The notes under the pieces are model-generated. The model was not told the origin of the DNA. It ran no database searches and was given only the letters and a program-made list of their open reading frames with translations. Below are positions 1-56,171 of a stretch of DNA of 56,171 nucleotides, piece after piece (position 1 is the stretch's first letter; each line of letters begins with the position of its first letter). The stretch is from a virus. Where the stretch lies: the IMG/VR virus record IMGVR_UViG_3300027782_000107, positions 1 to 56,171 of that record; one strand, 5' to 3'. A program made the position numbers and the translations under genes.

Positions 1-161
1 TCAACTTTAATAGCATCAGAAGATCCTTCAGGTTTTAATCCTTGCATCTTCTCCATCATCTGCTTCATTGAGCTGACATTTTCTAATGCGACTTTTTGTA
101 CATCTAGTAATGATTTAAAATCACTAGATGATACATGAACTTGAATTGGTGGTTTTGCCAT
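1..161 (-). CDS. 29: Tail tape measure protein, N-terminal fragment (gp29-like)
   Basis: The reading frame starts at an ATG at 161 and runs off the left edge, so only about 53 residues are visible. They begin MAKPPIQVHVSSSDFKSLL and continue as a charged, probably helical segment with a Met/Lys/Gln-rich stretch (MKQMMEKMQG). An AGAGG ribosome-binding sequence lies just upstream. The assignment is by position: in tailed phages the tape measure gene directly follows the pair of tail assembly chaperone genes, and this frame starts 3 nt after the gp51-like ORF. The fragment is too short to confirm this by motif. It could be another hub protein. Confidence 0.5.
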   Translation of the reverse strand, partial: MAKPPIQVHVSSSDFKSLLDVQKVALENVSSMKQMMEKMQGLKPEGSSDAIKV

Positions 162-164
162 CTG

Positions 165-347
165 TTACATCCTCTTTTTGGATTCTATTCTTTTCTTTTC
201 TTCTTCAAGATACTGAATTAGCATAAAGACATACACTTCTCGTTCGAAGGGTATCATGTCTTCCAGCTCAGCCAAAGAGTATTTGTGGTACTGCATCATC
301 GCAAAATTCATTTTATAATAGTTCTCAAGCGATTCATGACTGAGCAA
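165..347 (-). CDS. 51: Baseplate hub assembly protein, gp51-like (probably expressed as a gp26 frameshift extension)
   Basis: This small acidic, helical ORF of about 60 residues contains YYKMNFAMMQYHKYSLAELE and a Lys/Glu-rich C-terminus. T4-like marine phages carry a similar short protein, annotated as baseplate hub assembly catalyst gp51, after gp26. There is no ATG at the apparent 5' end: the longest version needs a TTG at 347, and the first ATG is internal at 311. The frame is exactly -1 relative to gp26 and continues without a stop across the T-run at the gp26 stop codon. It is therefore plausibly translated as a C-terminal extension of gp26 (about 302 residues), like the lambda G/GT chaperones. 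The name rests on position and family memory. Confidence 0.6.
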   Translation of the reverse strand: MLSHESLENYYKMNFAMMQYHKYSLAELEDMIPFEREVYVFMLIQYLEEEKKRIESKKRM

Positions 348-349
348 TA

Positions 350-374
350 CTAAAAAAAACTTTGGAGTCCCTCC
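350..374 (-). promoter_or_regulatory. Candidate programmed -1 ribosomal frameshift site (internal SD, slippery T-run, stop)
   Basis: On the minus strand an SD-like GGAGGG (374 to 369) is followed after 9 nt by a run of eight T (359 to 352) and then the gp26 stop TAG (352 to 350). The T-run contains a perfect T_TTT_TTT slippery heptamer in the gp26 frame. A -1 slip reads TTA GTA TTG and enters the gp51-like frame directly. The SD-to-slippery spacing is close to that of the E. coli dnaX frameshift signal. Efficiency cannot be judged from sequence. Confidence 0.65.
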
Positions 375-1072
375 AGCATCTTAACATGGTGTCTATTACA
401 CACTGGACAATCGTATTGAATTTCTTTTCTAATCTTTGGCATAGTTTCAAAGAATTTTTGAACTCTTGCGAACTGCTCTGAAGATAGATTTTCAATAAAT
501 GCTAATAGTTCTTCTCTGGTACTTTCTTTAGCATAAAATAATTGTTCACCATCATAAATGTAATCAATAGATAAAGCCATAATATCAAAGACTGTATCTA
601 AGTCATTAACATCAAACCCTTCTAATTTTTTAATAACATCAACTGTAGGATACTTCATCACTACACCGACATTACCAAATAATTCGATCTTGTTGGTATG
701 ATCGTCACCTTTTTGAACTTGAATAGTAGACAAGTCAACAGTAACAGTGGCTTTAGCCTTTTCGTTCTGTTCACCATGATCCAAATCGCAAGCAAAAATT
801 AAATCAACAGTTTCACCAACAGATTTACCACGGATCTGAGTAAACATATACTCTAGATCGAATGTTGCTAGTTTTTCAACATCCAGTTTATCTTGTACGC
901 AAGACTTAACGACTTGCTTTAATGTTTCAATCATTGTTACAACATCTTCAGATTGCTGAGCAATCAAAAGTGCTTTTTCCTCTTTAACGAGGAATGGACG
1001 ATATTTTACTGTCGCTCCACTTGAAGGCACAACCAATGTATAGATTGGCGCATTCATCATAGGTAAAGCCAT
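350..1072 (-). CDS. 26: Baseplate hub subunit gp26
   Basis: The 240-residue product matches the T4-like gp26 / T4 baseplate family: an N-terminal segment with YTLVVPSSGATVKYRPFLVK followed by EEKALLIAQQ, a helical middle, and a C-terminal pair of cysteines and histidines (CPVCNRHH) that may bind metal. T4 gp26 is about 208 residues. The protein acts in hub assembly and is probably the equivalent of the tail assembly chaperone found before tape measure genes. A good SD (AAGGAG) precedes the ATG at 1072 and lies in the end of gene 16. The last codons are AGT TTT TTT TAG, the proposed frameshift site. Confidence 0.85.
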   Translation of the reverse strand: MALPMMNAPIYTLVVPSSGATVKYRPFLVKEEKALLIAQQSEDVVTMIETLKQVVKSCVQDKLDVEKLATFDLEYMFTQIRGKSVGETVDLIFACDLDHGEQNEKAKATVTVDLSTIQVQKGDDHTNKIELFGNVGVVMKYPTVDVIKKLEGFDVNDLDTVFDIMALSIDYIYDGEQLFYAKESTREELLAFIENLSSEQFARVQKFFETMPKIRKEIQYDCPVCNRHHVKMLEGLQSFF

Positions 1073-1074
1073 AA

Positions 1075-1488
1075 TTATTCTCCTTTAGACATATTCTTAA
1101 TTAACTTATTCAACTCAGCAGTGCTACCTGTAAAGATAACATTGTTATTCGTCACTTCTTTTCTGGATCCCTCTTTAGGTGTATCTAGTTTTTGTTTCTG
1201 TTGGTGTAGATCTAATAACTGTTGGTTTATATCAGCCAACTGCTTCATTAGATTACCAACAACCTCAAATGCTCTTGGGTGTTCAGACTGCATAGCCACA
1301 TCAAGTGACTTCTGTAGTGCTTCCTGTCCCTGTTGCAATAATATACGAAGATTCCCTCGAGTGACATCGAAGTCATCTTGAATCTTATTTGTAGAGTCGT
1401 TAATAACTTCTCCCGTTTTTGTTATCACTTCAGTCTGCCCGATTGGTTGAATCCCAAATTCAGCAGATAATGTTTCATCAATTTTCAT
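1075..1488 (-). CDS. 16: Terminase small subunit gp16
   Basis: The 137-residue protein shows the conserved core of T4-like small terminase: a helical region with NLRILLQQGQEAL, then SEHPRAFEVVGNLMKQLAD and a Gln/Lys-rich heptad-like segment (LLDLHQQKQKLD). T4 gp16 is about 164 residues. It would form the oligomeric DNA-recognition ring that regulates the gp17 packaging ATPase. Its position is unusual: in T4 gene 16 directly precedes 17, whereas here it is on the opposite strand, between 54 and 26, about 50 kb from gene 17. A GATAAATA box touches the start codon, too close to serve this gene; translation probably relies on the upstream transcript. Confidence 0.88.
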   Translation of the reverse strand: MKIDETLSAEFGIQPIGQTEVITKTGEVINDSTNKIQDDFDVTRGNLRILLQQGQEALQKSLDVAMQSEHPRAFEVVGNLMKQLADINQQLLDLHQQKQKLDTPKEGSRKEVTNNNVIFTGSTAELNKLIKNMSKGE

Positions 1489-1502
1489 TATTTATCTCAT
1501 AG

Positions 1503-2258
1503 TTAGAATTTTAATAATCCTGGAAGTTTTGTGACTCCGTAAGATAAAGCAGAACCAGTCAAGAAGTTACCTGCTCTGGTACCAAGTGTATTGTTAAGAG
1601 TTTCTTGGAATCCGCTGAAATTCTGGGTCATTCTTTCCAGTAAATTAGTAGGAACTTTCTGACCATCAGCCAGCGGAGACTTAGGTGTTGCAATCCAATT
1701 TTTGTACTGCATACCAATGCTAATCTTCATAACATCTTTTGCGGCATAGTCCATCTGAATGGAACTAATAGTTTTAGGATAGCACTCAAACAAAGTTACG
1801 TCATAGCGAGTTTTATCATTGATATCTTGAACTTCAATACGCATATCAGCGATATATGTATTGTAATAGTTGTATGTTTTAGTCACTGGGTTTGAAATCA
1901 AATTGGACCAGTCATCAAACAACGATTTAACTTTCATATCTACGTCTACATAAAAAGACATGGTGATGTTGTCATATATCTTCTCATAAGGAACTTCACG
2001 GAACTCACCGAACATTCTATTTTGAGTAGTAGAGTAGTTTGTTCCTGGAATTTGAATTTGGTCACAGAACAATAAAATCTTTTGTAACTGTCCTGGATTG
2101 ATACCAGCTGGTGGAGTGAACATAACTGCATAGCGATTAGTTCTTGCCAGACCCCCAGATTTGATGTGAGAAATAAATTGGTTTATAGGTTTCTGCGCAC
2201 CAGTACCAGTGATTCTATCTGTTACATCTTTTGTGGAAAATGGTAAATTAAGTGCCAT
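1503..2258 (-). CDS. 54: Baseplate tail tube initiator gp54
   Basis: The 251-residue product has the tail-tube-like fold signature shared by gp54, gp48 and gp19: NRYAVMFTPPAG near residue 42, a segment with FCDQIQIPGTNYSTTQNR, then FREVPYEKIYDNITMSFYVD, and later FECYPKTISSIQMDYAAKD. In T4 gp54 (about 320 residues) sits on the hub cap and starts tube polymerisation. An SD (AGAAGGGC) precedes the ATG. It follows the previous gene by 1 nt on the minus strand. The T4 48-54 pair is split here: gene 48 lies on the plus strand at 3346. Confusion with another tube-like protein is possible, but gp48 and gp19 are accounted for. Confidence 0.8.
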   Translation of the reverse strand: MALNLPFSTKDVTDRITGTGAQKPINQFISHIKSGGLARTNRYAVMFTPPAGINPGQLQKILLFCDQIQIPGTNYSTTQNRMFGEFREVPYEKIYDNITMSFYVDVDMKVKSLFDDWSNLISNPVTKTYNYYNTYIADMRIEVQDINDKTRYDVTLFECYPKTISSIQMDYAAKDVMKISIGMQYKNWIATPKSPLADGQKVPTNLLERMTQNFSGFQETLNNTLGTRAGNFLTGSALSYGVTKLPGLLKF

Positions 2259-2259
2259 T

Positions 2260-2862
2260 TTATGCCCTTCTAATTATCTTGGTCGAGTCAGACCAGATTT
2301 CTTGTTTACTTGCTCCAACGAATCTTTCAACTGGGAGTAACATAGCTGTTGCCCAATCCGTTGAAGAAACTTGTCTAAATTGTGTTCTAACATGCCCAGT
2401 AAGATACTGTCTCACGCATGGTTGTGCTGCTGCGAATCTAGATACACCATCGATGAGTTGCCATGAGTACTTTAGTCTAGTGGTCTCATCCATCCTGCTA
2501 TTGCTTTTAAAAGCCATCAACTTATCAAGTAAACCGATTCTAAGTGGATACGGTAAATAATGCATATTTAAACCAATGAATCCATCTTCAGTTTTACCAA
2601 ATGGAAATACCAAAGGAAATCTATCGTAGTAAGGCAGTTCTTTCTTCATTTTTGGATCGTATACAAACATGTATAGTTTTCCAGGCATAATTCTAGTGAC
2701 TAATTGATCAGGATTACCATTCAACACTTTCGCTGGGGTGAGTTGTTGCTTAGTCAGCACAGTGACTTGTTGCTCGAACCAACCTTTAGACTTTCTGACT
2801 GCTGTCGTTAAGTCGTATTTATTGCGTTCAAATACATCGACCATTGATTGTGTTTTAGCCAT
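2260..2862 (-). CDS. Putative DNA end protector / head completion protein (gp2-like)
   Basis: The 200-residue protein contains PGKLYMFVYDPKMKKELPYYD and FPLVFPFGKTEDGFIGLNMH, followed by YLPYPLR. I recall this pattern in T4-like marine phages next to gp4, sometimes annotated as DNA end protector gp2. In T4 genes 2 and 4 are adjacent and both complete the head, so the neighbourhood fits. No catalytic motif is evident, and the match to T4 gp2 (about 274 residues) is not obvious by eye. The ATG at 2862 lies 5 nt downstream of a CTAAATA box overlapping the gp4 stop. Treat the function as tentative. Confidence 0.45.
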   Translation of the reverse strand: MAKTQSMVDVFERNKYDLTTAVRKSKGWFEQQVTVLTKQQLTPAKVLNGNPDQLVTRIMPGKLYMFVYDPKMKKELPYYDRFPLVFPFGKTEDGFIGLNMHYLPYPLRIGLLDKLMAFKSNSRMDETTRLKYSWQLIDGVSRFAAAQPCVRQYLTGHVRTQFRQVSSTDWATAMLLPVERFVGASKQEIWSDSTKIIRRA

Positions 2863-2866
2863 GTTA

Positions 2867-3298
2867 TTATTTAGGTGATAATCCTAACTCTTTCTCGGTA
2901 ATAATCTTAAATTCCCATCCTCGATCTCGAGCATATTCAATTGCAGCTTCCCACTTGGCTTGGTTTTTCATAAACGTAAGGGATTCTGTAATGTATCTTT
3001 GGGTTTGACGTCCTGGATAAATAGGAGGTTGGGTTTGCGCAGCTGGTTTTACTTCCACGATATAGGTTTTACCTGTGCTAACAGTTATCTTAAAGTCAAC
3101 AAAATAACGATGGATTCGGTTGTCAGTGGGACAACGATAAGGAATAACAGTTTCCTCCGAACTCCACTTCAGAACACTGGGGTTTTTATCGCACCAAGAG
3201 GCAAATCTAGTCTCCCAACTCGATCTCATGATGATGTTAGTTGGATCCCCTGTATACTTCTCAGGGAATATTGGGATAAACTTTCTCTTATGGAACAT
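2867..3298 (-). CDS. 4: Head completion protein gp4, TnsA/PD-(D/E)xK nuclease-like
   Basis: The 143-residue protein has the gp4 (gp50/4) signature: IIMRSSWETRFASWCDKNP, then HRYFVDFKI and YIVEVKPAAQTQPP. Glu29, Asp68 and the Glu82-x-Lys84 pair form a PD-(D/E)xK-type active site like that of TnsA-family endonucleases. T4 gp4 is about 150 residues and is required to complete heads after packaging, before the neck joins. It is the first gene of the minus-strand block. A CTAAATA late-type box (3331 to 3325) lies 27 nt upstream of its ATG. Confidence 0.85.
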   Translation of the reverse strand: MFHKRKFIPIFPEKYTGDPTNIIMRSSWETRFASWCDKNPSVLKWSSEETVIPYRCPTDNRIHRYFVDFKITVSTGKTYIVEVKPAAQTQPPIYPGRQTQRYITESLTFMKNQAKWEAAIEYARDRGWEFKIITEKELGLSPK

Positions 3299-3303
3299 AA
3301 ATA
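3296..3303 (+). promoter_or_regulatory. T4-type late promoter box upstream of gene 48
   Basis: The sequence is CATAAATA, one mismatch from the T4 late consensus TATAAATA. It lies 42 nt upstream of the gp48 ATG, with an AAAGG ribosome-binding sequence in between, so transcription would start near 3310. It overlaps the start codon of the divergent gene 4. The assignment rests on motif and position only. Confidence 0.55.
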
Positions 3304-3324
3304 ACTAATTAGGATAATAACCAC

Positions 3325-3331
3325 TATTTAG
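3325..3331 (-). promoter_or_regulatory. T4-type late promoter box upstream of gene 4
   Basis: On the minus strand the sequence reads CTAAATA, the late-box variant also seen before gene 18 in this window. It is 27 nt upstream of the gp4 start and faces away from the gene 48 promoter box. Confidence 0.5.
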
Positions 3332-3345
3332 GTTAAAGGTACAAA

Positions 3346-4515
3346 ATGAGTATATTCACCGATGCTTATAACAAAGCTACAGACGCATTAAAAACTGCAG
3401 AAACTTTTGCAAAGAAACGGCTGGACGATTTAGGAAAGCCAGTTGGTTTAGATAATGTGAGCAGAAAAGGTGCAGGTTCTTTTAATACTGGACAATATCA
3501 AGTAAACAGCCATTCATATCCGACTGATCTTCTATCATCAGTGGGTAGTTATGGAGGTAACTATGTTATATTTTATATCAATGTGGCTGTTGATTCTAAA
3601 TTAAAAGGCAAACCTTATTCTGAAAATGACTTGGTAGCAGTTGCAGATGTACCACCAAGAGATCGTGGATCAATTGCAGCACTCAACTTAAATTCCACAC
3701 AACTTGCAGCAACTGTAACAGGTCTTGGCGCACTTCAAGGTGCTTTAGGTGGTGGTTTACTATCGGGTAATATAGCTGGTGCTGGTAAAGGTGCAGTTGT
3801 AGGTGGTGCAACAGGTGCTGTAGTTGGTACTGTAGTTGCCAACGAAGCAGCCACATCAAGTCGTGCTCAACGTAGATTAAAAACTGCCATTGCCATGCAT
3901 GTACCAAACCAGTTATCCATTCGTTATGGTGTAACATATGGTGAAGAAGATACTGGTAATTTTCAAATGGTTGCCTCTGTTGGTGGAGACATTATGAATG
4001 CTCTAAACAAAGGTGATATGAAGGGTCTTGGCGATAAAGCATCTGTTATCGCCACTAACTTAGCACTATCAAACGCACCAGGACAGATAGGTGCTGGTAT
4101 GTCTGCTGCGACTGGTCTAGCAGCAAATCCAAAGAAAGAACAATTGTTTAAGGGTGTTGATTTCAGAACATTTAGTTTTGATTATCAATTCTTTCCAAGA
4201 AGCCAAGACGAAGCTGCAAATGTACTAAAAATTATTAGAGAATTTAAATTTCACATGCATCCAGAGTTTAAAGACGCTGGTAATTTCTTATACATCTATC
4301 CTTCTGAGTTTGACATTTCTTACTATCAGAATGGTACAGAAAACTTAAATTTACATAAGCACACATCATGCGTTCTTCAAGAATTGAATGTAAACTATAC
4401 ACCAAATGGTTCTTTTACTACATTCCCGAATGGAATGCCTACACAGATTAATGTGACATTAGGATTTAAAGAACTTGCTCTACTCACCAAAGACAAAGTG
4501 GACGACGGACTATAA
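3346..4515 (+). CDS. 48: Baseplate tail tube cap gp48
   Basis: The 389-residue protein resembles gp48 of T4-like marine phages (T4 about 364). It has an N-terminal helical part, a segment with YPTDLLSSVGSYGGNYVIFY, then LSIRYGVTYG, then FRTFSFDYQFFPRSQDEAAN and FLYIYPSEFDISYYQNG. The C-terminal half carries the tube-like fold that caps the hub and supports gp54. Residues 126-166 form a glycine-zipper-like hydrophobic stretch (for example GAVVGGATGAVVGTVV), which looks membrane-compatible. It starts the plus-strand baseplate operon behind a late-type box and ends with a TAATG overlap with gene 53. Confidence 0.85.
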   Translation: MSIFTDAYNKATDALKTAETFAKKRLDDLGKPVGLDNVSRKGAGSFNTGQYQVNSHSYPTDLLSSVGSYGGNYVIFYINVAVDSKLKGKPYSENDLVAVADVPPRDRGSIAALNLNSTQLAATVTGLGALQGALGGGLLSGNIAGAGKGAVVGGATGAVVGTVVANEAATSSRAQRRLKTAIAMHVPNQLSIRYGVTYGEEDTGNFQMVASVGGDIMNALNKGDMKGLGDKASVIATNLALSNAPGQIGAGMSAATGLAANPKKEQLFKGVDFRTFSFDYQFFPRSQDEAANVLKIIREFKFHMHPEFKDAGNFLYIYPSEFDISYYQNGTENLNLHKHTSCVLQELNVNYTPNGSFTTFPNGMPTQINVTLGFKELALLTKDKVDDGL

Positions 4516-5006
4516 TGTACTTCAAAGAATTCCCAAAATTTCAATACGACTTTGCATACGGAAATGATACAAAAGTTTCCGTTGTACAAGATATCACAAG
4601 AAATATTCGTTTCCGTAGAGACGTTCTTGCCAATGTATCACTTTACGATGAGTATGATATTATTGATGGAGAGACTCCAGAAATCATTGCTGAGAAAATT
4701 TACGGTAATCCTGAATACCATTGGGTCATTATGCTTGCCAATGAAAGACACGATTACATTACGGACTTTCCATTACCAGAATATGTATTAGAGAAATACA
4801 TTGTTGATAAGTATGGTGCAACTAGATATGCTATTCATCACTATGAGGACGTAAAGGGTTTTGTAGTTAATTCTGATGCAGCTGGAGCAACGTCTGTTTC
4901 TAATGATGATTACGAAAGAGATTTAAATGAAGCGAAAAGAAGAATCAAAATAATTTCTCCAGATTTGTTATCGATTATTTTAAAACAATATGAAGACTTG
5001 ATGTAA
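4515..5006 (+). CDS. 53: Baseplate wedge subunit gp53
   Basis: The 163-residue protein has the gp53 signature: an N-terminal MYFKEFPKFQYDF, then NIRFRRDVLANVSLYDEYDI, then the LysM-like segment ETPEIIAEKIYGNPEYHWVI. In T4 (about 196 residues) gp53 clamps neighbouring wedges around the hub through a LysM-like domain. Stop and start codons overlap by 1 nt at both ends (4515 and 5006), implying translational coupling with 48 and 27. Confidence 0.9.
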   Translation: MYFKEFPKFQYDFAYGNDTKVSVVQDITRNIRFRRDVLANVSLYDEYDIIDGETPEIIAEKIYGNPEYHWVIMLANERHDYITDFPLPEYVLEKYIVDKYGATRYAIHHYEDVKGFVVNSDAAGATSVSNDDYERDLNEAKRRIKIISPDLLSIILKQYEDLM

Positions 5007-6283
5007 TGAAAACCAGTACCCCGTTGAGATATGCTGGCGATGTCAGCATTAATAAAGTTCAGATAGTAACACCAATTGGATTTTATCAGGATATCACAGC
5101 ACAAGTTTTAACTATTCATTTTTACGAAGATCTTTTTGCTCCATTTATTACTGGAAGTATTGTTGTTAAAGAATCATTTGATTTAATTAATATGTTCCCA
5201 TTCGTTGGCGAAGAATATCTTGATTTAGATATAACAACTCCTACTTTAAAAGACTCTAAGATCAAAGGTAGATATTACATTTACAAACTAACTGATAGAG
5301 AACATCTTGGTGATAAGAATGTTGTTTACCAGATACATTTTATTTCAGCAGAATCTGTGGCTGATATGAATAAGAAAGTTAGTAAAACTTTCTCTGGAAA
5401 GATTTCAGATTTAGTTGAATCATTTATTAAAGATAAAAATTATGGTCTTGAAAGTGATAAAAAGATTGTTGTTGAACCAACAAACAATAGCGTAAAATAT
5501 ATTTCAAATTATTGGAGCCCAATAAAAAATCTTAACTATCTTACTGGCATTGCTGTCAATAAAAATAAAACTCCAAACTACGTATTTTTTGAAAACAGAG
5601 ATGGGTTTTACTTTGTTAGTTTAGAAAAATTATATCAAAATGTAGCCACATCTGAATTTGTTTATGACAAATATGTTCGTGATAAATTACCCGATGGTAG
5701 AGATGTCCGTAACGTAAATGAAGATTACAAACGTATTCTTGAGATAAGTGTTCCAGTTGCCCATGATTACATGGACAGACTTAGAAATGGTATGCTTGCG
5801 TCCAGACAGTTCTCTTACGATGTCACTAAGAAAACATACAATGTTAAAAACTACAATATGTTGGATCGTTTCAACGAGCAAAAACATCTAAACAAATTTC
5901 CGATAAATTCTAATAAAGTTATTTTTAGAAATAACTCTACAATGATCATTTATCCAAAAAACTATGGTAACTTTACTGGTTTCGGAGATGTCACTAATAC
6001 ACACTCAAATCAAGAAAGAATCTCTACATTAAAGCTGGCAGAAGCCAATAAGATTAACATTGTAGTTCCAGGTAGAACTGATTACACAGTTGGTCAAAAG
6101 ATTGGTATTGTTTTATACAGAGTTGAACCTGCAAGTAAGAAAGACCAAGACTTAACTGATAAAATGTTTTCTGGTTACTATCTAATTGGAGCAATCAACC
6201 ATGTTATTGATAAAGAGAAACATGAATGCCATATGGAATTGATTAAAGAATCATCACAGATGAATATGAATAGGAACAAATAA
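5006..6283 (+). CDS. 27: Baseplate hub subunit gp27
   Basis: The 425-residue protein matches T4-like gp27 (T4 about 391): an N-terminal tube-like domain with FYEDLFAPFITGSIVVKESF and FVGEEYLDLDI, a middle with YWSPIKNLNYL, and a C-terminal domain with VVPGRTDYTVGQKIGIVLY. It should form the trimeric hub ring that joins the gp5 spike to the tube. It overlaps gene 53 and gene 5 by 1 nt each, so 53-27-5 is translated as one coupled set, in the hub order expected for a contractile tail. Confidence 0.9.
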   Translation: MKTSTPLRYAGDVSINKVQIVTPIGFYQDITAQVLTIHFYEDLFAPFITGSIVVKESFDLINMFPFVGEEYLDLDITTPTLKDSKIKGRYYIYKLTDREHLGDKNVVYQIHFISAESVADMNKKVSKTFSGKISDLVESFIKDKNYGLESDKKIVVEPTNNSVKYISNYWSPIKNLNYLTGIAVNKNKTPNYVFFENRDGFYFVSLEKLYQNVATSEFVYDKYVRDKLPDGRDVRNVNEDYKRILEISVPVAHDYMDRLRNGMLASRQFSYDVTKKTYNVKNYNMLDRFNEQKHLNKFPINSNKVIFRNNSTMIIYPKNYGNFTGFGDVTNTHSNQERISTLKLAEANKINIVVPGRTDYTVGQKIGIVLYRVEPASKKDQDLTDKMFSGYYLIGAINHVIDKEKHECHMELIKESSQMNMNRNK

Positions 6284-9120
6284 TGAATTTTTACTATGGT
6301 GTTGTAGAAAATAGAGAAGATCCATTTAAACTTGGTCGTTGCCAAGTTCGTATCGTTGGTTTGCACACGCATGATAAAGGTTTACTACCAACAATAGATC
6401 TTCCATGGGCTACACCAATGCAGCCTGTGATTTCTGCTGCAATGAACGGTATTGGTTGGACTCCTGTTGGTCCAGTTCCAGGAACAACTGTAATTATTCT
6501 TTTTGCAGATGCTGATCAGCAACAACCAATCATAATTGGTACTGTTGGTGGTATACCACAAAGTAAACTATCAGAATCTTCAGTTGATATCGAACAGTCT
6601 GGTGCTATCGTTACTGATGGTGGAGTATTAGTTGATAATAGTGGTACTCCTATTAAATCTGGTGATGGTACACCTATTACTGTTGGTTCAACTGCAGCCA
6701 CTACTTCTGCAGCCACTCAACCAAACCTAACAGAACAAAAGATTCCGAACAAACCTTCTGATACTGCATTTAATGCATCTATCATAACAAAACCACCTGT
6801 TGGTTCTACAAGTAATCCTACTGTTGCTGAACAGAACATTAAGTATTTGATTGAGGCATGTGACAAAGTTGGATTGACCAGTAAGTATGCAAAGGCATCT
6901 ATTCTAGGTATTTGTGGTGGTGAATCTGGATGGTTATGTATTGAGGAAGGCTCTTACTATTCAAAGGCAAGTTCTCTTGCAGCAGTTTTTAAAAGATCTT
7001 TCCCAACAGCAGAATCTGCAGAGCCATTTGTTAAATGGCAAGGTACAAAGGCAGACTTTTTTAGAAAAGTTTACTCACCAGAAGGTAATGGTAAATTAGT
7101 CGGACATAAAGATCCAGAAGATGGAGCCAAGTATTATGGTCGTGGATTTAATCAAATTACTGGTAAATCATTGTATCAACAACTACAAAAGTTCTTGCTG
7201 GCAAAAGGTATTGCAGTAGACTTTGTTAATAATCCGCAATCATTGATTGATGATCCAAAGACCTCTGCGCTTGCCACTGCTGCTTTCTATTCATTAAATG
7301 TTAAACATGATATTAATGATCCAGGATATTTCCAGACAGCACTAAAGCGTACTGGCGCAGATGCCAATGGTTCTGGTTACGCAAAGAAACAAAAGTTTTA
7401 TGAATACTTTTTGGGTGCAACAGTAACTGTTGATTCTACAAATAAACCTGCAGCTGATGATCAGAAAGTATACACGAAAGAAGAAGTTAAAGATCTTCCA
7501 CCTGCTAAACAAGCAGCACTATTGGAAGATCGTTCAGATGCTAAGACAGTTGGTTTTAAAGATCCAAAGGGTAAGTATCCATTAAGACATTTATTGGATG
7601 AGCCAGATACTAATCGTCTTGCACGACAAGTACAAAAAGAAACTGCAATTGAGTTTAAAGACTCAACAAGAACAAAACAAATCTCAGCTGCAAACGATGG
7701 TGATTCATGGGAGCAACCACTTGCTCCATTCGGTGGATTATATCCATATAATAAAGTTTATGAGTCTGAATCAGGACACCTATTTGTTTTAGATGATACT
7801 CCAACAAATGAGAACGTAAGTCTTTATCATAAGGCTGGTTCATTTATTGACATTGATGCCAATGGTACTCAAGTTAATAAAATCGTTGGTGATGGTTACA
7901 CTATCATTGATAGAAATGGTGCAATCTATATCGGTGGTGCTTGTAATATAACAGTTGGTAATAGCGTAAACATCCTTGTACAAGGTGCAGCTGATATTCA
8001 AGTAGATGGACCATCAACAATCAATCTAAAAAACAATGCTGATATTGGTATCGGTGGTGACCTTAATATGGTGGTTGGTGGTGACTATAATCTACAAGTT
8101 GATGGCGACTTTACCATTAAGGGTAATAGTTCTATTGCCATGGAATCTGCAGCAGTAACTTCTATCAAAGCAGGTTCTGCTCTTGACATACAATCATTAC
8201 AAAGCACAAGTATTAAAGCAAACGCTGATATGTTCTTAGAAGCAGTTGGTGTACAAAACGTAAAAGCAGGTGGTAATGTTAATGTTGATGGTGCAGAGTT
8301 CCACGGACAAGAAGGATCTGCTGCAGGTGGTAATGATGTTGAAAATTCTACATTAGCACTCACTGCTCCAGATTTTACTGATGGACGTCCAGATCAATTT
8401 GGTACTTTATCTACTCCTGTTCGTCCAAGTCCACCAACAGATTTAAAGTACGCTCTCAATGAAGAGAATCAAAAGTTGGTTGACGACTATATTGCAAACC
8501 CAACTAAATATAAAAATACAGAAGCTGCTGCAGGTGGAGTTAAAGAAAACTACGCTGGAACACCTAAGACTGATGAGAGTGGAGCAAGTTTAATTGCTGG
8601 AGCAACTGCTTCTGACTTATATCAATTCCTCACTAAACAACTTCAGTTGGCAGAGTCTGGTTATTGGAGAGAAACAGGACAAGGTGGTCAACCAAGTAAT
8701 GCTAATATTACTCGCATCTGGGCAGACCTTGGATACTCCAAAACTAATCCATATTGGACCACAGATCAAACTGCTTGGTGTATGGGTTTTGTAAACTGGA
8801 CATTAAAACAGTGCGGATATCGTTATGTTCAAGAAGCTGGTGCCAGAGCAATTAAATCTAATCCAAATAGATGGAAAGCAACACCAATCACAGACTTTTC
8901 TCAGGCTGAACCTGGAGATATCGCTCTTTGGAATTATGGTCACGTAAACTTTGTTTACTCTAATAAAAATGGAGCACTATCTTTTGTTGGCGGTAATCAA
9001 ACACCAAAGGCTAAGACAAATAATCCATCTGATGGAGATGTTTCACTATCTTGGCCAGGAGGATACAGAACACCAGGAAATGGTTCTTTAGTTGGTCTTT
9101 GGAGACCAAGCAAGGAATAA
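6283..9120 (+). CDS. 5: Baseplate hub/spike protein gp5 with two putative cell-wall hydrolase domains
   Basis: The protein has 945 residues (T4 gp5 about 575). Residues 1-95 are the OB-fold domain (GRCQVRIVGLHTHDKG, PGTTVIILFADAD). Residues 185-380 look like a GH19/chitinase-type lysozyme: GESGW with the putative catalytic Glu214, and YYGRGFNQITG at 284-294. Residues 520-670 form the repetitive triple-stranded beta-helix (IDIDANG, GGDLNMVVGG, VDGDF). Residues 775-945 resemble a CHAP/NlpC-P60-type hydrolase: Cys833 in TAWCMGFVNWTLK, His887 in NYGHVNFVY and Asn905. T4 gp5 has a different (GH24-type) lysozyme and no C-terminal hydrolase. The spike would pierce the outer membrane and cut peptidoglycan. 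Domain families are judged by motif only. Confidence 0.85.
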   Translation: MNFYYGVVENREDPFKLGRCQVRIVGLHTHDKGLLPTIDLPWATPMQPVISAAMNGIGWTPVGPVPGTTVIILFADADQQQPIIIGTVGGIPQSKLSESSVDIEQSGAIVTDGGVLVDNSGTPIKSGDGTPITVGSTAATTSAATQPNLTEQKIPNKPSDTAFNASIITKPPVGSTSNPTVAEQNIKYLIEACDKVGLTSKYAKASILGICGGESGWLCIEEGSYYSKASSLAAVFKRSFPTAESAEPFVKWQGTKADFFRKVYSPEGNGKLVGHKDPEDGAKYYGRGFNQITGKSLYQQLQKFLLAKGIAVDFVNNPQSLIDDPKTSALATAAFYSLNVKHDINDPGYFQTALKRTGADANGSGYAKKQKFYEYFLGATVTVDSTNKPAADDQKVYTKEEVKDLPPAKQAALLEDRSDAKTVGFKDPKGKYPLRHLLDEPDTNRLARQVQKETAIEFKDSTRTKQISAANDGDSWEQPLAPFGGLYPYNKVYESESGHLFVLDDTPTNENVSLYHKAGSFIDIDANGTQVNKIVGDGYTIIDRNGAIYIGGACNITVGNSVNILVQGAADIQVDGPSTINLKNNADIGIGGDLNMVVGGDYNLQVDGDFTIKGNSSIAMESAAVTSIKAGSALDIQSLQSTSIKANADMFLEAVGVQNVKAGGNVNVDGAEFHGQEGSAAGGNDVENSTLALTAPDFTDGRPDQFGTLSTPVRPSPPTDLKYALNEENQKLVDDYIANPTKYKNTEAAAGGVKENYAGTPKTDESGASLIAGATASDLYQFLTKQLQLAESGYWRETGQGGQPSNANITRIWADLGYSKTNPYWTTDQTAWCMGFVNWTLKQCGYRYVQEAGARAIKSNPNRWKATPITDFSQAEPGDIALWNYGHVNFVYSNKNGALSFVGGNQTPKAKTNNPSDGDVSLSWPGGYRTPGNGSLVGLWRPSKE

Positions 9121-9121
9121 T

Positions 9122-9664
9122 ATGGCATGGAATCCAACAACAACTGAACTTGGACCATACACTGAATTACAATCATTCAGTCACAGTATTACATATATCA
9201 TTCCAGCAACTGAAGCAGATCCTTTGGCTACTCCTCCAACGGAAGCAACAGAAGAAATTCGTTATACTGTAAGAATAGTACCACAAGAAACAAATCCTGC
9301 CACTGTTTCGTTTACTGTGGGAGATCCAGGAATCATTGCTGGTTATTTTAAACGAGTTTTTAACGATACGATTCAGTACAAGACTTTTAATAAACAAATA
9401 AAAACTGCAGTGACTGATCCAGATAATGGAGCATGGGACAAGGTGACTAACTCAGAAGTCTATGAAACTTTGTCGTTTAAAGCTGATACATCTAGAAATA
9501 TTATTAGAAATTACATTGCTCAAGCTATCGATAATAATCCTGTAAGTCCGACTTACCTACAAGTAGTTTCTTCTAAAAGTTATACGATAAACATTCGAGA
9601 TTTAAACTGGTCAACAGGACAAAATCTATTAAAACAACTAGTAACTTTAACACAGAGTAGATAA
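9122..9664 (+). CDS. Virion structural protein of unknown function, between gp5 and PAAR
   Basis: The start chosen is the ATG at 9122 (MAWNPTTTELGPYTELQSFS), 1 nt after the gp5 stop, giving 180 residues; an in-frame upstream start at 9092 would overlap gp5. I do not recognise a family. The sequence is polar with beta-strand-like segments (IRYTVRIVPQ, ATVSFTVGD) and no signal peptide or membrane segment. The TAATG overlap with the PAAR gene and the location inside the hub/spike operon point to a baseplate or spike accessory role. The N-terminal WNPTT...LGPYT suggests a virion protein, but this is inference. Confidence 0.55.
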   Translation: MAWNPTTTELGPYTELQSFSHSITYIIPATEADPLATPPTEATEEIRYTVRIVPQETNPATVSFTVGDPGIIAGYFKRVFNDTIQYKTFNKQIKTAVTDPDNGAWDKVTNSEVYETLSFKADTSRNIIRNYIAQAIDNNPVSPTYLQVVSSKSYTINIRDLNWSTGQNLLKQLVTLTQSR

Positions 9665-9963
9665 TGCCAGCCATATCGCTAGAAGCCCAACAATCGACAG
9701 GACATGGATGTTTCCCTCCAACTGCTGCAGTTGGACCATACACGACCAAGTCTTTCTTTAACGGTAAACCAATTCAGTTACTTGGAACTACTCAGTATCA
9801 GGCACATACCTGCGGTAATACTACTCATCCGACTTCTGCTCGAAAAGTATCATCTTCTTCCTCCACTTTCTATTTTGAAGGCATAAAAGTCGCTCGAATC
9901 GGAGACGATATTGCCTGTGGAGACACAATAGCTGAAGGATCGCAAGATTCGTTTATTGGATAG
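9664..9963 (+). CDS. PAAR-domain spike tip protein (gp5.4-like)
   Basis: The 99-residue protein is typical of PAAR proteins: PTAAVGPYTTKSFFNGKPIQ, then a His-Cys cluster (YQAHTCGNTTHPT) and a second half with FYFEGIKVARIGDDIACGD. The His and Cys residues would bind a metal ion and form a sharp cone on the tip of the gp5 beta-helix, as in T4 gp5.4 and type VI secretion spikes. It starts by a 1-nt overlap with the preceding gene and is followed by gene 25. Confidence 0.88.
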   Translation: MPAISLEAQQSTGHGCFPPTAAVGPYTTKSFFNGKPIQLLGTTQYQAHTCGNTTHPTSARKVSSSSSTFYFEGIKVARIGDDIACGDTIAEGSQDSFIG

Positions 9964-9976
9964 ACTAAATAATAAT

Positions 9977-10369
9977 ATGTCAAGAAATACAAGAACATTT
10001 TCGGATTTAGACTTAAATTTTACTGCTCACCCAGTGAATAAGGATATTGTACGTCGTTTCGATGAGAATGCCATTAAAACGTCGGTTAGAAACCTTCTTC
10101 TCACTCGAAATTTTGAGCGTCCATTTCATAGCGAGATAGGTTCTCCTATCAGAGCATTGATGTTTGAACTTCCTGGACCAATGTTTACAGTTATGTTGAA
10201 ACGAGCAATCGTTGACGTGATTAATAACTTTGAACCAAGAGTGAGCATTATAGACGTATTAGTAAACGACTCGCTAGACGAAAACGCAGTCTATATCACA
10301 TTAAACTTTAAAATAGTAAATACCGAGAGACCTATTACTCTCGATCTAGCACTAGAGAGAACACGATAA
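9977..10369 (+). CDS. 25: Baseplate wedge subunit gp25
   Basis: The 130-residue protein (T4 132) belongs to the GPW/gp25 family: FSDLDLNFTAHPVNKDIVRR, then the family hallmark NFERPFHSEIGSPIRALMFE, then NNFEPRVSIIDV. It links the wedge (gp6, gp53) to the first sheath ring. The start chosen is the ATG at 9977, which gives the conserved MSRN N-terminus; an in-frame start 21 nt upstream would overlap the PAAR gene and add non-conserved residues. A CTAAATA box ends 5 nt before this ATG. The gene overlaps gene 6 by 1 nt. Confidence 0.92.
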   Translation: MSRNTRTFSDLDLNFTAHPVNKDIVRRFDENAIKTSVRNLLLTRNFERPFHSEIGSPIRALMFELPGPMFTVMLKRAIVDVINNFEPRVSIIDVLVNDSLDENAVYITLNFKIVNTERPITLDLALERTR

Positions 10370-12219
10370 TGGCATCCAATAATAAAAGAATTAGTGTTTC
10401 AGAATTAGACTTTGACAACATTAAGGCTAATCTAAAAGAATATCTAAAAGGTCAGGCTGTGTTTTCTGACTATGATTTTGAAGGATCAGGACTATCCATT
10501 CTTCTAGATGTTCTGGCTTACAATACTCACTACAATGGTATCTATACTAACCTTGCTGTGAACGAGATGTTTCTTGATTCCGCAAGCAAAAGATCATCTG
10601 TAGTTTCCCTTGCTAAGTTACTTGGATATACTCCAAACTCAGCAAAGTGTGCAACTGCCACAGTAACTTTAAATATTACATCTTCATCTACTGGACCATC
10701 TGTTGTCACAGTTCCAGCGTTTACACAATTTAATACAACTGTTGATGGTAATTCTTATGCGTTTTACACTACGCAAGAATATACTGCAGTTGGTGCATCA
10801 ACAAACTATTCAATTCCCAATGTGACTCTTACTGAAGGGTCTCCATTAAACTTTAAATACACAGTGGCTGCTGGTGTAAGATATATCATTCCAAACGCAA
10901 ATATTGACTTGGCCACTGTTAAAGTTCGTATTCAAGAAAATGCAACCTCATCCAATTATACCACTTACACTATTTCTACTTCTGTTATAGAAGCAAATGC
11001 AATATCAAAAATATTTTTTGTTAAAGAGATTGATGATGGTTTATACGAATTAACATTTGGTGATGGCACTCTTGGTAAGGCATTGGAAAACGGCAACGTA
11101 GTTCATATAAGTTATTTTGTTTCTAGTTTAACTGCTGCAAATAAGGCATCACTATTTTCATACGATGGTTCCACTCTTTATAGTGGAGCAAATGTTTCAA
11201 TCACAACTACGTCACCAGCCACTGGCGGTGGAATAGTTGAGGATATCGCAAGTATAAGATTTAATGCGCCAAGAACATATGCTGCTCAAAATCGTGCAGT
11301 AACTCCAGATGATTATCGTGCTTTAATCTACGCTAATTTCCCAGAAGCTGCATCAGTTGCTGTTTGGGGTGGCGAAGATAATGATCCACCTATCTATGGT
11401 AAAACATTTATTTCAGTTAAACCAAAAACTGCAGGAAAGTTAACGCTTCAACAAAAATCTAATATTATAAACACAATTTTAGAAAAAAAGAATATTGTTT
11501 CCATCACACCAGAAATTGTTGATGCTGAGGAACTTAATATTGCACTAAATGTTACAGTGTATTACAACGACAGAGAAACAGGTTACACTTCAACTGACAT
11601 TGAATCTATCGTTCGTCAAGTTATTTTAGACTATAATGAATCTGATTTACAAAAATTTGAAAGTGTATTCCGTTACTCTAAATTAAGTCGTTTGATTGAT
11701 GCATCAGAACAGTCTATTACAAATAACATTACAACAGTAACATTGAGAAGAAACATATCACCAAGATATGGAATTTCTGCTGAGTATAACATCGATGTTA
11801 TTAATCCAATTTATAGTTCTGGTTCCGCTGAAGACTCTGTTACTTCCACTGGATTCTATATTCAAGGAAACGATAATATTCACTATCTAAGTGATGATGG
11901 TCTTGGTAATATGATTCTTTTCTATCGTTCAGTTGGAACAACAACTACAGAAGCACAAAATATTATCACCAACTATTCAATTGGAACTGTTGATTATGCA
12001 GCTGGTAAGATTAATATAAAGAATCTAAATATTACAGGGCTTGCTGACATTGACTTTGAGATTAGTATTAAACCATCTTCAAACGATGTGGTTTCTGCCT
12101 TTACTCAAATAGCACAAATCGCCACAGATCATTTAACTGTAACAGCAATCGTTGATAAAACTGCCAATGGCGATCTTCGTGCAGGTAAAAATTACACATT
12201 CACTACTAGTCGTTCATAA
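10369..12219 (+). CDS. 6: Baseplate wedge subunit gp6
   Basis: The 616-residue protein (T4 about 660) is gp6 of the baseplate J-like family. It begins with ISVSELDFDNIKANLKEYLK and DYDFEGSGLSILLDVLAYNT, then NEMFLDSASKRSSVVSLAKL. A later segment with RFNAPRTYAAQNRAVTPDDY is typical of gp6/gpJ proteins. It forms the dimeric ring that ties the wedges together around the hub. It overlaps gene 25 upstream and the gp7-position gene downstream by 1 nt each. Confidence 0.92.
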   Translation: MASNNKRISVSELDFDNIKANLKEYLKGQAVFSDYDFEGSGLSILLDVLAYNTHYNGIYTNLAVNEMFLDSASKRSSVVSLAKLLGYTPNSAKCATATVTLNITSSSTGPSVVTVPAFTQFNTTVDGNSYAFYTTQEYTAVGASTNYSIPNVTLTEGSPLNFKYTVAAGVRYIIPNANIDLATVKVRIQENATSSNYTTYTISTSVIEANAISKIFFVKEIDDGLYELTFGDGTLGKALENGNVVHISYFVSSLTAANKASLFSYDGSTLYSGANVSITTTSPATGGGIVEDIASIRFNAPRTYAAQNRAVTPDDYRALIYANFPEAASVAVWGGEDNDPPIYGKTFISVKPKTAGKLTLQQKSNIINTILEKKNIVSITPEIVDAEELNIALNVTVYYNDRETGYTSTDIESIVRQVILDYNESDLQKFESVFRYSKLSRLIDASEQSITNNITTVTLRRNISPRYGISAEYNIDVINPIYSSGSAEDSVTSTGFYIQGNDNIHYLSDDGLGNMILFYRSVGTTTTEAQNIITNYSIGTVDYAAGKINIKNLNITGLADIDFEISIKPSSNDVVSAFTQIAQIATDHLTVTAIVDKTANGDLRAGKNYTFTTSRS

Positions 12220-14339
12220 TGTCAATTAATCGTCGTACGTTATCATCATTAGTTTCTAGTCAACTCCCTGAGTTCGTCAGGGAGGATAATCAGACATTTG
12301 TTGCTTTCTTAGAAGCATACTATGAGTATCTAGAAAACACAAATGGTAATGATTTAAAAACAATTGGTGATATTGATACAACTTTAGAATCTTTTATTAA
12401 GCACTTTAGAAATGAAGTTGCTGTAAATTTTCCAAATCCTGTAATAGATGAAAGATTTTTATTACAACACATGAAAGACCATTACCTTGCTAAAGGTAGT
12501 GAGGCATCTTTTAAATTCTTATTCAGAGTTCTTTTTAATAAAGATGTAACATTAGAATATCCATCACGTCAGATGCTTCGTGCTTCTGATGGTCGATGGA
12601 ATCAAGACGTATCAATTTTTGCCAGAGTTAACGCTGGTAATCCAGATACTATTATTGGTAGAGTAGTTGATGTAGTTACACCAAACAGAACTATTAGACT
12701 TCAGATTGATAGAAGACAATATGTTGAAGTTGAGATTGATCGTATTGTTTTAATTGCAGATGGTATCTATGAATTTTTTATTGATCGTAAATTCTTTGGA
12801 GATATTTCTCCAGGAGATAGAATTCGTTATGAAGATACTTTTGATGCAACAATTTTATCAACTACCTCAAAAGTAACTATCCAGCAAAAGGGTAAACGCT
12901 TTAGGTTGGGTGATTTGTATGAGATTAAAAATGGTGATGGTGCTGGATCGATCTTAAAAGTCTCTGGTATAGATTCCGTTGGAGGAATCACAAGTATTGA
13001 ATTCGTTAAATACGGAATCAATTACGCAACAGATTTTACAGCAACTATATTACCACAGGCTGGACTTTCAGTAACATCTGCTGGGTCTACTGCATTAACT
13101 ATCGGTGGTGCTTCACCTAGTTATAATGTCGCACTCAATGAAACTACCAATGGTTTCTTTGAACAAGGTATTATTAATACAACAAATTATAATACTACTG
13201 ATTATTGGGATGGTACTTACGTTGGTGATGTCATTCGTGAATTCTTCGTTGATAACAAATATACAGTTTTAGATGCAGACGAGCCAGCGATTATTAAAAT
13301 CACTCTTGGTTCCCTTGCAAAATATCCAGGATATTATACAAGCAACTTAGGTTTCTTGGATGATGCTATTTACATTCAAGACAGTAGATTCTATCAAGCA
13401 TTCTCATATGTTGTTAAGATTGATGAAAAGTTAGAAACATATCGTTCTGCAGTTAAAACATTAATTCACCCAGCAGGCATGGCTTTGTTTGGTGAGTTTG
13501 ATGTAAGAAATGAATTTGATACTGGAACTAGCCTAACATCTATGCTGCGTTTCTTGGTACTACAATTCCAAGACGAAGCATTTTTATCAGACACTACACC
13601 AAATTTTGTAGTAACCAAACCACTGGCTACTCATTATCTGTTCGATGGAGTTACTGCGGATACAAGTTCAGTTACATTAGGAGACACACTTCCTCTTTTT
13701 GCTGTAACCAAACCTCTTGATACTCATTATCTAAACGATGGAACTACAGCTGATACAAGTTCTGTTACACTGGCAGATACAAGTAGAGTTAAAGATATTG
13801 GTAAAGCACTTTCTACACATTTTCTAAATGATGGTACTACGGCAGATACAAGTTCTGTTGCTCCAAGCGAGGCAACTATTTCTTATGGATACAGTTCATT
13901 AACTCGTTTAGGTATTAGCTTACTTGATACTACAAAGGTGTTTAATTCTCCAGTTTATACTCACTATTTAAATGATGGTACTACAGTAGATACAGATACA
14001 GTTTCTTTGGGTGATACAACACCAAATTTTGAAGTAGAAAAGGCATTAAATACGCATTATCTAAACGATGGAACTACAGCCGATACAAGTTCCGTCACAA
14101 TGAGTGATACTACAGGAACGAATAGTACTAGAACTGTTCCGTTCTTTGTCCTAAATAAAGAATTGGCTACCCATTACTTGTATGATGGGACAACGGCAGA
14201 TACAAGTTCGATTACAATAACTGGTAGTGGAGGAAGTTTATGGTTAAGTCCTTATACAGATCCTTATCCAACTAGCAGTTCTTATTTTGCAAACGATAGT
14301 GGAAACTATACAGAGGGTGAAGCATCTTTCACTGGATAA
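12219..14339 (+). CDS. Baseplate wedge/structural protein in the gp7 position, with C-terminal repeats
   Basis: The 706-residue protein lies between gp6 and gp8, the place of gp7 in T4 (about 1032 residues), and I treat it as the positional counterpart. The N-terminus (RRTLSSLVSSQLPEFVREDN, YYEYLENTNG, YLAKGSEASFKFLFRVLFNK) is a conserved opening in T4-like marine phages. A middle beta-rich part ends near HPAGMALFGEFDVRNEF (about residues 417-433). The last roughly 240 residues contain six imperfect copies of a THYLNDGTTADTSSVTL unit. The repeat region is absent from T4 gp7 as I know it. Function is inferred from position; direct homology to T4 gp7 was not established. Confidence 0.6.
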   Translation: MSINRRTLSSLVSSQLPEFVREDNQTFVAFLEAYYEYLENTNGNDLKTIGDIDTTLESFIKHFRNEVAVNFPNPVIDERFLLQHMKDHYLAKGSEASFKFLFRVLFNKDVTLEYPSRQMLRASDGRWNQDVSIFARVNAGNPDTIIGRVVDVVTPNRTIRLQIDRRQYVEVEIDRIVLIADGIYEFFIDRKFFGDISPGDRIRYEDTFDATILSTTSKVTIQQKGKRFRLGDLYEIKNGDGAGSILKVSGIDSVGGITSIEFVKYGINYATDFTATILPQAGLSVTSAGSTALTIGGASPSYNVALNETTNGFFEQGIINTTNYNTTDYWDGTYVGDVIREFFVDNKYTVLDADEPAIIKITLGSLAKYPGYYTSNLGFLDDAIYIQDSRFYQAFSYVVKIDEKLETYRSAVKTLIHPAGMALFGEFDVRNEFDTGTSLTSMLRFLVLQFQDEAFLSDTTPNFVVTKPLATHYLFDGVTADTSSVTLGDTLPLFAVTKPLDTHYLNDGTTADTSSVTLADTSRVKDIGKALSTHFLNDGTTADTSSVAPSEATISYGYSSLTRLGISLLDTTKVFNSPVYTHYLNDGTTVDTDTVSLGDTTPNFEVEKALNTHYLNDGTTADTSSVTMSDTTGTNSTRTVPFFVLNKELATHYLYDGTTADTSSITITGSGGSLWLSPYTDPYPTSSSYFANDSGNYTEGEASFTG
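13611..14215 (+). repeat. Six-copy in-frame repeat, core THYLNDGTTADTSSVTL
   Basis: Six imperfect copies of the core begin near 13627, 13720, 13816, 13960, 14056 and 14170. Spacing is mostly about 90-95 nt, with one longer interval between copies three and four. Copies two and five are nearly identical in DNA over CATTATCTAAACGATGG and the following bases. The spacer between cores is also partly conserved (VVTKPL, AVTKPL, EVEKAL). Confidence 0.85.
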
Positions 14340-14357
14340 TTAATAAAGGAGATTTCG

Positions 14358-14819
14358 ATGAAATTACAAGAAAATTTAAAAATGCTTGGTGAATTGACTA
14401 TTCAAGTTTTTAACGAGAATGGCGATTTAAAATCAGCAATTAAAGTACCTAACCTAGTTGTTACGGTTGGTAAGAATTATATCGCTAGCCGTATGGTTGG
14501 TACAGCAGCAACAGTAATGAGCCACATGGCTATCGGTACTGGCACTAGTACACCAATCGCTGGTGATGTAAACTTAGGTACTGAGGCATATCGTGCGTCA
14601 ATAACTATTGCTGCTTCTACTAATACTGTTACTTCAACTGCTACGTTTGCTGCAGGTAATGGTACTGGTGCTATTACTGAAGCTGGAATTTTTAACTACA
14701 GTACATATGCTGCTAGCCCAGGATCTGGACAATTTATGCTTTGCCGTACAACATTCCCAGCAGTGAATAAAGCAGCTGGTGACTCTATTGCGATCACTTG
14801 GGTTGTTACAGTAAGCTAA
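14358..14819 (+). CDS. Virion structural protein, probable fibre or baseplate accessory
   Basis: The 153-residue protein (MKLQENLKMLGELTIQVFNE) has the pattern of small phage structural proteins with LVVTVGKNYIASRMVG and MSHMAIGTGTSTPIAGD, then a Gly/Thr/Ala-rich beta part ending SIAITWVVTVS. Related sequences occur beside fibre or baseplate genes in many phages, but I cannot name a function. A strong SD (AAGGAG, 14345-14350) precedes the ATG. The gene sits between the gp7-position gene and gene 8. Confidence 0.6.
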   Translation: MKLQENLKMLGELTIQVFNENGDLKSAIKVPNLVVTVGKNYIASRMVGTAATVMSHMAIGTGTSTPIAGDVNLGTEAYRASITIAASTNTVTSTATFAAGNGTGAITEAGIFNYSTYAASPGSGQFMLCRTTFPAVNKAAGDSIAITWVVTVS

Positions 14820-14835
14820 TTAAAAGAAAACACAT

Positions 14836-17736
14836 ATGACTACATCTGCGTTAATGAAATCCATTCTGCATAATTCTATTGCAGATGGATTATACAACGA
14901 GGTTGTTACTAGAAATAGTAGATATTATTACTATTTGGGGAAAACAGTAACTTGGACAGACGATCTAACACCACCATATCCAACAGATAGTCTTTCATAT
15001 GAATTTTCTTCACGTAATGATATAATTACAATGAAAGAAATTAAACCAACAGATATAGCGTATGTTATCCCACGCTATAACTGGACCAGTGGTACAATTT
15101 ATGATCAATACGATGATCAATATTCTACAGAAGTTCAGGGTGTTAATTTAACAGCTGGTGGTACTGGTTATGGTTCTGATCCATTCGTTTACATTGGATC
15201 TCAAGGTTCAGTTAATTGGGCTGCATCTACTTCTTATGTTTTAGGTAAGTTGATTAAATCAGGTAATAATTATTATATTGTAACCACCACTGGTGTTACT
15301 GGAACTACTGCTCCCACGCATACTTCTGGTACTGTCACTAACGGTACTGCTCCACTTCAGTGGGTCAGTGTTAGCAATGGTGGTGGCACTGGCGCAACTG
15401 CCACAGCAACACGAGTTGAAGGAAGTGTTGCTGGTATTACACTAACTGCTAGAGGTTCAGGATACACCAGCATTCCAACTTGTATTATTGCTGGTGGTGG
15501 CACTGGTGCAGCAGCAAGTGCAGTAGTTACTATTTCTCCAAATGGATTCCAAAAATTAGAAAATGCACTATTTTATGTAGTGACAGATGAATTCAACGTA
15601 TACAAATGTTTAGATAATAATCGTAATGGTGTATCTACTATTAAACCAACTTCAGCAACAGTGGATCCTATTGTTTTGTCTGATGGTTATATGTGGAAGT
15701 TTATGTATAATGTTCCTATTGCCTTGCGCAATAAATTTTTGACAGACGATTATATTCCTGTTGTAACTGCGTTACGTAATCAATTTTATTCAAGTGGACA
15801 ACTCCAAACTATTCGTGTAGACGCTGGCGGATCTGGATATACTTCTGGAGCAATTACCGTACAAGGTGATGGAAATATTGAAGCAGACCCAATCTACTTA
15901 ACTGGCATAACTCTTACCAGTGGAGGTAGTGCATATGTTAGCCCAACTGTTTCAATTGACCCACCATTTACTGGTGTTGCTGCTTGGCAAGCCAGCACTT
16001 TAGTTTTAACTGGACAAAAGTTATCTAATAATAATAACATTTATGAAGTAGCAGTTTCTGGAACTACTACCACCACTGGTCCAGTTCATCGTTTTGGTAT
16101 TATTGCCAATGGTTCTGCTGCTTTAAAATATGTTGGAACACAAGCAACTGCCACTGCAACAATTAATGGCTCTGGAACTATTACAGCATTAACATTATAT
16201 GGACTGTTAAGAACTATTCAAGTACTAACTGGAGGTAGTGGTTATACTTCTGCCCCAACTATTACTGTGGGAACTTTGTGGACTGCATCAACTGCATTAA
16301 CATTAAATTCCCAAGTTTATTATGCAAATAATTTGTATACTGTAACTACAGCTGGAACCACTCATGCTTCGACTCCACCGAGTCATACAACTGGTGCAGT
16401 TGCTAACGGTACTGCCACCTTAACATGGGTTGGATATCCAGCGACAGCAAAAGCCCTGTTATCAGTAACTTCTATCATTCGATTTGATGTCACAGATCCA
16501 GGACTTGGATACACTTCTGCTCCAACTATTAACATTGGAACACAGTGGACTGCATCGACTGCAGTAACTATTGGACAACAGATTTATCTTTCAAATAGAC
16601 TTTATACTGTAACTGCAGCTGGTACTACACATGCTTCTGTTGGTCCAACTCATCTTTCTGGAGCAGCAACTAATGGAACTGCCACCTTAACATATGTTGG
16701 TGTTCAAGCAACTGCTACTTCAACTATTAAATTTGGTGCAGGTTATTCCTCAAAACCAACTGTTACTGTGGCTGGATCTCCAGGTACAGGTGCAAATATT
16801 ACTTTTACATCAGAAGATTCTACTGCCAGACTAATTCCAATTTTTGATAATGGACAATTAGCCACAGTACAGATTGATGACGCAGGTGTTGGATATACTT
16901 TTGCAAACTTAAACGTGACTGGTAATGGTACTGGCGCATTAATTTCTGCTGATCTATCTCCAGGTGATGTTAATACACTTCAAGCGACTATTGAATTACT
17001 CACTGTTGATGGTCGTATTATGAATATTCCAATCATCTCAGGTGGATGGGGATACGGTGGTACACCAACTGTTACTATTACTGGTGATGGTACAGGTGCT
17101 GTGGCAACAGCAACTGTTGTTAATGGTGCAGTCACTAAACTTAACATGACATCTTATGGTTCAGGATATCGATATGCAAATGTTGTTATTTCTGGATCTG
17201 GTTATGGAGCAAAGGCAAGAGCAATTATTTCTCCTTACGGTGGTCATGCTAAAGAAGCACTAAATAACTTTTATGCAAGAACATTAATGTTCTACAGTAA
17301 CATCAGCCAAGATAAAAATCAAGGATTTGATGTTAACAACGATTATCGTCAACTGGGTATTATTAAGAATCCTAGACAATATGGAAGTACCAACAGTTTA
17401 ACTTCTATTTTGGCTTCTGCTTGCTGGGTGGTTGCAGCGACTGCAAATACTACACTATTCACAAAAGACTCTATTATAACAAAAACAAGTGGTTCTACTC
17501 GTTTTAGAATTGTTACAAATACAGGTACTGCTATGTTGTTACAATCATTAGATAATGCAAGTATTTCTATCGGTAATAACTTTACCAATGCTGCTGGCGA
17601 TGTTTTTACTGCCACTGCGGTCACTGCTCCAACAGCAGATAAATACTCTGGAGACTTAATGTTTATCGACAATAGAGCAGCATTTACTCCAACTGCCGAT
17701 CAGACAATTACATTAAGAACAGTTATTCGTTTTTAA
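14836..17736 (+). CDS. 8: Baseplate wedge subunit gp8, greatly enlarged by beta-rich insertions
   Basis: Both ends match T4 gp8 (about 334 residues): N-terminal PPYPTDS and DIAYVIPRYNWTSG, an internal YKCLDNNRNG and SDGYMWKFMYNVP, and a C-terminus with MFYSNISQDKNQGFDV, DLMFIDNRAAF and DQTITLRTVIRF. The remaining roughly 600 residues are insertions. They contain about ten GxGYTSAP-type repeats (for example GGSGYTSAPTITVG) and four modules that look like CBM5/12 chitin-binding domains (about 15211-15370, 15976-16135, 16275-16436, 16540-16705). gp8 is a dimeric peripheral wedge protein, so the added domains could face outward. The insertions are probably surface-binding, but this is inference. 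Confidence 0.85.
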   Translation: MTTSALMKSILHNSIADGLYNEVVTRNSRYYYYLGKTVTWTDDLTPPYPTDSLSYEFSSRNDIITMKEIKPTDIAYVIPRYNWTSGTIYDQYDDQYSTEVQGVNLTAGGTGYGSDPFVYIGSQGSVNWAASTSYVLGKLIKSGNNYYIVTTTGVTGTTAPTHTSGTVTNGTAPLQWVSVSNGGGTGATATATRVEGSVAGITLTARGSGYTSIPTCIIAGGGTGAAASAVVTISPNGFQKLENALFYVVTDEFNVYKCLDNNRNGVSTIKPTSATVDPIVLSDGYMWKFMYNVPIALRNKFLTDDYIPVVTALRNQFYSSGQLQTIRVDAGGSGYTSGAITVQGDGNIEADPIYLTGITLTSGGSAYVSPTVSIDPPFTGVAAWQASTLVLTGQKLSNNNNIYEVAVSGTTTTTGPVHRFGIIANGSAALKYVGTQATATATINGSGTITALTLYGLLRTIQVLTGGSGYTSAPTITVGTLWTASTALTLNSQVYYANNLYTVTTAGTTHASTPPSHTTGAVANGTATLTWVGYPATAKALLSVTSIIRFDVTDPGLGYTSAPTINIGTQWTASTAVTIGQQIYLSNRLYTVTAAGTTHASVGPTHLSGAATNGTATLTYVGVQATATSTIKFGAGYSSKPTVTVAGSPGTGANITFTSEDSTARLIPIFDNGQLATVQIDDAGVGYTFANLNVTGNGTGALISADLSPGDVNTLQATIELLTVDGRIMNIPIISGGWGYGGTPTVTITGDGTGAVATATVVNGAVTKLNMTSYGSGYRYANVVISGSGYGAKARAIISPYGGHAKEALNNFYARTLMFYSNISQDKNQGFDVNNDYRQLGIIKNPRQYGSTNSLTSILASACWVVAATANTTLFTKDSIITKTSGSTRFRIVTNTGTAMLLQSLDNASISIGNNFTNAAGDVFTATAVTAPTADKYSGDLMFIDNRAAFTPTADQTITLRTVIRF
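15211..16705 (+). repeat. Four CBM5/12-like modules inside gp8
   Basis: Each module of about 55 residues starts with a Trp (NWAASTSYVLG, AWQASTLVLTG, LWTASTALTLN, QWTASTAVTIG), then an aromatic pair after a short Asn/Gly turn (NNYYIV, NNIYEV, NNLYTV, NRLYTV), then PTH or PSH, and ends NGTATLTYVG-like. The pattern W...Y..G..V...G..Y.v......P resembles carbohydrate-binding family 5/12. Confidence 0.6.
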
Positions 17737-17765
17737 TAAATTATTCAACAGGATAAGATTAAACA

Positions 17766-20700
17766 ATGTTAGACTTCAATACCGAACCGTATAATGACGA
17801 TTTTGATGAGAACAATAAGTTCTATCGAATTTTATTCCGTCCATCTTTTGCTGTCCAAGCCAGAGAATTAACTCAACTTCAGAGTATTCTGCAGCAGCAA
17901 ATTGCTCGCACAGGGGACCATCTTTTTAAACAAGGTGCAATGGTTGTCCCTGGACAAATATTTTGCGACACTAATTATAATTATGTTAAATTGCAAACTT
18001 TTTATAATTCAGATGTTATTGAAACATATATTCAAAATTTTGCCGACAGAGAAATCATAGGTTCTTCTGGTGTTAAAGCCACAGTCTTAAAAGTTGTTCG
18101 TGAAGAAGGTAATGATGAAACTACTCTGTATGTTCGTTATTCATCAAGTGGAACAGATACTACAACTAAAACATTCTCAAATAATGAAGTAATTACAACT
18201 ACTAGCGGAACAGGTACATATACAGTTCAAGCAATTGCCTCTAATGCAACTGGTGTTGGTTCTGCTGCTATTATTCAACGTGGTGTATACTATGTTAATG
18301 GGTATTTTGTTCTTTGCGATGCTCAAACTATTATCCTTGACAAGTATACTAATACACCAACATATCGTGTTGGTCTAACTATTAATGAAGTTAAAACAAC
18401 TCCAGAAGATGACGAAACTCTACTAGACAATGCTCAGACTTCATTTAACTATGCTGCTCCAGGCGCACATCGTTATTATATCGATTTAGTTCTAACAAAA
18501 ATACCATTATTAAATAGTGCTTATACATGGACAGCAAATACTCCAGTCTTTAAAGGTGACGTAATTAAATCTGGTAATCTTTATTACCAAATAACTATTG
18601 CAGGCACAACTGGTTCAACTGCACCATCATTTACTTCTGGTGCAACTGCTAACGGCACAGCAACTCTACAATATATTCAAACATATATTCCATCTTTAGA
18701 TGTTGATTCTGATTCTAATTTTATTGAATTATTATCAACAAATACTGGGACTGTTTTAACGCAAGTAACTGAAACTGCATATTCTCAAATTGAAAAAACC
18801 TTTGCTCGTCGCACATTTGACGAATCTGGTAACTATACAGTTAGACCATTTAAGATTGATGTTCGTGAACATAGAAATAATAATCGTGGCGCATGGGTTA
18901 CTGATCGTGCATATTTAATCGGTGATGTTGTAGTTCATAATGGTATCACTTATGTAGCAACAGACAATGGAACTTCTAAAACTGTTCCTCCAGTTCATAC
19001 TACTGGAATCGTATCTGACAGTTCTACCACTGGTGGTGTTCTTTGGGAATATAATCAAACACCATTCTATAATCGTGGTATCTATAGCCCAACAGATGCA
19101 GCAAATCCAGGTAGTGATACTAAACTTGCTATTGGTTTAGAACCTGGAAAGGCATATATTCAGGGATATGAGGTTCAAAAGACTTCCACTGAATATATCA
19201 CAATTGACAAAGCACGTGATTCAGTACAAGTTAACAATAGTTACTTAACATCACCTGTTGGAAATTTTGTTTACGTTAAAAACATAAACTCTTTACCACC
19301 ATTTGATTCAACATCAGGAATGCCTACTGTAACTCTTTATAATAGATTTACATATGCAGTCGGCACGTCACCACTTGGTTCTGTAGCTGCTACTGTTGCT
19401 ATTTCTGGATCGGCAGGACAGTTTACATGTGGTAATTCTAATTTAGAAGTTGGAGATTTAATTACTATTACTGGTACAAAGGGTGGAACTTCTACTTTTA
19501 CTGGCTACACAACTGGCACAACATATAAAGTTTCTGCTGTTACTGGTGCGTCACCAAGTGTAACTGGATTCACTTTAACTACTACTGCTGATTCTGCATT
19601 ATCAACTTCAGCTGGTACACTAACTGGATTAACTTACACTGTTACAAGTGTAAATGCAAAGGCGATTGGTACTGCACGTGTTCGTGGTATTGAGTGGGAC
19701 AATGGAACCATCGGTACACAAACCGCAGTGTATAAACTTTATCTGTTTGATGTAAATTTAACAACAGGATTTGATTTTGCCAGAGATGTAAAATCATTCT
19801 TCTATAGCCGTTCAGACACAAACTTAAACTTTACCGCAGACATCAATGAAATCACTACGAATTTAATTGGTTCTGGTACAACATACAGTTCTTATCCAGG
19901 AACTCGTGGAGCATCAACTACCATTTATGGTGTTGGCACTGCATTTTCTGGTGGAACAAATAGACCAGTCTTTAGTCCTGCGTTAAAAATTGGTGATTTT
20001 ATTTACGTTGGTTCTACAGCTAATCGTCGTAGAGTTGTTACTATTACAAACAACGAACAAATTACAGTTGATACTGCAGTTACTGTTGATGGTGGAATTA
20101 TTAGTCTCATCCAAAGTGGTGTGCAAGAACCACAGAACGATTCTTTAATCTATCCTTTACCAAACTATGCAATTAAATCAGTTCGTGCAGCTGATAACGT
20201 AACCAAGAATATTATTTACTACGGTATGCAATATTTGACTGGATCAACTGGTTCTGGATCTGGTGGATCTTGTACTCTGCCACTAACAGCTTCGTCAGGT
20301 GTATTCGCTGATCCAGCTGAGACTGACAATTATATCCTTGTATATAATGATTCCACTGCAGGTGGTGTAATAGTTAACCCAACAGGATATACTTCTGGTG
20401 GAAGTTCTTCTATTACATTTACGTTACCAGACACATATGCCAGCAAAGACTTTATTGTTATGGCAACTATTAAGAAAGTTGGTATTGGAGAAAAGAGTAA
20501 AACTCTATCTTCTGCAACAGTAACTTTAACGACACAGGTAACTGCAACTAAATCTGTTCTATCATTGGGTAAAGCAGATATTCTTCGTATCAAATCTGTC
20601 ATGATGGATACTGGTACATTTGCATCACCAACTGGTAATTATACTGTTGATATATCAGATCGTTACGATCTTGATAATGGTCAAAGAGATACACATTATG

Positions 20701-23700
20701 ATATTGGAAAATTGTTACTAAAACAATCTTATGCTCCACCATCTGCACCAATTGTAATAACTTTTAGTTGGTTTGAACATGGTACTGGAGATTACTTCAC
20801 TAAAAATTCATATCCGATTGATACCACTATTAAAGCTGTAGACGTGCCATCATATGATGGTAACAACTTACGTGATGTTCTAGATTTCCGACCAAGAATT
20901 GGTGATGCTGGCGCAGTATTTACTGGTGGAAATGCATCATTCTCAATGACTCCAAAACGTGGTCAAGATATCACATTGGATTATTCATATTATCTTGGTC
21001 GTCAAGAAAAAATCGCCATAGATTTTACTGGAAGATTCTTTAACATTAAAGGTGTATCTGCATTAGTTCCAGTAGAACCAAATGATCCAGTTATTGGTAT
21101 GGTTCTGTATAAACTTAATCTTGAGCCATTTACCTTTGGCACAGCAAACACTAATGTTATTGTTAATCAAGTTGACAATAAGCGTTACACAATGCGTGAC
21201 ATTGGTAAACTAGAAAAACGTATTGATAATCTAGAATACTATACTTCTTTATCTTTACTAGAACAAGAAACTAAATCTCTTTCTATTACCGACTCTCAAG
21301 GATTAGAGAGATTTAAAAATGGATTTATTGTAGACTCATTCACAGGACATAATGTTGGTGATGTGACATCTCCAGATTACCTATGCTCTGTTGATATGGA
21401 GAAGGGTGAACTGCGTCCATTCTATTCAATGAACAACATAAATCTTGTAGAAAATAAAACAAACGATGGAGATCGTACAACAGCTGGATATAAACTTTAC
21501 GGTGATGTTATCACATTACCAGTTAAAGAAGATATTCCACTTATCACTCAAGCATATGCTTCTCGTTTAGAGAATGTTAATCCATTCGCTGTGTTTAACT
21601 TCCTTGGTGATATTCGTCTAAACCCATCTTCAGATGATTGGTTTGAAACAGTGAGGGCACCAGATATTGTAAGAAACGTAGAAGGTAATTATAACACTAT
21701 CGCTAATCTTGCTGAAAAAGCAGGTATTCTTGGTACAGTTTGGAACGCATGGCAAACCAGCTGGGTTGGTGGTACATATGTTGCTGCTCAATGGGCTCAA
21801 CAGGATGGTGCTTTCCGTAATACATATCAAACTGTTGCGAATCAAGTTGGGCTATCACGTACTGGAATTAGATCAACAATTAATGTTCAGATGGACAGAC
21901 AAGTTGTAGATGATAGAATAATTTCTACTGCTGTTATCCCATACATCCGCCAACGAAATGTATTAGTACAAGTTAAGGCATTAAAACCAAATACTCGTTT
22001 CTACCCGTACTTTGATAATATTTCTGTTGCTGAATATTGTACTCCGTCTTCTTATCTAACATATACATTGGCAAGTTCAACTGCTCCAGACTTTGAAACA
22101 GCAAAAAATGCTGGTGTTGATGCCACAGATACTGCACGTATTATTGATAATATCCCAACTGTTACCAACGCAGATAGTTATGGTAATATGTGTTTAAATA
22201 TTGGTGATAGAATCCAAGGTGGTTCATCAAATGCAACCGCAGTAGTTGTCGGTAAAGACCGTAATTCTGATACTGGAGTGCGTCGTTTACATATTGTAAA
22301 CATCAAGGGTACATTTACTACTGGTGAAACTATAACTGCTTATGGTACTGGATCTGGTGCGACTGCTACTATTAGTGGAACTATGCCAACTAATAAATTA
22401 CAGGGTGATGCATTAACAACAAACTCTGTCGGTGAATTAAACTTTATTTTCTGGATTCCAAATTATGATTCCATTAAATTCCGTACTGGTGTTCGTGAGT
22501 TTAAATTACTAGACGTTAGCACTTCTGATGGTCAATCAACATCGTCTTCAAAAGTTCAATACGAAGCAACTGGAACTCTTCAAACTAGACAACAAACTAT
22601 CAACTCTGTTCGTAATGCAGTTATTGCTCAAGAAAGTCTTGAAGACAGCACTGTAATTGTTAATGCGTCAAACCGTATTATTGATTCCGTGCAGACTGTG
22701 TTTGCAGCACCCAGCGGTACTGACCCATTGGCACAAACATTCTTGGTTCAATCTCCAGGTGGAGCATTCTTAAGTAAGGTTGATATCTTCTTTGCCACTA
22801 GAGATGCTGGAGTTCCAGTTACACTAGAAATTCGTGAAGTTGTAAATGGATATCCAGGAAAACGAATTCTTCCATTCTCTAAAGTAACTTTAAAAACAGA
22901 ACAAGTTAATGCTCCAATTTTTGGTACAACAATTGATACAACCCTGTATAACACTGTTACTCTTGATGGTGCGACTGTTGCCAAGTATGATAAACCAACA
23001 TCTTTTGTGTTCCCATCTCCTGTTTATGTTCAAGACGGAGAAGAATATGCAATAATTCTTTCTACTGATTGTATTAATTACAAAGTTTGGATTGCTCAGA
23101 TGGGCGATATAATTCCAGACTCTAATAGAGCCATCTCTGAACAACCATATAATGGTGTTCTATTCAAATCTCAAAACTCTTCTACTTGGACTGCAAATCA
23201 AGACCAAGATTTGAAGTTTACAATTTATCGTTGTAAGTTTAATACTGATGTTACAGGTAGCGTAGAATTTGTTAATGATGTATTATCCAATAATCTAATA
23301 GAAGCAGATCCATTCCAGACTACAAGTGGAACAAACAAACTTCGTGTATGGCATGAAAATCATGGTATGTTTGTTGATTCAAAAGTGGTATTCGATAATG
23401 TTAACAAAACAGTTTATCAAGGTACTACAGCTACAGGTACATTTACTTGTGCTGATAATGATCCAACTATCACAGGAGTAGGAACATCGTTTAATTCAAT
23501 ACTAAATCCTGTGGGCACTGCATTTATTCGTGCGTCAGATAATAAGGTTATAGGTATTATTGCTTCAATAACTAGTAATACAAGTTTAGAATTATCTTCT
23601 AATGCTTCTGTAACTGTTGCTTCTGCTGTTGCATTTAAATTGGCTCCATCAATAAATGGTATCCCTGTCACTGAGATCTATACAAGCGCAGCTGCAAATG

Positions 23701-24995
23701 CTCAAATTCAACATACAATTAGTGATGTTGATTTAGATTCTTATTGTATTACTGCTAGCACTAATGCAACTACCACAGGTTACTCTGGTGGAAGCAGAGT
23801 TCGTGCCAGCAGCAACATAGTATATGACATGGCGATTCCATCAATACAATCGCAGAACTTCTCAGATACAAATATTGATTTTACCATGAAGACTACTTCT
23901 GGCAAATCAGTGGATGGCGCAGAGACTCCATATACGTATGGATCATACAAAGGTATTGTTACAAACAATAATAATATGTTCTTTGCTCCACAGGTAGTTG
24001 CTTCTACAGTAAATCAATCTTCAGGTAAAACTGTTACACTTCAGGCAACTATTAGTTCTGATAATGATGCATTATCACCTATTATTGATAGTCATAGAAC
24101 TTCTCTAATTACGGTTTCTAACAAAATTAATAAGCCATCAGAAACTAATGTAAACGTGTCTTTAATAGACAATAGAACAGTATTCACTGGTGCCACTGGA
24201 GCGTTTAGTTTTGTAAATTTAGGTACTGCTTGGGCAGCAACTACTTCTAAAGCAGTTGGTGATCAAGTTAACTATCTTGGTAATCTGTATACAGTCACCA
24301 TCGCAGGAACTACCAGTACAGCTGGTCCAACCCACACAGCTGGTTTATCTGTAAATGGCACAGCTACTTTACTATTTTCTGGTAAATGTACTACTATTAC
24401 GACTTCAGTCGCTGGTGTAGCTGCATTAGTTCTAACTATTCAAGTTGGTAAATACATTACGGTTTCTGGCTCTACTACTGGTGGCAATGATGGAACTTAT
24501 CTTGTGACCAGTGTTGCTGGAGACGGATCAACCACAGGAACAATTACTGTTTCTAGAACGACTAATTTTACCAGTGAATCTGCTATTAGTGGAACTACAG
24601 TTAAATTGAGAACTCTGTTCGTTGATGAAATTGCTCCAGTGGGCAGTTCTTCAGTGAATAAATATGTAACGAAAGCGATTACTCTTTCCAATCCATCTAA
24701 CTTCTTTAGAATTAGATACGCAGGTAACATTCCACAAGAAGCCGATGTATTGGTTTACTATAAGACTTCTCCTGTTGGATCTACATTGGACTTTAATAGA
24801 ATAAACTGGACTTTATCTGACCCAGATGCTGCAATCGTTAAGGTTCAGAATGGAGATGATACCTTTATTGATGTGGATTACTCCGAAGAGGGTCTATCCC
24901 AGTTTGACGTAATTGCAGTTAAGATCGTTATGCAGTCTACAAATAGTTCTGCAATACCGAGAATTAAAGATCTACGAATTATAGCGTGTGCCTAA
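17766..24995 (+). CDS. DUF4815-type giant baseplate/proximal fibre structural protein
   Basis: The protein has 2409 residues, the largest in the window. The N-terminus (LDFNTEPYNDDFDENNKFYR, FRPSFAVQARELTQLQSILQ, GDHLFKQGAMVVPG) is the DUF4815 signature found in long structural proteins of T4-like marine phages. Three CBM5/12-like modules occur at about 18522-18690, 18889-19056 and 24223-24390. A central region has YDLDNGQRDTHYDIG and DFRPRIGDAG, then a coiled-coil-like LEKRIDNLEYYTSLSLLEQE; a later part has DPLAQTFLVQSPGGAFLSKV and EYAIILSTD. Its place after gp8 corresponds to T4 gp9/gp10, the fibre-attachment part of the baseplate, so a role in holding or forming proximal fibres is likely. 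Exact function unknown. Confidence 0.75.
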   Translation: MLDFNTEPYNDDFDENNKFYRILFRPSFAVQARELTQLQSILQQQIARTGDHLFKQGAMVVPGQIFCDTNYNYVKLQTFYNSDVIETYIQNFADREIIGSSGVKATVLKVVREEGNDETTLYVRYSSSGTDTTTKTFSNNEVITTTSGTGTYTVQAIASNATGVGSAAIIQRGVYYVNGYFVLCDAQTIILDKYTNTPTYRVGLTINEVKTTPEDDETLLDNAQTSFNYAAPGAHRYYIDLVLTKIPLLNSAYTWTANTPVFKGDVIKSGNLYYQITIAGTTGSTAPSFTSGATANGTATLQYIQTYIPSLDVDSDSNFIELLSTNTGTVLTQVTETAYSQIEKTFARRTFDESGNYTVRPFKIDVREHRNNNRGAWVTDRAYLIGDVVVHNGITYVATDNGTSKTVPPVHTTGIVSDSSTTGGVLWEYNQTPFYNRGIYSPTDAANPGSDTKLAIGLEPGKAYIQGYEVQKTSTEYITIDKARDSVQVNNSYLTSPVGNFVYVKNINSLPPFDSTSGMPTVTLYNRFTYAVGTSPLGSVAATVAISGSAGQFTCGNSNLEVGDLITITGTKGGTSTFTGYTTGTTYKVSAVTGASPSVTGFTLTTTADSALSTSAGTLTGLTYTVTSVNAKAIGTARVRGIEWDNGTIGTQTAVYKLYLFDVNLTTGFDFARDVKSFFYSRSDTNLNFTADINEITTNLIGSGTTYSSYPGTRGASTTIYGVGTAFSGGTNRPVFSPALKIGDFIYVGSTANRRRVVTITNNEQITVDTAVTVDGGIISLIQSGVQEPQNDSLIYPLPNYAIKSVRAADNVTKNIIYYGMQYLTGSTGSGSGGSCTLPLTASSGVFADPAETDNYILVYNDSTAGGVIVNPTGYTSGGSSSITFTLPDTYASKDFIVMATIKKVGIGEKSKTLSSATVTLTTQVTATKSVLSLGKADILRIKSVMMDTGTFASPTGNYTVDISDRYDLDNGQRDTHYDIGKLLLKQSYAPPSAPIVITFSWFEHGTGDYFTKNSYPIDTTIKAVDVPSYDGNNLRDVLDFRPRIGDAGAVFTGGNASFSMTPKRGQDITLDYSYYLGRQEKIAIDFTGRFFNIKGVSALVPVEPNDPVIGMVLYKLNLEPFTFGTANTNVIVNQVDNKRYTMRDIGKLEKRIDNLEYYTSLSLLEQETKSLSITDSQGLERFKNGFIVDSFTGHNVGDVTSPDYLCSVDMEKGELRPFYSMNNINLVENKTNDGDRTTAGYKLYGDVITLPVKEDIPLITQAYASRLENVNPFAVFNFLGDIRLNPSSDDWFETVRAPDIVRNVEGNYNTIANLAEKAGILGTVWNAWQTSWVGGTYVAAQWAQQDGAFRNTYQTVANQVGLSRTGIRSTINVQMDRQVVDDRIISTAVIPYIRQRNVLVQVKALKPNTRFYPYFDNISVAEYCTPSSYLTYTLASSTAPDFETAKNAGVDATDTARIIDNIPTVTNADSYGNMCLNIGDRIQGGSSNATAVVVGKDRNSDTGVRRLHIVNIKGTFTTGETITAYGTGSGATATISGTMPTNKLQGDALTTNSVGELNFIFWIPNYDSIKFRTGVREFKLLDVSTSDGQSTSSSKVQYEATGTLQTRQQTINSVRNAVIAQESLEDSTVIVNASNRIIDSVQTVFAAPSGTDPLAQTFLVQSPGGAFLSKVDIFFATRDAGVPVTLEIREVVNGYPGKRILPFSKVTLKTEQVNAPIFGTTIDTTLYNTVTLDGATVAKYDKPTSFVFPSPVYVQDGEEYAIILSTDCINYKVWIAQMGDIIPDSNRAISEQPYNGVLFKSQNSSTWTANQDQDLKFTIYRCKFNTDVTGSVEFVNDVLSNNLIEADPFQTTSGTNKLRVWHENHGMFVDSKVVFDNVNKTVYQGTTATGTFTCADNDPTITGVGTSFNSILNPVGTAFIRASDNKVIGIIASITSNTSLELSSNASVTVASAVAFKLAPSINGIPVTEIYTSAAANAQIQHTISDVDLDSYCITASTNATTTGYSGGSRVRASSNIVYDMAIPSIQSQNFSDTNIDFTMKTTSGKSVDGAETPYTYGSYKGIVTNNNNMFFAPQVVASTVNQSSGKTVTLQATISSDNDALSPIIDSHRTSLITVSNKINKPSETNVNVSLIDNRTVFTGATGAFSFVNLGTAWAATTSKAVGDQVNYLGNLYTVTIAGTTSTAGPTHTAGLSVNGTATLLFSGKCTTITTSVAGVAALVLTIQVGKYITVSGSTTGGNDGTYLVTSVAGDGSTTGTITVSRTTNFTSESAISGTTVKLRTLFVDEIAPVGSSSVNKYVTKAITLSNPSNFFRIRYAGNIPQEADVLVYYKTSPVGSTLDFNRINWTLSDPDAAIVKVQNGDDTFIDVDYSEEGLSQFDVIAVKIVMQSTNSSAIPRIKDLRIIACA
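18522..24390 (+). repeat. Three CBM5/12-like modules in the DUF4815 protein
   Basis: Copies at about 18522-18690 (TWTANTPVFKGDVIKSGNLY), 18889-19056 (AWVTDRAYLIGDVVVHNGIT) and 24223-24390 (AWAATTSKAVGDQVNYLGNL) share the W..x..GDxVxxxGxxY...P pattern with the four modules of gp8. The second copy is the closest to a canonical chitin-binding module. The span given runs from first to last copy; the modules are not contiguous. Confidence 0.6.
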
Positions 24996-24996
24996 T

Positions 24997-25227
24997 ATGT
25001 TACTAAAGGTACAAGGAGATCCTAGTTTAGTCAGAGATGCCAACACTATGGCTATCCTAAATACTAGTGGAACAGATTATCAGAACTATATTCGTAGAAG
25101 AGAGTCTTTAATGTCTGATAAAGAGCAGCTGACAATTCAGGCAAATGAAATAAATAACTTAAAACAAGATTTGAGTGAAATCAAACAAATGCTATCAGCA
25201 TTACTGCACGATCGTATAAAAGGATAA
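24997..25227 (+). CDS. Small conserved structural protein with coiled-coil C-terminus
   Basis: I chose the ATG at 24997 (MLLKVQGDPSLVRDANTMAI), 1 nt after the previous stop, rather than an in-frame GTG at 24988. This gives 76 residues. The N-terminus resembles small proteins that follow the giant structural gene in T4-like marine phages. The C-terminal 40 residues (NEINNLKQDLSEIKQMLSAL) are predicted coiled coil, suitable for trimerisation or fibre attachment. The function is unknown. The next gene starts 3 nt downstream. Confidence 0.7.
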   Translation: MLLKVQGDPSLVRDANTMAILNTSGTDYQNYIRRRESLMSDKEQLTIQANEINNLKQDLSEIKQMLSALLHDRIKG

Positions 25228-25230
25228 TAA

Positions 25231-26226
25231 ATGTCAACAATAGTCTTAAGAGCGACTAAAGGTTCGCCTCTTACCAATACTGAAGTCGATACAAACTTTA
25301 GTAACTTAAACACAGATAAACTAGAAGCCACCTACGCAGGTGCGATGAACAGTTTAACTGGCGGTACTTCTATCGTCACTCTGGGAACAGTTACTACTGG
25401 TACGTGGTCTGCCACTGCTATCGGTGCGACTAAAGGTGGTACTGGTCAAACAACTTATGCAGCTGGCGATTTGCTTTACGCAAGTGCCACAAATACTTTA
25501 AGTAAACTAACTAAACCATCTACTGCTAGTTACCTAAAAATGGCTTCTGATGGTACTCCTTCTTGGGATACTCTTGGCTTAGATGACATTACTGCCACTG
25601 GTACTGTTACCACTGGTACTTGGAATGCATCTGTTATCGGTGCTGCATATGGTGGTACTGGTATCGCAAATAATGCAGCAAATACTATTGCTTTCACTGG
25701 TAACTTTTCGCTTGGTTTAACTCTATCTGCAAACACATCGCTGACTTTACCGTCTTCTGGTACAGTGGCTACTATTGCAGGTTCTCAGGCATTTACAAAT
25801 AAAACATACAATGGCTTAACAGTAACATCAAGCACTGGTACTTTAACCATTACTAATGCTAAAGTTCTATCAGTAAGCAATACACTAACATTTACTGGTA
25901 CAGATTCGTCTTCAGTAGCGTTCGGAGCAGGTGGTACAGTTGCTTATACAGACGTGGGTACTTTATCCAGTCTAGTATCAGTTGGCACTATCACTACTGG
26001 TACTTGGTCAGCCACTGCCATTGCAGCTACTAAAGGTGGAACTGGTTTAACGAGTTATGCTACTGGTGATATAGTTTACGCTTCTGCGACAAATACCCTA
26101 AGTAAATTAACAGCAGGTACAGATGGAAATGTTCTAACACTTGCCAGTGGTGTCCCATCATGGGCAGCACCAACTGGTGCTTCAACAGGTAAGGCTATTG
26201 CAATGGCATTAGTTTTTGGCTCATAA
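25231..26226 (+). CDS. Tail fibre-like repeat protein
   Basis: The 331-residue protein opens with STIVLRATKGSPLTNTEVDT, a common fibre N-terminus in marine myoviruses. It continues with the module GTVTTGTWSATAIGATKGGT, repeated with TGTWNASVIGAAYGGTG and TGTWSATAIAATKGGTG, and a FTNKTYNGLTVTSSTGTLTI unit. Composition is Thr/Gly/Ala/Ser-rich, typical of beta-structured trimeric fibres. It ends [14 protein letters not shown], nearly the same C-terminus as the fibre at 44727-46721. It probably encodes a short fibre or fibre segment. Confidence 0.75.
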   Translation: MSTIVLRATKGSPLTNTEVDTNFSNLNTDKLEATYAGAMNSLTGGTSIVTLGTVTTGTWSATAIGATKGGTGQTTYAAGDLLYASATNTLSKLTKPSTASYLKMASDGTPSWDTLGLDDITATGTVTTGTWNASVIGAAYGGTGIANNAANTIAFTGNFSLGLTLSANTSLTLPSSGTVATIAGSQAFTNKTYNGLTVTSSTGTLTITNAKVLSVSNTLTFTGTDSSSVAFGAGGTVAYTDVGTLSSLVSVGTITTGTWSATAIAATKGGTGLTSYATGDIVYASATNTLSKLTAGTDGNVLTLASGVPSWAAPTGASTGKAIAMALVFGS

Positions 26227-26244
26227 TTTTAAGAGGAAATAGAA

Positions 26245-26649
26245 ATGGCAAATCCAAATATTGTAAACGTAGCAACTATTAATGGTTCTACTACATACCA
26301 ATCATTAACAAACACAAACGATAATGCTTTAGTCACCAATGCTTCATCTAGCGGAACTATTGTTAAAGTAAACAACATTTTTGTGTCAAACGTAAATGGT
26401 GTGTCAGCTGCGACTGTATCACTATCATTCCGTTCTGCTGCAAACACTGTTACTTCTGGTACATTAAGCACTGCTAGCAACGGTACTGCATATCGTTTAG
26501 TATATCAAATTTCGGTTCCTGCAAACACAACTTTAATGTTGTTGGATAAAGCTGGTGCAATTTACTTGACAGAAAATACATCAATTTCTATTCAAGCAGG
26601 AACAGCAAGTTACCTAGAAGTGGTTGCTTCATTCGAAACAATTTCTTAA
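26245..26649 (+). CDS. Small beta-rich virion protein, probable fibre accessory
   Basis: The 134-residue protein (MANPNIVNVATINGSTTYQS) is Thr/Ser/Ala/Asn-rich with a regular beta pattern (VKVNNIFVSNVNG, LVYQISVPANTTLMLLDKAG, ISIQAGTASYLEVVASFETI). Similar short proteins occur near fibre genes of marine T4-like phages. No enzyme motif is seen. An AGAGG SD lies upstream. It may be a decoration or fibre-tip subunit. Confidence 0.6.
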   Translation: MANPNIVNVATINGSTTYQSLTNTNDNALVTNASSSGTIVKVNNIFVSNVNGVSAATVSLSFRSAANTVTSGTLSTASNGTAYRLVYQISVPANTTLMLLDKAGAIYLTENTSISIQAGTASYLEVVASFETIS

Positions 26650-26679
26650 TTTTAGTTTTTGAATACGAGATAGGACACC

Positions 26680-28284
26680 ATGTCTAAAAGATATCCAGGA
26701 AATTTTATCACTGGTAATCCAGTAGCATTATCACAAACATCAAATAATGGTATTTGGGATTTAAAGGATCAGTACCAAGCAACTGCCAATGGTACTTGGC
26801 AAGAAGCCGATGGTATCTATGAGATTCCTAAATCGCTAAGATTTAGAGGTTCAGCATTAGCGAATTTGACCAGAACTCCAACTGTCGATGGAAACCGCAA
26901 AAAATGGACATGGAGTGGATGGGTAAAACGAGGGCAGTTGGAATCTTCAGCTACTGATCGTATATTGTTTAGTTCTCCTTCTCAATCTGGAAATGACGGC
27001 ATTGCTGCAATATATTTCAATGGTGATCAACTTCATACCTATTACGATACTAGCGGTGCAAATCCTTATGGTGCTATTGGTCCAGCTTATTATCGTGACC
27101 CATCAGCTTGGTACCATATTGTTTGGGCTGTTGATGCAGTAAATACAATTCATAAAGTTTATGTAAATAATGTATTAGTTTCTACTGATACTTCTAAATA
27201 TCCACCTAATTACGATTATTCAATGAATCGTGCTGGATATACTCATACATTTGGGACTCAAGCATGGGGTCCAACTAATTATTTTGACGGCTACATGGCA
27301 GAAGTTAACTTTGTTGATGGACAGTTCTTAGATCCATCATACTTCGGTTATACTGATGCTATTACAGGCATCTGGCAACCAAAGCGTTACACTGGTGCAT
27401 ATGGAACAAATGGCTTTTATCTATCATTTAATGTAGATACAACTTTCTCCACAGACTTCTTAGTAGTTGCTGGTGGTGCTGGTGGTGGATCGAATCGTGG
27501 TGGTGGCGGTGGTGCTGGTGGTTTTAGGACTTCTGCTGGAACAAGTGGTGCCAACTCTGCTGCTGAAACTGCTCTTACTTTATCCACTGGAGTTGCTTAT
27601 ACAGTAACTGTCGGTGCTGGTGGTGGTAGTTATACCAACGGTAGCAATTCTGTATTCTCAACTGTTACTTCTCTTGGTGGTGGACGTGGCGGGGGCGCAT
27701 CAAATGGAGAACCAGCTTCTGGTGGATCTGGTGGCGGTGGTGCAGGTGACGACGGTGCTGGTTTTGCAGGAACTGCTGGACAAGGTTTTGCTGGTGGTAC
27801 TGGTGAAGATAATGGTGGATCTGGACGTAGCGGTGGTGGCGGTGGCGGTGCTGGGCAAGTTGGAGCGACTGCCGTTAATGGAACATTCACTGCTGGTAAT
27901 GGTGGTAATGGTCTTGCATCAACAATTTCTGGTTCTTCAGTAACATACGCTGCAGGTGGCGGTGGTGGACATTTAAATAACGGAACTGCTGGTACTGCTG
28001 GTACTGGTGGATCGGGTGGTCTTGGTGGTAATGGTGCATCTGGCTCTTCAGGTGGCACAGGTGGTTCTGCCTCAGCAAATACTGGTAGTGGCGGTGGTGG
28101 TTCTGCAGCTATTGCTTCTGGCGGTAGCGGTGGTTCTGGTATCGTTGTTATTAAAATCCCATCATCACGAACTGCATTCTTTAGTTCTGGAGTAACATTT
28201 ACTGGCGGTACAGCAAGCGGTGGATTTAGAATTTACACTGTAACTCAAACATCTACAACATCTGAAACGGTAACATTCGCATGA
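26680..28284 (+). CDS. Adhesin with LamG-like and glycine-rich domains
   Basis: The 534-residue protein has an N-terminal peptide KRYPGNFITGNPVALSQTSN, then a LamG/concanavalin-like domain (about 50-250: KWTWSGWVKRG, DPSAWYHIVWAVD, VYVNNVLV, FDGYMAEVNFVDGQ). Residues about 265-510 are a glycine-rich domain with many GGGG runs, starting FLVVAGGAGGG and closing GGSGGSGIVVIKIPSS. Such domains are common in phage adhesins. It shares its N-terminus and LamG domain with the 1810-residue protein downstream but lacks the SPRY part, which occurs as a separate ORF at 28635. The stop overlaps the next start (ATGA). Confidence 0.75.
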   Translation: MSKRYPGNFITGNPVALSQTSNNGIWDLKDQYQATANGTWQEADGIYEIPKSLRFRGSALANLTRTPTVDGNRKKWTWSGWVKRGQLESSATDRILFSSPSQSGNDGIAAIYFNGDQLHTYYDTSGANPYGAIGPAYYRDPSAWYHIVWAVDAVNTIHKVYVNNVLVSTDTSKYPPNYDYSMNRAGYTHTFGTQAWGPTNYFDGYMAEVNFVDGQFLDPSYFGYTDAITGIWQPKRYTGAYGTNGFYLSFNVDTTFSTDFLVVAGGAGGGSNRGGGGGAGGFRTSAGTSGANSAAETALTLSTGVAYTVTVGAGGGSYTNGSNSVFSTVTSLGGGRGGGASNGEPASGGSGGGGAGDDGAGFAGTAGQGFAGGTGEDNGGSGRSGGGGGGAGQVGATAVNGTFTAGNGGNGLASTISGSSVTYAAGGGGGHLNNGTAGTAGTGGSGGLGGNGASGSSGGTGGSASANTGSGGGGSAAIASGGSGGSGIVVIKIPSSRTAFFSSGVTFTGGTASGGFRIYTVTQTSTTSETVTFA

Positions 28285-28634
28285 GCCACTTTGCAAAATT
28301 AAACGAAAATAATATTGTTGTCTTTGTAACTGTCGGTAGACAAGAAGACGATGGTAAAGAAGCAGAATTAACTGCTCGCACAGGAGATGTTTATAAACAA
28401 ACATCTTACAATACATATGGTGGAGTCCACAAATTAGGTGGCACTCCATTTAGAAAAAATTATGCTGGAATTGGATATACTTACGATGAAACTCGTGATG
28501 CGTTTATTCCACCTAAAGAATTTAACTCTTGGGTTTTAAATGAACAAACCTGCTTATGGGAGGCACCAACTGCTATGCCACTAGATGGATTATATGATTG
28601 GGATGAATCTCAACAGAAATGGGTGGAGGCTTAA
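28281..28634 (+). CDS. Conserved small protein of marine T4-like phages (fibre-associated)
   Basis: The 117-residue protein has a recognisable pattern: MSHFAKLNENNIVVFVTVGR, VYKQTSYNTYGGVHKLGGTP, RKNYAGIGYTYDETRDAFIP, then FNSWVLNEQTCLWEAP and YDWDESQQKWVEA. This family is very frequent next to fibre and other structural genes in marine myoviruses, with unknown function. The start overlaps the previous gene (ATGA) and the stop abuts the next ATG, so it is coupled to two adhesins. It may be a structural tail component or assembly factor. Confidence 0.75.
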   Translation: MSHFAKLNENNIVVFVTVGRQEDDGKEAELTARTGDVYKQTSYNTYGGVHKLGGTPFRKNYAGIGYTYDETRDAFIPPKEFNSWVLNEQTCLWEAPTAMPLDGLYDWDESQQKWVEA

Positions 28635-30368
28635 ATGGCAATATATTTTGGCTCTGACGCATCAGGTAATGGTAATCACTGGCAAGCAATTAATTTTAGT
28701 ACCACTTCAACAAGCACAACATATGACTTAATGGTTGATTCACCAACCAACGTATTTACATCAGCAACAGATATTGGTGGTGTAGTTCCAGGAAATTATG
28801 CTACATTAAGTAATTTAGTTCCACAAACAAATTCATCTTTAACTGATGGTAATTTACAATGGTTTAACCAAAGTGGTGTGAGTACTAGTTATGCTAAACC
28901 AGCATCTTTTTGGGGTCCAGGAAAATGGTACTTTGAGGTGACAGTAACTAATGGTTCTGCCACTTCAGTCATGGATACTGGTGCTATTGGTGTGATGGTA
29001 TATGATCCAGCAACAACTTATGCAAGTCGTTCTATCGGTTATGGTAGTAATGATTTCGTATGGAGATATGATGGGAACAAAGTAAATAACGGTACTGCAA
29101 CTGCATACGGTACTGCAGTTAACTCTAATACTGACGTGGTTATGTGTGCATATGATACATCGAACAATACAGTTTGGTTCGGTAAAAATGGTACTTGGTT
29201 TGCTTCTAGTAATCCTGCAACAGCAACTAGCCCAGCGTTTACAGATAGTGCAAGATCTCAATTAGAATATTTGTTTAAACCAATCGTGCATTCAACTCAT
29301 GGTGGTGGTGGAACTGCAGTTAATGTAGTTAATTTTGGTCAGCGACCATTTGCTTATACTCCACCTACTGGATTTAAATCATTATGTACAACTAATTTAC
29401 AAGCAGTTGGCACATCTTCTGTTGCAACAGCTGCATTAACACCAAATAAGTGGTTTGACACTAATCTTTATGGTGGTTCCAATGGAGATATTCGTGTACA
29501 AAATGCTGGTTTCCAACCAGATTTTATTTGGATTAAATCCAGACAAATTCAAGGACATGTATTAGTTAATTCTATTGGTGGTGGGGGAGAAATACTTCAA
29601 TCAAATACTGCTAGTACACCTCTAACTGGGATAACAAAACCAATAATTTTTGATTCTAATGGGTTTACCTCAACAACTGATATTCATACAAATGGTTATG
29701 GTTATGCTGCATGGCAGTGGAAACAATCACCAACAGCTGGATTTAATATTGTTTCATATACTGGTGATGGTACAAACAATAGAGCAATTTCTCATAATCT
29801 TGGAGTCACCCCAGAATTTATTATAGTAAAAGATCGTACTATTGCATACAACTGGGATATCTATCATAGAGATTTAGGTATTAGTGCTACACTTATATTT
29901 ACTGATGCTGGCACAAGAAATTATAGTGCGTTTGGTAGCACAGCACCAAATAGCAGCAACTTCTTTACTCAAAATAGTTATACTAATACTAGTGGTAGTA
30001 GAATGATTGCTTATCTCTGGGCATCAGTTCCAGGATTTAGTAAAATGGGATCTTTTACTGGTAACGCATCTACAGATGGTCCATTTGTATATTGTGGATT
30101 TAGACCTCGATTTATTATAACTAAAAACTTAACTAATGGTGCATTCTGGGTTATTCATGATACTGCTCGTGATCCATCAAATGTTTCTGATAGATATGTA
30201 TATCCAAACAATAACCTTGCAGAAGGACAAACTTATTCTAAATTTGATATACTATCGAATGGATTTAAGTGTCGTAATACTAATGATAATGTTAACTATA
30301 CTGGAGTAACGACCATATTTGCTGCATTTGCAGAGTCGCCATTCGGACTAAATAACAGAGCAAGATAA
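28635..30368 (+). CDS. SPRY-domain adhesin (fibre C-terminal part)
   Basis: The 577-residue protein opens abruptly at what looks like a domain junction (FGSDASGNGNHWQAINFSTT). In the 1810-residue protein the equivalent SGNGNNW segment follows a LamG domain without a break. Residues about 90-260 resemble SPRY (GPGKWYFEVTVTNG, VVMCAYDTSNNTVWFGKNGT, NFGQRPFAYTPPTGFK). Residues 360-577 match the C-terminus of the 1810-residue protein (AISHNLGVTPEFIIVKDRT, AYLWASVPGFSKMGSFTGNA, DGPFVYCGFRPRFIITKN, FAAFAESPFGLNNRAR). It is followed by a putative fibre chaperone. Confidence 0.75.
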   Translation: MAIYFGSDASGNGNHWQAINFSTTSTSTTYDLMVDSPTNVFTSATDIGGVVPGNYATLSNLVPQTNSSLTDGNLQWFNQSGVSTSYAKPASFWGPGKWYFEVTVTNGSATSVMDTGAIGVMVYDPATTYASRSIGYGSNDFVWRYDGNKVNNGTATAYGTAVNSNTDVVMCAYDTSNNTVWFGKNGTWFASSNPATATSPAFTDSARSQLEYLFKPIVHSTHGGGGTAVNVVNFGQRPFAYTPPTGFKSLCTTNLQAVGTSSVATAALTPNKWFDTNLYGGSNGDIRVQNAGFQPDFIWIKSRQIQGHVLVNSIGGGGEILQSNTASTPLTGITKPIIFDSNGFTSTTDIHTNGYGYAAWQWKQSPTAGFNIVSYTGDGTNNRAISHNLGVTPEFIIVKDRTIAYNWDIYHRDLGISATLIFTDAGTRNYSAFGSTAPNSSNFFTQNSYTNTSGSRMIAYLWASVPGFSKMGSFTGNASTDGPFVYCGFRPRFIITKNLTNGAFWVIHDTARDPSNVSDRYVYPNNNLAEGQTYSKFDILSNGFKCRNTNDNVNYTGVTTIFAAFAESPFGLNNRAR

Positions 30369-30380
30369 AAGAGATTAAAA

Positions 30381-30926
30381 ATGACAACTTACTACTTAAA
30401 TGGTTCACCAATTACTGAAAATTCAGATATTACTCTGAATGGAATGACATATCCGTATTCATGGTTAGAAGGAACTTCTCCTTCTGTTCGTGCATCACTG
30501 GGCATTGAAAAAGATGGTGACAATAATTTTGAAACCAAATACTACTGGGGTATTAATAATCCTAGAATTCTTGAGGATCGTGAAGAAGTAGATAAAGATG
30601 GTAATCCAATGTACGTTCAAGTATGGGATGAGACTGTTGGAGTAGATGGAGAGATGGTTGATACCACTAAGCGTTTGATTGCAAAAGGTTTAAAGACTAC
30701 ATGCACTGCAGAAGTCAAAGCCAAGACAAACGATCTACTAAAACCAACTGACTATCTAATTATTCGTAATGAAGTAGAATCCGTAGTGATTCCAACTGAT
30801 GTTGTGGCATATCGTGCTGCGATTGTTACAGAGTCAGACAGAGTGGTAACTGCAATTGCTGCAGTTGAAACTGTTGACGAGTTGATTGAAGTTATGACGT
30901 CAATCACATGGCCAAAAGCTGAATAA
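30381..30926 (+). CDS. Putative tail fibre assembly chaperone (DUF4376-like), copy 1
   Basis: The 181-residue protein has a variable N-terminal half (MTTYYLNGSPITENSDITLN) and a C-terminal half KTNDLLKPTDYLIIRNEVES, then VVIPTDVVAYRAAIVTESDR and ITWPKAE. The C-terminal pattern LxxTDWxxxRxxExxxxIPxxxxxYRxxI is that of DUF4376-like proteins found after fibre genes and thought to help fibre folding. It lies 12 nt after the SPRY adhesin and is paralogous to the gene at 36430, which follows the giant adhesin. Confidence 0.7.
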   Translation: MTTYYLNGSPITENSDITLNGMTYPYSWLEGTSPSVRASLGIEKDGDNNFETKYYWGINNPRILEDREEVDKDGNPMYVQVWDETVGVDGEMVDTTKRLIAKGLKTTCTAEVKAKTNDLLKPTDYLIIRNEVESVVIPTDVVAYRAAIVTESDRVVTAIAAVETVDELIEVMTSITWPKAE

Positions 30927-30929
30927 ATA
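30922..30929 (+). promoter_or_regulatory. Late-promoter-like box before the giant adhesin
   Basis: AATAAATA overlaps the stop region of the upstream gene and ends 34 nt before the ATG at 30964. An AAGGT SD lies between. It would start transcription near 30936 for the 1810-residue adhesin. Confidence 0.4.
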
Positions 30930-30963
30930 ATAGTATAGAACACAATACAATTAAGGTAAATAA

Positions 30964-33900
30964 ATGACTCGTCGCTATACTGGTGGATTTTTATCCGCAA
31001 CAGAACAAGTAACTGACGCTAACACAGCTAATGGTATTTTCTCAGTTCAAGATGCTGGCGCATTAACTGCAGCTGGATCATTTCCAACTGGTCGTTGGAC
31101 TCCACAGCGTTCAATAAGATTTAGAAGAGCTAATAAAGGTTATTTTAGTAGAACTCCTGGAACTGCTGGTAATCGTAGAACTTGGACTTGGTCTGCTTGG
31201 GTGAAACAAACAAATTTAACAAATGGTGCACAACCATATTTTACTGCTAGTAATGATTATGCTAATGGAACCTATTCAACAACAATATATTATAATGGTT
31301 CATCTTTTAAAACTAGAAGTTATGAGGCTTCCACAGAAGTTTTTGCACTAGAAACAACTGCGCAATATCGTGACCCTTCTGCTTGGTATCATTTAGTTAT
31401 TTCTGTTGACACCACTCATGCAATCGCATCAGAGCGAGTAAAAATGTATGTTAATGGTGTTCAACAAACAGCTTTTGATCAGGCAACCTACCCAAGTACT
31501 ATAAATTACGATACCTATGTAAATAGTACTGCTCCTCACAGAATTGGTAGTTATCCATATGGGGCTGGATTTGACGATCAATACTATATGGATGGTTATA
31601 TGACTGAGTATAATCTAATTGACGGACAAGCCCTAACTCCATATGCATTTGGTTTTACTGATCCAGAAACAGGAACATGGGTTCCAAAGCGTTATACTGG
31701 TTCATATGGTACAAATGGTTTCTATCTAGATTTCCGTGATAATTCTGCATCCACTGCTGCAGCAATTGGCGCAGATCGTTCAGGTAATGGTAACAACTGG
31801 ACACCAAACATTATCTCTCTAACTGCTGGTACAACATACGACTCATCGGTCGATGTTCCAGGAATTGCAGCAGTATCATCACAACCAGATATTGGTGGTG
31901 TGCAGCGTGGTAACTACCCTACATTTAATCCATTATCGAAAGGCTCGTCTATCACCCTTTCTGAAAGTAATAGTTATGCTTACAATAACTCTTCTGCGTC
32001 TTATCAAGTAGTTTGGACAACTCAAGCTATTCCTCCTTCTGGTAAATATTATTGGGAATTTACACTAGCTGGTGCTGGAGACGTGTTCTCTGCTGGTATT
32101 GCTCCAGTTTCAATGAGTAGCGTAGTATCTGGAAATATTGCTAACCAAGTTGGTAAATCTCCATCTGCGTATAGTAACTATTCTGGATCAGCTGGGTTAT
32201 ATTGTGGACCAGGTTATAGCAATGCTCTATCTGCAGCAGCAGATGATGTTCTTAACTTTGCATATGATGCTGATACTGGTAGAATCTGGATTGGTAAAAA
32301 TGGAACATTTTATGCACCAATAGGTGGCACCAATACTTCAACTGCACATGGTTCTACAATTGTTGGATCTGGAATACCATCTGATGTAGTTGATGCGCAA
32401 TGGCGCCAAGAAGGTATGATTCCATACATGATGGCATACAATGGTACAGGTACTGGCACACGTGGTGGACGTTATAATTTCGGTCAGCGTCAATTTGCAT
32501 ATACTCCACCAGCAGGGTTTAAATCTTTTTGCACAACTACAATACCTACCCCAGTCATCAAACGTCCAAGTGATCACTTTGATGTTAAGACATACACTGG
32601 TAATGGAACAAACTTAACAGTTGGTACAACTGCAAAAGAAGTTTCAACATTTTCTACTTCTAGTTTAGAATTTAAACCAGAACAATTTTCTTATGCGCTT
32701 AGAACTCCAGCAGTCACTGGAAGTCAAACAACTGCCACATATTCATTTTGGTTAAAGCGTGCTGTTATTTCAGCAAATCATCCTTTCCACACGACTAAAA
32801 TTGGTTCAGCTGGAACAAATGCAACTGTATTACAATTTAGAGATAATAATAAGTTAGACATTACTTTTGCCAGCACTGGTGATACCAATTATGGGAATCA
32901 AACTAGTAGACTTTTTACTGATACAACATCATGGTATCATGTCGTTGTTGCTGTTGATACAACACAAGTAAGTGATTTAAATAGATTAAAAGTTTATGTT
33001 AATGGAGTGCAAGTATTTTCATGGGATACATCAAGTATTCCTCCGCTAAATGCAACTTTAAGATTAAGTAATAGTTCTTTACCATTTAACATTGGTGCAG
33101 ATCCTCGTGATGGTACTTACTTTAACGGCTCTATTTCAGAAGCATACTTTATTGATGGTCAAGCACTAACAGCATCTAGTTTTGGTCAGTTTGATGCAAA
33201 TAATAACTGGATGCCACAGCGTTATACTGGTACATATGGAACAAATGGTTTCTATCTACCATTCTCTAAGCCAAGTAACGTAGACACTATGTCTTATGCT
33301 GGTTCATTTAACGGAAGTAACCAATATCTACAGGCTACTTTACCAGCAACATTGTCTGGCGCATTCACGATTGAAGCGTATGTTTATAGAAATTCCGCCA
33401 TCAATGGTGCGATCTTCACCATTGGGGATTCAAACACAAGCACTGGTCTTGAGTTGTACATTGGGACAACTGGAACTTTGTATCAAGTCTATTCTTCTGG
33501 CTCCCAGATAAGTTTAAGCAGCCCAACTGGTGCAGTACCAAATGTTGGTGGTTGGTCTCATGTTGCAGTTACTAGAGATTCAAGTAATGTTGTTAGAATG
33601 TTTGTTGATGGTAAACAAGCGGGATCAACATGGACAACAGCTGCAGCGTTTTCAACTGCAGTGAGAATTGGCGTTGAATATTATAATGCAACATTAAATT
33701 CCAACTATTTTAACGGATACATCTCTAACTTCCGAATTGTTAATGGCACAGCATTATACACATCAACTACTTACACACCACCAACTTCTGCATTAACTGC
33801 AGTCGCTAATACTGCATTGTTAACTCTACAAAGCGCAACAGTTGTAGATAATAGCACCAATGCTCTTTCAATCACAAATAATAATACAGTAACGATATCT

Positions 33901-36396
33901 GATGCATCACCATGGCAAAGAACTGTTGGATACGATGCATCTGGTTCTAATAATAACTTTAATACAGTTAACTTCGACTACTCAGTTCCACGATCAACTG
34001 TTCTAACATACGGAACTCCAGGAACATATACATGGGTTGCTCCAACAGGTGTGACATCTGTTAAAGCACTTGTTATTGCTGGCGGTGGTGCAGGTGGTAC
34101 TAACGGAGGTGGCGGTGGTGCTGGTGGTATGATATACAACGCAGCAGTTTCTGTCACTCCAGGATCTTCTTATACAGTTACTGTTGGTAGAGGTGGTTTT
34201 ACCAACAATAAAGGTAACGCAACTAATTCCGTATTCAGTTCACTAACTGCCATTGCTGGTGGTAATGGATGTACATATTCTGTTGTTGCTGCGCAAAGCG
34301 GTGGATCTGGTGGTGGTGGTATGCTTAACTCTAACGCTGGTGGTGCAGGTACGGCAGGACAAGGTTATGCTGGTGGTACTGGTAATAACGGTAACTCTGG
34401 TAATACTTACTATGGCGCAGGTGGTGGTGGCGCAGGTGGTGTTGGATATAATGGCGGTGACTCTCGTGGTGGTCCAGGTTTATTAAATTCAATTACTGGT
34501 GTTCCACTCTACTACGCAGGTGGTGGTGGTGGTAACTACTTTATCACAAATACTGCATATCGTGCAGCTGGTGGTATTGGCGGTGGTGGTTCAGGAGAAA
34601 ATGGAAAGCATGGTCCAGCTGCAGGTGGGCGACCAAATACTGGCGGTGGTGGTGGTGCAACAACTGTAGGACTTGGCGGTGGTCCAGGTGGTAGCGGTGT
34701 TGTCATTCTATCATATACCAATGCGTCATTATATGATGGTGTTGGAGCAAATTCAATAATTGCATCAGATATTTCTAAAGATGCTCCAACAGATTCTGAA
34801 GATTCCACAGGAGTTAGTGGTAATTATCCTATACTTAATTATGCAAATTATAATATTTCAAACTCAAATAGTGGAAACACATATAACATTACCAATGCTG
34901 GTTTGACTTTAGCATCAGATGACTCTGGTGCTCATAAAATTGTACCTGCCACAATGCCAATAAGTTCTGGTAAATGGTACTTTGAAATGATCATAGAACG
35001 TACAGCTAGTGATGCTTATGCATCAATGGGATTAATTCCATGGCCATTACCAAATCATACTTACTTAACAAATTTACCATCATCTGTATCTGGTACAAAT
35101 GGTTTCTCTTGGCAGAGTGGTACTGCAAATAATCTAACTTTGTGGACTAATTATGACAGCACGTATAGATATGTCACAATGAACCCAATCACGGCAAGCG
35201 CAATTGGTGATGTAATGCAAATTGCCATAGATATTGATAATAGTAAAATCTGGGCAGGTAGAAATAATACATGGTATGATGCCTCTGGTGGATCAACAGG
35301 TAATCCATCAACAGGAGCAAATCCAACTGCAACTAATGTAAACAGATATATTGGGGAATATGGTGCATTGATTCCTTTTGTTGCCGTTGGATCAAACAAT
35401 GTGGTTACTGCAAACTTCGGTCAAACTGGGTTTATGTACACACCTCCAACTGGCTTTAAGTCTATTAATAGTAAAAATCTAAAAGATGTTGGTTCGAATA
35501 ATTTGCCAGATTCTTTTGGTAACTTTGTAAATACTCCAGACTTAGTTTGGATGAAGTCAAGAACAAGTGCTTATAGACACCAATTGCTTGATACTGTTCG
35601 TGGTCCAAGAAATTGCTTATTTTCTAGCGATAATACTGCACAACAAACTTATGAATCAGTTCAATCATTTATTCCAAATGGTGTAGTACTTGGAACTGAA
35701 GCTGGTACAAATACTTCTGGTGATAAACATGTTGGTTGGTTCTGGAACAAAGGTAAAACTCCAGGATTTGATATTGTAAACTATGCTGCAAATGGTGCAA
35801 CACAATCCATCTCTCATAATCTTGGTGTTGCCCCTAAGTTTATGATTATTAAAGATACAACAAGTGCTGAAAATTGGCAAGTATACCATGATTCTATTGG
35901 TCCTCAGTACAATATATACCTAAATACAGTTGGTGGAACTGTAGGTCCATCTTCTACATATTGGGGTGGAACATCTCCAACTTCAACTCATTTTACTGTT
36001 GGATCATGGCAAACTGCTGACACTCATATAGCCTATCTCTGGGCAGAAGTTCCAGGATTTAGTAAGTTTGGTTCTTATACAGGTAATAATGCAAATGATG
36101 GTCCATTCGTTTATCTTGGATTTAGACCTAGATTTATTCTTTTAAAGAAGAGTGGAGAGGCATCTACAACTTACGGATGGCAAATTTATGATACTGCTAG
36201 ATCACCAATTAATGTAGCAAACTTACCTGGATTATGGGCTGATACAACTGCAGCAGAAGCACCCAATACATATGCTATTGACTTAGTATCCAATGGATTT
36301 AAACTAAAAACCAATAATCTTAATTTGAATAACACATCAACTTTCATATATGCTGCTTTCGCTGAAACTCCATTCAAGTATGCCAACGCACGATAA
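30964..36396 (+). CDS. Giant mosaic adhesin: LamG, SPRY and glycine-rich domains
   Basis: The 1810-residue protein is a chain of lectin-like domains. By approximate position they are: LamG (31110-31730; TWTWSAWVKQT, DPSAWYHLVISVD), SPRY (31950-32540; GKYYWEFTLAGAG, IWIGKNGTFY), a second LamG (32630-33290; TTATYSFWLKRA, TSWYHVVVAVD), a third LamG (33290-33830; GAFTIEAYVYRN, GGWSHVAVTRD), a glycine-rich domain (34000-34720), a second SPRY (34800-35460; GKWYFEMIIE) and a C-terminal domain (35470-36390) paralogous to that of the 28635 gene. No signal or membrane segment is seen. It should be a host-binding fibre or tip. A putative chaperone follows. Confidence 0.8.
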   Translation: MTRRYTGGFLSATEQVTDANTANGIFSVQDAGALTAAGSFPTGRWTPQRSIRFRRANKGYFSRTPGTAGNRRTWTWSAWVKQTNLTNGAQPYFTASNDYANGTYSTTIYYNGSSFKTRSYEASTEVFALETTAQYRDPSAWYHLVISVDTTHAIASERVKMYVNGVQQTAFDQATYPSTINYDTYVNSTAPHRIGSYPYGAGFDDQYYMDGYMTEYNLIDGQALTPYAFGFTDPETGTWVPKRYTGSYGTNGFYLDFRDNSASTAAAIGADRSGNGNNWTPNIISLTAGTTYDSSVDVPGIAAVSSQPDIGGVQRGNYPTFNPLSKGSSITLSESNSYAYNNSSASYQVVWTTQAIPPSGKYYWEFTLAGAGDVFSAGIAPVSMSSVVSGNIANQVGKSPSAYSNYSGSAGLYCGPGYSNALSAAADDVLNFAYDADTGRIWIGKNGTFYAPIGGTNTSTAHGSTIVGSGIPSDVVDAQWRQEGMIPYMMAYNGTGTGTRGGRYNFGQRQFAYTPPAGFKSFCTTTIPTPVIKRPSDHFDVKTYTGNGTNLTVGTTAKEVSTFSTSSLEFKPEQFSYALRTPAVTGSQTTATYSFWLKRAVISANHPFHTTKIGSAGTNATVLQFRDNNKLDITFASTGDTNYGNQTSRLFTDTTSWYHVVVAVDTTQVSDLNRLKVYVNGVQVFSWDTSSIPPLNATLRLSNSSLPFNIGADPRDGTYFNGSISEAYFIDGQALTASSFGQFDANNNWMPQRYTGTYGTNGFYLPFSKPSNVDTMSYAGSFNGSNQYLQATLPATLSGAFTIEAYVYRNSAINGAIFTIGDSNTSTGLELYIGTTGTLYQVYSSGSQISLSSPTGAVPNVGGWSHVAVTRDSSNVVRMFVDGKQAGSTWTTAAAFSTAVRIGVEYYNATLNSNYFNGYISNFRIVNGTALYTSTTYTPPTSALTAVANTALLTLQSATVVDNSTNALSITNNNTVTISDASPWQRTVGYDASGSNNNFNTVNFDYSVPRSTVLTYGTPGTYTWVAPTGVTSVKALVIAGGGAGGTNGGGGGAGGMIYNAAVSVTPGSSYTVTVGRGGFTNNKGNATNSVFSSLTAIAGGNGCTYSVVAAQSGGSGGGGMLNSNAGGAGTAGQGYAGGTGNNGNSGNTYYGAGGGGAGGVGYNGGDSRGGPGLLNSITGVPLYYAGGGGGNYFITNTAYRAAGGIGGGGSGENGKHGPAAGGRPNTGGGGGATTVGLGGGPGGSGVVILSYTNASLYDGVGANSIIASDISKDAPTDSEDSTGVSGNYPILNYANYNISNSNSGNTYNITNAGLTLASDDSGAHKIVPATMPISSGKWYFEMIIERTASDAYASMGLIPWPLPNHTYLTNLPSSVSGTNGFSWQSGTANNLTLWTNYDSTYRYVTMNPITASAIGDVMQIAIDIDNSKIWAGRNNTWYDASGGSTGNPSTGANPTATNVNRYIGEYGALIPFVAVGSNNVVTANFGQTGFMYTPPTGFKSINSKNLKDVGSNNLPDSFGNFVNTPDLVWMKSRTSAYRHQLLDTVRGPRNCLFSSDNTAQQTYESVQSFIPNGVVLGTEAGTNTSGDKHVGWFWNKGKTPGFDIVNYAANGATQSISHNLGVAPKFMIIKDTTSAENWQVYHDSIGPQYNIYLNTVGGTVGPSSTYWGGTSPTSTHFTVGSWQTADTHIAYLWAEVPGFSKFGSYTGNNANDGPFVYLGFRPRFILLKKSGEASTTYGWQIYDTARSPINVANLPGLWADTTAAEAPNTYAIDLVSNGFKLKTNNLNLNNTSTFIYAAFAETPFKYANAR

Positions 36397-36399
36397 ATA
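36392..36399 (+). promoter_or_regulatory. Late-promoter-like box before the second putative chaperone
   Basis: GATAAATA overlaps the stop codon of the giant adhesin and ends 31 nt before the ATG at 36430. An AAGAGG SD follows. Confidence 0.45.
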
Positions 36400-36429
36400 A
36401 ATAATAGAATTCTTTAAGAGGAAACCCAA

Positions 36430-36963
36430 ATGTTCGCTTTAGTAAAAAATGATAACAGTATTAAACTGTTCGCCCCATATACGCTATGGGAAGACAAAAA
36501 TGGCACTCAATATGCTCCAGACACTCTTTTGTCTTTGACTGCCACGCAGAAACAAGATCTCGGTATCTATGATGTGGCTTATGCTCCACGTCCAGATGAT
36601 CGTTTCTTTTCAGTGACAGAGAATGCACCATCTTTTGATGAAACTCTTAAGGTTGTGAAAATTACCTTTACGTCTACTGCCAAAGAGTTAGAAGATGAAG
36701 GCACAGGAAACAATAAAGTTTCAGGACTAAAATCTCAGTGGATCGCACAGATTAAACAATCTGCCAATAGTCTTCTTTCTCAGACTGATTGGATGTTAGT
36801 TCGTAAGATTGAACGAACTGTTGCTATTCCTGCTGCTACGGTGACATATCGTGCAGCCGTTATTACTGAAGCGAATCGTTTAGAAACAGCTATTAATGCA
36901 GCCACTACAGTTGAATCTTTCCGAACAATAGTCACTACTCAAAACTGGCCAGTAGCGGAATAA
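36430..36963 (+). CDS. Putative tail fibre assembly chaperone (DUF4376-like), copy 2
   Basis: The 177-residue protein has an N-terminal half (MFALVKNDNSIKLFAPYTLW, LGIYDVAYAPRPDDRFFSVT) typical of proteins near fibre genes, and a C-terminal half with SLLSQTDWMLVRKIERTVAI, then TYRAAVITEANRLETAINAA and NWPVAE. The second half is clearly paralogous to the protein at 30381. It follows the giant adhesin behind its own late-type box, and a strong terminator follows 22 nt after its stop. A chaperone role is inferred from family and position. Confidence 0.72.
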   Translation: MFALVKNDNSIKLFAPYTLWEDKNGTQYAPDTLLSLTATQKQDLGIYDVAYAPRPDDRFFSVTENAPSFDETLKVVKITFTSTAKELEDEGTGNNKVSGLKSQWIAQIKQSANSLLSQTDWMLVRKIERTVAIPAATVTYRAAVITEANRLETAINAATTVESFRTIVTTQNWPVAE

Positions 36964-36985
36964 GTCTCTTCTGAGATTTAATCGC

Positions 36986-37014
36986 AACCCCACACTCGTG
37001 GGGTTTTTGTTTTT
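36986..37014 (+). terminator. Rho-independent terminator after the fibre chaperone
   Basis: A perfect 8-bp stem AACCCCAC/GTGGGGTT with a 4-nt loop (ACTC) is followed by TTTTTGTTTTT. It is a classic intrinsic terminator. A GATAAATA late box lies 15 nt downstream, so transcription is probably ended and re-started here. Confidence 0.9.
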
Positions 37015-37028
37015 GCAGTCTAGAAAAC

Positions 37029-37036
37029 GATAAATA
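37029..37036 (+). promoter_or_regulatory. Late-promoter-like box starting the next fibre unit
   Basis: GATAAATA lies just after the terminator at 36986-37014 and 24 nt upstream of the GTG start at 37061. It is one mismatch from the T4 late consensus. Confidence 0.6.
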
Positions 37037-37060
37037 AGAGAGTAGAATGGGAGACCTCCA

Positions 37061-37399
37061 GTGGCATCGATAGCAAATTTATACGTAGATTCGGGTTCGA
37101 CATACAGTAATATTATCACTGTAGCATCAGCCACAGGCACAGCCCTAGATTTATCTGGATATACCATCGCTTCTCAAATGAGAAAGTCTTATGGTTCTTC
37201 CACTTATTATACATTTACCGCAAGCATTTATGATGCTGCAACAGGTAAGGTTAGATTACAACTAACATCGACACAAACTTCTGCGATTCCAGCAGGTAGA
37301 TATCTTTATGACATAGAAATCACAAATACATCTACAACGGCAAAAACACGAATCTTGGAAGGTATTGTTATAGTAACCCCAGAAATAACACAGACTTAA
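37061..37399 (+). CDS. Conserved structural protein upstream of fibre, BppU-like pattern
   Basis: The 112-residue protein begins at GTG (MASIANLYVDSGSTYSNIIT), supported by GGGAG 7 nt upstream; the nearby ATG at 37047 is out of frame. The body reads LDLSGYTIASQMRKSYGSST and LQLTSTQTSAIPAGRYLYDI, then ILEGIVIVTPEITQT. This compact beta domain occurs widely before fibre genes in cyanophage-like myoviruses and resembles N-terminal domains of upper baseplate proteins (BppU type). I infer a role in fibre attachment. It is followed after 2 nt by the 84-residue gene. Confidence 0.65.
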   Translation: MASIANLYVDSGSTYSNIITVASATGTALDLSGYTIASQMRKSYGSSTYYTFTASIYDAATGKVRLQLTSTQTSAIPAGRYLYDIEITNTSTTAKTRILEGIVIVTPEITQT

Positions 37400-37401
37400 T
37401 C

Positions 37402-37656
37402 ATGGCAGAAATAATTGCAGTTGTAGATGATCCAACCCAATCAATAATCACTGCCACCACAAGTACAGGTGGCACGACTATTGTAACAGGTAGTTCTTTA
37501 TCTAATCCTCAATCAGTTGATTCTCTTTCGGCGATTGGTAATGTAGATACATCAACACTTAATAATGGGGCATTATTAGTATACAAAACAAACACTAACA
37601 AGTGGACTTCTACGACTACGCTAGATGCGCAGAACATGGAAGGCGGAGAATTTTAA
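37402..37656 (+). CDS. Small conserved protein before fibre gene, function unknown
   Basis: The 84-residue protein (MAEIIAVVDDPTQSIITATT) is Thr/Ser/Asn-rich. Its second half, VDSLSAIGNVDTSTLNNGAL then LVYKTNTNKWTSTTTLD, has the look of a fibre repeat unit in which a value is followed by a KTNTNKWTS turn; this pattern is common in phage structural proteins. Its spacing of 2 nt from the upstream and 12 nt from the downstream gene suggests co-translation with the large fibre. Confidence 0.6.
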   Translation: MAEIIAVVDDPTQSIITATTSTGGTTIVTGSSLSNPQSVDSLSAIGNVDTSTLNNGALLVYKTNTNKWTSTTTLDAQNMEGGEF

Positions 37657-37668
37657 CGGAGATTAAAA

Positions 37669-40600
37669 ATGGCATCAATAATTAGAATAAAAAGATCGTC
37701 AGTATCTGGAAATCCAGCAACGCTTGGTGCTGGTGAATTAGCGTACTCAGCCTTAACCGATAATGGCTCAAATGGTGGTGATAGATTATACATTGGTATA
37801 GGATCAGAAACAGCAGGTAATGCTGTAAACCACTTTGTTATCGGTGGTAAGTATTTTACCGATATGCTGGATCATACTCCAGGTACGCTAACTGCGTCAT
37901 CTGCGATTGTTCTTGATGCCAGCAGTAAAATTAATAATCTTAATGTTGGTAATCTAACTCTTACTGGTAGCACTAATACTATCAGTTCAACAGATACCAA
38001 TGGTAACATTGTTTTAACTCCAAATGGTACTGGTAAAACAGTTCTTAACAATCCATACATTAATGGTACAACAGACACTCTTGCTGAGTATATCTACGAT
38101 ACAGTTGGTGGTGCGGTAACTGGTACTGCAAACCAAATTAGTGTTACCAACTCTGATGGTTCCAATACTTCTACCATTGCTCTAATTAATACTGCAGTCA
38201 CTGCAGGTAGTTACGGATCTGCCACTGCGATACCAACATTCACTGTTGATGCACAAGGTCGTTTGACTGCTGCAAGTACAGCAAGTATCTCAACAACTCT
38301 CGCTATCGCTGGCGACACTGGTACTGATTCTGTTGCTCTTGGTACAGATACAATTACTTTTGTTGGTGGCACTGGCATTACTTCTGCTGTTGCTGCAGTT
38401 GGTGCTGCAACTAGCGTAACTTTTGATATTGATTCAACTGTTGCCACATTAACTGGTTCACAGACTCTTACCAATAAAACTTTAACTCTACCAACTATCG
38501 GTGGAACAGGTGCTGTATTTAGTGGCTCAACTTCTGGAACAACTACTGTACTTGCCACTGCCACAGCTGGTACAACTACTTTAACTTTACCAGCAGCAAC
38601 TGATACATTGGTTGGTAAAGCAACAACAGATACTCTAACAAATAAAACAATCGCTGCTGGTTCAAATACTATCAGTGGATTAACTAATAGCAACCTTTCT
38701 GGTACTGCTGGTATTACTAATGCCAATTTGGCAAACAGTTCTGTTACTGTTGGTTCTACATCAATCAGTCTTGGTAGCACTTCTACTTCACTTGCTGGTT
38801 TAACAGCCATTACATTTGCTGGTTCTACTTCTGGAACTACTCAAGTTCTTTCTGGTGCAATTGCTGGTACTAGCGTACTAACATTACCAGTCGCTACAGA
38901 TACCTTAGTCGGTAAAGCAACTACAGATACTTTCACTAATAAGTCTATCTCTGGTTCTACCAATACTCTTTCAAATATTGCCAATGGGTCACTCACAAAT
39001 AGTTCTGTTACTATTGGTTCTACTTCAGTATCACTCGGTGCCACAGTAACTACGTTTGCTGGTTTAGCATCTGTTACATCTACAGCCTTCGTTGGTGCGC
39101 TGACTGGTAATGCTTCTACTGCCACCACTTTACAAACTGCTCGTGCAATCAACGGAGTGAACTTCGATGGTTCTGCTGCAATTACTGTTACTGCTGCAGC
39201 TGGTACGCTAACTGGTGCTACATTAAATTCTACTGTTACTGCTTCTAGTTTAACCAGCGTTGGTACTATCGCAACTGGTGTTTGGCAAGGTACTGATGTT
39301 GGTGTTCTTTATGGTGGTACTGGAACTTCTGATGGTTCTATCACTGGTACTGGCGCACTAACTTTCACTGCTGGTGGTTCAAATACAAACGTAAACCTAG
39401 TTCCAATTGGCACTGGTATTGTTGATGTTGGTGGTAAGCGTGTTGGTAATGCTGCAGATCCTACTCAGTCTACTGACTTGGCAACTAAGGCATATGTTGA
39501 TGGTCTTGCCAATGGTCTAGATGTTAAAGCATCTGTTAAGGCTGCATCTACAACTGCTCTTACTGTTACTTACTCAAATGGATCTTCTGGTGTTGGTGCT
39601 ACATTAACTAACGCTGGCACTCAGGCTGCATTAACTCTTGACTCTATCGCTCTTTCTGTTGCTGATCGTGTTCTTATTAAGAATCAAGCATCTGCTCTAC
39701 AGAATGGTGTTTATACTGTTACTACTGTTGGTACAGTTTCTACAAACTGGGTACTTACTCGTGCCACTGACTTTGATAATAGTCCAAGCACTGAAATTGG
39801 TCCAGGTTTGTTCTTCTTCGTTGAACAAGGTACAACACAGGCTGATAATGGTTATGTAATTACAACTGATACAGCAATCACTATTGGTACTACTGCGATT
39901 GATTTTGTTCAGTTCTCTGGTGCTGGTCAAATTACTGCTGGTGCTGGTTTAACTAAGTCTGGTAATACATTAGACGTTGTTGGTACTGCAAGCCGTATTA
40001 GCGTTGCATCTGATTCTATTGACATTGATGCTAACTATGTTGGTCAAACATCTATTACTACTCTTGGTACTATCGGTACTGGTGTATGGCAAGGAACTCT
40101 TGTTGCTGGTCAATACGGTGGTACTGGTGTAAACAACTCAGGTAAGACAATCACTCTTGGTGGTAGTTTTACACATACTGGTGCTCATACACTTGGCTTA
40201 ACAACTACTGCAAATACTTCTGTTACTCTACCAACGACTGGCACTCTTGCCACATTGGCTGGTTCAGAGACATTTACCAATAAGACTTTAACGAGTGCAA
40301 ATTTAACAACACCTGCTATTGGTTCTGCTGGTTACACAGTTGCTGGTTCTTCTTCAGGAACAACAACGATTGTTGCAACTGCAGCTGCATCTGGTACACT
40401 AACTTTACCTGCTGCAACTGATACATTAGTTGGTAAAGCAACTACTGACACTCTCACTAATAAGACTTTAACATCACCAACTATTAACGCTGGTGCGTTG
40501 TCTGGCACATTCACTGGAAGTTTTACTGCTTCTGGTGTACCTACATTCTCCAATACGACTGATGCATCTAGCACTACTGCTGCTGGTGTTATTATGTCTG

Positions 40601-40707
40601 GTGGTCTTGCTCTTGCAAAATCAATGTATGTTGGTATTAATATCACTGGTGCTGGTGCAGCAACTTCAACTCTCGATGGTTTCAACATCGATGGTGGTAC
40701 GTACTAA
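37669..40707 (+). CDS. Long tail fibre protein with LTNKTL repeats
   Basis: The 1012-residue protein opens with IIRIKRSSVSGNPATLGAGE and LAYSALTDNG, a fibre N-terminal domain resembling Mtd-type caps. The body alternates LTNKTLTLPTIGG-type and SGTTTVLATATAGTTTLTLP-type units. A distinct middle domain (about residues 585-755: TDLATKAYVDGLANGLDVKA, LIKNQASALQNGVYTVTTVG, FVEQGTTQADNGYVI) is common in long marine phage fibres. It ends TLDGFNIDGGTY. A terminator follows. It should be a trimeric fibre, with the middle domain as a hinge or knob. Confidence 0.8.
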   Translation: MASIIRIKRSSVSGNPATLGAGELAYSALTDNGSNGGDRLYIGIGSETAGNAVNHFVIGGKYFTDMLDHTPGTLTASSAIVLDASSKINNLNVGNLTLTGSTNTISSTDTNGNIVLTPNGTGKTVLNNPYINGTTDTLAEYIYDTVGGAVTGTANQISVTNSDGSNTSTIALINTAVTAGSYGSATAIPTFTVDAQGRLTAASTASISTTLAIAGDTGTDSVALGTDTITFVGGTGITSAVAAVGAATSVTFDIDSTVATLTGSQTLTNKTLTLPTIGGTGAVFSGSTSGTTTVLATATAGTTTLTLPAATDTLVGKATTDTLTNKTIAAGSNTISGLTNSNLSGTAGITNANLANSSVTVGSTSISLGSTSTSLAGLTAITFAGSTSGTTQVLSGAIAGTSVLTLPVATDTLVGKATTDTFTNKSISGSTNTLSNIANGSLTNSSVTIGSTSVSLGATVTTFAGLASVTSTAFVGALTGNASTATTLQTARAINGVNFDGSAAITVTAAAGTLTGATLNSTVTASSLTSVGTIATGVWQGTDVGVLYGGTGTSDGSITGTGALTFTAGGSNTNVNLVPIGTGIVDVGGKRVGNAADPTQSTDLATKAYVDGLANGLDVKASVKAASTTALTVTYSNGSSGVGATLTNAGTQAALTLDSIALSVADRVLIKNQASALQNGVYTVTTVGTVSTNWVLTRATDFDNSPSTEIGPGLFFFVEQGTTQADNGYVITTDTAITIGTTAIDFVQFSGAGQITAGAGLTKSGNTLDVVGTASRISVASDSIDIDANYVGQTSITTLGTIGTGVWQGTLVAGQYGGTGVNNSGKTITLGGSFTHTGAHTLGLTTTANTSVTLPTTGTLATLAGSETFTNKTLTSANLTTPAIGSAGYTVAGSSSGTTTIVATAAASGTLTLPAATDTLVGKATTDTLTNKTLTSPTINAGALSGTFTGSFTASGVPTFSNTTDASSTTAAGVIMSGGLALAKSMYVGINITGAGAATSTLDGFNIDGGTY
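39145..39203 (+). repeat. Fibre DNA repeat, copy in the 1012-residue fibre
   Basis: This 59-nt segment encodes AINGVNFDGSAAITVTAAAG and is identical in 58 of 59 positions to 43564-43622 in the next fibre gene, about 4.4 kb away. Confidence 0.9.
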
Positions 40708-40719
40708 ATAATTTTGTGC

Positions 40720-40750
40720 GGGGAGTTCTTACTCCCCTGTTTCCTTTTTT
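40720..40750 (+). terminator. Rho-independent terminator between two fibre genes
   Basis: A 7-bp stem GGGGAGT/ACTCCCC with loop TCTT is followed by TGTTTCCTTTTTT. It lies 13 nt after the stop of the 1012-residue fibre. An AAGG SD for the next fibre comes directly after. No clear late box lies between terminator and next gene; a CTAAATA at 40704-40710 precedes the hairpin. Confidence 0.85.
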
Positions 40751-40761
40751 AAGGTTAGAGA

Positions 40762-43700
40762 ATGGCGAATAAGGTTCTTCTTAAGAAGTCCTCAACTGTT
40801 GCGAAAGTGCCAGTTGTAGGGGACTTAGATTACGGTGAAATAGCATTAAACTATGCTGACGGTAAACTGTATTTTAAAAATTCCACAAACGTCGTTCAAC
40901 CACTTGGTATCGCATACACCAAGGTAATAGCAAACACAACTGCAAAAATCAATCAGGGATATATTGCCAACACTAGTGCTGGCTCGTTCACAATTACCCT
41001 TCCCTCTTCTCCTCAAACTGGTAACTATGTCATTATTGTAGATGACTCTAGTTTTGTTACAAATAATCTTTATGTTTCAGGTGGCGCAGAGCCAATAGTT
41101 GGAGCGTATGAAAATCTAACACTTGATATTGCTGGTGTTTCAGTAACACTGCTTTATGATGGTGGTCAATGGAATGTATATACCCAAGTCGGTGCGACTG
41201 GTGGTACTGGTGCTGGAACAGAAAGCACAATACATAACTATAATAGTTTTGCTTCAAGTTTAGTTCCTTCTCTTAATAATACTTACAAATTAGGCAATAC
41301 ATCTTACGGATGGATATCTTTGTATTATGGCGATGGTACTATTCAATCTACATCATCAAATGCTGATGGTTCTAGTATCACTAACAGTAGCGGAACTATT
41401 ACTGCTCAGGCTGGTGGTCTTGCAGGTAATACATTAAAATCTACTGTTCTTTATTCAAGTTTAACAACACTTGGTTCACAGGGACAAAGAATAGATTGGA
41501 CATCAGGAAGTGGTGTTGCCGCACCATCTTTTACTTCATCTAGTTCTGGGTCTAAGTTAATTCTTTATCCTGCTGTAACTTCAGTACAGGCTGATTATGC
41601 TATTGGTATTGATAGTGCCACTATTTGGAATAGTGTCCCAGTAAATTCGTCAAGTTTCTATTTTAAATGGTATGGTGGAACAACCAATGTGGCTACGCTA
41701 GATGGTACTGGCGCATTGACTCTTGCCAGCACTCTTGCTGTTAATAGTCCTACCATATCAACAACCAGCACAGGTACTGCTGCATTATTTAATACCAATG
41801 CCACTACCCTAAACATTGGTGGTGCAGCAACTACAGTTTCTATCGGTGCTGCGACTGGTACGCTAACAATCAATAATGCCAATACAGTTATCACTGGTAA
41901 CTTAACTGTAAATGGTACTACAGAAACAATTAATGCTACAACTGTTACTGTTGATGATAAAAACATTGAATTAGGTAGTGTAGCATCTCCTACTAACATT
42001 ACAGCTGATGGTGGTGGTATTACTCTTAAGGGTGCTACTGATAAAACATTTAACTGGGTCAGTGCTACTTCTGCGTGGACTTCTTCAGAACATTTAGACC
42101 TTGCATCTACTAAAGCATATTATATTGCTGGAACTTCAGTTCTAAATGCAACGACTCTTGGTTCTGCAGTTGTTACTTCTAGTTTGACAACAGTTGGTAC
42201 TATTGGAACAGGTGTATGGCAAGGAACTTTGGTTGCTGGCCAATATGGTGGAACTGGCGTAAATAATTCTGGTAAAACAATAACACTCGGTGGTAACTTA
42301 ACTACCTCTGGTGCATTTGCCACTACATTAACTGCAACTGCCACTACTAGCGTTACACTTCCAACTTCTGGAACTCTTGCTACATTAGCTGGTTCAGAAA
42401 CCTTTACTAATAAAACTCTTACTAGTCCAACTCTGACAACTCCAGCACTTGGTGTTGCCACTGCTACTAGTATTAATAAAGTTGCATTTACTGCACCTTT
42501 GACTGGCTCGACTTTAACTATTGCCGATGGTAAAACATTAACAGCAAGTAACTCGCTTACATTTACTGGTACTGATTCTACTTCTTTCGCATTTCCTGGA
42601 ACGAGCGACACTGTTGTAACTCTTACTGCTACTCAAACTTTAACAAATAAAACTTTGACTAGCCCAACTATGACAACACCTACATTGGGTGTTGCGAGTG
42701 CAACTTCAGTTAATAAAGTAGCGATTACTGCTCCAGCTACTTCAGCTACTCTTACTATCGCTGATGGTAAAACATTAACAGCGTCAAACACTCTTACATT
42801 TACAGGTACAGATGCATCATCAGTTGCCTTTGGTGCTGGTGGTACAGTTCTTTATTCAGGTGGTGCTCTTGGAACACCATCTTCAGCTACACTTACTAAC
42901 GCTACTGGTCTTCCTGTAAGTGGTATTACTGCTTCTACATCTACCGCACTTGGTGTTGGTAGTATTGAATTAGGTCATGCAACAGATACTACTATCGCTA
43001 GATCTTCGGCTGGAGTTATTTCTGTTGAGGGTGTAGTTGTTCCAACTGTATCGTCAACAAATACTTTAACAAATAAAACCCTTACTGCTCCAGTTATTGA
43101 TAATATCAAAATGGGTTATAGTACTACTGTAACTGCAGCTGGTACGACTACATTAACTGCTACTAGTAACTTTAGACAATTATTTACTGGAACAAGCACA
43201 CAAACAGTTGTGCTTCCAGTCACTAGCACTTTAGTTGCTGGTATGAGTTATGAAATTGAAAATAACTCAACTGGTAATGTGACTGTTCAATCTTCTGGTT
43301 TAAATACAATAGTTACAGTTCTTCCAGGAACTTGCGCACATCTGTTGTGCATCGGAACAACACTAACTACTGCAGCAGATTGGGATGCTGACTTTATCTC
43401 GTTTAGTGCAGTTACTGGTACTGGCTCTGCTGTATTGGCAACTAGCCCGACTCTAGTAACTCCAGCATTAGGAACTCCTTCTTCTGGTACATTAACTAAT
43501 TGTACTTTCCCAACGCTGAACCAGAACACAACTGGTTCAGCTGCAACTCTAACTACTCCAAGAGCAATCAACGGAGTAAACTTCGATGGTTCTGCTGCAA
43601 TTACTGTTACTGCTGCAGCTGGAACATTATCTGGAGCAACTCTTGCTTCTGGTGTTACTGCTTCTAGTTTAACTTCAGTGGGAACTATTGCTACTGGTGT

Positions 43701-44304
43701 CTGGAATGGCACTGCAATCACTGGACAATACGGTGGTACTGGTGTAAACAATTCTGGTAAAACAATAACTTTAGGTGGTAACTTAACCACTTCAGGTGCG
43801 TTCACTACAACACTAACTGCCACTGCTAACACGAATGTAACATTACCAACTAGTGGTACTTTAGCAATAAATGGACCAGCGTTTAGTGCTTATGCAAACG
43901 CTACTGGACAAACAATTACTAGCGGTTCACAGCAAAAAGTTTTATTCCAAACTGAAGAATTTGATACCAACAGCAATTATGCCAGTTCAACATTCACTCC
44001 TACAGTTGCAGGTTACTATCAACTAAATGCTGAAGTTCGTTTAGATGGAACATCTGGTACTGGTGAAATGATGATTGTTCTTTACAAAAATGGTGCAGAA
44101 TACAAGCGTGGCACAAACCAACAAGGCACACAAATTGCCGCAAATTTTTGGGCTATGCAAGTTAGTTCATTAGTATATGCTAACGGATCTACTGATTACT
44201 TTGAAATATATGTTCAACAAGGGTCTGGTGGAAGTGTGACTGTCACTGCTGTTAATAGTCCAGCTATCACTTGGTTTAATGGTTGCATGGTTAGAGGAGC
44301 ATAA
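40762..44304 (+). CDS. Long tail fibre protein with C1q-like tip
   Basis: The 1180-residue protein starts ANKVLLKKSSTVAKVPVVGD and LDYGEIALNYADGKLYFKNS, a fibre cap of the Mtd N-terminal type. A long repeated body has [20 protein letters not shown]-like units and [20 protein letters not shown] units. The last about 135 residues (PAFSAYANATGQTITSGSQQ, FTPTVAGYYQLNAEVRLDGT, MIVLYKNGAEYKRGT) match C1q/TNF-type trimeric heads. Such heads often end phage fibres and may bind host surface. It overlaps the next gene by 1 nt (TAATG). It shares near-identical DNA with the 1012-residue fibre. Confidence 0.8.
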   Translation: MANKVLLKKSSTVAKVPVVGDLDYGEIALNYADGKLYFKNSTNVVQPLGIAYTKVIANTTAKINQGYIANTSAGSFTITLPSSPQTGNYVIIVDDSSFVTNNLYVSGGAEPIVGAYENLTLDIAGVSVTLLYDGGQWNVYTQVGATGGTGAGTESTIHNYNSFASSLVPSLNNTYKLGNTSYGWISLYYGDGTIQSTSSNADGSSITNSSGTITAQAGGLAGNTLKSTVLYSSLTTLGSQGQRIDWTSGSGVAAPSFTSSSSGSKLILYPAVTSVQADYAIGIDSATIWNSVPVNSSSFYFKWYGGTTNVATLDGTGALTLASTLAVNSPTISTTSTGTAALFNTNATTLNIGGAATTVSIGAATGTLTINNANTVITGNLTVNGTTETINATTVTVDDKNIELGSVASPTNITADGGGITLKGATDKTFNWVSATSAWTSSEHLDLASTKAYYIAGTSVLNATTLGSAVVTSSLTTVGTIGTGVWQGTLVAGQYGGTGVNNSGKTITLGGNLTTSGAFATTLTATATTSVTLPTSGTLATLAGSETFTNKTLTSPTLTTPALGVATATSINKVAFTAPLTGSTLTIADGKTLTASNSLTFTGTDSTSFAFPGTSDTVVTLTATQTLTNKTLTSPTMTTPTLGVASATSVNKVAITAPATSATLTIADGKTLTASNTLTFTGTDASSVAFGAGGTVLYSGGALGTPSSATLTNATGLPVSGITASTSTALGVGSIELGHATDTTIARSSAGVISVEGVVVPTVSSTNTLTNKTLTAPVIDNIKMGYSTTVTAAGTTTLTATSNFRQLFTGTSTQTVVLPVTSTLVAGMSYEIENNSTGNVTVQSSGLNTIVTVLPGTCAHLLCIGTTLTTAADWDADFISFSAVTGTGSAVLATSPTLVTPALGTPSSGTLTNCTFPTLNQNTTGSAATLTTPRAINGVNFDGSAAITVTAAAGTLSGATLASGVTASSLTSVGTIATGVWNGTAITGQYGGTGVNNSGKTITLGGNLTTSGAFTTTLTATANTNVTLPTSGTLAINGPAFSAYANATGQTITSGSQQKVLFQTEEFDTNSNYASSTFTPTVAGYYQLNAEVRLDGTSGTGEMMIVLYKNGAEYKRGTNQQGTQIAANFWAMQVSSLVYANGSTDYFEIYVQQGSGGSVTVTAVNSPAITWFNGCMVRGA
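43564..43622 (+). repeat. Fibre DNA repeat, copy in the 1180-residue fibre
   Basis: This is the partner of 39145-39203 (58 of 59 identical, one A/G difference), a possible substrate for recombination between the fibre genes. Confidence 0.9.
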
Positions 44305-44699
44305 TGGCTAATACTTTACTAACAAACCTTGTCGCACCAGCTGCATCTGGATTGGTTACAGTATCTGGGACTCAAACACTTACCAATAAAACTCTTTCAT
44401 CTGTAGTTTTAACTGGCACTGTAGCTGCTGGTGGTGGAACAGGATCATCAGGACAAGTTCTTTCTTCTACTGGTAGTGGTGTTCAATGGGTAGATCAAAC
44501 TGGTGGTAGTGGTGGTGCTTCTGGATATAATAATTCATCGTTAACATCATTTCCATCTGGTAATTACAACGGAACAGATACTTATATTGGTGAGAGCGGT
44601 GCTGCTTTTGATGCGTTTGGAGTATCACTTTTAGCAACATTTACGTGTATGGATCCAGTGGGATCTACACAAACAACTGATCTTGGTGTATTAACATAA
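44304..44699 (+). CDS. Short fibre-like protein
   Basis: The 131-residue protein combines a LTNKTL unit ([20 protein letters not shown]) with [20 protein letters not shown], the same motif that precedes the tip of the 44727 fibre, and a unique C-terminal part (YNNSSLTSFPSGNYNGTDTY, LLATFTCMDPVGSTQTTDLG). It overlaps the 1180-residue fibre by 1 nt. It may be a fibre-tip adhesin or a fibre end detached by rearrangement. Confidence 0.65.
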   Translation: MANTLLTNLVAPAASGLVTVSGTQTLTNKTLSSVVLTGTVAAGGGTGSSGQVLSSTGSGVQWVDQTGGSGGASGYNNSSLTSFPSGNYNGTDTYIGESGAAFDAFGVSLLATFTCMDPVGSTQTTDLGVLT

Positions 44700-44700
44700 A

Positions 44701-44708
44701 GATAAATA
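44701..44708 (+). promoter_or_regulatory. Late-promoter-like box before the 664-residue fibre
   Basis: GATAAATA starts 1 nt after the upstream stop and ends 18 nt before the ATG at 44727. A CGAGGA SD lies between. A start near 44715 would leave a very short leader. Confidence 0.45.
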
Positions 44709-44726
44709 GATTCGAGGAAAAATTAA

Positions 44727-46721
44727 ATGCCAACACAAGTACAATTTAGAAGAGGAACGACTGCCCAGAATAATGCATTTACTGGTGCAGCTGGAGAACT
44801 CTCAGTCGATACAACACTTAATACGCTAAGAGTTCATGATGGCTCTACAGCAGGCGGAACTGCACTTGTTAATTTAACTGGTACTCAGACTCTTACCAAT
44901 AAAACTCTTACTAGTCCTACATTAACTACCCCAGCACTTGGAACTCCAGCGTCGGGTGTTTTAACCAATGCCACAGGACTTCCAATATCCACTGGTGTTT
45001 CTGGTCTTGGCACTGGTGTTGCTACTTTCCTTGCCACACCATCTTCTGCCAATTTAATCTCTGCTATTACAGATGAAACAGGCTCTGGTCTTTTAGTTTT
45101 TGCCACTAGCCCAACACTAACAACTCCAACATTAGGTGTTGCTTCTGCCACTAGCATTAATAAAGTTGCTATTACTGCACCTGCTACTGGTTCGACTTTA
45201 ACTATTGCTGAGGGTAAAACTCTTACTGCTTCTAATACATTAACATTTACTGGCACTGATACTTCTTCTGTAGCATTTGGTACTGGTGGTACTGTTGTTT
45301 ATACATCTAATAAATTATCTGTTCATGCAGCTACTACTTCTTCTGAATTAGCAGGAGTTATTTCTGATGAAACAGGTTCTGGTGTTCTAGTATTTGGTAC
45401 TAGCCCTGCGATCACAACATCTTTAACTACACCAAGTGCTTCGTTTGATCTTATCAATACGACTGCCACTACTGTAAATTTTGCTGGTGCAGCAACTACT
45501 CTTTCTATCGGTGCAGCAACTGGTACGGCTACTATTAATAATGCTAACGTAATTATTACTGGTAACTTAACTGTAAACGGAACAACTACTACTGTTAATT
45601 CGACTACTCTAACAGTTGATGATATTAATATTGAACTAGGCTCTGTGGCATCTCCAACTGATGTTACTGCAGTTGGAGGTGGTATTACACTGAAAGGTGC
45701 TACTGATAAAACAATCTCTTGGGGTTCAACTAATGGTTGGACTTCATCAGAAGATCTTAATGTCGCTTCTGGTAAAATTTACAGAATTAATGGAACATCA
45801 GTTCTTTCTGCAACAACATTAGGTTCTGGTGTTACTGGTTCTTCATTAACATCTGTTGGAACTATTGGTACTGGTGTTTGGCAAGGCACATTAGTTGGTG
45901 CTACTTATGGTGGAACTGGTGTTAATAATGGATCTAATACATTAACTCTAGCAGGTAACGTATCACACGCTGGTTCGTTTACTCAAACCTTTACCGCTAC
46001 TGCTAATACTTCATTAACATTACCAACAACTGGTACTCTTGCTACTTTAGCAGGTTCAGAAACATTTACCAATAAGACTTTAACTTCTCCAGTTATTGCT
46101 ACTATTAGTAACACAGGCACTTTAACTCTACCAACCTCTACTGATACATTAGTTGGTCGTGCCACTACTGACACCTTAACCAATAAGACTTTAACTCAAC
46201 CAACAATTGATAACATTAAAATGGGTTATACCACTACTGCTACTGCAGCTGGTACAACTACATTAACTGCGTCAAGTAATTATCGTCAGTTCTTTACTGG
46301 AACAACTACACAAACTATTGTTCTTCCAGTCACTAGCACTTTAGTTGCTGGTATAGCATGGGAAATTGAAAACAATTCTACTGGTCTTGTTACAGTAAAT
46401 TCTTCAGGTGGTAACTTAGTCGGAACTATTCCTGCAGGTGTATGTGTTCATGTGGTTTGCGTGGGAACAACATTAACTACTGCTGCAGATTGGGATTGGG
46501 ATTACATCTCTACCACTACTATAACTGGTACTGGATCAAATGTTTTAGGAACTGCTCCAACTATTAGTAACTTAACACTATCTGGAACTTTAACAGCAAG
46601 TTCATCTGCTGGTACTAATGGTCAGCTTTTATCGTCCACTGGATCTGGTGTCCAGTGGACTACACCATCATACGCAAGTACTGGTAAAGCCATTGCGATG
46701 GCAATGGTATTCGGAGGATAA
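44727..46721 (+). CDS. Tail fibre protein with LTNKTL repeats
   Basis: The 664-residue protein opens with [20 protein letters not shown] and [20 protein letters not shown], a typical phage fibre N-terminal cap (Mtd-N-like). The body contains [20 protein letters not shown] units and segments almost the same as in the 1180-residue fibre ([60 protein letters not shown]). It ends [14 protein letters not shown], like the fibre at 25231. It is followed by the neck gene 13. Confidence 0.78.
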
Positions 46722-46722
46722 T

Positions 46723-47679
46723 ATGGCGGTTAGCACAAGAGAAGGTTTAAAACAATATGCTCTACGAGATCTCGGTGCACCTGTACTTGAGATTAACGTG
46801 GATGACGACCAATTAGAAGATCGTCTTGATGAAGCATTAGATTACTGGAGACTATACCATTACGAAGGTATTGAACAGATTTATCTTAAACAACAAATTC
46901 GTGCTTCTGAGATTGTTTTAACTACTTCAGTCGCTGCAAATTTTAATTTAGCAGAAATAATTACTGGGGCATCCTCTGGTGCGACTGCAGAAGTTTGTCG
47001 TGAATCCAGCAGAGTTTCCACTGGTACTCTGCTATTAGTTAGAAATATCTCTGGCACGTTTACTGCTGGTGAAGCCATTACTGGTTCTGCAGGACATAAT
47101 GCAACTACAGTTTCTATCACACTTCGTGAATATGATAATCGTTACATTGATATTCCAGATTATGTTTGGGGTGTTACAAAGATTCTATCTGCTGGTCAAG
47201 CATCTTCTTCAAAGAACATTTTTGACTTACAATATCAATTACGCTTAAATGACTTGTATGATTTAACCTCTACATCTTTAATCTACTACAAAACAGTTAT
47301 GTCGCACTTGGCTCTGTTAGATTTAGAGTTAAATGGACATCAAGGATATAGATTTAATCGTTTGAATGGTCGTTTATATCTAGACGCAAACTGGGCAACT
47401 GACTTTATTCTTGGTGATTATATTATCGTTCAGGCATATCGTGCAATGGATCCAACAACATGGACTAAAGTTTACAACGAGCCATGGTTAAAACATTACG
47501 TATCAGCATTGTTTAAAAAACAATGGGGAACTAACCTAAAGAAATTCTCTGGTATTCAACTTCCAGGTGGTGTTACATTAGATGGTGATAAACTATACTC
47601 AGAAGCCATTGATGAAATTGAAAAACTAGAACAAGATTTAATGACCAAGTCTGCTCCGCTAGACTTCTTCATGGGATAA
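46723..47679 (+). CDS. 13: Neck protein gp13
   Basis: I start at the ATG at 46723 (MAVSTREGLKQYALRDLGAP), preceded by GGAGG, giving 318 residues (T4 309); a longer in-frame reading would overlap the fibre gene. VLEINVDDDQLEDRLDEALD and YWRLYHYEGIEQIYLKQQI are strongly conserved in T4-like gp13. A beta-rich insertion (ITGASSGATAEVCRESSRVS) follows near residues 82-125. gp13 joins gp14 to close the packaged head at the portal. It is followed after 3 nt by gene 14. Confidence 0.92.
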   Translation: MAVSTREGLKQYALRDLGAPVLEINVDDDQLEDRLDEALDYWRLYHYEGIEQIYLKQQIRASEIVLTTSVAANFNLAEIITGASSGATAEVCRESSRVSTGTLLLVRNISGTFTAGEAITGSAGHNATTVSITLREYDNRYIDIPDYVWGVTKILSAGQASSSKNIFDLQYQLRLNDLYDLTSTSLIYYKTVMSHLALLDLELNGHQGYRFNRLNGRLYLDANWATDFILGDYIIVQAYRAMDPTTWTKVYNEPWLKHYVSALFKKQWGTNLKKFSGIQLPGGVTLDGDKLYSEAIDEIEKLEQDLMTKSAPLDFFMG

Positions 47680-47682
47680 TTA

Positions 47683-48684
47683 ATGCCGACCAATGTTTAT
47701 TTCACACAAGGCACTAAAAACGAACAGTTCCTTGTAGAAGATCTTATCATAGAATCTCTTAAGATTTATGGTCAGGACTTCTTTTACATTCCAAGAACAT
47801 TAGTATCAAAAGACGAGATTCTAGGTGAAGATCGTCTAAGCAAATTTACATCATCATTTCCAATTGAAATGTATTTTGAGAATGTAGACTCTTTCGAGGG
47901 TCAAGGTGCATTCATTCAAAAGTTTGGTTTAATGATGGAACAGTCTGCAACTATGGTAGTTGCACGTAGACGTTGGGAACAGATGGTTGGTCGCTTCGGT
48001 GCTACCATTATTCCTAGTCGTCCATGTGAAGGTGATTTGATTTATTTCCCTTTGACTAAGGGTATGTTTGAGATTAAATTCGTCAAGCATCAAGATCCAT
48101 TCTATCAACTTGGTAAACTATATGTTTACAAACTACAAGTTGAATTGTTCCAGTACTCTTCCGAGAAGATTGATACTGGTGTTCCTTCTATTGATGCATT
48201 TGAAACCCTTAAAACTTTCAGCACCAATACAACAAGAACACCTTATGGCGAAGTTATTAGTGTGACACTTACAAACGCTGGTGCTGGATATACTTCTGCT
48301 CCAACAGTATCATTTAGTGGAACAGGTTCTGGTGCAACTGCCACAGCATATCTTGGTAATGGAATAAATACAGGTAAGGTAACAAAGGTTATCGTCACAA
48401 ATCCAGGAGTTGGTTATACAACTGCACCAACTGTGGTGTTTACTGGTGGAGGATTTAGTACTACTGCAGTGGCAACTTCAACTATTGAAGCCAATGTGGA
48501 CAGAGTAGAATCTTTTGGTGATAACAATAAATTTAAGGTTCAGGCTGCAGACGTATTATTCAATGTGGCTAACCCATTCGGAGAAGTTGATATTACTTCT
48601 CCAGTGACAGTTCAATATGCAACATCGGCAGATATCACAACAATATTTGCAGACTCCACTACAATTACAGCAGATGCAGCTTAA
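47683..48684 (+). CDS. 14: Neck protein gp14 with GxGYTSAP repeats
   Basis: The 333-residue protein (T4 256) has the gp14 core: VYFTQGTKNEQFLVEDLIIE, DFFYIPRTLVSKDEILGEDR, FEGQGAFIQKFGLMMEQSAT and then GRFGATIIPSRPCEGDLIYF. Residues about 190-265 contain two beta repeats, NAGAGYTSAPTVSFSGTGSG and NPGVGYTTAPTVVFTGGGFS, as in gp8 and gp18. They explain most of the extra length. The C-terminus returns to NPFGEVDITSP. It forms the neck with gp13 and receives the tail. Confidence 0.9.
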   Translation: MPTNVYFTQGTKNEQFLVEDLIIESLKIYGQDFFYIPRTLVSKDEILGEDRLSKFTSSFPIEMYFENVDSFEGQGAFIQKFGLMMEQSATMVVARRRWEQMVGRFGATIIPSRPCEGDLIYFPLTKGMFEIKFVKHQDPFYQLGKLYVYKLQVELFQYSSEKIDTGVPSIDAFETLKTFSTNTTRTPYGEVISVTLTNAGAGYTSAPTVSFSGTGSGATATAYLGNGINTGKVTKVIVTNPGVGYTTAPTVVFTGGGFSTTAVATSTIEANVDRVESFGDNNKFKVQAADVLFNVANPFGEVDITSPVTVQYATSADITTIFADSTTITADAA

Positions 48685-48693
48685 AGGTTAAAA

Positions 48694-49776
48694 ATGGCAA
48701 AGCAAACAATTTCATTAGGCACAGCAGCAAATGACGGAACAGGTGATCCGTTACGTACAGCATTTACTAAAACAAATGCTAACTTTACTGAACTGTATAC
48801 CTCTGTTGCTGCACTTCAATCCTCAGACGCTGACTTAACTGCGATTGCAGCATTGACTGGCACTAGTGGTTTCTTAAAGAAAACCTCAACAAATACATGG
48901 ACGCTAGATACAAGCACATATCTAACTGCAATCACTTCCAATCAAATTACCACTGCTCTTGGATATACTCCATACAATGGTGCAACTAACTCTAGTGCTT
49001 TCTTAACAGGTATTACTTCTGCTCAGATTATTTCTGCTCTTGGATATACTCCATATAGTGCAGCAAACCCAACTGGATATGTGACCTCTGTTCAAGCAGC
49101 TGTGGCTGATCAAACAGGTAATAGTGGAAAGTTTTTAACAACTGATGGTACTGCAACAAGTTGGGCAGCAACTAGCACTATAACTTCTCTTGGCACTATT
49201 GCCACTGGTGTTTGGAATGGCACTGTAATCACTGGTCAATACGGTGGAACTGGTGTAGCAAATACTGGAAAGACTATTACTCTTGGTGGTAACCTTACTA
49301 CCTCTGGCGCATTTGCCACTACACTAACTGCAACAGCAACTACTAGTGTTACTCTTCCTACAACTGGAACATTGGCAACTCTTGCTGGTACTGAAACTTT
49401 AACCAATAAAACAGCTGGAACTGCCACTACTTCAAGCACTGCTTCTAGTCTTGGTTATCTTGGTATCCCACAAAGCGCAACTGCCACTACTGCTACTCTA
49501 GCAATCGGTGATGCTGGTAAGCACATTTATGTTACAACAAATAGTCAAACAATAACTATTCCTGCCAATGCTTCAGTGGCTTATCCAATCGGAACTACCA
49601 TCGGATTTATCGCTGGACCAAGTGCCACTACTGTTACTATCGCAATTACTAGTGACACTATGTATCTTGGTGGAACAGGAACTACTGGTTCTAGAACTCT
49701 TGCTGCACACGGAATGGCAACTGCTGTTAAAGTTGCTGCCACTACTTGGTATATTAGCGGAAACGGATTGACATAA
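48694..49776 (+). CDS. Fibre-like protein inserted between gp14 and gp15
   Basis: The 360-residue protein begins AKQTISLGTAANDGTGDPLR then TAFTKTNANFTELYTSVAAL, a common N-terminus of marine phage fibre or structural proteins. It has two ITSxQIxxALGYTPY repeats and a fibre unit (TIATGVWNGTVITGQYGGTG, TSGAFATTLTATATTSVTLP, LATLAGTETLTNKT) shared with the 1180-residue fibre. The C-terminus (HIYVTTNSQTITIPANASVA) resembles a receptor-binding or cap domain. In T4 genes 14 and 15 are adjacent; here this gene and the next lie between them. It may be a whisker- or collar-like fibre. Confidence 0.72.
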   Translation: MAKQTISLGTAANDGTGDPLRTAFTKTNANFTELYTSVAALQSSDADLTAIAALTGTSGFLKKTSTNTWTLDTSTYLTAITSNQITTALGYTPYNGATNSSAFLTGITSAQIISALGYTPYSAANPTGYVTSVQAAVADQTGNSGKFLTTDGTATSWAATSTITSLGTIATGVWNGTVITGQYGGTGVANTGKTITLGGNLTTSGAFATTLTATATTSVTLPTTGTLATLAGTETLTNKTAGTATTSSTASSLGYLGIPQSATATTATLAIGDAGKHIYVTTNSQTITIPANASVAYPIGTTIGFIAGPSATTVTIAITSDTMYLGGTGTTGSRTLAAHGMATAVKVAATTWYISGNGLT

Positions 49777-50498
49777 TGAGTGGTGCTTTAGCATTAGCAA
49801 CGCTGGGGTCTTATAAGACTGCTGGAATCGTAACTTCAGGTTTGCAATTCAATTTACAAACTGCACCAACATCTGGAACTACATGGACTGATTCTAGTGG
49901 CAATAGTCGTAATGCGACACTTCAAGGTTCTCCATCGTATGTGTCAAACAATGGTGGTGGCATAAGACTAAACAATGCGGATGTAAATAGTACGGATTAT
50001 ATTAGTGTCCCTTACAATATTGCTTCAAATACTGTAACAGTTGAAGTGGTTGCTTCATTTAATCCAACATCATTTTGGGGAACTATTTGGGGTAATGAAA
50101 TTTATGATACTAACGGGGGATACCTAGCATACGTAGATTCTTCAGCAAGTATAAGTTATGGTATCCCTAATAGTGAAACCGCAGAAACCATAACTAATAG
50201 TAATGCTATAAGACATTGGATTTTTGTTATCAATGGAACACAAGCTAGTCTATTTTTAAATGGTTCACAAGTTGGAACAACTGATACTATTAGTAATCAA
50301 ACAATCTTTGCGACAAATGATTTTTATTTTGGGGCAAGGCATAATAATAACGGTATAGGTTTTGGAGGAGATACGCTGAACAACTCAAATTCAGCTAATT
50401 ATCCAGTTTTTTATCAGATGCGAGTGTATAACAAAGCATTATCTGGTGCTGAAATAACTCAGAATTACAATGCAGTTAAAGGCACTTACGGAATTTAA
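49776..50498 (+). CDS. LamG-like adhesin between gp14 and gp15
   Basis: The 240-residue protein starts by a TAATG overlap with the previous gene (MSGALALATLGSYKTAGIVT). It is a single LamG/concanavalin-like domain: GLQFNLQTAPTSGTTWTDSS then GNSRNATLQGSPSYVSN, NTVTVEVVASFNP, RHWIFVINGTQASLFLNGSQ, FYFGARHNNNG, then FYQMRVYNKALSGAEITQNY. This fold binds carbohydrates in many phage and bacterial proteins. Coupled translation with the fibre-like gene suggests that the two form one appendage on the neck or tail top. Confidence 0.72.
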   Translation: MSGALALATLGSYKTAGIVTSGLQFNLQTAPTSGTTWTDSSGNSRNATLQGSPSYVSNNGGGIRLNNADVNSTDYISVPYNIASNTVTVEVVASFNPTSFWGTIWGNEIYDTNGGYLAYVDSSASISYGIPNSETAETITNSNAIRHWIFVINGTQASLFLNGSQVGTTDTISNQTIFATNDFYFGARHNNNGIGFGGDTLNNSNSANYPVFYQMRVYNKALSGAEITQNYNAVKGTYGI

Positions 50499-50527
50499 AT
50501 GTTTTATTATAAAAGGTTCAGTCGCTA

Positions 50528-51274
50528 ATGTTAAACAATAACGTATACTACCACGGAATAATCCGCAAGTGCATCGTAGGATTCGGCACTTTATTCAGTG
50601 ACATCTATATCGATCGTCGTGAAGGTGATTCCGTAACTGGTAATGTTATTCAACGATTACAAGTACCTCTTGCTTATGCTCCAAAAGAAAAATGGTTAGT
50701 TCGTTTGGACCAAGATCCAAACTTAGAAAATAATACTTACGTTTCACTACCAAGAATGTCCTTTGAGATTATTGGTTACAACTACGATCCACAACGTAAA
50801 GTGAATCGCATGCAACAGATAAAATGTGGTGATGGTTCAGGTTCTGTTTCTACAATGTATACTCCTGTTCCTTATAACATTGATGTATCACTATACATTC
50901 TAACTAAAACTCAAGAAGATGGTTTACAGATCCTTGAGCAAATCCTTCCAACATTTACACCTGAATATACATTAACTGTTAATGTCGTGCCAGATATGAA
51001 TGTAAAGGTAGATGTTCCTATTGTTCTAAATAGTGTATCAGTATCAGATGAGTACGATGGTGATTTTCAAACTCGTAGATTTGTTACTCATACTTTATCG
51101 TTTCAAATGAAGGCAAACTTGTTTGGACCAATTGCTGGACAAGGTGTTATTCAAGAAGTTATTGCCAATGTTGGCGACAATGAAGATTTCAGTAATCCAA
51201 ACAGACTTTATACTGCAACAGGCGATGTCGCCACTGCAATCGTTTCTTCGGAGAATTGGTTAGACGGATTTTAA
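50528..51274 (+). CDS. 15: Tail sheath stabiliser / tail terminator gp15
   Basis: The 248-residue protein (T4 272) matches gp15: VYYHGIIRKCIVGFGTLFSD, IYIDRREGDS, then QRLQVPLAYAPKEKWLVRLD, and FTPEYTLTVNVVPDMNVKVD. gp15 hexamers cap the tail tube and sheath and bind the neck. The start ATG at 50528 is preceded by AAAGG. It is followed after 3 nt by gene 17, because gene 16 has moved to the minus-strand block. Confidence 0.92.
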   Translation: MLNNNVYYHGIIRKCIVGFGTLFSDIYIDRREGDSVTGNVIQRLQVPLAYAPKEKWLVRLDQDPNLENNTYVSLPRMSFEIIGYNYDPQRKVNRMQQIKCGDGSGSVSTMYTPVPYNIDVSLYILTKTQEDGLQILEQILPTFTPEYTLTVNVVPDMNVKVDVPIVLNSVSVSDEYDGDFQTRRFVTHTLSFQMKANLFGPIAGQGVIQEVIANVGDNEDFSNPNRLYTATGDVATAIVSSENWLDGF

Positions 51275-51277
51275 ATA

Positions 51278-52855
51278 ATGGCTGAAATTTATAATTCAAA
51301 CTCCAACTTAAAAGCAGCTGGAGTTACTGTTGACTTTACACCTGAAGATGTAAAAGAATATATGAAGTGTTCGGCAGATCCGATATACTTTATTGAAACT
51401 TACTGCTACATTGTTACTCTAGATCATGGTCTACAATTGTTTAAATTGTATGATTGCCAGAAGAACAAATTAAATATTATACATAATAATCGTAGGGTTA
51501 TCCTTATGGAAGGTCGCCAGCAAGGTAAGACGACCACCTCTGCAGCTTACATTCTTTGGTATACGATTTTTCAAGCCAACAAAACTGTGGCTATCCTTGC
51601 AAACAAAGCAACTGCTGCACGTGAGGTTTTAGATCGTTATCAAACAATGTATGAGTTGCTACCAAAGTGGATGCAACAAGGTGTCACTACTTGGAACAAA
51701 GGTGACATTGAATTAGAGAATGGTTCAAAGGTATTTACTGCTGCAACAGGTAAGTCTGGTATTCGTGGTAAATCTGTAAACTTGTTGTATGTTGACGAAG
51801 CAGCGATTATTCCAAACAACGTGGCAGAAGAATTTTTTACGTCAGTTTATCCTACTATTTCTGCTGGACAGACTACTAAGATTCTGTTGTCATCTACTCC
51901 GTTGGGTTATAACCATTTCTGGAAGTTTTGGACAGATGCTGAAAAAGGTAGAAATGGATTCGTTAATCTATTCATACCATACTGGGAAATTCCAGGTCGT
52001 GATGAAGTATGGGCTGCAGAACAAAAAGCCCAACTTGGTGAACTTAAATTTACACAAGAGGTTCTTTGTAACTTCTTAGGTTCTTCTCTCACTTTAGTTC
52101 GTGCTGATACGATTTCTAAAATGAGTCCAGATACTATCGTCCACCAGAAAGATGGCTTGGATGTATATGTAAACCCACAGGCTGGTCATACTTATTGTAT
52201 GGTTTGTGATGTGGCAAAAGGTGTTGGTGGGGATTATTCAGCATTCCAAGTTATTGATATTACAGAGGTTCCCTACAGAATCGTTGCAAAGTATCGTAAT
52301 AATGAAATTAGTCCGTTGCTCTATCCAAATGTGATTTACAAAATTGGAAAAGAGTATAACCAAGCATGGGTATTATTGGAAATAAACATCTCAGAACAGG
52401 TTGCTCACATCCTATATTCTGAGATGGAATATGAAAACATATTGATGGTTACAAGACACGCTATGGGACAAACTGTCTCAGGTGGTTTTGGTGGCGGTAA
52501 GACACAATTGGGTGTCAACACCGATAAAAAGATTAAACGAATTGGGTGTCATAATTTTAAGGCACTCGTTGAAGAAAACAAACTTATTATAAATGACGCT
52601 GATACGATTTCTGAGATCTCGACCTTTATCGAGAAAAAAGGATCTTATGAAGCCGATGAAGGGTATCACGATGATTTGGTAATGCCTCTGGTTTTGTTCG
52701 GCTGGCTAACTACTAACTCGTATTTCAAAGACCTAAATAATGTTAATCTACGAAATATAATGTACGCTAAACAAATGTTGGCGATCGAAGAAGAATTAAC
52801 ACCATTCGGGTTCTATGACGATGGGCAACCTGAAAAGGCTCCATTGAACTTCTAG
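51278..52855 (+). CDS. 17: Terminase large subunit gp17
   Basis: The 525-residue packaging motor (T4 610) shows all hallmarks: adenine-side YDCQK (58-62), Walker A GRQQGKTT (79-86), Walker B VNLLYVDEAA with Asp173-Glu174, coupling motif SSTP (205-208), and an RNase H-type nuclease with CDVAKG (Asp311), Asp319, Glu368 (LLEINISEQ) and YHDDLVMP (Asp465/466). It pumps DNA into the head with ATP and cuts the concatemer. It is intact, with no intron or intein. The shorter length compared with T4 is normal for marine relatives. Confidence 0.97.
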   Translation: MAEIYNSNSNLKAAGVTVDFTPEDVKEYMKCSADPIYFIETYCYIVTLDHGLQLFKLYDCQKNKLNIIHNNRRVILMEGRQQGKTTTSAAYILWYTIFQANKTVAILANKATAAREVLDRYQTMYELLPKWMQQGVTTWNKGDIELENGSKVFTAATGKSGIRGKSVNLLYVDEAAIIPNNVAEEFFTSVYPTISAGQTTKILLSSTPLGYNHFWKFWTDAEKGRNGFVNLFIPYWEIPGRDEVWAAEQKAQLGELKFTQEVLCNFLGSSLTLVRADTISKMSPDTIVHQKDGLDVYVNPQAGHTYCMVCDVAKGVGGDYSAFQVIDITEVPYRIVAKYRNNEISPLLYPNVIYKIGKEYNQAWVLLEINISEQVAHILYSEMEYENILMVTRHAMGQTVSGGFGGGKTQLGVNTDKKIKRIGCHNFKALVEENKLIINDADTISEISTFIEKKGSYEADEGYHDDLVMPLVLFGWLTTNSYFKDLNNVNLRNIMYAKQMLAIEEELTPFGFYDDGQPEKAPLNF

Positions 52856-52869
52856 AAATCGTGTAAAAA

Positions 52870-52876
52870 CTAAATA
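52870..52876 (+). promoter_or_regulatory. Late promoter box upstream of gene 18
   Basis: CTAAATA in the gap between 17 and 18, 52 nt before the gp18 ATG, followed by a leader with an AAGGAG SD (52916-52921). The sheath is made in high copy, so its own strong late promoter is expected. Confidence 0.6.
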
Positions 52877-52928
52877 AACATGTAGACATACAATTGTCTA
52901 GGTAAACTTATTAACAAGGAGAAATACA

Positions 52929-55133
52929 ATGCCGTTTCAACTATCTCCAGGCGTTGCAGTCGTAGAAAAAGATTTCACTTCTATCGTTCCAGCCGTATCA
53001 TCATCTATTGGTGCTTTTGCTGGAGCATTCCCATGGGGTCCAACTTTGGAGCCTGTTACCGTTAGTTCGGAAAACGATTTAGTTCGTCGCTTCGGTAAAC
53101 CAAATGATAGCAATTTCCAATCTTTTTTCACAGCTGCAAACTTCCTATCTTATACAAACAACTTATTGCTAGTTCGTGCTGACGCTGGATCTTTGAATGC
53201 GGTTGGTGTCAAAACTGGTGGTATTTCTTCGTTCACAGTCGGTACTGCTGGCTCTGGATATACTTCTACTGCTGCTGCACCTGCTGTAACTATCGGTGCT
53301 CCGAATGATGCTGGTGGTATCCAAGCCGTTGGTACTGCAGTTCTTTCTGGTGGCGCAATTACTGCTGTTGCAGTTTCTGCTGGTGGTACTGGTTATTCTG
53401 GTACACCAACTGTAACTATCACTGCTGCTTCTGGTGGTTCAGGTGCTACATTTAGCGTAACAACTTCTGGTGGTGTAATTACTGCCGTTACAGTTCTTAC
53501 TGGTGGTACTGGATACAAAGGTACAGTTACTGCATCATTCTCTGGTGGTGGTGGTTCTGGTGCTTCTGCTGGTACAGTTACTGTTGCTTCTTCAAGCATT
53601 ACTGGAATTACTGTTGCTACTGCTGGTACTGGTTATACTTCTGCACCAAGCGTAACAGTTGCTGCTCCTCCATCTGGTGTTACTGCTGTTGCAACATCAA
53701 CAGTTACTACTGCTGGTTTAAAAATCATCAATGGTGAAACATACAACACTACTTTTGTTAATGGTGCTGGTGTGGTTGGATCGTTTGCTGCAAAATATCC
53801 AGGTGCTGCAGGTAACTCTTTAAAAGTTTCTATGGCTGACTCTGCAACTTGGTCTGCATGGGCTACTGAATATAAGAGCGAATTTGATTCTGCCCCAGGA
53901 ACTTCAACTTATGCTGCTGCAGAAAATCCATCAACTCCAACAACTCCAGTTGATGAACTACACATTATCGTTATTGACGAAGATGGTGTATTTACTGGTA
54001 CTCCAGGAACTGTATTAGAAAAATTTGCCTTTGTTTCTAAAGCAAGTGATGCTAAGAAATCTGATGGTACAAATAACTACTACAAAAACGTAATTAATTC
54101 TCGTTCTGAATACATTTGGTGGATGGATCATCCTACTGCTGTAACAGGTACAACTACTTGGGGATCTGTTGCAGCTGGCGCAACATTCCAAGCATTAACT
54201 TCTGCATTAACAGTTTCTCTATCTGGTGGTACTGATGATTTCAGCGTAACAGATGGTGAGTTACAAACTGCATATGCATTGTTTAATAATGCAGAACTCT
54301 ATGACATTAGCCTAGTATTGGCTGGTAAAGCATCTACTACTGTTGCAAATTATATCATCGGTAATGTTTGCGAAACTCGTTTAGATTGTGTAGCATTTAT
54401 CTCTCCACAAAATATTTCTTCTGGTGACCCAATCATTGGTTCTACATCTACTCAGGCAGATGATATCGTTGATTACCGTGACGCACTTCCAAGCACTTCA
54501 TATGCTGTTCTTGATTCTGGTTACAAATATCAATACGATCGCTATAGTGACTTATATCGTTGGGTTCCATTGAATGGTGACGTGGCTGGTTTATGTGCAC
54601 GTACTGACTACACTAACGATCCATGGTTCTCTCCAGGTGGTTTAAATCGTGGTCAAATCAAGAACGTAGTTCGTTTGGCATTCAATCCAAATAAAACAAG
54701 CAGAGATACTCTTTATAAGTCTGGTGTTAACCCAGTGGTTACATTCCCAGGAGAAGGTACTGTCTTGTTTGGTGATAAAACTCTATTGGCTAAGCCAAGT
54801 GCGTTTGATCGTATCAATGTGCGTCGTCTATTCATCGTTATGGAAAAAGCAATTGCAACTGCTGCTAAATTCCAGTTGTTCGAATTCAACGATGGATTTA
54901 CTCGTGCACAGTTCAAGAACTTAGTTGAACCATTCCTACGTGACGTACAAGGTCGTCGTGGTATTACTGATTTCGTTGTTAAGTGCGATGAGTCTAACAA
55001 CACAGGTGAAGTTATCGATCGTAACGAATTCGTTGCTGATATCTTCGTTAAGCCAAATCGTTCTATCAACTTTATCACTCTCAATTTCGTTGCTGCTCGT
55101 TCTGCGATTAACTTCTCAGAAATCGGTGCGTAA
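52929..55133 (+). CDS. 18: Tail sheath protein gp18 with beta-repeat insertion
   Basis: The 734-residue protein (T4 659) has the sheath N-terminus LSPGVAVVEKDFTSIVPAVS, FPWGPTLEPVTVSSENDLVR and FLSYTNNLLLVRAD, and the C-terminal core FSPGGLNRGQIKNVVRLAFN, RRLFIVMEKAIATAAKFQLF and NEFVADIFVKPNRSINFITL. Residues about 95-262 are an insertion with four GxGY repeats (TAGSGYTST, AGGTGYSGTPTVTI, TGGTGYKGTVTASF, TAGTGYTSAPSVTV). The sheath contracts to drive the tube through the envelope. The insertion likely sits on the outer surface as decoration. The AAGGAG SD is strong. Confidence 0.95.
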   Translation: MPFQLSPGVAVVEKDFTSIVPAVSSSIGAFAGAFPWGPTLEPVTVSSENDLVRRFGKPNDSNFQSFFTAANFLSYTNNLLLVRADAGSLNAVGVKTGGISSFTVGTAGSGYTSTAAAPAVTIGAPNDAGGIQAVGTAVLSGGAITAVAVSAGGTGYSGTPTVTITAASGGSGATFSVTTSGGVITAVTVLTGGTGYKGTVTASFSGGGGSGASAGTVTVASSSITGITVATAGTGYTSAPSVTVAAPPSGVTAVATSTVTTAGLKIINGETYNTTFVNGAGVVGSFAAKYPGAAGNSLKVSMADSATWSAWATEYKSEFDSAPGTSTYAAAENPSTPTTPVDELHIIVIDEDGVFTGTPGTVLEKFAFVSKASDAKKSDGTNNYYKNVINSRSEYIWWMDHPTAVTGTTTWGSVAAGATFQALTSALTVSLSGGTDDFSVTDGELQTAYALFNNAELYDISLVLAGKASTTVANYIIGNVCETRLDCVAFISPQNISSGDPIIGSTSTQADDIVDYRDALPSTSYAVLDSGYKYQYDRYSDLYRWVPLNGDVAGLCARTDYTNDPWFSPGGLNRGQIKNVVRLAFNPNKTSRDTLYKSGVNPVVTFPGEGTVLFGDKTLLAKPSAFDRINVRRLFIVMEKAIATAAKFQLFEFNDGFTRAQFKNLVEPFLRDVQGRRGITDFVVKCDESNNTGEVIDRNEFVADIFVKPNRSINFITLNFVAARSAINFSEIGA
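53211..53715 (+). repeat. GxGY beta-repeat insertion in tail sheath
   Basis: Four imperfect in-frame units of 35-45 residues, each containing a Gly-x-Gly-Tyr turn followed by a PxVT(I/V) strand and a GxGA segment. The same unit type appears in gp14 (48262-48480) and gp8. Confidence 0.8.
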
Positions 55134-55138
55134 TTCAA

Positions 55139-55146
55139 GATAAATA
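55139..55146 (+). promoter_or_regulatory. Late promoter box upstream of gene 19
   Basis: GATAAATA, 23 nt before the gp19 ATG, with an AAGGAG SD at 55158-55163. It would give the tail tube gene its own late start, as in T4. Confidence 0.6.
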
Positions 55147-55169
55147 GATAAGAACATAAGGAGAATTAA

Positions 55170-55757
55170 ATGGCAAATATTGCTGATTTCAAAGCGCAGA
55201 TGATCGGTGGCGGTGCTCGCCCAAATCAATTCCGTGTTGAATTAACATTCCCATCATATGTTACACTAGGTGTAGTTGCAGGACAAAGAGCGCAGTTTTT
55301 ATGTAAAGCTGCTCAATTACCTGCTTCCACTATCGAGACTCTACCAGTCTTGTATCGTGGTCGCCCAGTTAACTTTGCTGGTGAACGAACATTCCAACCA
55401 TGGACTGTGACAGTTTACAATGATACTACTTTTGGTATCCGTAATGCACTAGAGCAATGGCAATCTGGTATCCAGAATTACAATACAACTAATGGTCGTA
55501 CTAATCCTACTGATTACCAAGTTGACTTGTCTGTTCACCAATTAGATCGCAATGGTGCAATTATTAAGAGTTATAAGTTTGTTGATGCATTCCCAACAAC
55601 AATTTCCGCAATCGGTTTAGATTACGAGCAACAAAATGCAATTGAACAGTTTGATGTAGAGTTCCAATACAACTTCTTCACATCAGCTACTGGTGCAGCT
55701 GCTGGCTTTGGTGTCAATGTTTCTATTGATACTCCAGTTGGTAGTTTCCCACTTTAA
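55170..55757 (+). CDS. 19: Tail tube protein gp19
   Basis: The 195-residue protein (T4 163) is a T4-like tube subunit: ADFKAQMIGGGARPNQFRVE, LCKAAQLPASTIETLPVLYR, GRPVNFAGERTFQPWTVTVY, LEQWQSGIQNYN and IGLDYEQQNAIEQFDVEFQY. It stacks in hexameric rings on gp54 to form the tube. Late box and strong SD indicate high expression. Gene 20 follows after 24 nt. Confidence 0.95.
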   Translation: MANIADFKAQMIGGGARPNQFRVELTFPSYVTLGVVAGQRAQFLCKAAQLPASTIETLPVLYRGRPVNFAGERTFQPWTVTVYNDTTFGIRNALEQWQSGIQNYNTTNGRTNPTDYQVDLSVHQLDRNGAIIKSYKFVDAFPTTISAIGLDYEQQNAIEQFDVEFQYNFFTSATGAAAGFGVNVSIDTPVGSFPL

Positions 55758-55781
55758 TAATTAACTGAAGGTTATTACATA

Positions 55782-56171
55782 ATGCAGATTTTTGGGTTTG
55801 AGATAAAGCGTAAGGATGGAGAGCAACTACCGAGTGTAGTTCCTCCAAGTCCGAATGAGACAGGCGCAACCGTAGTAAACACTGGTGTAAATGCTGGTGG
55901 CTACTACGGTATGGTCATGGATCTTGAAGGTGTTATTAAGAACGAAAATGATTTGATCCGTCGCTACCGTGAAGTAGCACAATATAGTGATTGTGATGGT
56001 GCGATTGAAGATATTGTTAATGAAGCGATTGTGGCTGATGAAACTCACAAATCCGTTGAGATTGTTCTTGATGAATTGAAAGTTTCAGAAAATATTAAAA
56101 CTAGAATTCGTGAAGAATTTCATAATGTACTCCGTATATTAAAGTTTGACGAAAGAGCACATGAAACTTTC
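55782..56171 (+). CDS. 20: Portal vertex protein gp20, N-terminal fragment
   Basis: An open frame from the ATG at 55782 runs off the right edge (130 codons). It begins MQIFGFEIKRKDGEQLPSVV and includes GGYYGMVMDLEGVIKNENDL, RRYREVAQYSDCDGAIEDIV and NEAIVADETHKSVEIVLDEL, the conserved N-terminal region of T4-like portals. The portal dodecamer is the DNA channel and docking site for gp17 and gp13. Its place after gp19 is the T4 order. Confidence 0.95.
   Translation, partial: MQIFGFEIKRKDGEQLPSVVPPSPNETGATVVNTGVNAGGYYGMVMDLEGVIKNENDLIRRYREVAQYSDCDGAIEDIVNEAIVADETHKSVEIVLDELKVSENIKTRIREEFHNVLRILKFDERAHETF

Follow-up and report, generated by a model that had tools for sequence, protein, structure and literature searches.

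The locus described here raises the question of whether the gp26-like gene of IMGVR_UViG_3300027782_000107, a viral metagenome contig of 56,171 bases (hereafter the window, by which the whole analysed stretch of DNA is meant), is followed by a second, independent gene, or whether the two open reading frames (ORFs) that meet at a run of T residues make up a single gene that is read in two ways. A sequence-only reading had proposed that a programmed -1 frameshift fuses gp26 to the downstream ORF. The slippery heptamer, the selective constraint on the -1 frame, the collinear match to T4 gp51 and gene copy number all speak for this proposal, and together they make it very probable that the locus is a two-isoform tail-assembly-chaperone gene expressed by programmed -1 frameshifting in the manner of lambda G/GT.

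The gp26-like protein matches PF12322 in a Pfam profile search with an E value of 5.5e-60 and a score of 203 bits, against a curated cut-off of 24.5, and it matches phrog_150 with an E value of 1.9e-66. The protein ends in LEGLQSFF and the gene in CTG GAG GGA CTC CAA AGT TTT TTT TAG, so the anticipated AGT TTT TTT TAG terminus with its eight T residues is indeed present; both strands of the 56 kb window considered, this run (359..352, minus strand) is the sole one of eight or more T. Read across the slip site, the -1 frame gives SFF-LVLLSHESLENYYKMNFAMMQYHKYSL... and leads, as had been proposed, into the downstream ORF without interruption, remaining open for 62 codons until a stop that ends at position 165. 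The absence of a 5' ATG from that ORF was likewise borne out, there being none before the residues YYKM, though a TTG at codon 3 offers a possible start, and the GGAGGG said to lie 9 nt upstream of T_TTT_TTT was found at 374..369. The -1 ORF matches phrog_634 ('baseplate hub assembly catalyst') with an E value of 1.5e-25. It matches the gp26 family, phrog_150, as well, at positions 234-276, which indicates that fused members belong to that family (Table 1).

Table 1. Features of the window at and around the gp26 junction
Feature	Position	Strand	Remarks
Tape measure gene start, cut by the window edge	3..161	-	homologue in contig L008
-1 extension, 62 codons + stop; predicted C-terminal domain of the long form (TAC-NC)	165..353	-	phrog_634; T4 gp51 C-terminus match
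gp26-like gene, 240 aa; predicted short tail-assembly chaperone (TAC-N) frame	350..1072	-	PF12322 T4_baseplate; phrog_150
Slippery heptamer T_TTT_TTT	353..359	-	within 8-T run 352-359; TAG stop 350-352
SD-like GGAGGG, probable frameshift stimulator	369..374	-	9 nt upstream of heptamer
Tail tube protein gene	1503..2258	-	PF23849, E 1.9e-8; phrog_45, E 2e-37

The genes around the junction also match the suggestion that the pair precedes a tape measure gene: the full homologue of the next gene, a protein of 651 aa encoded on contig L008, matches phrog_4372, 'tail length tape measure protein', with an E value of 4e-15. The tail tube gene stands two genes upstream of gp26 in the same gene run; a small-terminase-like gene separates them, and a DNA-end-protector gene lies beyond the tube gene.

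In the mechanism proposed, most ribosomes would stop at TAG and release the short form (gp26, TAC-N), while a minority, stalled by contact between GGAGGG and the anti-SD, would slip back one base on T_TTT_TTT and synthesize a long form of ~302 residues, whose extra domain would correspond to the C-terminal part encoded in frame in T4 gp51. On the pattern of lambda G/GT, the tape measure protein would then acquire a coat of many short molecules and few long ones, and tail tube protein would be brought in by the extra domain of the long form. In T4 and its close relatives both forms would instead be supplied by duplicated genes, 26 for the short and 51 for the long. We infer that slippage occurs and that the products act as chaperones, and the lambda analogy underlies what is proposed about the efficiency of slippage, the ratio of short to long form and the binding of tape measure and tube. 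Xu, Hendrix and Duda (2004) reportedly described the G/GT system of lambda together with the G-T frameshift general among long-tailed phages, which has been reviewed in PMC5009743. Lambda slips on GGGAAAG, whereas the window would slip on T_TTT_TTY with an upstream SD-like stimulator, and no homology to lambda G is claimed.

The junction is kept far beyond the window. Unique gp26 junctions numbering 154 were assembled from cyanophage-like contigs and from Methylophilales, Sinorhizobium, Cronobacter, Stenotrophomonas, Vibrio, Rhizobium and Aeromonas phages, and T_TTT_TT[C/T/G] together with a -1 ORF is retained in 151 of them (97 with TTC, 53 with TTT and one with TTG), so that the site in the window is no chance occurrence. 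At least eight phage groups carry both the heptamer and the -1 ORF. Among the unique junctions the slip site mostly lies 0 or 1 codon from the gp26 stop, and the extension has a median length of 62 codons in the -1 frame versus 5 in the +1 frame. In 80 viral contigs with 60-97% identity to the window gp26 the junction reads AGT or AAT, then TTT, TT[T/C] and the stop, and it is the -1 frame that leads into the extension; the same junction type occurs in the isolates P-SSM2, S-CAM3, Melnitz-2, phiM7, LPCS28, Mendera, K566, RHph_I34 and phiAS5; a scan of viral contigs with the Vibrio K566 protein as query returned no relatives. Relatives with the two ORFs in other phases or separated were sought and none was found, and even the three Ackermannviridae without a clean heptamer keep the -1 phase. 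In contig L018 the -1 frame stops within a few codons and the sequence jumps from TTTTTTTTGAG to the middle of the extension, an apparent exception that looks like a local deletion or an assembly fault in one contig.

Synonymous codon choice around the slip site agrees with the signal as well. Within 22 nt 5' of the heptamer, 144 of the 151 junctions have an SD-like 4-mer, as compared with 11% at random places, and so do 38 of 42 cluster representatives, as compared with ~10% at random gp26 positions; in the representatives its end most commonly lies 10 nt upstream of the heptamer. GAG encodes the conserved Glu of LEGLQSFF in 128 of 138 junctions versus 28% elsewhere in gp26, and in 26 of 30 cluster representatives versus 27% elsewhere. 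At the slip site itself, the first Phe codon is TTT in all 42 representatives, against 64-73% elsewhere in gp26, and the codon preceding it always ends in T. These biases indicate that the upstream SD-like motif is under selection. With over 20 nt between it and the candidate start codons, in P-SSM2 as in the window, the motif is suitably placed for stimulating slippage and too distant for initiation.

Programmed slippage with such an element is familiar from dnaX of E. coli, which slips on A_AAA_AAG with an SD-like stimulator ~10 nt 5' and a strong 3' stem-loop. The SD-like stimulator ~10 nt 5' of the heptamer is common to dnaX and the window; however, a search for 3' RNA structure after the window slip site revealed none that was significant (z = +0.6), and across 28 representatives the mean z for downstream structure was -1.1. 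The P-SSM2-like contigs (L098-L177) do possess a hairpin, AGTATG...CATACT, ~5 nt after the heptamer. Its outer pairs are invariant despite possible synonymous changes, and covariation is weak; because there is so little covariation, the hairpin is not counted as evidence.

If the two ORFs were instead separate genes, the downstream one would be started on its own at a TTG, ATG or GTG, or by termination-reinitiation at the gp26 stop. Most records do annotate it as its own gene and candidate starts exist: besides the TTG at codon 3 in the window, an ATG is found at codon 4, just after the slip site, in P-SSM2-like relatives, and TAATG or TGATG overlaps at the gp26 stop of K566, Mendera, RHph_I34 and Vibrio 1.255 could permit reinitiation. 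The -1 frame, however, is already constrained ahead of these starts. Across 57 unique junctions of the window's clade, extension codons 3-13, which precede the YYKM ATG, show a pN/pS of 0.21 in the -1 frame versus 1.26 and 0.77 in the other frames, and codons 14-55 a pN/pS of 0.09 in the -1 frame; these are pooled pairwise counts, so that relatedness inflates their apparent precision, but the frame contrast is still plain. The pattern shows that purifying selection acts on the -1 frame upstream of any usual start codon. Furthermore, ATG, GTG and TTG are all absent from the first 14 codons in 16 of the 57 close relatives, 52 of the 151 junctions offer no usual start within 8 codons, and the first in S-CAM3 comes only at codon 18; independent initiation fails in those relatives that lack a start codon. 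Separate genes would also leave the heptamer and the synonymous choice of GAG unexplained, would place the SD-like motif too far from the candidate starts, and sit poorly with the existence of a fused homologue, T4 gp51. Taken together, this evidence leaves two separate genes very improbable.

Transcriptional slippage appears, if anything, slightly less probable. RNA polymerase would in this case add a U on the 8-T run and produce mRNAs in which the frames are joined, and the fact that the window's run of eight T is the only one of its kind on either strand is in line with such a process. Yet 97 of the 151 junctions consist only of TTTTTTC, with six T. Such a run is as a rule not long enough for polymerase to slip efficiently, though it makes a good ribosomal heptamer, and its shortness in most relatives renders transcriptional slippage unlikely; the SD-like signal and the T_TTT_TTY codon register, moreover, are expected only for ribosomal slippage. 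As to a sequencing or assembly error that split one gene at the homopolymer, such runs are prone to indel errors and L018 does have a local deletion at the junction. Nevertheless, independent assemblies and finished genomes of isolates share this junction, in 151 unique sequences altogether, its codons are constrained in both frames, and most junctions have six T followed by C. Error is refuted by this conservation, and its probability is practically nil.

Comparison with T4 bears on the identity of the predicted long form. T4 gp26 and gp51 both belong to PF12322 and to phrog_150, whose coverage is positions 14-235 for T4 gp26 and 13-280 for T4 gp51. By hhalign, the window gp26 aligns to residues 12-200 of T4 gp51 (E 1e-6) and the window -1 ORF to residues 202-244 (E 1e-6), and these collinear alignments imply that T4 gp51 is the in-frame long form. 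T4 gp26, which ends ...RGLKEFFELL, is to judge from its sequence a paralogue equivalent to the short form. There is no frameshift at gp26 in T4, where the short and long forms are two genes on opposite strands, whereas the window has one gene and a -1 ORF; the family, PF12322, and the short/long logic are the same in both phages. In whole records, each of 11 phages with the split arrangement has a single PF12322 gene. Two, of which one is long, are present in T4, RB43 and Aeromonas phage 31. Such counts would be predicted were both a short and a long form required in each of these phages. The earlier suggestion that gp26/gp51 are the counterpart of G/GT therefore stands insofar as the two make a short/long pair by sequence, but needs amending as to its parts, for the downstream ORF matches only the last ~45 residues of T4 gp51, the whole of which corresponds to the fusion. 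The T4 proteins gp26 and gp51 thus look like a short/long chaperone pair, with duplication replacing frameshifting. Both have been listed as hub assembly chaperones, gp51 being required and absent from the particle, and a 2010 review described gp51 as essential and of unknown function (PMC3004832).

The three junctions of the 154 without a clean heptamer come from Vibrio phage 1.255.O (L092), Klebsiella May (L093) and Salmonella Det7 (L094), all Ackermannviridae. In each the gp26 homologue is followed by the conserved -1 ORF with its phase kept, the junction sequences being CTT TTT CGC TAA and ATT TTC ATT TAA, and in May and Det7 the -1 ORF has no start codon before the conserved residues YFVM. 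A non-canonical slip is possible in these phages; no earlier account of the missing heptamer was found in the literature searched, although one may exist beyond its scope. It could be that the frameshift is ancestral across the wider T4-like phages and was replaced in the T4 lineage by duplication into a short gene (26) and a fused long gene (51), with Ackermannviridae making their long form by a non-canonical slip, a scenario whose chances of being right or wrong we judge to be even. The idea of an ancestral frameshift and duplication in T4 may already be contained in Vladimirov et al. (2022).

Structure models are no more than suggestive of a chaperone fold. The AF2 model of gp26 (pLDDT 86.7) has no match among solved structures that is significant by E value. 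A weak match is to the HK97 tail assembly chaperone 2ob9 (probability 0.63, E 1.4, ~58 columns, 2.5-3.2 A), which is the sole PDB match with a probability above 0.2 among the matches listed. The T4-gp51-type model (pLDDT 87.5) has predicted helices at 208-221, 226-230 and 234-248 in the region matching the extension, and its comparison with solved structures yielded no tail-assembly chaperone; a sequence search of solved structures gave no match.

The sequence-only reading took such a frameshift to be undescribed for T4-type hub genes, a point on which it was mistaken. According to two papers that cite it (PMC10885494, PMC12846349), the study of Vladimirov, Gautam & Davidson (2022, Virology 566:9-15, PMID 34826709) identified the tail-assembly chaperone genes of T4-like phages. 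The PRFect paper cites that study for T4-like phages with one short and one fused longer gene (PMC10885494), and the phage Adele paper for poly-T -1 slippery sequences in T4-like TAC-N genes (PMC12846349); from these citing papers and the tests reported here, we infer that the genes identified were gp26 and gp51. To the extent that the citing papers portray it, this prior identification makes the present finding correct but not new in kind. In a 2016 review, T4 had been named as an exception to the otherwise conserved G-T frameshift (PMC5009743). A similar TAC locus is described in Pseudomonas phage Adele and the Vandenendeviridae, with a conserved -1 site that has a T run (GTTTTT) at the TAC-N 3' end and before the tape measure gene, as in the window (PMC12846349); these are other phage families than the window's, and the likeness is one of description. 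What is gained over the 2022 identification is breadth, a test of whether the SD-like stimulator is under selection, and tidier annotation. An earlier account of codon-level selection for the upstream SD-like element was not found in the literature searched and may exist beyond its scope.

As to annotation, the public record of the S-CAM3 extension (L002:3024-3215) is shortened to 37 aa, and that of Cronobacter LPCS28 (L087:2190-2364) leaves the -1 extension out. Truncated or omitted extensions probably represent a class of annotation error common in T4-like genomes, and because many public genomes split, truncate or omit the -1 extension, one joined coding sequence should replace two.

Elsewhere in the window, the neck (Hc2-like) and tail sheath proteins (47683-48684 and 52929-55133) have a common family of inserted segments, also found in baseplate and fibre proteins, which is probably a mobile Ig-like domain. 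An ORF of 2409 aa at positions 17766-24995, most of which matches phrog_358 (unknown function), encodes a very large virion-type protein.
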